Source: Ehretia macrophylla
Lineage: Eukaryota > Streptophyta > Magnoliopsida > Boraginales > Ehretiaceae
Direction: 5' to 3'
Length of the DNA: 64,000 bases
NCBI GenBank assembly: GCA_037974665.1
Contig: CM075781.1
Span: 32,093,235-32,157,234, forward strand
Shown: positions 1-64,000 of the stretch, in pieces
How positions within the stretch are numbered: the stretch's first letter is position 1
Layout of the letters: every line of letters begins with the position of its first letter
Program-made: the position numbers and the translations under genes
Notes under the pieces: model-generated
Databases searched by the model: none
What the model was told of the DNA's origin: nothing
The model's input: the letters and a program-made list of their open reading frames with translations, nothing else

Positions 1-1309
1 GGGTAAAATTGGCCTTCATTTTTGGTGTTCCTAGGCTAAGTAGACCCTAATTATGCTTTGCTAGCCCTCGTTTGAGTCTCAGGTGAGGTATTTGTAGTAC
101 AAAGTCAAAATAAAAATTTGGGACTTTCGGGCTAAATGCGGGTGTTTGCGAGATTTTAAGGGTCCTATAGGTGCCTAAGGGGTTAACTAGAAGCATAGTA
201 TAGGCCGCTTGCTAATCTAGAACCATAACATGAGTTTGGAAGGAAAACGGATTGAATAACAAAGGGGTTTAAGTGCAAATTCAATTGTCTCACGCTTCTA
301 AGACCTTGGCATGACTTCTTGTGTGTTTAAATGTAGTTTCAAGTTGTTTTAGAGCTTTTGGTATAGTTCTATGTGTATCTTGAATACTCCCCTTTGTAAA
401 TCTCTTAATTGCTTATATGAAACTACTTATTTTCTAATTGTTTTGAGGTCAACCTACTTTGTTGATCCTCCCACATGTTATTGCTTATATTGTTGATATT
501 GTCTTGCCATTGATAAGTGCATTGCATAGTAGTTGCGCAACCATAGTGTCAGGGACGGTTGTATTGAATATCGGCTGGGCGGCGACAGGCTTGCCAGTGG
601 ATATTCAATCTCTGTACCCTATTCCCTCACTCGCCTAGTCCGGAGATTGCCAGGAGGTGTTGGGTCGTAGGATTATCGGGGTACATCCGGAGTACACCCA
701 CTAGAATGATTGGGGTTATGCCGGCATATTGATTGTGGATCGTGGATCGTGGTTCGTGATCAAGATAAGAGAATTCTGGAGTGTTGGGGTGAAGTGTATT
801 GTATTCTTTGATATGTGTGGTTATTTACTGTTTCAAATGTACTTTACTTGCCTTCTTGCTTAACTGCTATAATTGTTGCATTGCACGTCCCGAGTAGTCT
901 TTATCCCTCACTGGGCAATTATGTTTGCTCATAGCTCATTAACATATTTCAGGAGGTGCAATTGGATGAGGAGTTGCCTTAGTTGCTATGTTATACTTGC
1001 GTGAGGTGGATTTATGGTTCTTGCTGTTATGTGGAGATCTTGTTTGCTCTACCTTATGATCTATTTTGTAGCCTAAGTGCTTATGTACATATTTGAGTGA
1101 TTGTAAACTGAATGCTAGTTGATTGTAGTAGGAGATATGAACTATGGCATGTAATAACTTATATTTATGCTCTTAGCTTCTTTGCATGCTTGGGAGTGAA
1201 TGACGGGTTGTTTTCAATTTTTAAGAATGCTTAAAAGCTATCATGGAGTGGCATGATAAGTGGTTTTGTAAAGAAGTTAAGTTATGAATGCATGCTTGTG
1301 TGTATCTAA
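1..1309 (+). mobile_element. Outer gypsy element Gy2: 5' LTR, left portion (start lies outside the window)
   Basis: Position 4 onward matches 16206 onward with scattered differences, so this is the same LTR that appears complete at 15256-17728. Window position 1 corresponds to about base 948 of that LTR; the first part lies to the left. The LTR is cut at 1309 by the insertion of Gy1 and resumes at 13842. Substitutions against the 3' copy are clearly more frequent than between the Gy1 LTRs, which makes Gy2 the oldest of the three nested elements. It holds no host gene. Confidence 0.85.
1305..1309. repeat. Target-site duplication of Gy1, left copy (TCTAA)
   Basis: TCTAA directly precedes the first TG of the LTR and recurs at 13837-13841 directly after the last CA. 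The other LTR of Gy2 reads continuously through this site near 17496. Confidence 0.9.
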
Positions 1310-3242
1310 TGTGACGCCCGAGATTTAGCAATGCATTTAATTACTGTTGCATCTTTGTTTGCGCATTTCCTTCTGTGCATTATTGACTGCCTTCTTGGGT
1401 TACTATTCACTCCATTTTTAAACTGCTTTCTATTAGTTAATTAGAATTTTTATTAAATCATATTAATTGTAAAAGTAGTGGGAAAAATGTGCATTTGAAC
1501 TAAAGTCGTTAGGAGGGCTCGTTTAGAAAATGATTTTTGTAGTTGAGTGAATAGTGTTACGTAACATAACTTAGAAATTTAATTAGCTAGCATATATTTT
1601 ACTATCTAAGCTCGTTTTAAGCTCAATAAGCGCATTATATTAGATCACTTAAGCACCCAAATGACCCCACCTCAACTTAGCCCTTTTATATATCATTTAA
1701 ACTCTCAAAATGCAAAAGAAAAAAAAAATTTAAAAGCTGAATAGGAGCAGGAGCAAACCCGACAGTAGCATTAGGAGGAAAGGAGGAGATTTTGCTCACC
1801 AACACCTCAATCCAAGCCCTTGCAAGCTAGGTACAAGTAGTTTAGAGTGTCCTCTAGCCTTCCCCGAGCTTTCACGCGTATTAGGTGAGGGATTTACACA
1901 TTTATTTTCCATTTTCTAAATGTTATAACTTTCTTGATTTGATGGATTTGCTAACAAACGGTTATGGAATGCTCAAATACGATAATGTATGCTATATACA
2001 AGTGCTAGAGAACACATTAAAGCCATCGATTCGCAATTTAAACGAATAGAATAGTTAGTTTGATCTTTAGGGTGAATAGTGATGTTTTTCTAGGGTTTTG
2101 CGTAATTGCTCGAATTAGCTTGATTTAATGCTTCTAATAGATGCCTTAGGTTCTAGTGAAGGTAACCTAATAGCCCCGTGCACTTGCATTGCCCTTAAAT
2201 CGCTTAAAAATAGAAAATAGCCGACTTTAACTTGCGGCTTTCGGGGTTAATGCGAATCCCGGTGGATTCGGGCTTCAATTCTAGTATCCTTAGGCTACCT
2301 AGGTGCTATAGATGCCTTGATATCCCTTGTTTGAAGCCCGGACAATGTAGGTGTAGTTTAAAGCCAAAAGAGGGAAATTGGGGCTTTCGGGGTAAACGCG
2401 GGCATTTGAATGAGTTAGAGGGTTGAGAGGGTACCTTGGGGGTTAGTTAGAAGGTTGGGAGAGTTTCCTTTGAAAATGAAATCATTAACTTTGGTTTGGA
2501 AGAGAAATAGTTCGAAAAACAAAGGGGTTTAGGTGCAATTTAAGTTGTCTCACACTTCTAAACCCATGTCAGGACTTCTTGAGTGTTTATATGTGATTTT
2601 AAATTGATTTGGAGCTTTTGGTATGATTCTATGCTTATGTTGTATATGTTCTTTTGTAAATTGCTTATTAGCTTCTATATTTGCTTCTATCCTAATTGCA
2701 ACGAGGTCAACCTACTTTGTTGATCCTCATATGTGTTAATGCTTATATTATTGCTATTAACTTGCCATCGTTAAGTGCATTGCATAGTGGTTGCGCAACC
2801 ATAGTGTCAGGGGCGGATGTGTTGAATATCGGCTGGGCGGCAGAGGGCTTGCCGGTGGATATTCAAACTCCGTACCCTATTCCCTCATTCGCCTGGTCCG
2901 GAGATTGCCAGGGGATGTTGGGTCGTAGGATTCGGGGTACATCCGGAGTACACCCACTGGAGTGATTGGGGTTATGCCGGCTTATCGTGATCGTGCTCGT
3001 GGTTCGTGGATCGTGATTGAAGACCAGTGAAGATTGGTGTATAGGGGATTGTTGAAATGTATCCTTTTAAATGTGTGGTTATTTAAGTTATCATTGTTTC
3101 TTTAATTGTCTAAGTGTTATTGTTGTATAATTGTATTATATGTTGCATTGCACGCCCCGGGACTATATCCCTCACTGGGCAACAGTGGTTGCTCATACCT
3201 CGATATCTGTTTCAGGAGACGCTGAGGGTGATCCCCAGCTTG
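1310..3242 (+). repeat. 5' LTR of Gy1, truncated at its 3' end
   Basis: This matches the split 3' LTR (6003-6467 plus 11813-13278) up to the bases CCCAGCTTG. After 3242 the sequence switches directly to reverse transcriptase, while the 3' LTR continues for about 560 bp to 13836. By eye there are about 34 differences over 1.93 kb, most of them before position 2310. Confidence 0.85.
2822..2866 (+). promoter_or_regulatory. Conserved LTR stem-loop (Gy1 5' LTR)
   Basis: TTGAATATC and GATATTCAA can pair around a GC-rich loop. A 12-bp perfect palindrome, GGTTGCGCAACC, lies just upstream at 2799-2810. The block recurs in the other three gypsy LTR copies (564-608, 12859-12903, 16767-16811; the last has a damaged stem). 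The role is unknown. Confidence 0.5.
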
Positions 3243-4553
3243 CTTGAGAAGGGATTCATTCAGCCGAGTTCTTCACCGTGGGGTGCGCTAGTTCTCTTCG
3301 TTAAAAAGAAAGACGGGTCTCTTCGCCGATGCATCGATTACCGGGGTCTTAATCAGGGAACCATCAAAAATAAATATCCTTTGCCTTTAATCGAAGAGTT
3401 ATTTGATCAGTTGCAAGGCGCCAGGGTATTCTCTAAATTTGATCTGAGGCAGGGCTATTATCAACTGAGGATTAAGAAAGATGATGTTCCAAAAACTGCT
3501 TTCAGAACTCGATATGGCCATTATGAGTTTGTTGTCTTGCCGTTTGGTCTTACTAATGCTCCCGCCGTATTCATGGACTTAATGCAAAGGGTATTCCGTC
3601 CTTATCTGGACCAATTTGTGGTCATATTTATTGATGATATCCTTGTCTATTCTAAATCTGAGGCGGAACATGAACAGCATCTCAGAATTGTGTTGCAGAC
3701 TCTACAGGAGCATCAGTTATTTGCAAAGTTTAGCAAATGTGAATTCTGGCTTAAGCAAGTTGATTTTCTTGGCCATATTATCTCGCAGGATGGTATTTCT
3801 GTTGATCCAGCGAAGATTGAAGTTGTGTTATCTTGGAAACGACCTGAAACTGTCACGGAGATTCGTAGCTTCCTTGGTTTAGCTGGGTATTATCGAAGAT
3901 TTGTAAAGGATTTTTCTAAGATTGCAGGGCCTTTAACTCAACTTACTCAGAAGAAAACCGTATTTGACTGGAATGATAAATGTGAGGCCAGCTTCCAGGA
4001 ATTGAAGAAGAGATTGACTACAGCTCCTATTCTTGCTTTACCTGAGGGTTATGATAATCTGGTGATCTATAGTGATGCTTCGAAGGAAGGTCTGGGTTGT
4101 GTATTGATGCAGAATGGCCGGGTTATTGCTTATGCTTCCAGGAAACTGAAGCCTTACGAACTCAATTATCCGACTCATGATCTTGAGCTTGCAGCTATCA
4201 TTCTTGCATTAAAGAAATGGCGTCATTATCTCTGGGGCAACAAGTTTGAAATCTTTACAGATCATAAGAGCTTGAAATATCTGTTTTCACAGAAAGAGTT
4301 GAACATGAGGCAGAGGCGTTGGCTGGAATTACTTGAGGACTATAACTGCACTATTAACTATCTTCCAGGTAAGGCCAATATTGTTGCTGATGCTTTGAGC
4401 CGAAAGGCTACTGTTGCTAGCTTGATTATCAAGAATTGGGAATTCATGGAAGAATTGTGCTTATGGAAGCCTAGTACTTCAAATTCTGGTATTCAATTTG
4501 CAAGTTTGCAGATTCAATCTCTGTTGTTATCCAGGATTCGAGAAGCTCAATAG
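3243..4553 (+). pseudogene. pol: Gy1 pol remnant: reverse transcriptase and RNase H
   Basis: The reading frame enters reverse transcriptase abruptly at the segment ending [11 protein letters not shown], so the first part of the domain is absent. The core is well preserved: the KKKDGS and CIDYRGLN blocks, LPFGLTNAP, the catalytic FIDDIL (FxDD), and FLGH. RNase H follows with YSDAS, the ELAAI glutamate block, FTDHKSL and ADALSR. An open frame starts artificially inside the LTR at 3114, so about the first 43 residues are LTR-derived. A TAG at 4551-4553 interrupts the polyprotein; the same frame continues beyond it. In life it would copy element RNA into cDNA in virus-like particles; without gag and protease this copy cannot act alone. 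Confidence 0.88.
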
Positions 4554-4772
4554 GCTGATCTTCAATTGTTGAAAGTCTTAGAGAATTCTAAAGGGGGAGA
4601 GTCGGATTTCAAACTGCATGACGATGGTATTCTTAAATTCAAGAGTAGAATCTGTATTCCGAATGATCCAACTCTAAAGAAGGATATTCTTGCTGAGGCA
4701 CACAGTTCTCGATATACTATCCATCCAGACAGTACGAAAATGTATAAAGATTTAAAGCAGAATTTATGGTGA
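4554..4772 (+). pseudogene. Gy1 pol remnant: RNase H to integrase linker and start of the integrase zinc-binding region
   Basis: This is the same frame as the upstream reverse transcriptase, between an in-frame TAG (4551-4553) and an in-frame TGA (4770-4772). The TGA stands where related elements have a second tryptophan of an FWW-like motif, so TGG to TGA is likely. The histidines around SSRYTIHPD and the downstream CLTCQ cysteines form the usual HHCC integrase finger, now split by the stop. Confidence 0.75.
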
Positions 4773-6002
4773 AATAATATGAAGAGAGTAATTGCTGACT
4801 ATGATGCTCGATGCCTTACTTGTCAGAAAGTTAAAGCAGAACATCAGAGACCTGCAGGGTTGTTGCAACCTTTGGCTATTCCTGTTTGGAAATGGGATCA
4901 TATTACTATGGATTTCGTATCAGATTTACCGAGGTCTTCGAGGGGTAATGACTCAGTCTGGGTTATTGTGGATAGACTGACCAAGACTTCTCATTTTATT
5001 GCTAAAAAGAAGTCTGATTCTCTTGATAAACTGGTAGAGTTGTATATTGAGAATGTTGTCCGACTACATGGAATTCCAAAGAGTATCGTGTCAGATAGAG
5101 ATCCTAGATTCACATCTCAGTTCTGGCAGAAGATTCAGAAAGCTTTGGGCACGAATTTGAATTTCAGTACAGCTTATCATCCTCAGACAGATGGTCAATC
5201 TGAGAGAACTATCTTGATCCTTGAGGATATGTTACGGGCTTGTATTCTGGACTTCGGTAAAAGTTGGGAGAAATATTTGCCACTAGCAGAGTTCGCCTAC
5301 AACAATAGTTATCAAGCTACTATTGGTATGGCACCTTATGAGGCACTTTATGGGCGTAAATGCCGGTCTCCTCTCTACTGGGATGATGTTGGTGAAATGA
5401 AGACTATCGACCCTACTCTCTTACCTGAAATGAACAAAATGATTGATCAGGTGCAGCTTATCAGAAAAAGAATGCTTACAGCACAGAGCCGGCAAAAGAG
5501 TTATGCAGATAGACGCCGTCGTGATCTGAAATTTACTGTAGGGGATCGAGTATTTCTGAAAATTTCTCCTCGCAAGGGTTTGATTCGGCATGGTAAAGAA
5601 GGTAAACTCAGTCCTCGATATGTGGGACCGTTTGAGATAACTGAAACTGTTGGTGAATTAGCTTACCGTTTAGCTTTACCTCCCAGTTTGGGCAGAATTC
5701 ATGACGTATTCCATGTTTCCATGCTTCGGAAGTATCAGCCAGATCCCTCTCACATACTTGAGCCGGAACCGCTAGAGATCAGTGAAACTTTGACCTACAC
5801 AGAGAAACCTCTTCGAATTGTTGATCAGAAAGTTCAGGAGCTGAGGACTAAAAGCATTCCGATGGTTAAAGTTCTGTGGGATCATCACGGAGTAGAGGAT
5901 GCGACGTGGGAAAGAGAGGATCAGATGCGGGATCGGTATCCAGAGTTATTCGCCGAATCATGTAAGAATTGCGTGGACGCAATTAGTTTAAGGGGGAGAG
6001 GA
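4773..6002 (+). pseudogene. Gy1 pol remnant: integrase with chromodomain-like C-terminus
   Basis: The integrase shows the CLTCQ cysteine pair, the first catalytic Asp in MDFVSDLP, the second in VSDRDPRF, and the Glu in HPQTDGQSER, so the DDE triad is intact. The GPFEI and DVFHVSMLRKY blocks typical of gypsy integrase C-termini follow. A chromodomain-like segment comes next (VKVLWDHHGVEDATWERED), a module that in chromoviruses directs insertion to particular chromatin. No stop occurs before the polypurine tract: the frame stays open through it and for about 45 further codons into the 3' LTR, to 6137. This is the best preserved part of the element. Confidence 0.87.
5990..6002 (+). promoter_or_regulatory. 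Polypurine tract of Gy1
   Basis: The purine run AAGGGGGAGAGGA ends exactly where the 3' LTR starts with TGTGACG. It primes plus-strand DNA synthesis in LTR elements. A near-identical tract precedes the Gy2 3' LTR at 15243-15255. Confidence 0.85.
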
Positions 6003-6467
6003 TGTGACGCCCGAGATTTAGCCATGCATTTAATTACTGTTGCATCTTTGTTTGCGCATTTCCTTCTGTGCATTATTGACTGCCTTCTTGGGTTACTATT
6101 CACTCCATTTTTAAACTGCTTTCTATTAGTTAATTAGAATTTTTATTAAATCATATTAATTGTAAAAGTAGTGGGAAAAATGCGCATTTGAGCTAAAGGC
6201 GTTAGGAGGGCTCGTTTAGAAAATGATTTTTGTAGTTGAGTGAATAGTATTACGTAACATAACTTAGATATTTAATTAGCTAGTATATATTTTAATATCT
6301 AAGCTCGTTGTAAGCTCAATAAGCGCATTATATTAGATCACTTAAGCACCCAAATGACCCCACCTCAACTTAGCCCTTTTATATATCATTTAAACTCTCA
6401 AAATGCAAAAGAAAAAAAAAATTTAAAAGCCGAATAGGAGCAGGAGCAAACCCGACAGCAGCATTAG
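6003..6467 (+). repeat. 3' LTR of Gy1, first part (before the copia insertion)
   Basis: It begins TGTGACGCCC after the polypurine tract and matches 1310-1776. It is interrupted after ATTAG (6463-6467) by the copia element and continues at 11813. Confidence 0.9.
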
Positions 6468-7069
6468 TGAAAGAATATAACCAATTTCCCAGAAACGTCT
6501 TAACAACAATCAAGTAGAAAGACAACACTACTCTTTATAACAATTCAATATAACACTTACAAGATAATTGTCCCACCGTGCGCTCTCTAGATTAGAGCTT
6601 TAATGGCTTCTGGACTTACAAGAAGAATACAAGAAAGAAAGACTAACTTAGGATTGTGTTTGGAATTGTGTTGTGGATGAAAATGATGAACTAATGCATG
6701 CCTATTTATAGAATTCAGCTAGCCCGCCATAGGAGACTTTCCTATCAAACATTTCAATCTTGGTTGGCTTTACCAACCATGTTCAAAGTATTAGCCACCC
6801 ATATTTATCACATGGGTGGCTACAATTGACCACATGGGTGGCTAGCATCCAAGTCAACTTCTAGGAAGTTTCCTTTGGTCAAATTGGCTAACTTTAGCAT
6901 TGCATCAACCCGACGTCATCTTAGGTAATTCCAAATTCCCGAACTTCTTTCTTGTAGCCATCGCGATCTCTTTTGACCTCATCGACGTTTAAGTCGGAAT
7001 CATTAATTTATGCTACCATATAATTAACGATACTTGTTATGAAGAGGTGGATATTGACATATATCAACA
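6468..7069 (-). repeat. 3' LTR of the copia element
   Basis: On the minus strand it starts TGTTGATATATG and ends CTTTCA. It is 602 bp, the same length as the other LTR. A hairpin, TAGCCACCCAT with ATGGGTGGCTA (6792-6822), is followed by another copy of ATGGGTGGCTA. Confidence 0.92.
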
Positions 7070-7078
7070 CCCCCATCA
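7070..7078 (-). promoter_or_regulatory. Polypurine tract of the copia element
   Basis: On the minus strand GATGGGGG directly precedes the 3' LTR start TGTTGATA, the expected position of the plus-strand primer. Confidence 0.75.
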
Positions 7079-7096
7079 ATGTTCACCTCATGTTGA

Positions 7097-8767
7097 CTAA
7101 ACTATTGGGCCAACACCCAATGTTTGAAGATGCTTGCTCAATTGGACGTTCCCTAACGCTTTAGTGAAGATATCTGCACAATTATCTTCTGTAGGGCAGT
7201 ACTCCATGTAGATTTCACCTTCCTCGATCAGTTCCCTCACATAGTGATACTGAATCTCTATGTGTTTTGTTCTAGCATGAAATACCGGATTCTTTGACAT
7301 GGCTATACAACTCTGACTGTCACATTTCAACATTGTTGCTTCCTCTATTGGAATGCCAATATCAATCATGATGCGTCGTAGCCAAACAGCTTCACAGGAT
7401 GCTACACAAGCAGCCTTGTATTCTGCCTCCGTTGATGAAAGTGCAACGGTGGGTTGCTTCTTACTAGCCCATGAGATGATTCCACCACCGAATGTGAATA
7501 CGTAACCTGTAACAGATTTTCTTGAGTCAATGTCACCAGCCCAGTCTGAGTCACAGTACCCAGATAAAGTATCTCCAGACTTGTATGATATCCCATACTC
7601 CAACGTGCCTTTGAGATATTTGAGGATCCGCATCCCTGCTTGCCAGTGACTTTGTTTCGGTTTATTTGAAAACCGACTGAGAACTCCCACAGCATAACTA
7701 ATATCAGGTCTTGTGTTACAAAGGAAGATTAAACTTCCCACCAATCTTCTGTAGAGCTTGTTATCAACTTGTTCTGAAGGATCGTCAATTGATAACTTTG
7801 TATTCACTTCCATCGGGGTGACAACTGATTTGCACTCGGACATACCAAATGCAATCAGAAGCTCACGAATATATCGTTGCTGCGAGATGAAGCTAGTATG
7901 AGGTTTTTGCCATACCTCGATTCCCAAGCAATAATGAAGAAGACCAAGATTTGTCATTTCAAATTCTTGGCTCAACCATTCTTGCGTCTTCCGAATATTA
8001 TCTTCATGGTCACCAGTGATTACAAGATCATCCATATATAGGACTACAATTACCTTCTTTCCTTGTTCACTTAGAACATACAAGTTGGCCTCTGATTTGC
8101 TTCTACAGAAACCATGTTGCAAGAAGAAAGAGTCTATACGTTTGTACCAAGCTCGTGGTGCTTGCTTTAACCCATATAAAGCCTTTTTCAATTTGCAGAC
8201 TTTTTCTTCTTCACCTGGTATTTGGAAGCCATGGGGTTGTGCAACGTAGACTTCTTCTTCAAGTTGCCCATTAAGAAAAGCTGACTTGACATCCATTTGA
8301 TGTACAATCCATTCATAATGCGCGGCAGCTGCAACAACTAGCCTGATTGTTGACATTTTTGCTGTTGGAGCAAAGGTTTCATATACATCGAAACCTTCGA
8401 CCTGCGAAAATCCTTGTGCTACAAGGCGTGCCTTGTATTTTTCAAGACTTCCATCTGCCTTGTACTTCACTTTCCAGATCCATTTGGTGCCGATAATTTT
8501 TCTATTCGGTGGCTTTTCAACGATTTCCCAAGTATCATTTTTCATGATACTATCATACTCGGCTTGCATAGCTGCTCTCCAATTTGGATCTGACATGGCT
8601 TCCTCCACAGTTACCGGTTCTTTTACCGTCTTGATGATTTGGGTCATCAAAGCCATGTTTACTAGTTGTTGTCCTGATCTGTTCTGCTCCTCTATTCTCT
8701 TTGATCGTTTTAGTCCATCAGGACGTGGACTATCATCAGTAATTCCTGGATTTCTTCCATCAAAGAG
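7097..8767 (-). pseudogene. Copia pol: reverse transcriptase and RNase H
   Basis: This frame follows an in-frame stop at 8770-8768 and carries the complete copia reverse transcriptase: the WKVKYKADGSLEKYKARLVA start, QMDVKSAFLNG, the catalytic YMDDL and the GLLHYCLGIE region. RNase H follows with YCDSDWAGD, the SSTEAEYKA glutamate block and ADIFTKALG near the end. It stops at 7097 just before the polypurine tract, so the C-terminus is complete. The first methionine after the stop is at 8656. It is the same frame as all the upstream pieces, so the whole is one polyprotein broken by stops. The domain itself looks undamaged. Confidence 0.9.
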
Positions 8768-9067
8768 CTATTGGAACCACTTCGGTTGTGGCTTCCTTGT
8801 GGGTACAACAGGTTGGTCTTCAGTCTCCTCATCATTAGAGACTTCTTCATTGTTCAACGGTCGTTGTTCAGGCACTTGGTGGATTACTTCATCAGTTGAT
8901 GACGAAATGACAGGACCGCTATCCTCCATTGAGTGTGGTCGCTCATTAAACACCACATCTCGGCTTATGATCACCTTCTTGGCCTCTACATCATAGAGTC
9001 TGTATGCTTTAGACTCTTCACTATATCCCAAGAAAATGCCCTTCTTGCTCTTGTCATCCAATTTCTT
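8768..9067 (-). pseudogene. Copia pol: integrase C-terminus and spacer to reverse transcriptase
   Basis: The piece between stops at 9070-9068 and 8770-8768 carries the copia block KKGIFLGYSEESKAYRLYD and ISRDVVFNE, typical of the end of integrase. A low-complexity acidic spacer follows. The frame is shared with its neighbours. The stop at 8770-8768 is TAG after Gln, consistent with CAG to TAG. Confidence 0.85.
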
Positions 9068-9298
9068 TCAATTTTCATTTGGAATGTGTACAAAACATTC
9101 ACACCCAAATTTTCTTAAATGAGACACAGAAGGTTTCGTACCATAATAAGCCTCATTAGGAGTCTTATCGTTGAGTGCCCTGGTTGAGCACCGATTGAGG
9201 ATGTATACCGCTGTGTTGATTGCTTCAGCCCAGAATGTGTTAGGTAGGCCAGCACCTTTCAACATGCATCGAGCCATTTCTACAATTGTTCGATTTTT
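9068..9298 (-). pseudogene. Copia pol: integrase middle segment
   Basis: It runs between the TGA at 9301-9299 and the TGA at 9070-9068. It carries the conserved copia run MARCMLKGAGLPNTFWAEA and GTKPSVSHLRKFGCECF. The preceding stop falls directly after NGVVE, where related elements read NGVVERKNR, so an Arg codon has probably become TGA. Confidence 0.85.
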
Positions 9299-11146
9299 TC
9301 ATTCCACAACTCCATTTTGTTGTGGTGTGTATGGAGCAGTCAATTGGCGCTTAATCCCAAGCTTGTTGCAGTAGTTGGTGAACTCTGTAGAACAGAATTC
9401 CTCCCCACGATCGGTACGAAGTTTCTTCAACTGAGTTGTGTTCTCATTTGTCATAAGTTTGTGCCACACTTTAAACTTTTCAAGAGCATCAGCCTTGTCC
9501 CGAAGGAAGTACACCCACATCTTCCTACTATAATCGTCGACTAACAGCATAAAGTAGGAAGATCCTCCCAACGCCGTCGTAGTCATTTTTCCGTAGAGGT
9601 CAGCATGTACTAACTCTAGAGGAGCCTTTGATCGGTTATGACTCTCTTTGGGAAATGACTGTCTATGTTGCTTGCCCAGCATACAAGCTTCACATGGTCC
9701 TTCAATTTCTTCAATTGAAGGCAAGTCGGCCACCATCTTCTTCTTTTGCATTTCTTTTAACACAGGATAGGAAATGTGCCCGAACCTTTCATGCCAAAGT
9801 TGACTTGTTTTGGCATCCACGACAGCAGAAAGAGAGCTGATTTCGTAAAGATTATTTTTGCGAATACCTTTACTTACGATATTTTGATCCTTGTCAAGAA
9901 TCAAAGCTTCCGTCTTCTTGAACCGCACTTCTAGATCATTATCTGTAATAGCAGCTACAGATAGCAAATTTCTGGTGATTTGGGGTACAAATAGTACGTT
10001 GGACAGCTTCTTGCTTCCTCCATCTTGAGACACGAGCGAGATGGTTCCAGTGCCCTCAACGGGACACCTCGCATTATTCCCGACGACAACATTCATTGGT
10101 TCTTGTAGAGGTTTTATGGAGTCATATAACTCCTTCTTGCTGGTCATGTGTCGGGAAGCTCTACTATCTAACACCCATGCACTTGTTTGATGTACATGTG
10201 CGCTAGTACACGTTTCCTCCGATACATCTGTTACAGTAAACAGATGCACTTCCGTTTCAGCCGTATTGGCAGATTCTTTATTTCTCCAATTTGGCTTTAA
10301 AGTTCTGTTCTTCTCGTCATGGATTCGTTTCCTGCAATCTTTGACAGCATGACCTTTCTTATTGCAGTAGTAGCACGATCCAGAGAACGTTTTCTTCTTT
10401 GCTTTCTTCTTTTCTTCTTGGTTACTCCTCGCCTTGGCTGTAAAGGCAGAGTCAAGTTGATTTTCTCTGCTCCTCAGCCTCATCTCCTCCTCCATCAACA
10501 TGGCAGTGAATTCTTCAAACGTTAAAGGAGGAATGCGAACTTGTGTATTGAGTGCTGTCACAAGGCCGTCAAATTTTGGAGGCAACACTCTAATGCACCT
10601 TCGAGCTAGTTCCTCGGTTGATTTGGCAATACCAACTGCAGCCATTTGATCACGTAGGTTTTTCATCCTACTGATAAATGACTCAGCTGCTTCATCTTCA
10701 CTTAATCTCTCAGCAGCTAACTGATTCTCCAAGTTTTGAATGCGAGTCTGGTTCCTTGTTTCATACTGATTTCTCAGTATGTTCCAAGCTTCAGTTGCCT
10801 TGGTTGTGTGTTGAATTAGAGTAAGGACAGAATCCTGAACACTTGTTACAATTGCACAAAGTGCATCAGCATTTCGTCTCCTCCATTCTTTAACAAGCTG
10901 AGGATCTGGAGGTGTGACCTTTTTTGTGTCATTTTCAGCACGACCTGCAATTGGTTCTATATCTGTGCCTAACACTGTATTAAGGAGTTCGTATGAGTCT
11001 AGAACTGTAATGATTTTGAACTTCTACAAAAGATAATTCGTGCCATCAAGCTTTCCTTCTGTGAAGGTAGGGGGACGGATACGAATTATCGGTACTAAAC
11101 CGGAACTAGAACTGGTAGAAGAAGAACTAACACATTGAGTAGTCAT
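9299..11146 (-). pseudogene. Copia gag, protease and integrase N-terminal half
   Basis: The frame starts with ATG at 11146-11144 and is interrupted at 11026-11024 by TAG (after NYLL, where Trp is expected). It then runs open from 11023 to 9302. Gag has a CCHC knuckle, CYYCNKKGHAVKDC. The protease region reads WVLDSRASRHM where copia proteases have DSGAS: the codon at 10162-10160 is AGA instead of GGA, which destroys the D-S-G active site. The integrase zinc finger (HERFGHIS and CEACMLGK) and the catalytic block with HADLYG, DDYSRKMWVYF and TAPYTPQQNG follow. Gag assembles the particle, protease cuts the polyprotein, and integrase inserts the cDNA. Confidence 0.9.
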
Positions 11147-11190
11147 AGTTGTTGAGCTTTACTAGACAAGATTGTTGTTAAGAGCCCCTT

Positions 11191-11205
11191 AAGCTCTTGA
11201 TACCA
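11191..11205 (-). promoter_or_regulatory. Primer-binding site of the copia element
   Basis: On the minus strand TGGTATCAAGAGCTT follows the 5' LTR directly. It resembles the initiator-tRNA-Met site TGGTATCAGAGC used by plant copia elements, with one inserted A. Confidence 0.85.
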
Positions 11206-11807
11206 TGTAAGAATATAACCAATTTCCCAAAAACGTCTTAACAACAATCAAGTAGAAACACAACACTACTCTTTATAACAATTCAATATAACACTTACAA
11301 GATAATTGTCCCACCGTGCGCTCTCTAGATTAGAGCTTCAATGGCTTCTGGACTTACAAGAAGAATACAAGAAAGAAAGACTAACTTAGGATTGTGTTTG
11401 GAATTGTGTTGTGGATGAAAATGATGAACTAATGCATGCCTATTTATAGAATTCAGCTAGCCCGCCATAGGAGACTTTCCTATCAAACATTTCAATCTTG
11501 GTTGGCTTTACCAACCATGTTCAAAGTATTAGCCACCCATATTTATCACATGGGTGGCTACAATTGACCACATGGGTGGCTAGCATCCAAGTCAACTTCT
11601 AGGAAGTTTCCTTTGGTCAAATTGGCTAACTTTAGCATTGCATCAACCCGACGTCATCTTAGGTAATTCCAAATTCCCGAACTTCTTTCTTGTAGCCATC
11701 GCGATCTCTTTTGACCTCATCGACGTTTAAGTCGGAATCATTAATTTATGCTACCATATAATTAACGATACTTATTATGAAGAGGTGGATATTGACATAT
11801 ATCAACA
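11206..11807 (-). repeat. 5' LTR of the copia element
   Basis: It is 602 bp and nearly identical to 6468-7069. It ends at 11807 directly before the target duplication ATTAG (11808-11812). Confidence 0.92.
11441..11450 (-). promoter_or_regulatory. Likely TATA box of the copia 5' LTR
   Basis: On the minus strand TCTATAAATA lies about in the middle of the LTR, in the right orientation to drive the gag-pol transcript. The same box is at 6712-6703 in the other LTR. Confidence 0.6.
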
Positions 11808-11812
11808 ATTAG

Positions 11813-13836
11813 GAGGAAATGAGGAGATTTTGCTCACCAACACCTCAATCCAAGCCCTTGCAAGCTAGGTACATGTAGTTTAGAGTGTCCTCTAGCCTTC
11901 CCCGAGCTTTCACGCGCATTAGGTGAGGGATTTACACATTTATTTTCCATTTTCTAAATGTTATAACTTTCTTGATTTGGTGGATTTGCTAACAAATGGT
12001 TATGGAATGCTCAAATATGATAATGTATGCTATATACAAGTGCTAGAGAACATATTTGAGCCATCGTTTCGCAATTTAAAAGGTTAGAATAGTTAGTTTG
12101 ATCTTTAGGGTGAATAGTGACGTTTTTCTAGGGTTTTGCGTAATTGCTCGAATTAGCTTGATTTAATGCTTCTAATAGATGCCTTAGGTTCTAGTGAAGG
12201 TAACCTAATAGCCCCGTGCACTTGCATTGCCCTTAAATCGCTTAAAATGGAAAATAGCCGACTTTAACTTGGGGCTTTCGGGGTTAATGCAAATCCGGGT
12301 GGATTCGGGCTTCAATTCTAGTATCCTTAGGCTACCTAGGTGCTATAGATGCCTTGATATCCCTTGTTTGAAGCCCGGACAATGTAGGTGTAGTTTAAAG
12401 CCAAAAGAGGGAAATTGGGGCTTTCGGGGTAAACGCGGGCATTTGAATGAGTTAGAGGGTTGAGAGGGTACCTTGGGGGTTAGTTAGAAGGTTGGGAGAG
12501 TTTCCTTTGAAAATGAAATCATTAACTTTGGTTTGGAAGAGAAATAGTTCGAAAAACAAAGGGGTTTAGGTGCAATTTAAGTTGTCTCACACTTCTAAAC
12601 CCATGTCAGGACTTCTTGAGTGTTTATATGTGATTTTAAATTGATTTGGAGCTTTTGGTATGATTCTATGCTTATTTTGTATATGTTCATTTGTAAACTG
12701 CTTATTAGCTTCTATATTTGCTTCTATCCTAATTGCAACGAGGTCAACCTACTTTGTTGATCCTTATATGTGTTAATGCTTATATTATTGCTATTAACTT
12801 GCCATCGTTAAGTGCATTGCATAGTGGTTGCGCAACCATAGTGTCAGGGGCGGATGTGTTGAATATCGGCTGGGCGGCAGAGGGCTTGCCGGTGGATATT
12901 CAAACTCCGTACCCTATTCCCTCATTCGCCTGGTCCGGAGATTGCCAGGGGATGTTGGGTCGTAGGATTCGGGGTACATCCGGAGTACACCCACTGGAGT
13001 GATTGGGGTTATGCCGGCTTATCGTGATCGTGCTCGTGGTTCGTGGATCGTGATTGAAGACCAGTGAAGATTGGTGTATAGGGGATTGTTGAAATGTATC
13101 CTTTTAAATGTGTGGTTATTTAAGTTATCATTGTTTCTTTAATTGTCTAAGTGTTATTGTTGTATAATTGTATTATATGTTGCATTGCACGCCCCGGGAC
13201 TATATCCCTCACTGGGCAACAGTGGTTGCTCATACCTCGATATCTGTTTCAGGAGACGCTGAGGGTGATCCCCAGCTTGTTGATTTAGTTGAGGAAGAAG
13301 AAGTTCAGATTGAGCCTTTACCTTAGTTGCTGTGCCTGATATCTTGAGGTGGTTAATGAATTTGCTGCTATGTGGAAGATTCATCTGATTACTTTACGTA
13401 CTATTTTGTGGCCTAAGGGCTATGTATATGTTGTTGTGCAAATTGAAGGATAGTAGATTGTGGTGTAGAATTGGAAGCCATGTCTTGTAATAACTTTTAT
13501 TCTTGCCTTTATTTCCTTGCATGCTTGGGAGTGGATGGTTAATGTAGAAGGCATTATCCTTTAAGTTGTTTTATTGATTTCCTAGAATGTTATGATTATA
13601 AAACTATGCTGATAACAAGTTCTCGCATGCTTGTGTGTTTTGGAGATATTGTGTACCATAAGGCTCGGATGGCCTTATAGCTTTGTTGTTAATTTAAGAA
13701 AAGCTTGTATTGTATTGTTGGGACTTTGTTTAAGTGTTTACAGGTTTTTTAGAATGTCCACGGTACAGGGGAGACTCTGTCCGTGTGTCGGGTCCGGACT
13801 TAACCTTTAGCTTGGGGGTTGGGTCGGGGCGTGACA
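11813..13836 (+). repeat. 3' LTR of Gy1, second part
   Basis: It continues the LTR after the copia insertion and ends GGGGCGTGACA before TCTAA. With 6003-6467 the full LTR is about 2.49 kb. The part 13279-13836 has no counterpart in the truncated 5' LTR. A stem-loop block lies at 12859-12903. Confidence 0.9.
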
Positions 13837-13841
13837 TCTAA

Positions 13842-14070
13842 ACTGTTTGTATGTCTTAAGGCTCGGATGGCCTTAAAGTTGAGATCTTTATTTTGGAAAT
13901 GGATTTATTGTTGTTCTATAGCTTATTGAATGCTTACAGGTTTTCAAATGTCCACGTTATAGGGGAGGCTCTGTCCGTTTTTCCCTCAAATTTTGAGACC
14001 TGGTTGGAATTGGGTTGAGAATAGCTTGGTTATTTGAGTCTCCGGTCTCGTGAGGGATTAGTGCGTTACA
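13842..14070 (+). repeat. Gy2 5' LTR, right portion
   Basis: It resumes Gy2 after the Gy1 insertion and ends GTGCGTTACA, matching the end of the 3' LTR at 17728. The primer-binding site follows directly. Confidence 0.87.
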
Positions 14071-14085
14071 GGTAGTATCAGAGCT
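14071..14085 (+). promoter_or_regulatory. Primer-binding site of Gy2
   Basis: GGTAGTATCAGAGCT follows the 5' LTR and keeps the TATCAGAGC core complementary to initiator tRNA-Met. Confidence 0.75.
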
Positions 14086-15242
14086 TAGTTAGCTCTAAGC
14101 CGGAACAGGGTCCTCGGCCTGTCGGGTAGTAAACCTTACGTGTGTGCTTGTAAAGTGTGTTTTGAAAGTGTGTTTTGAAAGTGTGTGCCTGTATGTGAGG
14201 TTGTGTGTCTTGAATGGAATGTGTGCACATATGTGATATAGTTATGTGTAATATGGTAAATGTATGCTAAGTGAAGTGAAGTGGCTAGTTGTGCATCAAA
14301 TTGACTTCGTGAATCAAATCGACCTCGTGAATTGTTAATTGCTCGAAATGTTGCTTGTAATGTGTGTATTTGAATGTCTTGGATTGGGTTGTGTTATGAT
14401 TGACTTGACTGTCGTGCTTGAATGACTTTGATGATTACACTGTTTCATAAACTCTTATATAAACATGTTTGTATAATAGTTTAAAACATATATGTGTAAA
14501 TGTGATATCTTGGCATTCATACATGTCCCGTTGAAATGGTAAGAAAGACTCTTCCTCCCCCTAAGGAGAAGTGATTAGCAACAGGCCCTCGAAGTTATGT
14601 GGATTAGTAGGAATGAGAGGCAATTAATCATCCCTTTATTTGGGAGTTGATGTTGTAGGCGGAGCTCAGTTATTAGGATTTCTTCCAAGGCATTATTCTC
14701 TACTCAGTAGTCAGAAATGAATGGCTTCCTTTGGGATTTCTATATGACTGTTCTCTGCGTTTTCTTATTGAGTATTCTTCTAGTATTTTCTTGCTGGTAT
14801 TGCTCGGAGGACTTAGTTTGGGATTCTAATCAACCTTATTATATGGAATTATCTTCGGCATTTGTACTCTAAATTCTTATTGGTATTTTCTTGCCGCTCT
14901 TAGTTAGGATTCTGTTCTCTATGGTATTCATGGCCAACGGGATTCTTATTCGTATTTCGAGATAGTATCTTCATTTGAGCCTTTATTTGGCCTTCTTACT
15001 TGAGAATTCTTAGGCGGTACTAATAGAATTCTTATCTGGGTTCTCATTCATAATTCTTCTTCGAATTGCTTATTTGGTATCTTTCTTGACATTCTGCTCG
15101 GGACTTCTACTTGGCATTTTCATATGATGTTTATTTGAGGAGACCGTGTCTTTCTCAGTAACTGTTCAAGAGTAATCAGAGTTAGTTTTAAGTTGATGCA
15201 GAGTTCTCTTGTGAAGAAAAATTGTGTGGACGCAATTTGTTT
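14086..15242 (+). mobile_element. Gy2 internal domain, non-coding (LARD-like)
   Basis: Only about 1.2 kb separates the two Gy2 LTRs. I see no gag or pol domain in any frame; much of it is T-rich with repeated TATTCTT-like words (14640-15120). The last ~60 bp (15190-15242) resemble the end of Gy1 pol, including the words coding for NCVDAI. So this is a non-autonomous derivative that kept LTRs, primer site and polypurine tract but lost its genes. It may have been mobilised by a relative such as an intact Gy1. Confidence 0.75.
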
Positions 15243-15255
15243 AAGGGAGAGGGGA
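15243..15255 (+). promoter_or_regulatory. Polypurine tract of Gy2
   Basis: AAGGGAGAGGGGA ends where the 3' LTR begins with TGTGACGCCC. Confidence 0.82.
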
Positions 15256-17728
15256 TGTGACGCCCGAGAATATTGCCATGATTCATTAACTGTTTCATCT
15301 ATTGTTTGTGCATTTTCACTATCCATTTACTTGTTGTTTCCTTGGTTACTATTCATTACGTTTTCTAACTATCTATTTTCTTCGAATTAGCATTTTTCTT
15401 AAATCACATTAATTATGTTAGGAATGATAAAAATGTGCATTTGAGCATTTAGTGTTGAGAGCATTCGTTTAGAAAATGTTTTATTGAACTAGTGAATAGT
15501 ATTACGTAGTTAACCTTTATGTTTTAGTTAGCTAACCTACTAACGCGCATTGAGACTCGTTTTTAAGCTAAGTAGACTCGTTTTTATAGACTTAACATTC
15601 ATCCAACTCAACACCACTTAGCATATATACTCACACACACATATTAAGCTCATAAAACAAAACAAAAAAAGAAGAGAAAAGCTGAAAACACTGTATCAAA
15701 TCTGAAAATATCATAGGAGGAGAAATAGAGATTTTTGCTCAACAAATCCTCATTCCAAGCCAAGCCAAGCTAGGTTCATGTGGTTTAGGGTGTTTACTAG
15801 CCTCCTAGGAGCTCCTATGCGCAATAGGTGAGGGATTTCATACCTATTTTTGCATTTAAAAAATGTGACAACTTTCTTGAATTTATTGTTTTGCTCTTAA
15901 ATGCTAATGCAATGCTCAAATATGCTTATGTATGTTATATATAAGTTGTAGAGACCTAATTTATGCTATTGTTTCATAGTTTAATCGGTTGAAATTGCTC
16001 GTTGAATATTTGGCATGAATAGTGACGGGAATGTTAGGGTTTTGTGAAATTGGACTTTATAGCTTGAATCAATGATCCTAATAGGAGTCTTAGATGTTAA
16101 TGAGAATAGTGTAAAAGCTCCATAACATTTAATTGCTCATAACCAAGCAAAAAAATGAAATAGCCGACTTTTAGAAAGGAGTTTCGGGGTTATCGCGAAT
16201 CCGTGTAAAATTGGCCTTCATTTTTGGTGTTCCTAGGCTAAGTAGACGCTAACTAAGCTTTGCTAGCTCTCGTTTGAGTCTCGGGTGAGGTACTTGTAAT
16301 ACAAAGTCAAAAGAGGGAATTTGGGGCTTTCGGGCTAAATGCGGGTGTTTGCGAGATTTTGAGGGTCCTATAGGTGCCTAAGGGGTTAACTAGAAGCATG
16401 GTATAGGTTGCTTGCTAATCTAGAACCATAACATGAGTTTGGAAGGAAAACAGATTGAATAACAAAAGGGTTTAAGTGCAAATTCAATTGTCTCACGCTT
16501 CTAAGACCTTGGTATGACTTCTTGTGTGTTTAAATGTAGTTTAAAGTTGTTTTGGAGCTTTTGGTATAAATCTATGTGTATCTTGAATATTCCCCTTTGT
16601 AAATCTTTTAATTGCTTATATGAAACTACTTCTTTTCTAAATGTTTCGAGGTTAATCTACTTTGTTGATCCTCCCACGTGTTATTGCTTATATTGTTGAT
16701 ATTGTCTTGTCATTGATAAGTGCATTGCATAGTGGTTGCGCAACCATAGTGTAAGGGACGGTTGTATTGAATATCGGCTGGGCGGCGGCGGGCTTGCTAG
16801 TGGATATTTGATCTCCATATCCTATTCCTTTACTCGCCTGGTCCGGAGATTACCAGGGAGTGTTGGGTCATAGGATTATCGGGGTACATCCGGAGTACAC
16901 CCACTGGAGTGATTGGGGTTATACCGGCACATTGATCGTGGTTCGTGATCAAAGATAAGAGAATTCTGGAGTGTTGGGGTTAAGTGTATCGTATCTTTTG
17001 ATATATGTGGTTATTTACTGTTTCAAATGTACTTTACTTGCCTTTTTTCTTAACTGCTATAATTGTTAAATTGCACGTTCCGAGTAGTCTTTATCCCTCA
17101 CTGGGCAATTGTGGTTGATCATACCTCGCTAACATATTTCAGGAGGTGCAATTGGAGGAGGAGTTGCCTTAGTTGCTGTGTGATACTTGCATGAGGTGGA
17201 TTTATGGTTCTTGCTATTATGTGGAGATCTTGTTTGCTCTATCTTATGTTCTATTTTGTAGCCTAAGTGCTTATGTACATGTTTGAGTGATTGTAAGTTG
17301 AATGTCAGTTGATTGTAGTAGGAGATATAAACTATTGCATGTAATAACTTATATTTTTGCTCTTAGCTTCTTTGCATGCTTGGGAGTGAATAACGGGTTG
17401 TTTCAATTTCTAAAAATGCTTAAAAGCTATCATGGAGTGGCATGATAAGCGGTTTTGCAAAGAAGGTAAGTTATGAATGCATGCTTGTGTGTATCTAAAC
17501 TGTTTGTATGTCTTAAGGTTTGGATGGCCTTGAAGTTGAGATCTTTATTTTGGAAATGACTTTATTGTTGTTCTATAACTTATTGAATACTTACAGATTT
17601 TCAAAAGGTCCACGTTATAGGGGAGACTCTGTCTGTTTTTCTCTAAAATTTTGTGACCGGGTTGGAATTGGGTTAAGAATTGCTTGGTTATTAGAGCCTC
17701 CGGTCTCGTGAGGGATCGGGGCGTTACA
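15256..17728 (+). repeat. Gy2 3' LTR (complete, ~2.47 kb)
   Basis: It begins TGTGACGCCCGAG after the polypurine tract and ends GGGGCGTTACA. It is related to the Gy1 LTR (same start, same stem-loop block near 16767-16811) but clearly diverged, so Gy1 and Gy2 are two subfamilies. The uninterrupted stretch around 17496 shows the site into which Gy1 jumped in the other LTR. Confidence 0.88.
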
Positions 17729-17733
17729 GTTTT

Positions 17734-18495
17734 AGTCTCCAACAAATAAAGCAAACTCTCTCTACACTCTAGGCTTTTAGGTTGTGACAAATTAATGGGT
17801 GGTCTTATACTACACTTTATGACTCTTTGCTAGTACAGTGGAACAAACCAGATCGTTGATTACTCGCTTCCGTAATTTCGAGGTATGTGTGAATATCTCA
17901 CTCTGAATCAACAATATAAATCCAAATTCTATAATGGATCTAATTTCACATATTTTTTTAGAGGATTTCCAAGAAATAGCTAGACTTCCCAAAGTAAAGA
18001 CAAATCTATATATGGATTTTTAGTCTTTCAAAATAAGATATCCAAGTAACATCAATGTATCTCTCTAGTACAAGTGGATATCTAATGTAATGCAGCCCAC
18101 ACAGTTCAAAGTATATCTCAAATACATTAGAACTTTCATCATAACAGTCTAGTAATCTTGTCTTGGATTGCTAGTATATATGCTCAAAAGTTATATTGGG
18201 TCTCATGCAATAGATATGGATATTAGAGTACCCATTATACGTGAATGGAGAGTGAAGTGGGCTTTGAGAGTCTTGAGTAGGAGTTTGTGTAGACTCAGAT
18301 TTTGAGTGTTGTTGAGAGGTGTTTGATATAAGTGGTAAATGATAGAAGCATGAGTTAATGAGGAAGATGAGGTGTCTGGAATGGAGGAGATGCCATTATT
18401 GACAAAGTGCATAGGAAATAGAGTCTGAGGGGAGTGCAAGGAGATGATCTTGAGGATCTGAAAGATATGGTTATGTAGATGAGGAAGTAAAGATC
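17734..18495. other. Intergenic, no gene recognised
   Basis: It is AT-rich with no convincing domain in six frames. The right part (18200-18495) may be a further decayed part of the copia scrap that follows, but I see no motif in it. Confidence 0.4.
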
Positions 18496-18615
18496 GACCT
18501 TAACCTTGTGAGAGACTGTTTGGCGAAGGTATAGTAGGGAAATTGATTTTCATGAAACCTAACATGTCTAGAGATTGGAATTGTGTTTAGGACAGTAGCC
18601 CAAGAGTCTTTATGT
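18496..18615 (-). pseudogene. Scrap of a Ty1/copia polyprotein (integrase end)
   Basis: On the minus strand one frame reads PISRHVRFHENQFPYYTF, which resembles the copia block after integrase (SRHV-F-E-FPF). Nothing else of the element is recognisable. It is unrelated to the young copia element at 6468-11807, whose matching block reads ISRDVVFNE. Confidence 0.45.
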
Positions 18616-18754
18616 TATGGGAATTGTGTCTTCTTAGGATTTTGATTTGAGATTAGAATTGTGTTTGTAAAATTGTATAGAAGTGTTTAAAGGTAGAGAA
18701 TCCTTCAGATTTAAGTTTTAAATGGTAAATTCAAATTCTAACAGTTGTTTTTTT

Positions 18755-19600
18755 GGGTATATATCATGTTACTCCCCCATATTACACATAATTATCATGC
18801 TACCCCTATGCTTTTAAAACCATCACGTTATCCCCTATATTTTTAAAAGTGATCACACCGCCCCCTCCCGTTAATTTTTATGTAACACCGTTAATAAATT
18901 TATTGAACTGACTAATTTGCCCCTTTTTTAATATGTATTTATTTATTTATTTATTATTTATTCTTCAACTTTTCCAACCAACCCCCGCACCCCCTACCCA
19001 AACCCTAAGTTGCCCCCTTCCCACTCTAAGTAGCCCCTCACTCCCTCCCCCACCCCTACCTTCACCCTCACATCTCAACCCCCATCCCCACTCCTCTACC
19101 CCTATCCCAAGCAGCCCTTCATCCCCCTCCCCTACCCCCACCCCAACTCCCACTCTTAATCCTACTATCACCTCACAACCTCCACCCCCACGCATCGAGC
19201 AGCAGCATGGCTACTCCGTCGACGTAGGAGGGGGTAGAGGGTGCGTTGGGGTTGGGGTTGGGGGTGTTTGGAAGATAACTTTTAAAAAAAAAAACTCAAT
19301 GTTCTTGTGGTTTTTTTTTTCTTTTCTTGGTCAAACATTTGAATTTTATTTTCTTTTTTGGTCAAACATGTGAATTTTATTGAAACAAGGGCTTTTTGGT
19401 CCATTTATGCTTTATTTAAAGCTAAAAAATGTCAACTTGCATCAGCAGCGTGGGACATACACGTTTAATGGAAAATATAACTCTAGGGGGGTTATGTGAT
19501 TACTTTTAAAAACACAGGGGGTTAATGTGATAGTTTTCAAATCATAGGGGAGCGCCGTGATAATTATGTGTAACAAAAGGAGGTAAGATGATATTTACCC
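18755..19600. mobile_element. Non-coding terminal-inverted-repeat transposon (Mutator-like)
   Basis: The left end GGGTATATATCATGTTAC and the right end (reverse complement GGGTAAATATCATCTTAC) form inverted repeats of at least 43 bp that share TTACACATAATTATCA. Both ends abut T-runs, so the target duplication is probably a T-run of 7-8 bases. The interior is strongly C-rich (18970-19190) and then T-rich, with no transposase. Family assignment rests on the long inverted repeats and is uncertain. Confidence 0.6.
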
Positions 19601-19725
19601 TTTTTTTTCCCAAGTTGACCTTCAACTTTTGTCATTAAATTTATCATTCGCTACTCATTTAGGTTTGACAAGTGAACTCCAATTCTTACAATTGTTTTTT
19701 TATAAATATAACTATTTTTAATTAA

Positions 19726-20200
19726 GGTTGTTGCTATGCTATTGCTGTTGCGGAGAGCATCGCAACCAAATATGCAAAGGAAACTCAGCGATGACCTATT
19801 AAGTTGTCTATTCAACAACTTGTAGACCATATTCCTATCATGTTTAACTACGCACATTCTATACCAAACTCGACAGGTTGTTACAGGGGTAGCTACGTGC
19901 ATGTTTTCAGTTATATTTTGTTGGCTGGAGGCATAGGCTATGAGCAAGATTACCCTTTTGAATGGCGTAGAAGACATCATCCTAGAGCCATTGATGATGT
20001 ATGTTAATTACGACTGCATATTTTATTTAATTTAGATTTTTTTGTATATGTATTAATTTTCTTCTTTGAATTGTTAAGATGTCACGACTGCGTATCAGTG
20101 GTTTCATAAGAATTTCTCCAGAGCTAGAGAACTACACAAAGATTGTCAACAGCTTCAGAAGAAAGAGAAAAAAATATTATATTGAAAGCACAATAACTAT
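19726..20200 (+). pseudogene. Papain-like (C1A) cysteine protease pseudogene fragment
   Basis: From 19726 the frame reads GCCYAIAVAESIATKYAKET, matching the catalytic-cysteine region of papain-type proteases (GSCWAF-VAA-E). A TGA at 19792-19794 interrupts it. The same frame then gives LSIQQLVDH (family: SEQQLVDC, cysteine lost), GCYRGSYVHVFSYI (family: GCNGG) and GGIGYEQDYPFE (family: GGI-E-DYPY). A possible second exon begins near 20078 (ISGFIRISPE, like the DGY-VP region). The start, prodomain, catalytic His and Asn are absent. Intact relatives are vacuolar or secreted endopeptidases. It is cut short by CACTA-1. Confidence 0.6.
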
Positions 20201-20280
20201 GTATGAAATATAAATCCCATGATAACAAGGCAGAAATCTCTTCAAGCTTTGCCCCTTGACTCAACCTCCACTACAAAAAA

Positions 20281-20765
20281 AACTACAATTGGCGACGACC
20301 AAAATCGTCTCCATGGTGTCGCTAAATGGGTATTGGTGACAATTGGCGACGCCATGGAGATGATAATTAACTGACGCCAAAAGTAGCATCGCCAATTTGT
20401 CGAATCGTCGCCATATCATCGCTTTTGGCGACGCCGTTTTAGTCGGTCTCCAAATTCATCTCCGAATCATCTCCCAAAAATAGTGTCTCCACATCGTCAC
20501 CAAAAACATGGTGTCCCCATATCGTCTCCAAAAAATACTGTCTCCATTCCATTTCCAAACCATCTCCAAGAACATAGTGTCTTCAATCCGTCTCCAAAAA
20601 TATCACATCTCTATTCCGTCACTAAGCCGTCTCCAAAAAAAACCATCTCCATCCCGTCTCCCAAAAAATCATCTCCACCCCGTCTCCAAAAAAAACCGTT
20701 TCCACTCCATCTCCAAACTGTCTCCAAATTAAATCGTAAAATTTCGTATCCATGTCGTCGTCAAT
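20281..20765. repeat. CACTA-1 left subterminal repeats
   Basis: The words GGCGACG and TCGCCAA recur near the end, followed by many copies of CCGTCTCCAAA and CCATCTCCAAA up to 20765. In En/Spm such arrays are the binding sites of TnpA. They create spurious open frames, which I do not count as genes. Confidence 0.75.
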
Positions 20766-21028
20766 ATTGAAATTAATAAATTTATTTTTTCATATAAATT
20801 CTTTAAATTTTTTTTTAAATCATTAATTATCTATTTGTTAGAACAAGATATAATGCACAACCATGTAATATAAATTAATTCTAATTCATATTCAAAAGTA
20901 TATTGTACCAGACCATTAACATTTACACAAATCCTAAACGTAATTAAACATACTCAAGTGCCGCATATATTAACATAACATAAAAACAGGGAAATTATTC
21001 TTCATTTCCATCATCAGTGAAGCGAATC

Positions 21029-22954
21029 CTAATGAGCAGGTGGCATCCTCATTTTTGTTAGTAGTGCGATCTGTGCCAGCAGTTCTTGTAGTTTAGCATT
21101 GTTTTCTTCTTGAAGTTGTTGAAGCCGCTCAGTTTGTTCTTGTTGTGATTTAAGCAATTCCTCATTCTCGGAGCGGTGCAGATCAATATTCTCATTCAAC
21201 GTTGTCGTCGCCCTAGCAAGAACTTGTGAAATCTCTATCTCCGTGATTTGGCGTCTGCCTGGTGGGTTGTGGTGTACAGATCCAACTGAAGAAGAAGACC
21301 ATACCCCATATATGCGCCCTCTGTTGGGTTTGCCCACAGGCTGCAAGAAGAGTACATTATAGTTTATCGGTGTCACTGCTGAATCGGCCTCGGAAGAAAC
21401 AATTGCCTACTGCACCAGTTCTTCATAATCAACTTGTACGACAGATTTAAGACTTAACTATTTTAGACATTTCGTTGGTAAATATATATTAAATTTTTTT
21501 TATTATCAACAACTTGCACATACCATGGTCTGTTCTGCCCTAGGGTCTGTGAATGGCATGTCTGGTCCCTTGTGATGAGCCCTTGCGAAAACATCGGCCC
21601 TAGTGATTGGTGCTCCCGCTCCTCTGCCTACAAATTTTCAAAATACCAAAACATAACAAATACATTTATGATGGGTTGCATAATTGAATTTAATTACGAC
21701 ATATCATTCATTAAATTTTTCTACATACATACCAATCTCTTTGCAGCCTCTTTATAAGGGATAGGTCCCAAATGATGCAGAGATGGCCGATTCAGTCAGT
21801 TATCCGAATTTCGCTTTGAAATTGTATTCCATTCAGGGGTATCCCACTTTTCTTTCAACTGATCCCATGCAACATCGCCCACCCACTTCGGCTTCTTATT
21901 ACGCGTCTGTCCTTTATTAAAAAGGTCACATATACAATGGTCGGCTTTCGAATCAAACATTCCGTGAAGGGCAGCGTCCTCGCTGGGGAACCACTTGTAG
22001 ACCCCTGCAACCAATAATTAATGCATATAACATATTAGCGAACCACCTATCCCAAAAATCATCGGGGACCTCACCCTAAGTCATCCAAGGCTGAGAATAT
22101 CCGGCGTTCATTGCTCTAGTGACTTCTTTAGTTGCTGCGTACGATGTCCATCTAAACATGATCAAAACAATAATTAAGATATTAAAAAACCATAACATAG
22201 GGGACCATTAGGATAGGGTTACCCGTGGGAAAAATACAAAATCAAATACTTACCTACCCTCGTCGAATGTCAAATGTGTCCATCTATCAACCTGCCACAT
22301 GACGTAAGTATCGTGAGGGAACCCATAATATTACCATGGCTCTATCTCTGCAGGCCATTCTTGAGCTGCGGTTGATGACTCGGGTTGTTCAGGAATTGGT
22401 ATGGATTGAAGCATAAGGTCGGGCTCAGTCGCACCATTAACGTTTACCTGTAATTCCTTTATACCTTGTCTCAGGCCGGACGATGATGTGGAAGAGGTAG
22501 ACCTCTCCTATGGTGGTAGTGGAACGTGAAAACGCACATGTCCTGATGCAGTGTCAAGGGGAGCTCCCAACGTGCTAGTATGAATATGTACCCTTTGTTG
22601 TGAGAGATACGAACTGGGTGGAATCACGTGCTCCAAAGCTACTGATGATGATGATGAGCCATGACCCGTCGATGGCTGATCGTCAGAAGACCCATGACCA
22701 ATTGAATGTGGTGCTCTTGTGGACCCACGACCAACTGAATGCGGTGTAACGTTGGACCTACGACCAACTAAAAGCGGTGCTCCTGTTGACCTACGACCAG
22801 TCGTGGTTCCACGTCTACTGGAACCACGCCCAGTCGAAGGATATCCACCAGTAGACGTACTGGATGTACGCCCACGACCTGCACTTCCATGCCTAGACCC
22901 CATCCCGAGGAATTTTCTAATTCCACTTGAGGAGTTATCTTTACCTGCAGCCAT
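21029..22954 (-). pseudogene. CACTA-1 tnpA-like gene (plant transposase_24 type), probably broken
   Basis: The likely start is ATG at 22954-22952 (MAAGKDNSSS). The first part is Gly/Arg/Ser-rich and runs to a TAG at 22510-22508. Separate exon-like pieces follow: one at about 22370-22260 with FPHDTYVMWQVDRWTHLTF, one at 22014-21796 with GDVAWDQLKEKWDTPEW (the transposase_24 signature region), and the C-terminal exon 21376-21029, a Gln/Glu/Leu-rich coiled coil. Introns with consensus ends are likely between them, but I did not fix every junction. The protein would bind the subterminal repeats and pair the ends. A homologous C-terminal exon is kept in CACTA-2 at 31749-31348. Confidence 0.65.
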
Positions 22955-23117
22955 GTCTATTCCCCAACAATTCACAGTAAGGAAATTAAAGGTAATTGAT
23001 ACACACATTAATAGATACATACACATCATCCGTTAATTTACTTATAAATTGTTTTCATCCTTCCATAAATAAGTCGCATACATTAACATGAATTCATTAC
23101 ATAATAATAAAAACTAA

Positions 23118-26100
23118 CTAAATATCATCTTCCTTGTCATCATCAGCGTCATCATCATTACCATCAACATCAACATCATCATCATCATCTTCATCTTCAT
23201 CTTCGTCTTGTGAATCATCATCATCATCATCATAATCTTCTTTTTCTTCAATCTCCTCGTCCTCTTGTTGAGCATCATGTTGAACATGTAAATCATTAAT
23301 ATCTTCGTCTAATATTTCTATGTTCTCACCCAATACATGACAAAGTGGAGGTAAGTCTGCATCAGTCGGCTGTACTTTGGCCACATTCATGTCATCTGAC
23401 TGAAAAACTATTTCTTTTTCTCCTACACTCTGTTTCTTGATAGATCATATAAATTTCTTAAACGGATTTTAACCACAGCCTACCAATTCATTCGATCCAT
23501 TTTGGCTCCTGGGTATTTATAGTAGTACACTTGTTAAGCTTGTTTAGCCAAAAAAAACGGTTCATATTTTTGATACTTTCTCTTAACGTTCACTTCAACC
23601 TGTCCGATCTTCAGATGATACTTCACCCCTCTATCCTTTGTAGAATTATACCAGTCACACTTGAAAAGAATGACCCTTGTATATTGCAATGTTGGATTAT
23701 GAAATTCAAGTTCAATAATGTCGTTCAATACTCTATAGTATCCAACATCCTCAGTATTACTATCATTTATCCCTTTAACAAACACTCCACTATTGTAGGT
23801 TGATTTTAATTTCCCAAAATTTAATGTATGAAACCGGTAACCGTTGACCAAGTACCTTGACCAACTGCGAACCCGTCTACTAGGGCACATTGAAAGACAT
23901 TTTACACGATCATCAATGTCATTAGTGCCCATTAGCTGCAAATGCCACAATATGGTTACAAATGCAAAGTGAAAGCAGAATGTTAATTTAATACCAAATA
24001 TGACCTCGTCTTAAGATATACTTACATGGTGATATAACCATATTGAAAAATTGTTGTAAACTTGATATTGAATTTCTGTCGAACACAATTCGGTATAGTT
24101 TTGGCGAAAATATTTCTCGAACATGTTATGAAAAAATAATATCATGTGTCGGTTAAATCCTGTAGTAATGTATGAGAAACTGTGCATTCCAATTTTCAAA
24201 TAATATACATATTCGTACCAGATATAGGGGGAAACCTCTTAGTAATTGGTCAAAACATAGATGTGTGTCGCATGTAATTCTTGATCATCTAAGTTTCGTT
24301 CTGTTTCCTTTACAATTGGATATCCCGGGTAAGTAAATATAGATAAACGACCATCAGGGTATGCCACCTCGTTATATTGGTTATTCCGCGTAATACTTCT
24401 CGTTCTAGTACCCACGTGTGGTTCAAAATAATAAGAACAAAAAGTAAATGTTTCCAAAATGTGATAAGCTTCACAAATTGATCCTTCAACATGTGCTTTA
24501 TTCTTTACCTTCCGCTTCAATCTTTGCAAAAACTTCTTGAAAGGATTCATCCAGCAATATTGTATCGGACCACCACAAATGGCTTCATATACCAAGTGAA
24601 TTGTCAAATGCTCCATTGAATCGAAAAAACTAGAGGGTAACATTTTCTCCAAATTGCAAAATGTGATGACAATATTGTCCTGCATCCTTTCCAAATCGAT
24701 CATTTGAAGAGTTGTGCAACATATGTTGGTAAAGAATAAACTTAGTTGGGCAAAAACTTCCCAAACATGTTTTGGTAGTAGCTCATGTAATGCAATCGGA
24801 AGCAATCTCTCCATAAATATATGAAAATCGTGACTCTTCATATGTGACATCTTCAGATCCTTCATGTCCACATATCGGGATAAATTGAAAGCATATCCAT
24901 CAGGGAGTTGTAGTTTTCTAACCAATTTAAGCATTACTTTTTCTCTTTTCCACAGGCAGTGTGCAAACACCCATCTTCAATTCCTGCTCACCGCATAATT
25001 TCGGTCGGTCACAAAAGGTTGATACATCAACTCTCGCTTTGAGGTTGTCTTTTGTCTTACCCTTGATTGCCATCACCGTGTTGAAAACATTATCAAACAC
25101 ATTTTTTTCAATATGCATCACGTCCAAATTGTGTCAGACAAGATGTGTCTTCCAGTAAGGCAAGGCTCAGAAAATACTTCACTTTGTCCAATTGTGCCAA
25201 TCCCCAAAACCTAGTAGTTTGCTTCTTCTCATGTCGTTTATTTTCGGGTAATCTTTCACTAGTTCCCACAACTGCATACCATTTAATCTTGGTCGTGGCC
25301 GATCAGTTTCAACTCTAACCTTGATAAAATTCTTTTTGTTACGTTGTAATGCATTATTCAGTGGTAAGAACTGATGATAACAATCAAAGAATGAATTCTT
25401 CCTACCCGTTGGTAATCGAAATGCTTTAAATTTATCCGTACAATACGGGCATGATAGCTTCCCATGTGTGCTCCATCCAGACAACATACCATATGCTGGG
25501 AAATCATTTATTGTCCATAGCAAAGCAGCCCTTAAAATAAAAAAATTTTATGTGGCAACATCATAACAAGGTGCACCTTTCAACCATAAATTTTATAATT
25601 CTTCAATCAGCGGCTCTAGGTACACATCAATATTCTTACCAAGATTCTTGGGACCGGGGATAAGCAGGGTTAAAAACATGAAAGGATCTTTCATGCACAT
25701 CCAAGGTGGCAAATTGTACGGTGTCATAATGACAGGCCAACAAGAATAAGGTTGAGCATTTGAACTGAACGAATTAAAACCATCTGAGCACAAACCAAGC
25801 CGAACATTTTTGGGTTCACTTGCAAATTCAGGATATATACTATCGAAATATTTCTATGAATCAGCGTCAAAGGGATGACAAATTTTTTCATCATCCACCT
25901 GGTGATTCTTGTGCCACTGTATGTGATCTGCTGTCACCTTTGACATGTATAGTCTTTTCAACCTTGGAGTCAGTGGGAAAAACCGTAATTGTTGATATGG
26001 TTTCAACTTACTCTGTTTTGAACCACGTGTTGTCAGTTTGAAACATCGGTGATGACAACGTGGACAGAAATCCAGGTGTTTTCTGTCATTGTAGAATAAG

Positions 26101-26639
26101 GTACATCCATTTACACAAACATCTATCTTCACATATCCTAGTCCCAAGGGTCTAATTAGTTGCTTACACCTGTAAAAGTTTTCAGGCATCGTATAAGTGT
26201 TCGGCAACGAATCCCTAACTGTTCCAATCATTGTGTTAAAACATAATTCACTCATGTTATGCTCGGCCTTGACATTCATGTAACGAGACACAGCAGATAA
26301 CTGAGTCAAGTTTTCACAACCTTCATACAATGGTAAATCAGTAGCCTTCAACAACCCAAAAAATTATTGTACTTCCATGTTAGGTTCTTCTGTATAAAAG
26401 TTTTCATCACCAAACCATTCCGGACCAACAGCATCAAATACTATTGTCCTATAGTTATTTCTTTCATCAATCATCTCGTTATAATCATTATTTTGAAAAT
26501 TTGACGTACGTAGATTAAAATTATTTGACATATCTTCCGCGTGTTCAGTCCATTTATAGTAGTTTACTATGAAACCCTTCCTATAAAGTTGAAGTATGAC
26601 CTCGTCTGATTTAAGTGGACTGGGCCACGGCCCAGTCAC
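23118..26639 (-). pseudogene. tnp2: CACTA-1 tnp2 (TnpD-type transposase), decayed
   Basis: Reading leftward from 26639, one finds an N-terminus with YYKWTEHAED, the block LPLYEGCENLTQLSAVSRYM (26354 onward), VRLGLCSDGFNSF (around 25800), GWSTHGKLSCPYC, and LDVMHIEKNVFDN (25127 onward). The DUF4218-type HLVYEAICGGPIQYCWMNPF follows (within 24970-24239), then a DUF4216-type exon with NGYRFHT (23950-23534) and an Asp/Glu-rich tail (23390-23118). The pieces from 26639 to about 24950 share one frame. In-frame stops occur at 26366-26364, 25856-25854 (Trp expected), 25595-25593 and about four more sites between there and 25127, then at 24241-24239. A frameshift lies near 24950 and an intron near 24025-23938. 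Intact family members cut the element at its ends. Confidence 0.85.
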
Positions 26640-27320
26640 TCACTGGGCCGTTGCTTAGCCATAATGGTTAGCTGGTTCCCCATGGTGAAGGCCCAGTGAG
26701 TCACTCGGCCATCGCCCAGTGTTTATGGGGACCCAACAAAGACGGGTCCCTATGGAGATGGCCCAGTCTGTCTCCTTTTAATCTTTGGACGGGCCTCTCC
26801 GTAATGGAGATGGCCCAGTCCGTCTCAAAATTAAAGACCGACTGAGTCGTGTCCAATATGAAGAGTTGGGCATGTCTCCCATGGAGATGGCCCAATCCAT
26901 CTCCAAAATAGAGACGGCACAAGTCGTCTCCAATTTGGAATGCTGGCCCACTCCATAATGGAGACGGCCCAGTCCATCTCCAAAATGGAGACGGCCTGAG
27001 CCGTCTCCATTATGGAGTGGTCGGGCGCTCCAAATGGAGACGGCTCTGGGCCTCTCCTCATGGAAACGGCCTAGTCCGTCTCCAAAATGGAGTGGTCGGG
27101 AGCTCCAAATGGAGACGACCCAAGTCGTCTCCATATTGGAGCGCTGGGCCTTTACTCATGGAGATGGCCCAGTCCGTCTCCACTATGGAGCGATTGGACG
27201 CTCCAAATGGAGACGGTCCAAGCCGTCTCTATATTGGAGCGCTGGGCCTCTCCTCATGGAGACGGGCCAGTCCGTCTCCATTTTGGAGACGGACTGGGCC
27301 GTCTCCATTTAGAAGCCCAG
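26640..27320. repeat. CACTA-1 palindrome array at the 5' end of tnp2
   Basis: About twenty copies of GGAGACGG or its reverse complement CCGTCTCC are arranged as inverted pairs, often around GCCCAGT or GGGCC. A clear example is GGAGACGGACTGGGCCGTCTCC-like at 27283-27308. The array starts beside the first tnp2 codons, so it probably includes the tnp2 promoter. CACTA-2 has a related array at 39389-40080. The spurious frames in it are not genes. Confidence 0.75.
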
Positions 27321-27960
27321 CTGTGACAAAGTTTAATTTATTTTTTCTTTTTTGTTATAATTATTTAGCAGACATTAAAATTTGACAAATTAAAATATCT
27401 TGGTTCAAATTTTATAACCAGATGTGAAACTAATGTATGATTTTGTATTTTTTATAATTAAGCTTTTATCAAACTACAAATTATTGAATTAATAATTTTT
27501 TTTCTAACTAAAAAGCTTATAAAAATATAATGTAAATTAAGTTAATTCATTAATTATTGTGCGAAATTATTATCAACCAAAAATTGACTACTATGTAGTA
27601 ATTTTGAAAAATAAATAAGTAATAATTAATTAATTTATATTTTATATTTAAATCTTATATTAATTGTATTTTTATTACTTCTCATTACATAGAATATGAA
27701 TAAACCGATTATATTATTGAATTAGTTCTCCATTCGGATCATATATATAATGTGAAAGTTATAGAATTTCAAAATATTTTAATAATCCATAAATATTGTA
27801 TAATTAATTAAATAAACACAATATTTTTAAATAGTTATTAAAAGTATTGAATTAAACAATTAGTTAACTAATGTACTTGGAAATCTAAAGTTAATATGTT
27901 ATAATTCTGAATGCATTTTTTTAATTAAACAACTTAAATTCAACCATAAATAGATTTATA
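27321..27960. other. AT-rich spacer in CACTA-1
   Basis: Very AT-rich; I see no gene, repeat array or motif in it. Confidence 0.5.
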
Positions 27961-28655
27961 AATGTCATCAAGTCCCGTCTCCAATCCTTATACACACATC
28001 AATTGGAACGTACCATTGATCAATCTTGTAATTATTACTATAAGACCATCTGAACTGGCAGGTCCCCGTTTTGCAAGGGAGATGGCTTGAGCAACTTTTA
28101 AAAGTGTCAGAGTAGCATGCAATTTCTTGGCCCCAATTATTTGACCCATCAAAGACCAATGGTAGGCAATCACGTGCCCGCGAACCACGGTGCAAAACAT
28201 AAAGAAATGTTAGGTCCACGTTTTGGAAGTGACATTGCGAAATAATGGGGTATGAATGCAATAGTTAGCGTGCAATGCATGTCGTGTCGGTTGACATATT
28301 GACATCCCTACATTTACGTCTTCTCCAAAAAAAAAAATTTTCTTCTTTGTTATAAATAACGTATATGTCATCACAAATTTTAAAACTTTTATCAATGCCG
28401 TGAAGTCCCGACACTAATATTAATCATCATGGGCTGTCATACAGACCATTGATCAATCTTGTCATTAGTACTATGAGAACATGTTATATGCTACCACATG
28501 GCAGACGATCGTCTGAACTGGCAGGGCCCCGTTTTGCAAGGGAGCTGGGTTCAGCAGCTTTTTAACCATCCAAAGTAGCGTGCACGCCATGTCCCCAATT
28601 ATTTAACCTATCCAAGACAAATGCTACGCAGTCATATGTCCGCAAACCATTCGTC
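27961..28655. repeat. Duplicated ~250-bp block upstream of the CACTA-1 EAR gene
   Basis: 27961-28200 and 28394-28655 share long runs, including ACCATTGATCAATCTTGT, CTGAACTGGCAGG followed by CCCCGTTTTGCAAGGGAG, CCCCAATTATTT and a CCGCRAACCA word, in the same order. They lie directly upstream of the TATA box at 28737. Confidence 0.7.
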
Positions 28656-28736
28656 CATATCTTAACATATTAAAAAATTGCTCCATTGTCTCCACACCGT
28701 CAACAAGCTATCGAAATAGAATTCAATGACCTGTTT

Positions 28737-28748
28737 TCTATAAATAGC
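28737..28748 (+). promoter_or_regulatory. TATA box of the CACTA-1 EAR gene
   Basis: TCTATAAATAGC lies about 80 bp before the ATG at 28818, a normal spacing for a plant promoter with a short leader. Confidence 0.6.
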
Positions 28749-28817
28749 ACTTGCAATTGCATATTCTCATAGCCTCTCAAATTTTCAATTGCAGATTTTA
28801 TCTAATTTGTTTGAAGG

Positions 28818-29036
28818 ATGAGTAAGGATCAACAACACCAAGGAGATTCTGTTCGAGTCACCAAGGATGAAGAGGTGGATACAAAAGAAAAGTATCCAAA
28901 TGCGAGCAAATATATAAAACCACAACTTGATCTAAATGCTCCGCCGAAGTACGACGGATACATTTCTAATGCCCAAGTAGGCCAACTCGTTCAAGATGAA
29001 ATGATGCATATCTATTACCCAAACTTTTACCCTTAA
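28818..29036 (+). CDS. Small transposon-borne protein with an EAR motif (CACTA-1 copy)
   Basis: This intact 72-codon frame starts MSKDQQ and ends at TAA 29034-29036. The central block LDLNAPPKYDGYIS (residues about 37-50) contains DLNAPP, which fits the plant EAR repression motif DLNxxP. The N-terminal half is hydrophilic and Lys/Asp/Glu-rich; no signal peptide, membrane segment or zinc finger is seen. A homologue of 70 codons sits at the same place in CACTA-2 (40344-40556), sharing MSK, DLNxPPKxDGYISxAQ and scattered C-terminal residues. It runs opposite to the tnp genes under its own TATA box. EAR peptides are known to bind TOPLESS-type co-repressors; that this one does is inference. I do not recognise it as a described family. 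Confidence 0.7.
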   Translation: MSKDQQHQGDSVRVTKDEEVDTKEKYPNASKYIKPQLDLNAPPKYDGYISNAQVGQLVQDEMMHIYYPNFYP

Positions 29037-29690
29037 TATTTCTATATGTTAAGAAAATCATCTTGGAATCAATAGTACAATTTGTTACTAAACGTAACAA
29101 TGTTATTATGTTCTTCTGGTTGATGTGTAGTGTCCGGATGTTATGTATTAGTGATCATGATGTACTATGTTAGGTATTAAGTAGGTGAGTTCATGTATTT
29201 CGAGCAAATAAATTGTAATATTTAATTATGTTAGGTATTAAGTCGTTGTGTTGTTGTATTAATGAAGGATGATATGTCATCCTTTATTAATTGGGAATGT
29301 AAAATTAAGTTTATGTTTGTAATGTATTAACTCTTATAATAAAATGTTTTAATTTTAAATTTGTTTTCTTGATTTCAAACAACAAATTGTTTATACATAA
29401 CTTCTTCTTAAAATTTAAGAAGGAAAAGCTCATAGTGAGTAGTTGTATGTATAATTGATAATTAAAATAATTCATCTTAATATTTTACAATAATATTCAA
29501 TCTAACGCATAATTAAATTTAATGCTTTAAAAGCACTCAAAAATTGTTAAAAGTAAACTTAGAACTAATTGTTTGTATTATAAATACTGACAACGATTTC
29601 ATGTACCTTCAGTAACATTGGTTTTCATATTCACTTTAGTCCCAACAGTTACAAAAGTGAGAGTGTTTACATCAAATTGATAACAATGAG
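29037..29690. other. Downstream region of the CACTA-1 EAR gene
   Basis: AT-rich. AATAAA-like words (for example near 29208 and 29340) could serve polyadenylation of the small gene. No other gene is seen. Confidence 0.4.
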
Positions 29691-29699
29691 GACTAAATG

Positions 29700-30015
29700 T
29701 AAACATATTTTTTGGCGACCGCAGGGTGACTAAATTGCAATTCATCTCTGAACCGTCTCCAGATTGTCGCCAATTGGCGATGACAGGGTGACTACATGTC
29801 ATTATCCGTCACCAAGTAGTCACCATATGGTCACTTTTGGAGACAACATATGATGTCGTCACCATATTGTCGCCAATTGGCGACTAATTGGCGACGGCAA
29901 GGTGACTACATGTCATTATCCATCACTAAGTAGTCACCATATGCTTACTTTTGGAGACGACATATGATGTCGTCACCATATGGTCGCCAATTGGCGACGA
30001 CCCATCACAAAAAAC
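29700..30015. repeat. CACTA-1 right subterminal repeats
   Basis: Repeated units containing TTGGCGAC, GTGACTACATGTCATTATCC and GTCGTCACCATAT occur two to three times before the right inverted repeat. The left end has matching GGCGACG words. Confidence 0.75.
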
Positions 30016-30030
30016 AATTTTTTTGTAGTG

Positions 30031-30583
30031 CTTTACACTACCACTGATACCCATGAAATAAGTTCAAGAGTTATGGTGATTCATGCCAAAGAGTCTACTA
30101 TTAAATGTCATAACCTTGGAATATAACTTGATCTATTAACACTAACTTTTTGAAGTAAAAGACATCTAAACCTTTGCAGTCCCTTCATCAAGTGTTACAA
30201 TTGGGACTATCACATCCCTTCAATAATTCCTTCAATATCTGTTAACAACCAAATGTTGCAAAGGTTTTCATAAGAGTATCACAACCAAGTATTCCTACAA
30301 GTCCGACCATTACTTAGATTTTATAAAGATTTAGAAAAATAAGATTGGATCACTACTATTTTTTAAATAGATTTTACAGAGATTTATAAAATTAAGGGAA
30401 TGGATAACGAATAATCCTATGAAAGATGATTAGTGTGCAAATTTTAATCTTAACCATCTAATACAAATTTACAACCCCTACCACTTGGGACAACCCAATG
30501 GCTCAATTATTTAATGTATTATATGTTAAAATTCACAAAGATTTCACTATGAGACATAAACAAAATTAGAGAACACATACATA
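30031..30583. other. Spacer between the two CACTA elements
   Basis: About 550 bp of AT-rich sequence. I see no domain in any frame and no link to the papain-like fragment on the other side of CACTA-1. Confidence 0.4.
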
Positions 30584-30599
30584 CACTACAAAAAAATTT

Positions 30600-31130
30600 G
30601 GATTCAGCGAGAGACGGTTCCTCTCACCGTGCCATCGCCAATGTGGAATTTACGATGGCACCATGAATGGAACTATCCGTCAGACAGGAGATTGTCGCCA
30701 AAATGGTTCATCTCACCGCGCCGTCACTGTTTTGACGACGGTTGGAAACGCTCTCCATCCCGTCTCCAAATCTGCCCTCACCAACCCCTCACCATAATTT
30801 TCAATCTCCAGGTCGTCACTACAGTCCGCCTTCACCAACCCCTCACCATAATGTTCCGTCTCCAGCCCATCACAAAACATTCCTGTCACCGGCCCCTCGT
30901 CAATTAGAACTGTCTCACAATTGTCACTGTGTATCCCATCGACAAGCCCTCACCAACATTTCCCCTCACTCGGCCGTCACCAATGATTGTTGTCACTAAA
31001 CACTCGCCAACTTAACCCCCTCACCAAACTGTCACAAAATTGTCGTCGCCAAGCCTTCACCAACCTTTCCCCTCACCAAACCGTCACTAATTATTCCCTT
31101 CACCCAGCCCTCACCAACTTAACTATTCTA
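30600..31130. repeat. CACTA-2 left subterminal repeats
   Basis: The words CCGTCACCAA, CCCTCACCAAC and TCGCCAA recur from 30620 to about 31120. They differ from the CACTA-1 words, so the two elements probably used different TnpA specificities. Confidence 0.7.
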
Positions 31131-31347
31131 TCTAATTAAACTAGTCATAATTCCTTCAAAAATTTTGAAACAATGTCCCAAATTGAACCTATTTCATATA
31201 TGAAATACAATTCAAATAATGACGCAAATACGATATTATCTATATCTATTTAAAATACAGACTGTTATTTTAAACTATAATCAAAAGGAATGTATTGTAC
31301 ATGCCAGTGTATTAAACATCAAACTACAAAGATAACATTCTCACAAA

Positions 31348-31749
31348 TTACTCTCCATCTTCATCATTATGTGAAGATGAAGATTGTTGGTCTTCAGGTT
31401 GACCACAAACTTTCACGTAGAGAACTTCCAACACTTTGTTCTGCTTCGTTATTTGTTGCTGAAGTTGAATGATTAACTCGTCCTGACTCTCGATCTGCTG
31501 GCGATGACTTTGTACAGTTTCATTCAAAGTCACTGTGGCACGCGTAACTGTGGCAGTCAGTTGTTCCTCTGTGATGACACGCCGATGATGGGATGCAGTA
31601 TTTGACACGGACTCAACGGATACCTGAGAACCTACCTCGTATATCCGACCTTTTCGTGGTGGTCCAATAGCCTGCAAAAATACTGCGTTCTCATCCACAG
31701 GCGTTGGATTCGAGTCTGATTCAGATGCATTCCTAGCCGTTTGGAGCAT
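31348..31749 (-). pseudogene. CACTA-2 tnpA-like gene, C-terminal exon only
   Basis: The frame ends in a Gln-rich coiled coil and an acidic Ser tail. Its first half contains GPPRKGRIYEVGSQVSVESV, matching GKPNRGRIYGVWSSSSVGSV in the CACTA-1 exon at 21376-21029. The Thr/Ala-rich block before the coiled coil also matches. The upstream exons with the DNA-binding part are missing, so it cannot work as a full TnpA. Confidence 0.65.
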
Positions 31750-31798
31750 TTCGTCGTAACGAGCCTACAAAGGCAGTAGTAACAAGTTAGTGTTAAAT

Positions 31799-32470
31799 AA
31801 CCGATGTGAGTTACAACCAAATGATAACAAGCTACATATATTTAATATTGAAACACATAATATTAAATTACTACATCTGTCTTTAATGGATTTACTCGTC
31901 AAAAAATAAACGGAGTTACAACCAAATGGGTCGTAAGCTACACATACTTAATATTGAAACATACAATATTAAAAATACTACATCTGTCTTTAATGCATTT
32001 ACTCGTCAAAAAAAAAAAACGGACATAATCTCCTCTATATTTCGGACTTCTCCCAATTACCTGTTTGTGAATAAAGCCAACCTACTACATAGTATTCAAG
32101 CTCATACAGTACCACACTTAACCTCAACATATTAATCATGTTTGTTTACAACCCTAAGGAGACATTTCTAAATACATTAGACAACACAACAAGTTACTGT
32201 TACATAACCGATGTGAGTTACCACCAAATTTTTATAAGCTACACATACTTAATATTCCAACGCACAATATTAAGTTACCACATATGTCTTTAATCAATAT
32301 TTACTCGACAAAAAAAAAACGGACAGAGTCTCCTCTGTATTTAGGACTTTTCCCAATTACCTGTTTGTGAATTAAGCCAACCTACTACATAGTTACAAGC
32401 TCATACAGTACCACATTTAACCTCAACATATTAATCATATTCTACTATAACCTTAAGAAAACATTTCTAG
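31799..32470. repeat. Tandem direct repeats in CACTA-2
   Basis: Three copies of a ~110-bp unit containing CCGATGTGAGTTAC, TTAATATTGAAACA and CATCTGTCTTTAAT start near 31799, 31910 and 32205. The last two are part of a longer ~300-bp repeat that also shares TCCCAATTACCTGTTTGTGA and CAGTACCACA. This suggests unequal exchange or slippage. Confidence 0.65.
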
Positions 32471-32908
32471 AGTGAGATTATTTTTTATTTTTGTCGGAGA
32501 GTGAGAATTGACAGCTGTAACCAACCGAAGCAAAATGGTGCAGCAGCATTTTTATTTTTTTATTAAATAAATACGCATTTACTAAAATATTCTCAATAAT
32601 GACAGATACTTCAGTGCTAACGTTCCTGTTAATGCCTTAAACTTTTAAATGATATTATAATTTTATATAATATTAGACACGAGTTATCAAATAAATTTGA
32701 ATTCAAATTTTCTCCTTATTTATTTTAAAAAATATTAAAATTATGCAATACTAAAAATTAAATCTCGCTTGAACGTGGTAGGGTTATTAGCTGCCAAATA
32801 TCCCATCAGTATCATTTATCCCCACACGAAGGAGAGGAGCCCATACATAGTGATCTCTGCACTAAGGCTCGCATCAATATTGGCCCGACAAAGCAAAGGC
32901 AGCTAAAA

Positions 32909-34852
32909 ATGGAGACCAGCAACAACCCCCCAATGCCTCCTGTTAACTCCTTTAGAGTCATGCGTCGTGTAGTCTTCAACCGTGCATTTGCTCTTGTTTA
33001 CACCATAGCTATCGTAGCTCTACTCTATCACCATGCACTCAAACTCATCCACTCCACCTCCTTATTCTATCTCTTCATAAACATCTCCATGTTGATTTCC
33101 GATTTTGTTCTTGCATTCATGTGGTCAACTACGCAATCCTTTCGTATGCGTCCAGTTATACGTGAAGAGTACATTGAAAATCTTCAGAAACTCATAAACA
33201 AACAAGATTTTCTAGCTTTGGACGTATTCATATGCACTGCTGATCCATACAAAGAGCCTCTTCTTAACGTTGTTAACACAGCTTTATGAGTTATGGGTTA
33301 TGATTACCTAACAGAGAAGATTTCAGTTTATGTTTCTGATGATGGAGGCTCTGAGCTCACTCTCTTTGCTTTCATGGAGGCTGCTAAATTTGGAAAGCAT
33401 TGGTTGCCATTTTGTAGAGAGAATAACATCATGGAGAGATGCCCTGATGCTTATTTCGGATCAAACTATGCAATGACATCTGATGCTGAGAAGATTAAGG
33501 TAATCTTAATTATCCTTACTTAAATCTATTTAGTGATAGATTTTTTTTTTTAATTTTTTAACATCATTTCTCATTTTTTTTACATATATTGTTGAAGGGA
33601 CATATCCTGGCAATTTTATTCGTGCATGGGACCAAATATTCTCTATTTTAGGTTTGCTTCCCTTGGGATCTCGGAAAGTATATTGCAGATTATAGCTCTG
33701 TTTGACCTACTTTTTAAACACTTGAAAGCGCTTCTTATAAGTTTAGAAGCTGAAATAACTTATTTGACACATTTTTAAAAGTGCTTTTAGATAAAAGATG
33801 AAACTGAAAAAAGTTAAAAAATTGATAAACTCCAAATTGGAGCTTTTCAAAAAAGGTTTTTGCGAATCTGTTTTACATAATGCAAGAAATTATTTTTTTT
33901 TCTTTTTTCTCAAATTTACCCCTCCATATTTTTAAAGTCTGATATTATCCTCAAAATTTTTAAAAGTTCTACGTTGTCTAATATAGGTCAAATAATCAAT
34001 AACTTTTGTTCAAAAACACTTCTTGCAAAAGCTCTACTGCTCAAAAACTAAAATTTCACAGCTAGATCAAATAGAGCCTATGACCTATAACAAATTTCAT
34101 AAATTAGACCCCTATAGTTTTTTGAAATTACATAATACTCATGATTTCAAAACCACCAAATACCATTCATGTGGTTTGTTAAACTAAGCACACATCCCTC
34201 TGTTAGAAAGTTGCCTATCTTATCAGAGAGTGTACCACGTACACACTCGCCAGATACAATTTTTCAAATTTTTTTGCTTAAATAAATTATTTTTGGACAA
34301 AAATATCCTTACTTAAATACATTTCTTTTTCTTTTTTCTCTCTTCACCTACCTTTTCAAAAAGTAAAAAATAAAAATACAGTCATTATCATTCCCAATAC
34401 CCCCATAAAAAAAAGTTATGGATCCTACTTTTTCTATATTAGAAAATGATAAAAAGAAAAGAACAACTGATAAGACGTATTTTGTTAAATATTGACCAAA
34501 GATGTGATTAAAAAGATGAAGTGGTCCACTTGGCCAAAATAAAAATTATAATGAAGTAGTCCATCGTCTCATGGAAGTAGATATGTGAAAATAATAAAAG
34601 TGTATCTTAGTATAAAATAAATGAATGTAAGTATTAACGAATAACAAAAAAAGAAAAAGAAAATAGTATAAACTACTTCTAATCTAATTAATTTGGTTGC
34701 AGATTATGTACGAGAGCATGAAGAATAGGGTAGAAAACGTGGTCCAGAGAGGGAATGTTCCTGGAGAATATATCACGAAGGAGGAAGAGGGTGAAGCTTT
34801 TAGCAAATGGAATGAAGGCTTCACCCGTCATGATCATCCCACAGTGATACAG
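32909..34852 (+). pseudogene. CSLG: 5' part of a cellulose-synthase-like G gene captured in CACTA-2
   Basis: Exon 1 (32909-33499) starts METSNNPP, has two predicted membrane segments (about residues 26-45 and 52-70) and the family blocks VFICTADPYKEP and VYVSDDGGSELT, the first catalytic Asp region of these family-2 glycosyltransferases. A TGA at 33287-33289 replaces a Ser codon of the NTALSVM motif. Exon 2 (34703-34852) reads IMYESMKNRVENVV to FTRHDHPTVIQ; donor GT 33500, acceptor AG 34702 and donor GT 34853 all fit, phase 0. The remaining exons, with the second catalytic half, are absent. Intact members sit in ER or Golgi membranes. The 5' leader was also captured. CslE is the alternative, but CslG fits better. 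Confidence 0.82.
33698..34079. mobile_element. MITE in the CslG intron (hAT-like family, copy 1)
   Basis: Ends near GCTCTGTTTGACCTA and, reversed, GGCTCTATTTGATCTAG form imperfect inverted repeats. The interior shares GAGCTTTT, GGTTTTTGCGAA and TTTTACATAATG words with the copies at 42172-42552 and 43428-43806. A second partial repeat, with CCCCTATAGTTTTTTGAAATT, follows at 34080-34230. Confidence 0.5.
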
Positions 34853-34929
34853 GTATATACCATCATGCCTATCCATGTCTACTACTTATGCACGAAAATA
34901 ATTAGTCTGCCACTAGGGCTTGAGTACGG

Positions 34930-35371
34930 TATGACTTTAGATTCTCTTAAGGTCATGTTTTATTTGTCTATTTGTAATAAGTGAGATTTCCTTTATTAAA
35001 GGAAACCACTTTTGTTGCATCAGGTTTGTCTTATTATGAATTATTAGGAATCTCTTTATGTCGTGTCAATTTTTCCTTTATTGAAGGAAGCTGCTTTAGT
35101 CCTTGTCAGGAGTAGTGAAGATTTCGCTTTGTATTATTAGACTTTGTAATGGTTTGCCTATAAATAATGAAGAACCCCTGACTAAAGGGGCAGTGTCAGA
35201 TAGAGTCAAATAGAGTCAAATTTGGATTGCAATACATCTTTCTTTCTCTCAAATCTTATCAGAATTAGAGTTAGAATCAGATGTAGTTTGAAACACATCT
35301 TCTACTCTTCTTTCTCAGAGCCATGTCTTCCACCTCCCGCTCCTTACCTTTCCCTTAGTAGTCTCAGAGCC
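34930..35371 (+). promoter_or_regulatory. Presumed promoter, leader and primer site of the endogenous caulimovirid
   Basis: A TATA box (TATAAATA, 35159-35166) is followed by a leader and by AGTAGTCTCAGAGCC at 35357-35371, which resembles the initiator-tRNA-Met primer site TGGTATCAGAGCC of caulimovirids. The left limit is a guess; the CslG intron begins at 34853. Confidence 0.45.
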
Positions 35372-35477
35372 TAGTTAATTGTAGCACTTCCCTATTCTGG
35401 TATTGAAGGTCTTAAACTATACTTGTGTATTGAACACTAGAGTCTTTGGCAATAGGGCAATAGCTGTTAAAGAGTGA

Positions 35478-36649
35478 ATGAAAGGCGCAGTAAGTCCCGC
35501 AGTAAGTCCAGTCGTGACTAGTGTATCCACCATGGCTGATCTTCTTCTGCCAGAACAAGAAGTTGTTGCTAACAACTCTGAAGTCACTTCCTTTGATCCT
35601 TCTGCATCTCACTATGAGGTAGACATAACCCAAACACCTCCATCTACCAAACCAGGTGAACTCTTCAAACTCTCTCCGTTAAACCCATACTCATATTACC
35701 AAACTTCCCAACTCACACAAAAGTTCAAATCTTTATTACCTATCAAGCCAGTAGTCCTTACAACCGTGTACAAATCCTCTACACTCTCTATACAATCCGT
35801 ATCCTCTTCCTGCTCAGAAACCTATCTTCCTATACTTTCTGAACCTGATCTGCGTAGATATAGATAGAAAGGTTACAAAGTTTACACCTTGGAGCCATTC
35901 GTCTAGCCTTACAGCCTAGTTTCCTTGCCGGGAAAAATGTTTCATGTCTAGTCTCTTTACAAGATACCAGGTGGCGTAAGTTTAATGATGCACTCATCTA
36001 TGCTGTCGAAGCAGGTCTTCACAATGACCATGTTCTCATCCAGGTTGAACCAAACTTCACCCTTGATCTTTCCCGTCCTACCTTTTCTCAAACCATATAG
36101 GTTCTTATCCAACTTTATGGAGCTGATATGAACCCAAATGAAACTGTTGTTCCACTCCATCATTCTATGACCTATAAAGTCCAAACCTATCTTTTTTCCA
36201 TGGACCACAACTGTAAGCCTCGAGTCCACGTGTTAGGTAATAGTAATGTTACCCAACCAAAGATCTACACCAAACATGAACTCACTTTCCCTCCTTGTTG
36301 GAAAAATGATTATGAAAGAAGCCATAACCTACCAATCATCCATGATTCACCAAGAATTTCTAGACATCCTCTAGAACTAGGTTGTGTTGCCATATCATTT
36401 CCAACAGAATCCCAACCAGCTGAACCATGTGAAAAATGTCAACTTGCTGGACATCCCCAGTCCTATCCACACTGTGTCAGAAAACCCTTTGCTACCAGAT
36501 CTAGGTCTCTTCTAGATATGTTTGTTCTATTAACTTTTCAGAAGACATTTATTGCACAGGAGAAACAACCAATGCTTATGTTGGTAAATGGTAAGTTACC
36601 AAAACCAGGCCAGAAGATGTCAGACAAATCGAGTCAACAATCAATTTGA
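35478..36649 (+). pseudogene. Endogenous caulimovirid: movement-protein-like region, broken
   Basis: After an N-terminal Ser/Pro/Thr-rich stretch (35478-35867), the coding sense passes to another frame. From about 35890 to 36110 that frame resembles the plant viral 30K movement-protein core (a short match reads LVSLQDTRWRKFNDALI), and the sense continues at 36128-36649. Stops and frame changes separate the pieces, so no functional protein can be made. The order movement region, coat-like region, zinc knuckle, protease, reverse transcriptase in one direction fits single-polyprotein caulimovirids of petuvirus type. This is a remnant in the plant genome. Confidence 0.55.
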
Positions 36650-36903
36650 GCAACATGAATGCAAAAGCTCAGAATGCTGCCATTCAAAAAATATGGTCAG
36701 ATCTCAGGGAACGTGTTGCATGGACAAAAGAATCCCATGATCACCTCAGATAAGATTGTTATGACCAATATAATGACCTCCACAATGCTTTCGACAAGAA
36801 TGACATATACCATCAGAGAACTCCAATCAACTAGAAAAAACTGCAGAAAGTCGCTCAAGTTCGGAACCTTTCCGGACAAGTTCGTTCTTGGAACAGTGTC
36901 AAT

Positions 36904-38260
36904 ATGATTAACGTGGATAAATTTTCTTCAGAGAAGCATTATCGTGATTCAGACGAGTTCAAGAGAAAAAGAGAACAACTCGCTGAAAAGCTCAAACAGC
37001 CAACTAAGCTAAAGAAGCAGTCCTCTTATCCTTGGAAGCATAATCCAAATCCAGATCATGCAGTCTGGATACCAAGTGGAAATTGTGAAAAAGCTTATTG
37101 GATTGATCTTACATTACCTCCTCATTATCTCTCCAAAGAGAAAATTATCCCAACCGGGTGGGGTGATGAAGACGAGAAAGAAGGTCTTAGTGAAATTTTC
37201 TCAGTCATTTCGTCCTTTGATTCCTTTGATCCATTTGAAAAGGATTCATCCTCTCAGACGATTCCACCATACAAAGGGCCAGTTCTTATGCAAACCCCTG
37301 TGACACCGTTCTATACGGACACCACAAGAACACATACACACAACCCTGTACAAACTAATCCTGATGATTCAGAAGCAACCAGTGACCAAGGAGAAACTTT
37401 CCAAGCAGGATAACACTGGAACCAAACACAAGCACAAGTCCCACAGGTTCCACAACAGCAACCTCAGAGACAACAAAACATTGAAGGAAAAGTTTCCATC
37501 TTATATGCTCCAGATCACAAGCAATTCTGGAACATTGATGCAATTCCTCCTGATGACAGACTCAAATATCTTGAGAAAATGGATGCATGGATAAATGGAG
37601 AATCTCTCCAAAATCCTACTCTTGAGATAAGAGATATCATTGACCGTCTTGTTGCTGCTTTTAAATGATCACTTCGCAGTTGGTGGACAAGAATGCTGTC
37701 AAAAGAAGAAAGACAAATCATCCTGACAGATGCAGATCCTATTAAGATATTCCTAAGATGTCTACGAAACATTTTCGTAGGACAAACAACCCAAGAGATT
37801 GAAAAGGCAGAAAAGGAGTTCTTACTCAAAAAATGATGTGATGTTGCAAAACTTGGAGATTACTATCTCAGACAGGAAACTCTATATTTTACTTTTGGGA
37901 AAAAAATACAGAAACCATCAAGAAGGCGTTTGTCTTCAACATGTCACAACCACTTTCTGAGTTACTTGAAACAGAGTTCAAACGAGCCAATATTGCAGAT
38001 CTAAGACAGGTGAGTCTTGCTACTAGATGGCCAGAAAGCTCATTCAAGATCAGTGTGAGTCTAAACGACTTGGAAAACTTCTCAAAAGCAACAAGCAGAA
38101 AACAATGGATACCTTTTGCAGAAAAGATTTCCAAAAGTTTGGCTGTCACACTCACAGTTACTCTCTATGTTCGTGTCACAAATACAAGAAGCACAAATAT
38201 CAGAAAAGGTTTCACAAGTCTAGAAAACCTTTCAAGAAGTTCAGATTTGTGAGGAAAAGA
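36904..38260 (+). pseudogene. Endogenous caulimovirid: coat-protein-like region, broken
   Basis: Charged, Pro/Gln/Thr-rich sequence (36904-37413) leads into a more folded region around 37500-37900 with short blocks typical of a capsid domain before the zinc knuckle. The frame changes and stops several times (for example a stop near 37668). I place it by position between the movement region and the CCHC knuckle; no residue proves it. Confidence 0.5.
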
Positions 38261-38284
38261 GCAAAACCTTCCTCTTCCACTAAA

Positions 38285-38326
38285 TGTTTTCTTTGTGGAA
38301 AGAAAGACCATTTTACAAAGGATTGT
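38285..38326 (+). pseudogene. Endogenous caulimovirid: CCHC zinc knuckle
   Basis: CFLCGKKDHFTKDC fits C-x2-C-x4-H-x4-C. It ends a Lys/Arg-rich basic region, as at the C-terminus of pararetroviral coat proteins, where it binds nucleic acid. Confidence 0.8.
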
Positions 38327-38429
38327 TACCTCAAGAAGTCCAAGAAGCTACCAGTAAAACTTGTCCAGTTCATCTCAACTCAAAACTTTAATGACCAGCT
38401 ATACACATGGACTTCCGAACCAGAATAAG

Positions 38430-39388
38430 CCGTCCTTAACCTTGATACAGCCTCATCCTCAGATCTCACCTCAGAATCCGAATCCTCTGATTCAGAACCA
38501 AACCTCTCCATAGCCAAAATACAAAAAATCACTGAACAACCAATCCTTACCACTTCCAAAGCTACCTTTACCCCAGGACAGATCTATAAGCCATACATAA
38601 AGCTTGTTGTAAACCCTCCAGGATATGTTCCTATCACCGTTACTGCACTTCTAGACACAGGTTCATGTATTTCTTTCATGAAATCCAAGTGTCTTCCTCC
38701 TGAATTTTGGATTTCCTCTAGAGCAACCTTTACCACTGCTTCTGGTAGTGGATTTGCAAGTGAAGCACATTCCATGACCATTCCCATACACTTATCCCCA
38801 GATGTCTTAGTTCGACACAGCTTTTACCAGTATGATCAATGCTGTGAAGATATTCTTTTAGGAATGGATTTTCTCACCTTACTTGCTCCATTCTCATTTC
38901 AGACAGATGGTTTCCAATTCCTGCATAATCAGTATACCCTTTGGGTATCCTTACAGAAATTGCCCTCACAGGTTTCAGCCATTCAAGATGATGAATTTGC
39001 TGAAGAAAGAAACCTCCTTCTTTCTTGTTGCGGTGATCTTCCAAACAAGTTTTGGGAAAGAGAGAAACACTTTGTCTCTCTACTTTACAAAGAAAATTGG
39101 CAGATGCCACACCAAACCGCCTCTCATCCAGGAATGCCAAAAGATGAAGATCTTTGTCAAGCTGAAATTCAGACACTACTTGAGCAAGGTCTCATCCGAC
39201 CATCCAGATCTCCATGGGCAAGTCATGCCTTTTATGTCAACAAAAGATCTGAACAAGTCCGAGGAAAGAAACGATTGGTGATAGATTATCGCCAACTCAA
39301 TGATCAATTGCAGGATATCAGATACCCTCTTCCAAGAAAGGAACAACTCCTTCAGAAGCTATCCAAAGCCAAATTCTTCTCTAACATG
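38430..39388 (+). pseudogene. Endogenous caulimovirid: aspartic protease and start of reverse transcriptase, truncated
   Basis: This is the same frame as the zinc knuckle, separated from it by a TAA at 38426-38428. The protease active site ALLDTGSC is at 38645-38668 with ILLGMDFL downstream. The start of reverse transcriptase follows (a short match is GLIRPSRSPWASHAFYV, then RLVIDYRQLN and DIRYPLP). It stops after KAKFFSN at 39388, where CACTA palindromes begin, so the YxDD catalytic site and RNase H are gone. The RYPLP and spacing are closer to caulimovirids than to the gypsy elements here. It is non-functional. Confidence 0.75.
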
Positions 39389-40080
39389 GAGAGGGGCTGA
39401 TGCCCGTCTCCATTTAGACGGGCCGATGCCCTTCTCCATTTAATCCTAACATGGAGACGGGTTGACCTGTCTCCATTTAAAAAGGCCCACAAACGTGGGC
39501 CTCTTATTGGAGATGGGCATCGGCCCGTCTCCAACAGGGAGACGGGCTGATGCCCGTCTCCATTTAAAGAGGCCCACAAATGTGGGCCTCTTATTGGAGA
39601 CGAGCATCGGCCCGTCTCCAACAACCCATCTCCAATTAAAAAGGTCCACAAGTGTGGGCCTCTTATTGAAGATGGGCATCAGCCCGTCTCCAACAGGGAG
39701 ACAGGCTGATGCTCGTCTCCATTTAAAGAAGCCCACAAACATGGGCCTCTTATTGGAGACGGGCATCGGCCCATCTCCAACAGGGAGAAGGGCATCACCC
39801 GTCTCCAAAATAGAGACGGGCATCACCCATCTCCATTTATTGGAGACGGGCATTGGCCCGTCTCCAACATGGAGACGGGCTGATGCCCGTCTCTAATTAA
39901 AGAGGCCCACAAACGTGGGCCTCCCATCTCGTCTCTAATATTGAGACGGGATGCCCGTCTCTAATATTGAGACGGGCATCAGGCCCATCTCCAACATGGT
40001 GATGGGCATCAGGCCCGTCTCCAACATGGTGACGGGCATCAGGACCGTTTCCATTGTGGAGACGGGCTGCTGTCGCCAAC
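39389..40080. repeat. CACTA-2 palindrome array
   Basis: About eight units are built from GGAGACGGGC and its reverse complement GCCCGTCTCC with ATCGG or TGAT between, alternating with hairpins such as CCCACAAACGTGGGC. Related to the array at 26640-27320 in CACTA-1, and in the same position relative to the EAR gene. It starts at the exact end of the captured viral sequence. Confidence 0.8.
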
Positions 40081-40260
40081 CCGTCTCCAATGAAAAAGGC
40101 TGACATGACTCCAAAAATTTGATGATTACAATCTGACCGTGCCTTCATCGAGCCGTCGCCAAACCGTCGCAAATGTTTGGAAGTCACGTGAAGATGGCAC
40201 CAATAATTTGGGGAGAGACCCTTCACCGTGTCATCGCCAAATTTTCACCAATTTGAGTTC

Positions 40261-40268
40261 TATATAAA
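40261..40268 (+). promoter_or_regulatory. TATA box of the CACTA-2 EAR gene
   Basis: TATATAAA lies about 80 bp before the ATG at 40344, the same spacing as in CACTA-1. Both leaders share a TTWATCTAATT word before the ATG. Confidence 0.6.
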
Positions 40269-40343
40269 GAGCTTACAATCCCGCATATTGTCTTTCATAT
40301 TTGCAACCGACTTTAATCTAATTGCTTCAATATCTTATAAACG

Positions 40344-40556
40344 ATGAGTAAGGAAGTTCAAGGTGAATGGGTTACCGTGAACAAGGAGAAACAGACAAAT
40401 AAATGTGATTTATCGAAGGCAAGCAGTAGTAGAGTTGAAGGTCAATTTGACCTAAACGAACCACCAAAAGAAGATGGTTACATTTCGATGGCTCAACACC
40501 ATCAAAGGAATGTGGATCAAATGTATCGGATCCTTCTGCCGAAGTTGTTCGAGTGA
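40344..40556 (+). CDS. Small transposon-borne protein with an EAR motif (CACTA-2 copy)
   Basis: This intact 70-codon frame starts MSKEVQ and stops with TGA at 40554-40556. The block FDLNEPPKEDGYIS (about residues 35-48) carries DLNEPP, fitting the EAR pattern DLNxxP, and aligns with LDLNAPPKYDGYIS in CACTA-1. The flanking halves are only weakly conserved, so the core appears to be the constrained part. It is the only intact coding sequence in this element, whose tnp genes are nearly all lost. A nuclear role with a TOPLESS-type co-repressor is inference; there is no visible DNA-binding domain, so it would need a partner. Confidence 0.7.
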   Translation: MSKEVQGEWVTVNKEKQTNKCDLSKASSSRVEGQFDLNEPPKEDGYISMAQHHQRNVDQMYRILLPKLFE

Positions 40557-40925
40557 AAAATTATGTAAAAACGTAGTAAGTAAGGTTAACAAATATATGT
40601 GATATATATTAACAAAATATTTGTGTGTATCTTGTTATGCACTTTTGTATGGTTTCCAGTAAAGTTAACCGTCTATTAATGTAATCCCTAATTATCGAAT
40701 GTTATGCAATAAAATCATGTTCATTGCAAATTATGTTAAGAAATTTCTATAATATTGTAGTAAATACTATATATGTAGACAAACATAGTATTTAATTATT
40801 GTGTTTAAATAACGACTACACTTGAAGTTAAAAATACATTAGTAATTGGTACTGTCACTAAAACAATTTTAACACATCGTTGTTACTCAGTGTTTAAAGA
40901 CGTTGTTCGTAGAAATAAATATGGG
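40557..40925. other. Downstream region of the CACTA-2 EAR gene
   Basis: AT-rich; an AATAAA word near 40709 could serve polyadenylation. No other gene is seen. Confidence 0.4.
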
Positions 40926-40929
40926 AAAT

Positions 40930-41195
40930 TGAGCGGCAAACTTTTTGGCGATGGCATGGTGACGGACTGTCACAGTGCCATCACCTAGCCGTTTCTATAT
41001 ATCGAAAGGGGAAAAACTTATCACTGAGCCGTCACCAAATTAGTGACGGTCGTAGATGGGCCGTCACCGAATGAGTGATGGCTCGATGATGGTTATTGTT
41101 GCCCGTAACTGTGCCGTCACTTTTCCGTCACAAAATTAGTGTCAATATTTTCCTTTACTGTACCACCGCCATATCGGCGATGGTCTGTCGCAGAA
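40930..41195. repeat. CACTA-2 right subterminal repeats
   Basis: CCGTCACCAAAT, GTGACGG and GGCGATGG words recur up to the right inverted repeat and match the words of the left end. Confidence 0.7.
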
Positions 41196-41323
41196 TCTAA
41201 TTTTTTTTGTAGTGATAGAAAAGCAGGTGGAGATGAATTAGATTTTCTTTTAATATTTTCAATAGAACAGAAAACAAGGGTCCATATGGGAGCTGAGAAT
41301 CTAGTCCATATGAATTTACATTC

Positions 41324-41756
41324 TTTTTTTTTTTTTTGTCGACGAAAGAATTTATATTAGCACATAAAACAAGAGTACATATAAGGGTTTGAAAAAACAT
41401 AAATTGGCCTAAGAAATAGTATAACAGCGAGTCCAAACCAAAGCCAATCAAAAAAGGAAATAAAAAATAGCCCAAGAACCACAATCACCAACAGGTCGAA
41501 GCCTCAAAACCCAAACTTCAACAACCAGAGATAAACATGAGATAAAGACCCAGTTTGAACCAAGTCAAAGAACACCTATCGAGCCACTGAAAAAGAGGCG
41601 AGAAGCTCACCAATGGTGAGAGAGAAAAACACACGTAAAAAGGGATACACAACCCTCTCGGAAGTAATTAGTCGAGAATCCCATAATCTAACGAGTCCAA
41701 TCTCGCTAATACACGACGCGTACCACATCAAACCAGAAGGAAGAAATAAAAGCTAA
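41324..41756 (-). mobile_element. LINE- or SINE-like retroposon, 5'-truncated, with poly(A) and target duplication
   Basis: On the minus strand it ends GTCGAC followed by a 14-base A run (T run at 41324-41337). The flanks CCATATGAATTTACATTC (41306-41323) and CCATATGAGTTTACATTC (41757-41774) form an 18-bp target duplication with one mismatch. No reverse transcriptase is present, so it is a short tail of a LINE or a SINE. Confidence 0.75.
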
Positions 41757-42171
41757 CCATATGAGTTTACATTCAAGGCCCCAATATATGGGCGTTTATG
41801 AGATTTGATTGATTCAGATGGCATATTGCTAAATTAGTAAATTGGCTATAATTAATCTTTTGCTGCCTAATTGGCTTCGTACTTTAGTTGCTATGTCAAT
41901 ATATATTATATTATATTATTAGTCCAATATATATATATATATATATTAGATCCTCATAAAATGAATGTTATTTACAGTCCAAGGTGATTCGTTGTTAGTT
42001 TTAAATTACTCCAAGCAATTATATAATAGACGAGGACCAATTTGAAACTGTGAAATACAATGGGCCAGACGGCTATTTCACTTATGATCGGAGTGTCAAA
42101 TGGCCCAACAATACCAAGTTCACATACTCTCAGACCAAAAAAATATAAAGGGTGGCGCCTGACCTTAAACG

Positions 42172-42552
42172 ATAGGTTTTGTTTGGCCTAATTTTTAGAC
42201 GTTTAAAATTACTTCTTGTAAATTTAAAAATTGAATTAATTTGTTTGGTTCATTTTTTAAAATGTTTTTAAGTAAAAGCTGAAAAATGAGAAGCTCCAAA
42301 TTGAAATTTTTTAAAAAAAAGTTTTTGCAAAACTATTTTACATAATGTGAGAAACTTTTTTTTTTTTCTTAAATATACCTCTCCATATTTTTTAAAGTTC
42401 AATATTACCTTCAAATTTTTTAAAAGGTCAACGTTACTTAACACTGGATAAACAGTCAACGATTTTTGTTCAACAACACTTCTAACAAAAATTCTACTCT
42501 AAAAATGCTACAGCTCAAAAATTGAAATTTCATATTTAGGCCAAACAGTGTT
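42172..42552. mobile_element. MITE (hAT-like family, copy 2)
   Basis: It shares TTTTACATAATGTGAG, GAGAAGCTCCAAATTG and CTACAGCTCAAAAATTGAA words with the copies at 33698-34079 and 43428-43806. Ends are near GTTTGGCCTAA and, inverted, TTAGGCCAAAC. Confidence 0.55.
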
Positions 42553-43427
42553 TAAAAAATCTTGAACATTATGTTCTGTTTCGTATCTCAATCTTTTGCA
42601 ACAATTTAGGTTTACCTTTTTATTAGATCTCGACGTATTTTACGTAATGTAGGAATCATCTCTATTTTTCTCTCAAGAATCTTTACCCAACTCTTAAGTT
42701 AGTTCTAGAATGCTCTAGGAAATAAAAAATAGCCCAAGAATCACAATCACCAACAGCTCAAAGCCTCGAAACCCAAACTTCAACAACCAGAGATAAACAT
42801 AGGATAAAGACCCAGTTTGAATCAATTCAAAGAACACCCATCGAGCCGCCGAAAAAAAGGCAAGAAGCTCACCAATGGTGAGAGAGGAAAACACATGTAA
42901 AAAGGGACACACAACCCTCTCAGAGGTAATTAGTCGAAAATCTCACAATCTAACGAGTTCAATCTTGCTGATACACGACGCGTACCACATCAAACCAGAA
43001 GGAAGAAATAAAAACTAACCATATGAGTTTACATTTAACGCCCCAATATATAGGCGATTATGAGATTTGATTGATTCAGATGGCATATTGCTAAATTAGT
43101 AAATTGGCTATAATTAATCTTTTGCTGCCTCATTGGCTTTGTACTTTAGTTGCTATGTCAATATATATTATTAGTCCAATATATATATATATATATTATA
43201 TTAGATCCTCATAAAATGAATGTTATTTACAGTCCAAGGTGATTCGTTATTAGTTTTAAATTACTCCAAGCAATTATAGAATAGACGAGGACCAATTTGA
43301 AACTGTGAAATACAATGGGCCAGACGGCTATTTCACTTATGATCGGAGTATGAAATGGCCCAAGAATACCAAGTTCACATACTCTCAGACCAAAAAAATA
43401 TATAAGGTGGCGCCTGACCTTGAACGA

Positions 43428-43806
43428 TAGGTTTTATTTAGCCTAATTTTTAGACATTTAAAAGTATTTTTTATAAGTTTAGAAATTGAATTAATTTGTT
43501 TGGTCCATTTTTAAAAATATTTTTAGGTAAAAGCTAAAAAATGAAAAGCTCCAAATTAGAATTTTTTTTAAAAAAGTTTTTGCGAAATTATTTTACATAA
43601 TGTGAAAAACTATTTCTTTTTCTCAAATATACCCCTTCATATTTTTTAAAGTTCGATATTACCCTAAAAAATTTAAAAGTTCAACGTTGCATAACACATG
43701 ACAAACAGTCAACGGTTTTTGGTCAACAACACTTCTAACAAAAATTCTACTTTAAAAATGCTACAGCTCATAAATTGAAGTTTCATATTTAAGCCAAACA
43801 GAGTTT
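43428..43806. mobile_element. MITE (hAT-like family, copy 3, in the second duplication unit)
   Basis: It is the duplicate of copy 2 created by the 1.26 kb tandem duplication, with further small differences. Confidence 0.55.
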
Positions 43807-43971
43807 AAAAAATCTTGTACATTATGTTTTGTTTCGTGTCTCAATCTTTTGCAACATTTTAGGTTTACCCTTTTTATTAGATCTCCACTTCTTTCGCCTA
43901 ACGTAGCAAACATCTCTATTTTTCTCTCAAGAATCTTTACCCAACTCTTAAGTTAGTTATAGAATGCTCTA

Positions 43972-44514
43972 CTGTGTGTTTTATGTAAGCTTTTAACAGC
44001 AGGCCAGGCGAGTTGTTCTTGAATATTAAGGCCTATAACTGAAAGGTGGTTTTATCGTATCACTGCCCATTGAATATCCTTATATGGTGTGCAGAGCCTT
44101 TCATTAGTACTGATAGTGAATCTATTAATCAATTGAATTCAATGTATCAGAAGAACTACTAACAGATTTTGTGACTTAATCGTGAAAGAGAACCTTAAAA
44201 TTCCTTAACCGATAAATTAGAATTCTAATATTTCAATTGGTTTGTCTTAACTTATAAATTTAGCCTTTCACCTTATAGGAATTGGTTAACTGTATTTTAT
44301 TTGCAGTAATGAAATTCTATTTGCCCCAAAAAGAAAAAAAATCTGTTAATCGCTTGCTCGTATGAGTTGTGATGATTCCTTCATAGTTTACTCCATCGCT
44401 TGCAATCACATGCTAAACTTTTTGCGCTGCTTAGCTTTGTTTAGGCCTTTTTTTTTTTTATCTCTTTTCCCATATACCACAAAGTTAACATATATGCATG
44501 GCTGTATGCACACA
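43972..44514. other. Intergenic, nothing recognised
   Basis: AT-rich sequence without a domain, clear repeat or promoter. Confidence 0.4.
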
Positions 44515-44928
44515 GTGGGAAAAATCGCGTAAATCGTTACTATTATTTTTTAAAAATTTTAAATTCGTCCATATTGTTTAAAATTATTCAATTTAATCTT
44601 TATTATTTTTTTAAAAAGTTTTAAATTTTCTCTATTGTTTAAAATTACCCAACTTAGTTCCTATTATTTTTATAAAAAAAATTTAATCTAGTCCTCAAAT
44701 AGGGGTCTCGTGTAGGGACTAAATTGAATTTTTTTAAAGCAATAAGGACTAAATTATTTTTAAAAAATAATAAGGACTAAATTGTGTAATTTTGAACGAT
44801 AAAGACGAATTTAATTTTTTCTGTAAAATAATACGGACTAAATTGATTAATTTTGAACAAACTGGATGGATTTAGAATTTTGGTGAAATAATAGAGACCA
44901 TTTATGTAATTTTCCCCACACATAGCTA
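44515..44928. mobile_element. Fold-back MITE
   Basis: The left half (GTCCATATTGTTTAAAATT, CCCAACTTAGTTCCTATTATT) is complementary to the right half (AATAATAAGGACTAAATTG, AATTTTGAACRA), with GGGGAAAATTACATAAATGG at the inverted right end. It can form a long hairpin. A relative is at 54605-54857. Confidence 0.6.
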
Positions 44929-44997
44929 TCATTTTTTTAAATTTTTTTTAATTTATTTAAATAAGGCTTACAAACTAATATTACATCACTTAGGATG

Positions 44998-45061
44998 TTC
45001 ACACTGAGAATCGATCTCTTTCGCATTTTTAGCAAGAATCATACCATTAGACCAAATGCCT
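44998..45061 (-). tRNA. tRNA-Pro-like pseudogene or SINE head
   Basis: On the minus strand GGCATTTGGTCTAATGGTAT, then GATTCTTGC and GAGATCGATTCTC, resemble the A and B box regions of plant tRNA-Pro. The anticodon loop reads TAAAAAT instead of the Pro loop, and several bases of the variable and T arm are missing. It cannot be a working tRNA. Confidence 0.5.
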
Positions 45062-45427
45062 AGTAGCAAGCTATCATCCCTTCATGAGCAGAAAAGTGCC
45101 ATGCGTGAAATACTATCATATTTTTAATTTACCTGTTGAAATACTTAAAATTATTACAAAAAAACTAAAATTATTGTATATGGTTTCGTTACATATGACT
45201 CCTTATAAATTCTCTATTGCATTAATCTATAATTTTAAAACAGTTACAAAAAATTATTCTCATTAACAATTATTAACAAAAAATGATAATACTTTTTTAC
45301 CTATTGCAATTAATAAAACAGTTGAAAAAAAATTTTAATTTATACATCAGTTAAAACACCATACAGTAGAACACTTGTTGCAAATACCTATTGCAAGAGT
45401 TTTTTCAGTTGGAGTACTATCAAAGAC

Positions 45428-45775
45428 CTAAGGATCTTTTTTTTTTTGCCGTAAAATAACTTACTTGTGTAAAATATTTTCCTAAAAAATAAAATATTTT
45501 ACAGGATTTTGTTTGTTTGCCGTAAAATAATTTGTTGGGAGAAAATATTTTTCATAAAAATAGATTATTGAAAAATATTTTTTGGTGTTTGGATGTCGTA
45601 AGTTTCGTAAAATATTTTCTTCTTCCAAAGTCCAGTAAAATATTTTACAAAATCTTGTACTAGCCATAATTATTGACCGGAAAATATTTTACGGTAAATT
45701 AAGAAAAAACAACAGTAATTTTGGACAGAAAAATATTTTCCAAAAAAATATTTTACGGCAAACAACGGAGCCCTA
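45428..45775. mobile_element. MITE rich in GTAAAATATTTT
   Basis: The left end contains TTTTTTGCCGTAAAATA and the right end, inverted, GTTTGCCGTAAAATATTTT. The interior repeats GAAAATATTTT in both directions, so it can fold back. No transposase. Confidence 0.55.
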
Positions 45776-45820
45776 AGATGTTGTAATGAAAATAAAAAAA
45801 CGGATCTTCTTTGCCATATA

Positions 45821-45854
<34 letters not shown>

Positions 45855-46440
45855 TTTTATTTTTTTTTTTTATTTTTTTAATTCAAGAGAAGCCTAAGAC
45901 CGTCCAACACATACTATCTTTGCCACAATTTCATACAACTAACATTGACAATTTTCTCCACGATACTTATTTATCGGAATTGACTTGAAAATGATATGTC
46001 ATTTTGAATGATCAAATCCAAAATTTCAAAAATTGCATTGACACCAATAGCCACCCAAGCAAGATGAATAGTTGTTTGGACAAGTCCAAATAATTGCCCG
46101 AATAAATTGAATAACCGTCTAGACTGGTCCAATAACTATTCGCACAATTAATAGTCGGTCAGACAGATACAACAGTTGTCTAGGCTGCAACATATTTGTA
46201 ATTCAACAAAACTACAAGAGCCAAAAAACAAAAAAACACAATATCGTTTGTAAGCTAACCCCTTATTTCTCTGAGCTACTTGCGTGCAAGATAATTAAAC
46301 CTTTCCCCATCTGTCAAATTTACTTGCATGCAAGACAATTTTACCTTCCCCATCTATCAAACTTAATCTTTTCTCATAAAGAAAACACAATTGCAATAAT
46401 ATCTCATTAAATATCTATGCACTATATATCTTGCAGCAAC
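45776..46440. other. Intergenic, low-complexity T tract, then unique AT-rich DNA
   Basis: A TA run and long T tract at 45817-45880. The rest has no recognisable gene. The right part may be the 3' flank of the ARP1-like gene. Confidence 0.4.
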
Positions 46441-46446
46441 CAGGAG

Positions 46447-46483
46447 GGAGAGAGAGAGAGAGGGAGAGAGAGAGAGAGAGAGG
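46447..46483. repeat. GA microsatellite
   Basis: About 37 bp of mostly GA dinucleotides lie downstream of the ARP1-like gene. Confidence 0.85.
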
Positions 46484-46801
46484 TCATTTGCTTAACATGC
46501 AAGCTTTAATGCAGCTTTGAGTTCAATTGAGCCATGAACATAATCTCATGATATACGAGAAGGCATACATGACTTGTACTGTTACAATAATTTCGTCTAT
46601 TAAAAGTTGCAGCTCGAGTTGAGATGCATCAGGGTTAGAGAAGAAGAGAGGATTTGAATGAATGTAATTAATTAGAATATCCCTAAGAATTTTTTTTTTT
46701 TTTTTTAAAAAATAAAATAAAAAATGGAAAGAAGAGCTAGCCACTGCAGATGAGGATAATAATATTGTTCTCTGAGCAGCCACCACCCTCCTCCTTTGTT
46801 A

Positions 46802-49800
46802 TTACTTGCCTCTTAAGCCAACACCTGTGCCAACTGTACCTACTCCACAGCCAAGCAAACTGAAGATATAGTATCAGTTTTCAATTATGCAACAGACTGT
46901 ATCGATCATAATTGTACAAGTTGCAAATGCATGATTATTATTTGATTTGATTCCTTATACATTCACATGGCCATGTTCAGGTGTTTAGGTTAGTCACACA
47001 CGAGACCTTCTGAAATTGACCCTAAGAAAATTAGTTTTTTTAACTAATTTGAATTTAAGATGTGAACCAAGCTAAATGTTTAAAAGTTTTTTTTTAACTT
47101 TTTCATAAGATTTGGGTAAATAACACGTTTAGTCCCTCTTATTTGCCGTGTTTAACAAATTGGTCATCTATATTCAAATCTGTTTCTTTTTTGTTTTCTC
47201 ATGTATGTTAGTTGTGTCACAATTAATCTTCTTCACTTGTTTGACAATAATACCCCAGCAAGTGAAGTACGAAATTTCCAAATTGTGGAGGAATTATTAT
47301 CAAACACGTGAAAAGATGGTCAATTTTTTTACCAAAAAATTAACAATAATACAACTAACATATGTGAGGGACCAAAAGCTAATACTTTCAAAGAAAATGA
47401 ACCAATTTATTAAACATGATAAAAATAAAGGTTAACATATCATTAACTCATAAGCCAGATTATCTTCGACTTTACGGGAAAAATCAAAATGGAAAAAACT
47501 TAATTACCTGTATTAGGAGCAATAGATGTGGCCTTTGGGATCAAGGGTGTCACTCCAGTTATTGGGCCAGTTGTGGTCGGATACATGTGTGCTGGAAGGC
47601 CCATTGTCTGGGGTTGATGGTATTGGCACAGAGGGTACATGGGCATCAACGTGTTCGCACCCATCATGGGCTGACCTGGATACACTTGTGAGAAATGCCC
47701 ATTCATGTAGGACCCACCGGTGTAGCCCATCTTCTGCACACAATTCAAACATTTGAATTTAAAAAAAAACATCACATCACAAAAAAAAAAAAAAAAAGAG
47801 AAAACATGAAACATTGAAATTAATTCTATTAGAGTTAATTTTTTTTCTTCCATTAGCTAATCAGAAGCAAAAGGAAAATGAAAATGCCAATGTGAATTTA
47901 CAGATTATGAGTAAATTTTTTCATTGAAGCTTAAATTGAAATGATTAATATGGTGATCGAAAACTTATAAGATACTGCAAATTATCGATTTCTATTTATT
48001 AGACGTGAAATACATAGGATATTGTTCTAAAGGAGATGGATTTGCCAAAGAATGCCGTTTCATTTCTTTTAATTTCCTCAATTTAAATATCTATAAAGTA
48101 ATTAACATATCAATTTTCAAGAAGCAATAGGTTTGTGATAAGAGTAATGGTTAATGTCACATTTTCTATACGTTTTTATCTTTCTTTTGTATGGTAAAAA
48201 TTTATTTGTTAAATGTTAAAAAATATATCATATATAACCCTAGGGGTCATCCTAATCCTAATGGTAGTGGTCAGACTCTTTTGTCAAGAGGTCTTGGGTT
48301 CGAGTATGCCTACTATCGTTGAAGATTATATGTTCACTTATTTGATACATGTCTTGGGTCAGGTCGTTGTACTCGAGAGGTTCTAGTTCACATTCAACTG
48401 TTAGGCCAACAACGGGACACCGGTGTGTCCCATCCGATATCAATGAGTGGTGACTAATTTGATCTATATCTCGTAGGTTGATTGAGTGGAGATATTTTTC
48501 TAGATTAGTAAAAAAAAAAATTCACATATATAATACGACCTCTATTACATAGAGAAGGATAAATAGATGAACCGATAATATACAGTAATGCTGGTTTTAA
48601 TAATGGGATCCACTAGAAGGTGCTCATTGACTATTAGAGGGTTAAGCATCATTTACGCCAGTATCAAATGCGTAATTAACTAAATTTAGTGGGAAGGCTA
48701 TTTAATTTGCTGTAACTAGTCTATCAATATTTTGCAATGAATTGCTTTAAGAAGCAATATCACCAAAATAGTAGTGCGCATTGATGTTCATTGAAATGGA
48801 CAGAAATGGTCACACAATTTCGAAGCACATGCAAGATTCAGAGAGGAAAGGAAAAGATGATGCTGAGGAGACATAAATGGTTTGCATTTGAACATTTTAC
48901 AGATATACAGTTAGCACCTTTAAATGGAACATTTTCAGTTCAGTGACGGACCCAATCACCTAAGTTTAAAGGTATACTTGTATGGTGAAAGAGATCAGGG
49001 TGTGATATCATATAACGAAAGTATTAAACATAATAATTATTTGAAAAAAAAAACCAATTTTTTTTTTCCCCAAGTTGAGGTGGTGCATGTGCGCCCCCTC
49101 AACCATTAATAGGTCCACCCCTAGTTTAGAGAAATGTTTATTTTCATGCAAAGCACATAATTACAAGTCAGAGAAAACATTGCTTAATTAAACTAGACCA
49201 TGTCTCTATATGATGAAATTATTTGTCCTGGAGGCGGAGTTATTCACGTGTCAGCGGGGACTGTAGAGCCACATTAAGGAATGAGTTGTGACTCCATTTT
49301 TTTATAAATGCATGTATATATTTCCTTGGAGTGAAAAATTAATTTACTTTCCAAAGAAAAAAAAGTTATCCATATACGATTACTAAATTGTGCATTTTTG
49401 GCCTCTACTAAACAATAATCTTGGATCAACCTTGATGTGTCATGAGGTTTGAATCTAATGGCGGATTTACTTGGAGGCAAAAAGAGAGGAGTTATTGAGT
49501 GAGTTGAAACTATAATTCTTGAAAATGTATGTATTTTTAAGGTATTTTTAGACTAAAAAATTAATGTAATTCCCACTGAAAAAAATTATCCATATATGAG
49601 TTTTCAATTGAGTGTTTTAGTTTTTACTAAATAAAAATCTTAAATCCGCCTCTGTTTAAATTCTAAAGTGAGCCTAAAAAACTTCACCCAAAATGGTCCA
49701 ATCGTATTGATATTTACATATTAAAATCTAAACAGTTAGCATCAGAACTAATCCAAAGCACGTTCATGGAATCTTTGATTAATTTATTAAAAAAAAAACC

Positions 49801-50995
49801 GTAACATGTGAAAGTACTTACATGATTGTAACTCATATCTGTCGCCATGTAGGTTGGAGAATACCTAAAACAAAGCATCATCATCACAATTTAGATCATG
49901 GTCCAACATTATCATATGAAACATCTTTCATAGATCACTATGTTACAACATACCCATAGAAAGGAACAGCTTGATGGTGTTGATGATGATGAAATGGTGA
50001 AGCAGGTGCCCCTGTTGGGTAATACCACTGCACGTGATTCGTTGGTGCCGCTGAATGAGCCCTTGGTCCAACATTGGGTCCTTCAGACATAAAAAGAAAT
50101 ATTTAGAGTGATATAAAATATTACTCGTAATTATTTCTAGAAACGAGCCACGTATTCTCTTTTGGAATTTTTTCAACTCTTGATTGATAAAAAGGTAAAT
50201 GTCATGGCTTTAAGGATAATGGGTTATTATGAATGGCATGCATTGGATTATTTTCTTTTTTCAAAGGAGGTACGAGCCGATTATGAAATGGTAATGTTTA
50301 TTTTTTATAAACGAGTAATATTGTTTCTTGTAGTACTAGATCGTGTATTCAATGAGTGTGTGCATAAAACTACCTTGTTGAGGAGGCGGCGCAGGGGTGG
50401 AAGCCCTGGGGCGCCGGGCGCCAAGGGAAGCAAGATTGCAGTTAGCTCGACGGCCACTGATGATTGGCGTAGCATCCTCACATGCCTTCTTAGCTGCCTC
50501 CGCATCCTTAAACGTCACCTAAAAATTTATAATAAGAAACATAAGCCAACATTCATATTGCCAAAAAGAAAACTATATATGCATAGATTTTTTTTTTTTC
50601 CTTCAATCAACAAGCACTAATTGCATATATTTTCTTAAAAATAATGAACGTTCAAAAACATCCAACTAATAGAGGGCAAATCTACCAGCACGTAAAGGTC
50701 ACATGCTAGAAATAGAGGTAAAACAACAATCATTTTAAATGTCGGTCCCAATATATACATATAATAATAGAAGATGAATGAAAGTATGCATGCTACTCAC
50801 AAAGCCATAGCCCTTGGATCGGCCGGTGAGCTTATCCTGTATGATGACAGCTTCCAAGATCTCACCAAACTTCTCAAAGTGAGCTCTCATGGCTTCTTTT
50901 GGAGTCTCCCATGCTAAGCCACCAACAAACACTTTCGTAAACATTGTATCACCCAAGATTTGCCCATTTGTGGTGGTGTTGTTGCTCACTGTCAT
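46802..50995 (-). CDS. ARP1: ARP1-type RRM RNA-binding protein, six coding exons, 257 aa
   Basis: Exons on the minus strand are 50995-50801, 50518-50374, 50080-49954, 49864-49822, 47733-47508 and 46839-46802. All junctions have GT donors and AG acceptors and the phases join; the sum is 774 nt. Residues 20-97 form one RRM, with RNP2 VFVGGL (22-27) and RNP1 KGYGFVTF (61-68), the latter split by intron 1. The C-terminal part is rich in Pro, Gln, Tyr, His and Met, a likely flexible region. Length and layout fit plant ARP1 and the related vertebrate RBM24/38 proteins, which bind mRNA. ARP1 of Arabidopsis is linked to abscisic-acid response. I start at 50995; an ATG 15 codons upstream in frame is less likely. 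No damage is seen. Confidence 0.85.
48238..48520 (+). mobile_element. SINE in intron 4 of the ARP1-like gene
   Basis: The 5' part has tRNA-like A (TAATGGTAGTGG) and B (GGGTTCGAGT) box sequences, and the 3' end is GATTAGT followed by an A run. The target duplication CATATATAA is perfect (48229-48237 and 48525-48533). It lies antisense to the gene. Confidence 0.8.
49222..49655. repeat. Diverged repeat with GGCGGA ends, in intron 4 of the ARP1-like gene
   Basis: The block GGAGGCGGAGTT and its inverted counterpart AATCCGCCTCTG flank AT-rich sequence with two CCACTGAAAAA-like words. It resembles the family at 58918-59365. Limits are uncertain. Confidence 0.4.
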
Positions 50996-51056
50996 TCTTT
51001 TCAAACACAATGTACGTATGTATTTTTCTCCAAAATACACCCAATACTATGTATAC

Positions 51057-51060
<4 letters not shown>

Positions 51061-51087
<27 letters not shown>
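51061..51087. repeat. TA microsatellite in the ARP1 5' region
   Basis: About 26 bp of TA repeats lie about 70 bp upstream of the chosen start codon. Confidence 0.8.
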
Positions 51088-51145
51088 AGAGAGAAAGAAA
51101 GAGCGGAATGAGAGTCAATAGGGTGTTTGAGAAGGGAGAAGGAAG

Positions 51146-51158
51146 ATTATATAAACTT
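51146..51158 (-). promoter_or_regulatory. Possible TATA box of the ARP1-like gene
   Basis: On the minus strand GTTTATATAATCT lies about 155 bp upstream of the ATG at 50995, outside the TA microsatellite. Confidence 0.45.
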
Positions 51159-51299
51159 GGGAAGGGGAGAGTTGTGGGAGAATGTAAGAAAATAGTAGTA
51201 TTGTATAGTAGGAGGTGGGGTACATTGATGAATGGGGTGTGTGTGCAAGTGTATGTGACATAGTGTGTGCGTTAAGAATATAATAATGGGAAAGAAAAC

Positions 51300-53562
51300 A
51301 GAGAGACAGAATGGCAGACAAATGGACTATGGGGTTGAGGTCATCAGCTTGAAGTAAAAATTATTTCGTAATATCATAACGTTATCAATAAAATTAACAA
51401 TTATAAATTGTTGATATATCATTTTATTTTAACGATAGCAAGAACCATATTCATCTTCTACTATCACGGCTTAATTACTGTGTTTCCTTTTCCTTACTCT
51501 GCATTAATTGGAATATCGTTGGGTTATTTGCTGTTTTTTTCTTTCTCTTGGATGGATTAACATATGTTCTCATATTTACTATCATGCGCTTATACTACAT
51601 GGGCTGAGTCCCACAGCATATGGGGAAGTGGGCTGACCATTCATCGAGTAGTCCGGGTGGATGAAAAAATTTTCATATTCCGAGAGATTAGTCTAGTGAA
51701 TCAGTGATGAAGTGTATGAAATTTCAAGTTCGAATTGGGAAAGAAGAGTTAATTATCAATTTTAATAAACTTTGTGTATAATTAATTTAGATCATATCTT
51801 ATTTGAGTACGATCATGTATCTAAAAACTTGATACTCTTGATATGAACTATCGGATAACTTTTTAGGAGAAAACATTGTATACATCACAATTTGGTTTGT
51901 TAATTTATATTCTAGTGTGGTCTGATATTGCAATTGACTTTTCTATATCAAATCAGGATTGGCTCGTTGCTCAGTTTCTTTTCGGCAATTAATAATCGTG
52001 ATTAATGATTAGTAGGAGTAAATCAGTTTTTTTTTTTTTTTTGGGGTCAAAGATGAGAAATCAGTTCACAATAGTTACGCCTTAACTATTGGCGTGATAA
52101 GAAAGATGATTGATACCTTGAGGAAAAAAGAAAGAAAAAGTAAAGTAACCTTTTGCTGTTTAAATTAGAGCAAAGTTGTCGTATAATCCCTAATTGCTTG
52201 GGAAAAATAAATTGCTGTAAGCAAGGCGTACATTTACACTTTCTTTGCACCGAGGGAAACGAGGGGAAGGCGGGGGAAACCAAAGGAATAAGATATCACT
52301 CCTCTCATTTGCAGAGATAGCAATCGGGAATGAGTTTTGCGGATATTCATTTCACTGCACTCCCGCCCTAAATAAAAGGATTATTTGGGCGACAAATGGG
52401 GTGTGCGGCCGGGCGTAAGGCTTGAGTTTTATTTTCGACGCAGGTGTGAGATGAGGGCTTGGGAATAGAATTCCCGCCCCACATGTAAATTTTATTTAAA
52501 TATTTTTTTATTTTTTTATGTGCTATTAAAACTCTAAGATTACAATTAGAGAACAATATTGTTTCCGAGCTCTATAACACTGAATATTATAAATTAATTA
52601 TGTTTGTATCTTTAACTAATTGTTTAATAGCGAATGATATATCTTATTTTTCTTATCATGATGAGGATGCTATTTGATTTTCCTAAGTAGTGGGTATTAA
52701 TGAGACTTATTTTAATCTTTTAACAAAATCAAATATCATGAATTTCTCATGTAACTATTATTTAATTAAAGTTATAACGTTATTTTTCTTGCATATTTTT
52801 CTTCATAGTTCTCAATCCACACCTATACACATACATATTACAACTTGTATTACACTCTCTATTGGATCAAAATATCACGATTGACGTAAACATTGAAGTA
52901 GTCTCTCGAATAAATTCAGAGCCATCTCACGATTTACGACTCCTTAATCTTGTTGAAAACTGTTGAACATACTTATTGTCATTCAAACTAAGACTCGGCC
53001 ATACAAACGGATCAATATCCCCATAATCAGGATCAAAGATTAAAAAAAATAAAAATAAAAAGGATCAAGAAGATGAAAATAATATAGGAATTGGGAACTA
53101 ATCATTGCTCTTAACGTTCGAAGTAAGTTGTGCTAACTGATGAACTGCCTTGCGGTTTCTCATAGGTTGGCGATCTCATGCTAATTATTCTAACTCTTGA
53201 TTATTTAATTGCTTATTTCCACGTAGGAAATGAAATGTGATGGTATAAAATTAGAGACAAAGCATGTGGAATATGGAAGCAAAACTTAGAATTTTTTTTG
53301 TTTGAAAGAATCAACGCACGAGTTTGAAGCTAATTCGACATGATTTTTTTTTTTTTGCTAGGCAATTCGACATGAATTTTAACGACACTGAGCCCATCTA
53401 CCCTGCAATCTGACAGCTAATAATTTTCTCCATCAATTTGTAGTCGGAAAATTTTGTAGCTGGCTGCTTTTAAGGGCTATCAATTGTCAAGTCTCACCTC
53501 AAGAATGCAGAGATAGCATCAAAGTTGGGTAAATTTCACACTTAGTCTTTATTATTTAAATG
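51300..53562. other. Intergenic upstream of the ARP1-like gene
   Basis: AT-rich DNA. I see no coding domain. A tRNA-like B box (GTTCGAATTGG) near 51730 hints at a decayed SINE. Confidence 0.4.
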
Positions 53563-53571
53563 TTTTTTTAA

Positions 53572-54566
53572 GAATAAATAACTCTAGTGAACACTAAACT
53601 AATTATAAAGTCCTATTTTGACCACTGAACTAATAATAATTTCAAAGGGACCATTAATTAATATAATGAATCTCAAAATGGTCATTTCATCAGTTAACTA
53701 ACCAAGACTCACCAACAGGACTGTAAAACATGGGTAAAATGGAAAACTTACCCTAAGCAATTACAAAACAACCTCCAAACTATTATATATTTGCTATACA
53801 AACCCAAATTTCAAATTTCTTCTATATCTTTTTTTTTTTTGGTTGAAAATTTCTTTTATATCACCTCTAATTTTTCTTCAAATTCCTACACACTGCTCGC
53901 CATTCACCTACTGCACAATCTAAAACTAAATAAAATGTACATGTACCTGCAACTTCAAATAAAACTTCAAATTCCTGCATACTTCTTCCCAAATTCCACT
54001 CACTTGTTACACAATCTAAAACTAGATAACACATACATACACCTGCAACTGCACACACACTTATTCACAATCTAAAATGAAAAAACAATCTACCAAAACA
54101 AAAAAAAAACTTTACATTCAAGATGTTGAAATAGTATATGCATCAAATTTTGTGTGATACCGTGCAATAAAGCAAAGAAATCTCATGAATTTTGGGAAAA
54201 ATTGTTGGAAAATTGAAGATTTCAAAGCCCTAATTTGTTTAAAGCATTTCTAAGCCTAAGTTGAATTTGGGCATTTGTTTTGTCTGACACCCGATGGATA
54301 TATGAGCGCTTTGGGCCAAAAATGAAAAAAATTTCATTTGGTAGTTGTTTTGTAAATATTTTTACTAATTGACTACTTTACCCCTGTTAAACCATGGGCC
54401 AAGCACATTTTTTTACTGTTCCGTTAATGTTTTTGGTTAGTTAATTGATAGAATGGTCATTTTGAGACTCAGTATATTAATTAATAGTCCTTTTGGAATC
54501 ATTGTTAGTTCAATGGCCAAAATAGGACTCTAGGATTAGTTTAGTGGTCCCTGGAGTCATTTACCC
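53572..54566. mobile_element. Non-autonomous Mutator-like element with long inverted repeats
   Basis: The ends are inverted repeats of about 190 bp: ACACTAAACTAAT and AGTCCTATTTTG on the left are complementary to the right end before TTTACCC. The 9-bp flanks TTTTTTTAA (53563-53571) and TTTTTTCAA (54567-54575) agree with one mismatch, as expected for Mutator-like elements. The interior holds a short tandem repeat (about 53875-54060) and no recognisable gene. Confidence 0.7.
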
Positions 54567-54604
54567 TTTTTTCAATATAGTTTTTAATATTTTAAAAGAT
54601 TTAT

Positions 54605-54857
54605 AGAGGTCCTTAATATTTACAAAAGTTATTTAAAATGATCCCTATTGTTCAAACTTAGCCAATTTGGTCCTTATTATTTTTCAAAAAATTCAATTTA
54701 GTCCGTATTATTTTTTTAAAAAATTCAATTCAATCCACGCATGTGATCCCTATTTGGGGACTAAAGAAAATTTTATAGGTAACAAAAGGTACTAAATTGG
54801 CTAGTTTTAAACAATAGGGACCATTTTGAATAACTTTGTAAATATTAGTCAACATGT
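54605..54857. mobile_element. Fold-back MITE beside the Mutator-like element
   Basis: AATATTTACAAAAGTTATTTAA and CCCTATTGTTCAAAC on the left pair with GTTTTAAACAATAGGG and AATAACTTTGTAAATATT on the right. Sequence left of the Mutator-like element (53527-53562) may be its other arm, split by that insertion. Confidence 0.55.
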
Positions 54858-55268
54858 TATTTGAGCCGAGCTGGGCCAGCCTGACCCGTGAACTTATCTA
54901 ACCAATAAATGGGTTGGGTTAGCCCAACTCGTTATTATTTGGGTTGGGTTGAACTCGGTTGAGATTGAAAAAAAATAAATTCATCTCGATCCATTAACTT
55001 TATCTGGGTTAAATGGGTTAATTGGGCTGGGTTTGGGCCAACCCATTTTTCTAAGCAAAAAAAATAAGCAATATACATCAATGAATTGCAAAATTCTTAG
55101 GCAATACAAATTTTTAAAAATAACGTAAAATGTTACTAAGTTAAAAATTCGAACTTACAAAAATTAAAAATTGATGTGAGAAATAATACAAAAATAAAAA
55201 CAAAAACATTATATTTAAACTAATTATTTTTAGTTGTAAAATAAATAAAACTATTACAAATTAATGTT

Positions 55269-55511
55269 TTAATTTCTTTTTTTCTTATGCCTATTACCAT
55301 ATTCAAACAAAAGTTTAATAAAAACTTCTACTCCACCAATTTTAACTCGTTGATCTAAAGCTGCACCAAGACAATAAAAATATGGAAAATCTTCATAATA
55401 TTTAAAAAACTTTTCTTCCGCAATTGGTATAACGTTAGTGAGAAAATTATCTTCTCTATATGAGTTCATATGTTCAATAATAATAACCAATTGAGGAAGA
55501 CAAATCTTCAT
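55269..55511 (-). pseudogene. hAT transposase fragment
   Basis: An 80-codon frame reads like the middle of plant hAT transposases: LPQLVIIIEHMNSYRED, then EEKFFKYYEDFPYFYCLG and ALDQRVKI (family: LDPR-K). The zinc finger and dimerisation regions are missing. GGGTTGGGTT-rich DNA at 54860-55040 may be its terminal region. Confidence 0.6.
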
Positions 55512-55514
55512 TAT

Positions 55515-56156
55515 TTCTTGTTATATGTATGTAATCACCTAGAGTCTAGAGAGGAAGTCCATCATATATTTATACTGTATGTCTATATGTATACACATTT
55601 ACGTATACATATAGTATATACATGTAGTACGTAGATTAGTAGCCTTTCATATATATATATAGTTGGTAGACCTATATGTAGGTGAGGATGTGCATGTGCA
55701 TATCCTCACCTTGGAAAAAATATATATATATCTTTGTTTTTTGGTTTTTTTTTTTTTAAAAATTATTATATTGGACACTTTGTGCATATCTTGAATTCTC
55801 TTATTGCACAAATCCACACCTTAAGTGTGGGTGTTTGGGTCGGTCACTATATATATATATATATATATATACTCATCCAAATTAGAAAGCTGAGTAGTCT
55901 TCCATTCTTGCTTCTTGTGTCAACTGTTCTGTAAATTGCATTATATCCACGCTATTCTGGTAATAGAACATTTGTAAGATTGATATACGTGGAAGTTTGA
56001 TCATATTATTAGTTTCATGTCATTACATTGTTTATGTTACATACATAATTAACCAATTCATCTAGAAAAAAGTATAAAGTCTTTCACTTTTTTTTATTAT
56101 ATATATTTTTTATTTAAGGGAGGCCTAAGGGTACTGTACAAGACCCTTTTTACAAC
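55515..56156. other. Intergenic, AT-rich with TA microsatellites
   Basis: TA runs lie near 55846-55870. No gene is seen. Confidence 0.4.
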
Positions 56157-56165
56157 AATTTTAAA

Positions 56166-57333
56166 GAGTGAAGTGCACCAGACCTCCTGTACTTTAGCAA
56201 AAGTGCACAACACCTCTTATACTTCAAAAACTTCATGAACTACTCCTTGTAGTTTTCAAAAGTGCACAACACCCCCTTAAAGTTAAAAAAATTCATCATA
56301 TTTAACGGATTTTGTAAAAAAGACGTAAATACCCTCAATCTTTTATCATTTTTATTTTTTGTCCTATTCTCTTTTGTTTAGACCAAAAAAATAAAAGAAA
56401 AAGAAATATAAATATATACACACGCACTTACTGGAACGGCGATTGAACAACCAAAGTTGACAACCGAAGACGCGAAGATTGATCTCTTCGAAGACGATGA
56501 CGAGTTCGAAGAGTTCGAAATCGATCAAGGTTAAATTACATTGTTTTTCCTTAATTTTCAGAAAAATTTCATCTATTTTACTTGTTTAAGCTTGAAATTT
56601 ACAGTGTTTCTTACTGCTACATCGTTTGATTGATACATATATATATATATATATATAGTCTTTTATAAATCATGCAAGAGGTATTTTTGTGACTCGGTAA
56701 CAGCGATATATGACAACTTTTCCGCTAGCTTAATTAGTTTAATATGCTGAAAGAAAAAGAAAGATAAAGATTATGATTTGTTGTAATCAGTGGCCATATA
56801 ATATAGTTATGTTATGCGGATTATCTATGCATGTAATTAGTATATTACATGTGAATGCAATGATCTATGTAATGTGATAGTAGTTTAGTTAGAGGTTATT
56901 ATCACTCGAATGAGGATGAGGATTTGTAGTGAATTTTTCTTTGATTATGTTTTAGATAAGCTTTTTGTAAATAAAAGATGTGATATGCTCTCTGCACGAG
57001 GGGGAGGGGGTTTGGGTTGGGGGTGGGGTAGGGGGTGGGGGTGGTGTTGGGGAAGATGACTGTTTTTATTTTTTATTTATTTTTGTTTTCTTTTAAAGGG
57101 TAATTTGGTCAATTCTTATAATTATTTAATAGATAAATTCTTTAAAAATTAATAAAAATCTCACTTAAGGCGTGTGAAGTATACTCTTCGTTAAATTTAA
57201 CAGATTTTTTAACGGCAGGAGAGTGTTGTGCACTTTGGAAAAATCACAAGGACTAATTTAGGGAGTTTTTTAAGTATAAGGGAGTATTGTGCACTTTCTC
57301 TAAAGTACAGGGGGGTTTGGTGCACTTCACCCC
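56166..57333 (+). mobile_element. Pack-MULE: Mutator-like element with a captured DSS1/SEM1 exon
   Basis: Perfect 9-bp target duplications AATTTTAAA flank it (56157-56165 and 57334-57342), the Mutator hallmark. The inverted repeats share GTGAAGTGCACCA, CTGTACTTTAG and AAAGTGCACAA over about 150 bp. Between them lies a piece of host gene (56436-56529 plus adjoining intron) and no transposase. A G-rich stretch is at 57000-57050. Confidence 0.85.
56436..56529 (+). pseudogene. DSS1: Captured first exon of a DSS1/SEM1 (proteasome lid, BRCA2-binding) gene
   Basis: The frame codes for a short acidic peptide containing DLFEDDDEFEEFEIDQ, the conserved N-terminal signature of DSS1/SEM1. The protein is small (about 70-75 aa), acts in the 26S proteasome lid and with BRCA2. 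The codon at the expected start (56436-56438) is ACG instead of ATG, and the exon ends CAAG before a GTTAAATT donor. The C-terminal WEDDWDD half and further exons are absent. So it is a broken copy, captured with part of its intron. Confidence 0.8.
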
Positions 57334-57342
57334 AATTTTAAA

Positions 57343-58910
57343 TGATACAATAGATAAAAGATATCATATTGTGTTCACCAACTTTTTTTAAAATTACTTA
57401 AAACAACTCAAAGTAAATGGCACTTAATTAGTTTAAAACATGGTGCAATTTAGTTAAATTATTTAAGCAAAAGGAGAAAATGAGAAATTCTCATGAGGCC
57501 TATAGATATAAATGTAATTGCTTAAAGTCAAAGAGATGAAATTTAAAATATTGATCCTGCAGTTAAATAGTTATTTCTGAAAATAATAACACCTCGACAT
57601 GTGTTTTCGTTTAAAAATTAATAACAAGTGATAACAAGGACAACACAAAATAAAAAATCAATGACATGTAACAATATTATAACAACTATTATTCTATCAT
57701 TTTGAATTTTTTTTTTTAGTCAGTTGCAAAATCTTTGAATATTTTTATTTAACTCAAGAGTTGCAAAATCTCATTCACCCAAATATTTGGTCCTAGCCAT
57801 CTTGCTGCTGCTTTCAATATTGGTTTCAATTATTCCGTCTTTATGCCGACCGTCTTCTGCCAAAAGAATAAAAGGGCCATGGTCTCTCCATCTCCCTCAA
57901 ATTCTGGGAAGTCTTGTACACTTTTGGGGTTCAACGATCATTGGGCACGTGACCATGGGCAGTTGTGCGGAACAACGAGTAAAATTTTTTTCATAAAATT
58001 ATAATATTATAAACAAGATTGTATAATTTTAAAATGTCGACATCATTTTAATATAACTATGTCAATAATTTATCATTACAATTATGTTAATAATTTCCGA
58101 CAGTTAAATCTTATTCGTAAATATATCACGTCATTACGTTATGAATAAATCCAATTCTTCAAAACAACATCCTCCATAGTCCACTCCACATCTTCCATTA
58201 TCTATTCTTTAACGTGGCCAGGCTGTAATGTGCCGAAGAGGGCAGACTTTCACAACAGGATATCAACAACTATCAAGTGTTGAAGAGATGGTCTTTGAAA
58301 GCCAGTGTATTATGTGTTGGAATATAAAAAAATGTTGTCTGAGGACTGTCAAAGGGGTCATATTGTCATGGTGGTACAAGCTGGAAACCCTCAGGCTCTG
58401 AGTTGGCAAAGGTTCCTGAAAAGTTATAATATCTAAAAGAGAGATGTACCAGAGAATTCTATTATTATAAGTCAACAATCAATTTGTTTTCCATGACAAG
58501 AATTCTACCCTAAAACGTTTTTTGAATTCACATTAGAATTGTTAAAACTCCAAGATGGATAATTTTGCTAAAAAGAAGCACCATCCAGGTTGGTTAGGCA
58601 TAAAATCTATTGAAATTAGTCCCATAAAATTTATCTTTTTAATTGATTCGAAATTAATTAAGACATAAGCAAGTCTTCCATTTAAAGCAGGATCCAAGAT
58701 TTTAGTTCAATAGATGTTAAAATCATACAACTTAATACTCATACATGAATAATTCTTTTTAGTGCAGGCTATTTTGATATTGCACATAAAAATACCTTAA
58801 AATATATATATATATTGAAATAAAGACAGCCCTAACTCACTACCTAATATATGGTTATGTTCTTGAAGTCAATGGAAACTACAATCCCTAAATCGTGATT
58901 TGTATATAGG
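57343..58910. other. Intergenic, no gene recognised
   Basis: AT-rich. One open frame at 57787-57996 is Leu-rich at its start but begins at TTG and matches no family I know. Confidence 0.4.
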
Positions 58911-58917
58911 TCCGTCC

Positions 58918-59365
58918 ACTAGCGGAGGCACATTGGGGCTAGTGGGGGCTGCAGCCCCCACTGACTCAAAAATCGTTAAAATTTTTATGTATTTTTTTTA
59001 AAAAAAATTAGATATCTATTCATTTTTAGTTAAAAAAAATTAATTAGTCCCCACTGAAAAATAAAAGTACTAGTATAGTTCAAAATTTATGAATTTTAGC
59101 TCCCACTGACCCATAAAAATATTAAAATTTCTATGTATTTTTTGAAAAAAAAATTAGATATCTATGTATTTTTAGTTAAAAAAAATTAATTAGGCTCCAC
59201 TGAAAAATAAAAGTATTCGTATAGTTCAAAAATTATAGATTTTAGCCCTCACTGGCCCATAAAAATGTTAAAATTATATATATTTTTTGAAAAAAAATAC
59301 TCGTATAATTTAAAAATTATAAATTTTAACCCCCACGAACAAAAATTTCTAACTCCGCCCCTGGA
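58918..59365. repeat. Tandem repeat in a GGCGGA-ended element
   Basis: About three units of ~140 bp start at CCACTGACTC (58967), CCACTGACCC (59105) and CACTGGCCC (59248). Each contains AATTAGATATC or a shortened form and CACTGAAAAATAAAAGTA. The outer words are GCGGAGGCA on the left and ACTCCGCCCC on the right. No gene. Confidence 0.6.
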
Positions 59366-61600
59366 TCCGTCCATGCTCTTATTCTTGCCTCAAACTCTTC
59401 ACCACTATCCTTCCTCTCTCCTTTAGGGTTAGTCAGGCATCAATCAAGGCAAAACAAATGGTGAAACAAAGAACAATTCTTAAGCAATAGTGCATTACCC
59501 AAATGGAATAAGAGTTCACATTTTTAGGCAAATGGGGACAATGGACAGTATGGTTTTGACCAATTGAACTGGCAAGCTCGTGCAGGCAAGAAATGATGGT
59601 CACGTCGTGGGTTTGTGCGGAAAGAATAAGATTAACTGTTTAGGAACATTTTCATGCGATGCTTTTTAATGATTGGGATTCTTCACAACCCTAAAAATGA
59701 TATCATCGTTCTTTAAATAAATCATAGGTCACGTGCAACTAACGTGTTGCCATCGTTGGACAAGTGAAGGTCACGTGCTTATCATATGCTCCGATATAGC
59801 ACTTGAGCAAGATGAGGAGGGTGGCAGTAATGTGAATCTTCTGTATCGCATATGTTGGTTGGGTTGGCCAATTTGTCATCGAATATTATTAGGTCGTTTG
59901 CGGTTTGCCAGGCACAGCTGATCAGCTCGAGCTCTTAACATTTTCCATTTTTTCTGGTAACAATAAACTCATCTTAAGCAGGGCCTCCACCTCAAAGTTA
60001 TAAATCCCGTGAAATAACAATGTACTCCAACACATGCTTAAACAAGGGTAACACCGTAAAGAAATTCAAATTTGGAATTAAAGGGCGTAGTTTTTTACAG
60101 CAACATGCTTGGTCCCTTTTGTAGGATAGGTTAATCAAAAGTTAGTTAATATTTGTGATAGAAGAGTATAAGTTCGAACTTGAGATTTTAAGTTATAACA
60201 AGTCGTTACCAGACCACTCCACACAACACTCTTGGGGGCGAGCTTGTAACATTTCTTTTGGATATTTTGGTGTAGAGTATTTAATTGGATAGATGAAAAG
60301 AAAAAAGAAAAGATTGCCAGGTCGCAAAATTGGCACTTTCTTAGTCCAACATGAAGGGTTTGATTATGCGTCCAGAGAAGTTGGGATCAAACTTCTCCTT
60401 CCAAGTCCCTACAGCTTTATTCCCCACAAGTGGGAGAAATTTGTAAAAACTGGTAATGCAAATTAAATCAAACTAAATTAAACTTTATCTTATTAAGTGA
60501 AATTAGCTATATGGATTAGTCAATCGGGAATACCTTGTTGGCTAAGAAAGCAATCAAAGGGATGTCATTAGTTAATTAACAAACACACTTCTATTTTCTC
60601 GTCCCGAATACAATTGGTGCTGACCACACTAGGTGCTACTGTGGTAGTAAGAGAAGTTAGGCAATGACAATTGAGAGGTTATTACTAAGCATTCCTAGTC
60701 ACACGTGAAGAGATGTCAAATGGCAAGGCAAGGTCATACACCCATTTAGCTCCTCGCGGAGTATGGCTCACATCCAAACATCTAAATGAAGAATGGGGCA
60801 ACGCCCATTAAGCTCCGGCGGAAAAAGAAGGCCCACCTGGCCGTATAGGTGCAAAATTTTTCGAAAAAGCACTGACTGACTCGACAACACTTCTAATTCA
60901 TTTTGAGAGGCATCTTCTCTATCAACTCCTTACATAGTGTCTTTATTCAACTTATTTTAATTTTATGAAAATAGATAACATAGTCTTTACAAAATTTCTA
61001 GATATGTGAGTTAACAAAATATGTGGCAGCACATTCCCACATCCCCTATTCATCATATTGGGCCATTCCAACGATTGGATAGGACTGGATGCCTTCGCGT
61101 ATACCGCTAAAAAGCCCCCACATTGCTTTAAGCGTCCTCAAATTTTGTTTGATAAGGGTTTCAACAATGCCCTTTGCAAAATCTTAAGAGTGCACAAAAG
61201 ACTTATGTCTCGAGTTCACATTAACCATAAAACCACTATTCTCGGGACCAAGATTAATAGACCTTGTGCTCAACTAAAACGGACAGTGAACTGATCAAAA
61301 AAACAAAAAAAAAAATCTAAAACGGACCGTGTCTCTTAGATAAATCGATCAGAATGTGAAAATTCATGAAGGCAGACATCACAAATTCTTAGAGAGCAAA
61401 ACTCACTAGAATCCAAATTCTCAAATTTTCTTATCACATGCAAAGTACAGGAACAACCTCTGAACTAAATGAACTACTGTAAGAAACCTCTTCCCAGGAC
61501 ATTCCTATTAGATAACAATGCTTTTCATAAATAACTTCCCTGCTCAATCTTAGATACTTGTATTAAACAAGGTCAAATGTACAGATTGTAAACCAATTCA
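59366..61600. other. Intergenic, no gene recognised
   Basis: AT-rich with a possible decayed SINE near 60125-60250 (GTTCGAAC box). I see no coding domain. Confidence 0.4.
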
Positions 61601-61665
61601 TTACCGCCTCGGTGAAAGTCTTCTAGATGCCAGATACATCATACGCTCTGTACTAGGCAGCTGGG

Positions 61666-61715
61666 TCATGCGCCGGGCATTGAATACCGACAATCATTGA
61701 ATGCTGTTCCCATCA
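61666..61715 (-). CDS. Possible last exon of a gene entering from the right
   Basis: On the minus strand a TTTTGCAG acceptor is followed by a short frame ending MGTAFNDCRYSMPGA and TGA at 61668-61666. The GC content and codon-like look stand out from the AT-rich flanks. I do not recognise the protein. Upstream exons would lie beyond a long intron or outside the window. Confidence 0.3.
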
Positions 61716-61721
61716 CTGCAA

Positions 61722-64000
61722 AATTTCAACGAAACCAAACATTCAGTATCCAGTAAATTGTAGAGTTTATGTTCCAACCTTTCCAATAATTCAAATTATT
61801 GAAGGAAAGGAAGGGTTATGTATAGAATGTTGATAGTACTTTCTAAGATAAGGCACAAATCTCCAAGGGACACGCTGAAAGCGTTAACCAAAACCAATCA
61901 GAATCAGTGAATAAGGAAGCATTCGACAAGACAAACATAGAATCAGGATTTTAAGAACAGCAGATCGATAGGGGAAAATAGAAGGTAAGGAGGTAAAAAG
62001 ACGAGATAAGAAACATATGTTTGAAAGAAACTGACACTTGCAGGTAATATTAAAACTGTGACACATTCAATCCCTAAGGGAAAAGAAACAATCTCCTACA
62101 AGTTATTTCAGAGTGAATAAAAGATCACATAAATATACAGCACCAAGCAGTTAAATTCACAGTCCTATGGAAAGAACTTGAACAATGCATTTGCAGGATT
62201 CTAGATGCAGTAGGTGAGCTCATATGGGCACTAACTGGGACATTTTGAAAACAACGATATTGAATATAGCACAAAGAATAGAAAGATTGCTTCAGTTGCA
62301 CCCTTATGCAAGAGCAATGTACTTGGTCATGTAGAAATACATAATAATTGGGACCCTTTATTCTAACTTAGCAAACCATTCGATATTCATAGCTTGCTGT
62401 GGCTGTCCACTGAAGATAGGTTTGCAAAAGGTATTGCATGTTCCTTTTTCTTCACGCTTAATTTTTCTCCATTTTCCTTTCCTTTTTCAGGGATGTAGGG
62501 GCTTGTCGGGTAAAAAGTCGCCTCACTTAATGCTAAGGTGCAGAATAGAAGGAAAGACTTAAAATATCGCACTGAAAGCTTGTGCTTGGTGTGCACACTG
62601 ATGAGAAGAAATGAGGTACTCAACTTTAATTATCATGGATATGTAAAACACGATTCACCTCAATGAAACTATGGACCATACAAGTCCACATCCAGGGATA
62701 GCATAGACTTGTTGATTCACTAGGAAGCTTCACTACCCTACCTCATGACCCATTCTCTACATTTCTTTTTAACTGCAGAATGGTTCTTGAATTAGCATTT
62801 CAAACTGTGCAGGGTATCTAAGTCACCTCAAGCTACTCTCACTAGGTCCATCAAAATGAAGATTAATAAGAAAATGAATTAGTTTTAGCATCTCTCAAAT
62901 CACAGGAACAAAAAAGCTGAGGACTTGCAGGATATTATTGACAAACATAAACAAATATTCGGAAAAGAATGGCTTGGTTGAAAAGAAAAGATATTTGAAG
63001 ATGCTAGAAGAACTAGAGGAAATGATTCGGTAATCATATAGGAAAAAGAACATGCAATAAATGGTATATTTTACTTGCAACCATTGTGTTTCCGGTGGTT
63101 TGCGTTAGCCCTAGTCTTTATAGAAAATAAATAGAATAGGCCATGGTGTTTGGGTTTCAAAACGCTAAATTTAAGATGAAAATGTCAAGTGTGACAGATA
63201 GGAAATGAACAAAAAAGAAGTTTCAGAAAATTCTTTGCGACTTCATTTGAGGGGGGTAAAAAAGAAAAAAGAAGAAAGCAGATGAAATATTCTGGTAAAG
63301 GATTCTTATATGGAGTTTTGCCACATATAAGGGGTTCTAGGATCAATTTGACAATAAATATTGTTGAACAGTTCTTGCACATTAAAGGGTTAGGCAGAGT
63401 CAGCAGATTGAACTTGGTTTATAACATATCAGATGACAGGGGCCAAGTCTCATGAGCCAAAACTTCCTGGGGAAAGTCGACATTACAATTAATCTACATC
63501 TTAAATCATGAGCATGTATACGTCAATACTTTTGACTTATACATGTAAATATCCTACATTTTTAAGACCTCCCTCCCAACAGACATACACACATACACAA
63601 GAAGAAGAAAAAAAAAACAAACAGAAATATGCAGATTAAAGTTAGTTGTAGAGCAAAGAAATAGTAGTTTCAAGTATCCATCGAGAGAGGGAGGGGGGGT
63701 GGGGGAGAAGGGGGAAGGTACAAACAAAGCATGCTATAATCTTGGTGTACAATTTCAGTTAGAAGGCATTATTCAGAGGGACAAAATTATGTGAGTAGTG
63801 CAAGCACATTCACATCTATGTCTGCAGAAGCTGCAAGTTCACTATTGCTTTAGCAGAAGATAATAAATGCACACACTGCAACAACCTGAAGAAAGGATAA
63901 GCAATAATGACAAGTACATTCCAAGTTGCTAAACAAGCATTAATCATAAACTGCTCTCTTGAAGAATCTACACTTTACCCCAATAGAGTGCATTTAGTGA
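61722..64000. other. Non-coding sequence at the right edge, possibly intron
   Basis: Moderately AT-rich with pyrimidine tracts on the minus strand. No exon with a known domain is visible. It could be the intron before the possible last exon at 61666-61715. Confidence 0.35.

Follow-up and report, generated by a model that had tools for sequence, protein, structure and literature searches.

A small divergent third gene with an EAR-like core in CACTA transposons of Ehretia macrophylla

Plant CACTA (En/Spm) transposons are described with two open reading frames in the available portions of PMC8195511, PMC2613891 and PMC4158355, which agree with the preliminary description of the present locus in naming TnpA and TnpD/TNP2 as the usual gene content. 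An accessory gene with a proposed action on host silencing is found in another superfamily, as VANC of the Mutator-type VANDAL elements, and VANC recognises DNA motifs according to the accessible part of PMC13317346. Outside transposons, the DLNxxP core is a feature of plant EAR repressors (ERF, C2H2 and others). It is also found in Jsi1-type fungal effectors, where it is proposed to engage TOPLESS; these proteins are secreted, are at least 120 aa long among those listed, and have been shown to bind TOPLESS in some cases (PMC8126959, available portion). The Ehretia macrophylla locus studied here shares with described plant CACTA elements the CACTA termini, the subterminal repeats, TNP2 (PF02992, DUF4218, DUF4216) and a TnpA-like piece, and differs from them in a third, divergent gene with a 72-aa product, here named ear1. 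Unlike VANC, ear1 has no recognised domain; unlike the fungal effectors, its link to TOPLESS is a putative one; and unlike the plant EAR repressors, with which it shares DLNxxP, it is 72 aa long, transposon-borne and without a recognised DNA-binding domain.

The window, a 64,000-nucleotide stretch of contig CM075781.1, holds two adjacent elements. CACTA-1 (20269-30030, tnp genes on the minus strand) is bounded by the inverted terminal sequence CACTACAAAAAA at 20269 and 30019-30030, with a CACTA terminus at each end, and contains TNP2; its flanking 3-bp target duplication is imperfect (CTC/CTT). The upstream part of TNP2 (25182-26363, minus strand) includes a Transposase_21 piece at 25179-25547 (PF02992, E 1e-19) and a piece at 25854-26363 that has no Pfam match and adjoins other TNP2 pieces in relatives. 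The downstream part (23537-24976, minus strand) carries DUF4218 and DUF4216, whose matches span 23534-24976. Near the left end lies a TnpA-like piece (21032-21406, minus strand) whose Transposase_24 match is weak (E 0.055) and falls short of the curated cut-off. It is 37-41% identical to its counterpart in CACTA-2, and both pieces lie about 0.8-1.2 kb in from the left end. Repeat families place an internal GC-rich cluster of end-type repeats at 26619-27320, between TNP2 and ear1. The motif was counted 5 and 9 times per 400 bp there, whereas sequence outside the elements averages 0.05; the repeats of this cluster are of the subterminal type, GTCNCCA. The right subterminal repeats and terminus occupy 29712-30030 according to terminus and repeat analyses. 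Read in the tnp-forward direction, CACTA-1 thus runs from terminus and subterminal repeats through reversed ear1, the end-type repeat cluster, TNP2 and the TnpA-like piece to the other terminus.

An intact 72-codon gene opposite to the CACTA-1 tnp genes had been proposed from the preliminary description, and this is what we find: ear1 is an intact ORF of 72 codons plus stop on the plus strand (28818-29036), on the strand opposite to the tnp pieces and containing LDLNAPPKYDGYIS in the window sequence. It is divergent from TNP2, sits between TNP2 and the nearer terminus of CACTA-1, and has its ATG 1213 bp from the right end. A TATA box, TATAAATA, lies 79 bp 5' of the ATG (28739-28746, plus strand). 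The conserved core, DLNAPPKYDGYISNAQ (28929-28976, plus strand), joins an EAR-like DLNxxP to PKxDGYISxAQ and has 13 of 16 residues in common with CACTA-2. Since a Pfam search at E up to 1 matched nothing in the ear1 protein, the protein has no recognised DNA-binding domain and is not classed as an EAR transcription factor. The predicted structure has a single helix at residues 51-66, the rest of the chain being unstructured (mean pLDDT 60); this model fits a short motif beside a docking helix, but proves nothing. The best match in a comparison with the PDB had an E-value of 0.074, and none was convincing. Upstream of ear1, the stretch 28044-28187 is duplicated at 28507-28649 (about 80% identity, 463 bp apart), and the duplicated unit recurs in relatives such as loci L035 and L047. 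Non-coding sequence 400-550 bp downstream of the ear1 ATG (29218-29368) is also conserved and is possibly the leader of the opposite-strand tnp transcript.

CACTA-2 (30584-41214, minus strand) belongs to a related family and was delimited by its termini and an ATA/ATA target duplication. The preliminary description placed a homologue of the small gene at the corresponding position in this element, and the search of the window recovered it: ear2 (40344-40556, plus strand) encodes 70 aa plus stop and is 39% identical to ear1 over 64 residues (E 7e-11). Its ATG lies 871 bp from the right end of the element and follows TATATAAAG by about 83 bp. The TnpA-like piece of CACTA-2 (31351-31764, minus strand; Transposase_24, E 4e-4, below the curated cut-off) matches that of CACTA-1 in place, and it was the only tnp piece found, the four TNP2 pieces of CACTA-1 having no match in CACTA-2. 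The ear proteins and the TnpA pieces are both about 40% identical between the two elements. When the DNA of CACTA-1 was compared with 38801-42000, the sole match near the genes was a weak 44-base stretch of the core (E 0.33), the stronger matches being end-type repeats. A repeat cluster just before ear2 (39384-40183) is present by motif count and absent by word count. Also within CACTA-2, at 33290-33523 and 38429-39400, Pfam matches mark a piece resembling cellulose synthase (PF03552, E 9e-17) and part of a protease of the pararetrovirus type (PF02160, E 3e-5).

A search of the Ehretia macrophylla genome with the small gene gave 1183 candidates, the best 150 of which, including the window copy, were scored. 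All 150 had E-values below 1e-25, and all 20 contigs were represented. Internal stops were absent from 122 of the 150 and present in the other 28, a stop-free share that describes these best-scoring candidates and should not be extended to the family as a whole. An identical score (103.5 bits, E 5.4e-27) is shared by seventeen of the 150 rows, which points to probable recent amplification. Twenty loci, chosen from the 150 to span the score groups, were then viewed with 10 kb of context each. In 14 of these, the other strand carries a TNP2 match upstream of the gene, sometimes only a fragment, and one further locus has a TnpA-like match alone. A CACTA terminus forming the right end follows the ATG by about 1.2-1.7 kb in 19 of the 20, L043 having none; it has a plain T-run before TTGTAGTG in ten loci and takes the form TTTTTCTTGTAGTG in nine, and the terminus pattern had no match in 140 kb of upstream sequence. 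Among six copies of the second terminus group (15 pairs), homology ends within 6 bases of the terminus. The anticipated homologues in other CACTA elements are therefore present within this genome.

The promoter and reading frame of the small gene recur in the same loci. A TATA box of the form TATAAATA or TATATATA stands at -73 to -81 in 21 of 21 loci (the window and the 20), and an in-frame stop lies 2-5 codons 5' of the ATG in all 20. End-type repeats between TNP2 and the small gene are clear in L035, L047 and L049 and faint before the small gene in L039 and L040; those of CACTA-1 are weaker by exact words and evident by motif, and no internal cluster was found in L045 or L050. In L035 the cluster extends from about -2.1 to -0.9 kb relative to the ATG. 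In L038 (piece d) and L048 (pieces c and d), TNP2 is partial and the small gene is still open. For seven loci the gene block and TNP2 yield the same three groups, and the small gene is common to two TNP2 clades and to the more distant CACTA-2 family. Between the clades (CACTA-1, L032, L035 and L049 against L039, L040 and L050), divergence is 0.21-0.30 in the block and 0.26-0.28 in TNP2, and between the window copy and L032, L035 and L049 it is 0.23-0.24 in the block and 0.09 in TNP2. Exchange of the gene block between the clades was considered because the inter-clade branch has a length of 0.095 in the block, less than the 0.319 of TNP2; it is not claimed, as the tree topologies agree (seven loci, little resolution).

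Selection on the protein was assessed between and within families. In the core DLNxPPKxDGYISxAQ, ear1 and ear2 differ by 1, 2 and 12 bases at the first, second and third codon positions, respectively. Thirteen of 16 residues are kept, 9 of those 13 codons are silently changed, and random placement of the 15 differences retains as many core residues with a probability of about 1e-5. Within the family, 26 stop-free ORFs from 25 places gave an omega of 0.605 for the whole ORF (2dlnL 9.5 against omega 1). For the 21-codon core omega was 0.43, and the log likelihood falls by 4.6 when it is set to 1, so that dN/dS along the core is not near 1; outside the core, omega was 0.66, which does not lie clearly below 1. 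These values support purifying selection that peaks in the core of the small protein. By the same measure, a 169-aa piece of TNP2 (8 of 9 copies stop-free) has an omega of 0.25, and the small gene is therefore less constrained than TNP2. Copy number, fixed CACTA context, TATA box, codon pattern and an omega below 1 together establish that ear1 is a genuine third gene of CACTA transposons, under selection.

Two readings would deny the protein a function for the element. According to the first, the gene is a passenger, an old host-gene capture carried without use. CACTA elements do capture host fragments (PMC13317346, in its available portion), CACTA-2 itself holds the cellulose-synthase-like piece, and recent copies acquire stops at the neutral rate: nearest copies show 18 stops to 98 silent changes (0.18, 0.16 expected). 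A neutral stop rate would also be expected if single copies decay while source copies stay intact, and the ratio of replacement to silent changes between nearest copies, 153/98 = 1.56 where 2.68 is expected, is in line with selection. The silent-change pattern between families and the omega below 1 speak against a passenger, as does the constant position, orientation and promoter of the gene in both TNP2 clades and in CACTA-2; we regard this reading as very unlikely, and it is strongly disfavoured. According to the second, conservation acts on the DNA or RNA of the stretch, for end recognition or as an antisense tnp leader, and the ORF is incidental. The 3' neighbour at +400 to +550 is conserved as well, and in six young copies the stretch from 222 to 700 (7/478 variable) is about as invariant as the ORF (1 of 222 bases variable; P 0.45). 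The ORF of these copies is less variable than the sequence just before it (16/400, P 0.0085) or near the end (26/626, P 0.0035), in line with selection on the gene. The changes between the ear1 and ear2 cores nevertheless fall mostly at third codon positions, and a non-coding role appears extremely unlikely. A conserved hairpin at about 29262-29291 was also considered and rejected, since it was matched within four edits in 10 of the 20 loci and several of these matches are non-palindromic.

The reading of DLNAPP as an instance of the EAR pattern DLNxxP, made in the preliminary description, holds at the level of the motif, which is DLNAPP in ear1 and DLNEPP in ear2. The window has 222 stop-to-stop ORFs of 60 aa or more; DLNxxP occurs in ear1 and ear2 only, and its 17 occurrences in 821 such ORFs of the 20 loci all come from the small-gene family. 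This confinement, within the ORFs examined, indicates more than chance. The motif is retained in 42 of 51 loci (36 of 43 distinct places); D38 is replaced by N or G in 5 of the 51 (4 of the 43), including open copies. The invariant residues of 16 aligned proteins include L39, N40, P43, K44, Y48, Q53, M62, I65 and P68, and the conserved block runs well past the EAR motif, with later residues as conserved as DLN. Because the block is longer than the motif and D38 is variable, an EAR function of ear1, including putative TOPLESS binding, is plausible on motif grounds and not established. PPKY would also fit PPxY, a known motif form, but the tyrosine is absent from ear2 and this reading was abandoned.

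The same data bear on a reading in which the third gene is real and its DLNxxP incidental, the whole core DLNxPPKxDGYISxAQ binding some other host or transposon protein (e.g. TNP2 or TnpA) and not TOPLESS. PKxDGYISxAQ is conserved as strongly as DLN, D38 varies in the five loci mentioned, and DLN is followed by A or E, and not by the L or F of the classic ERF consensus (L/F)DLN(L/F)xP. Set against these points are the rarity of the motif by chance in the ORFs examined and its retention between families whose remaining DNA has diverged. We consider an incidental motif a serious possibility that stops short of being probable.

We tentatively favor another possible explanation, that the product of this third CACTA gene would act as an adaptor tuning transposase transcription. 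The disordered front part of this small protein would display the EAR-type DLNxxP core, which would engage TOPLESS/TPR co-repressors at the second WD40 domain, as reported for DLNxxP: Ustilago Jsi1 binds that domain of TOPLESS through the motif, and altering the motif abolishes binding (PMC8126959, available portion). The conserved C-terminal helix would dock on a transposon protein, such as a TnpA-like partner or TNP2, and carry the co-repressor to two sets of repeats, those at either end of the element and those clustered next to the TNP2 start; there it may tune transcription of the transposase genes. The end-type repeats between TNP2 and ear1 would be a natural place of action. TnpA of En/Spm is itself described as anti-silencing (PMC10801548, available portion).

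The opposite effect can also be envisaged, with the free microprotein as a decoy: by binding up TOPLESS/TPR it would lift repression from the transposon instead of recruiting it, an anti-silencing effect that VANC proteins reach by another route. ear1 has no recognised DNA-binding domain by Pfam at E up to 1, and anti-silencing genes are known in plant transposons (PMC13317346 and PMC10801548, available portions). Jsi1, with its DLNxxP, induces host genes, which its authors read as interference with DLNxxP repressors (PMC8126959, as far as its available text goes). Titrating a co-repressor would, however, probably need high expression, and the conserved C-terminal helix suggests a specific partner; we judge a decoy unlikely.

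As to origin, the internal end-type repeats may be what remains of two elements that long ago fused around a host gene. Such capture, by fusion of elements around a gene, is described for Pack-CACTA in the available part of PMC13317346. On a wider scenario, a plant DNA transposon lineage would have gained a TOPLESS-engaging microprotein gene before the present families split, possibly by fusion of neighbouring CACTA copies around a host gene, and would have kept it since to control its own silencing, as a counterpart of TOPLESS-acting pathogen effectors. We consider this wider scenario doubtful.

The open-licence literature, in the portions available, yielded no report of a third CACTA gene like ear1 and none of a CACTA protein bearing an EAR motif; where those portions use 'additional ORF' or 'ORF3', the words refer to retrotransposons. 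In the protein collection, ear1 as a single query sequence had no relatives, and an 8-row ear1 alignment gave 6 candidates, none at E up to 1. As a control, the DUF4218 piece of TNP2 matched 64 proteins, many from named plants, and the collection therefore covers plants. Transposon ORFs of 72 aa are seldom annotated in protein collections, so absence from this one is weak evidence. No ear1 relatives were found in viral_contigs.

With more than 100 stop-free copies in a single genome, a third gene under selection alters the known make-up of a classic transposon that is usually described with two. A survey of rice DLN proteins counted non-transposon proteins (PMC6479872, in its available portion), and EAR surveys that omit transposon proteins would miss a gene of the ear1 type. 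If ear1 acts via TOPLESS, it would form a direct link between DNA transposons and the co-repressor system of plants, and would offer a testable route by which a transposon sets its own silencing.
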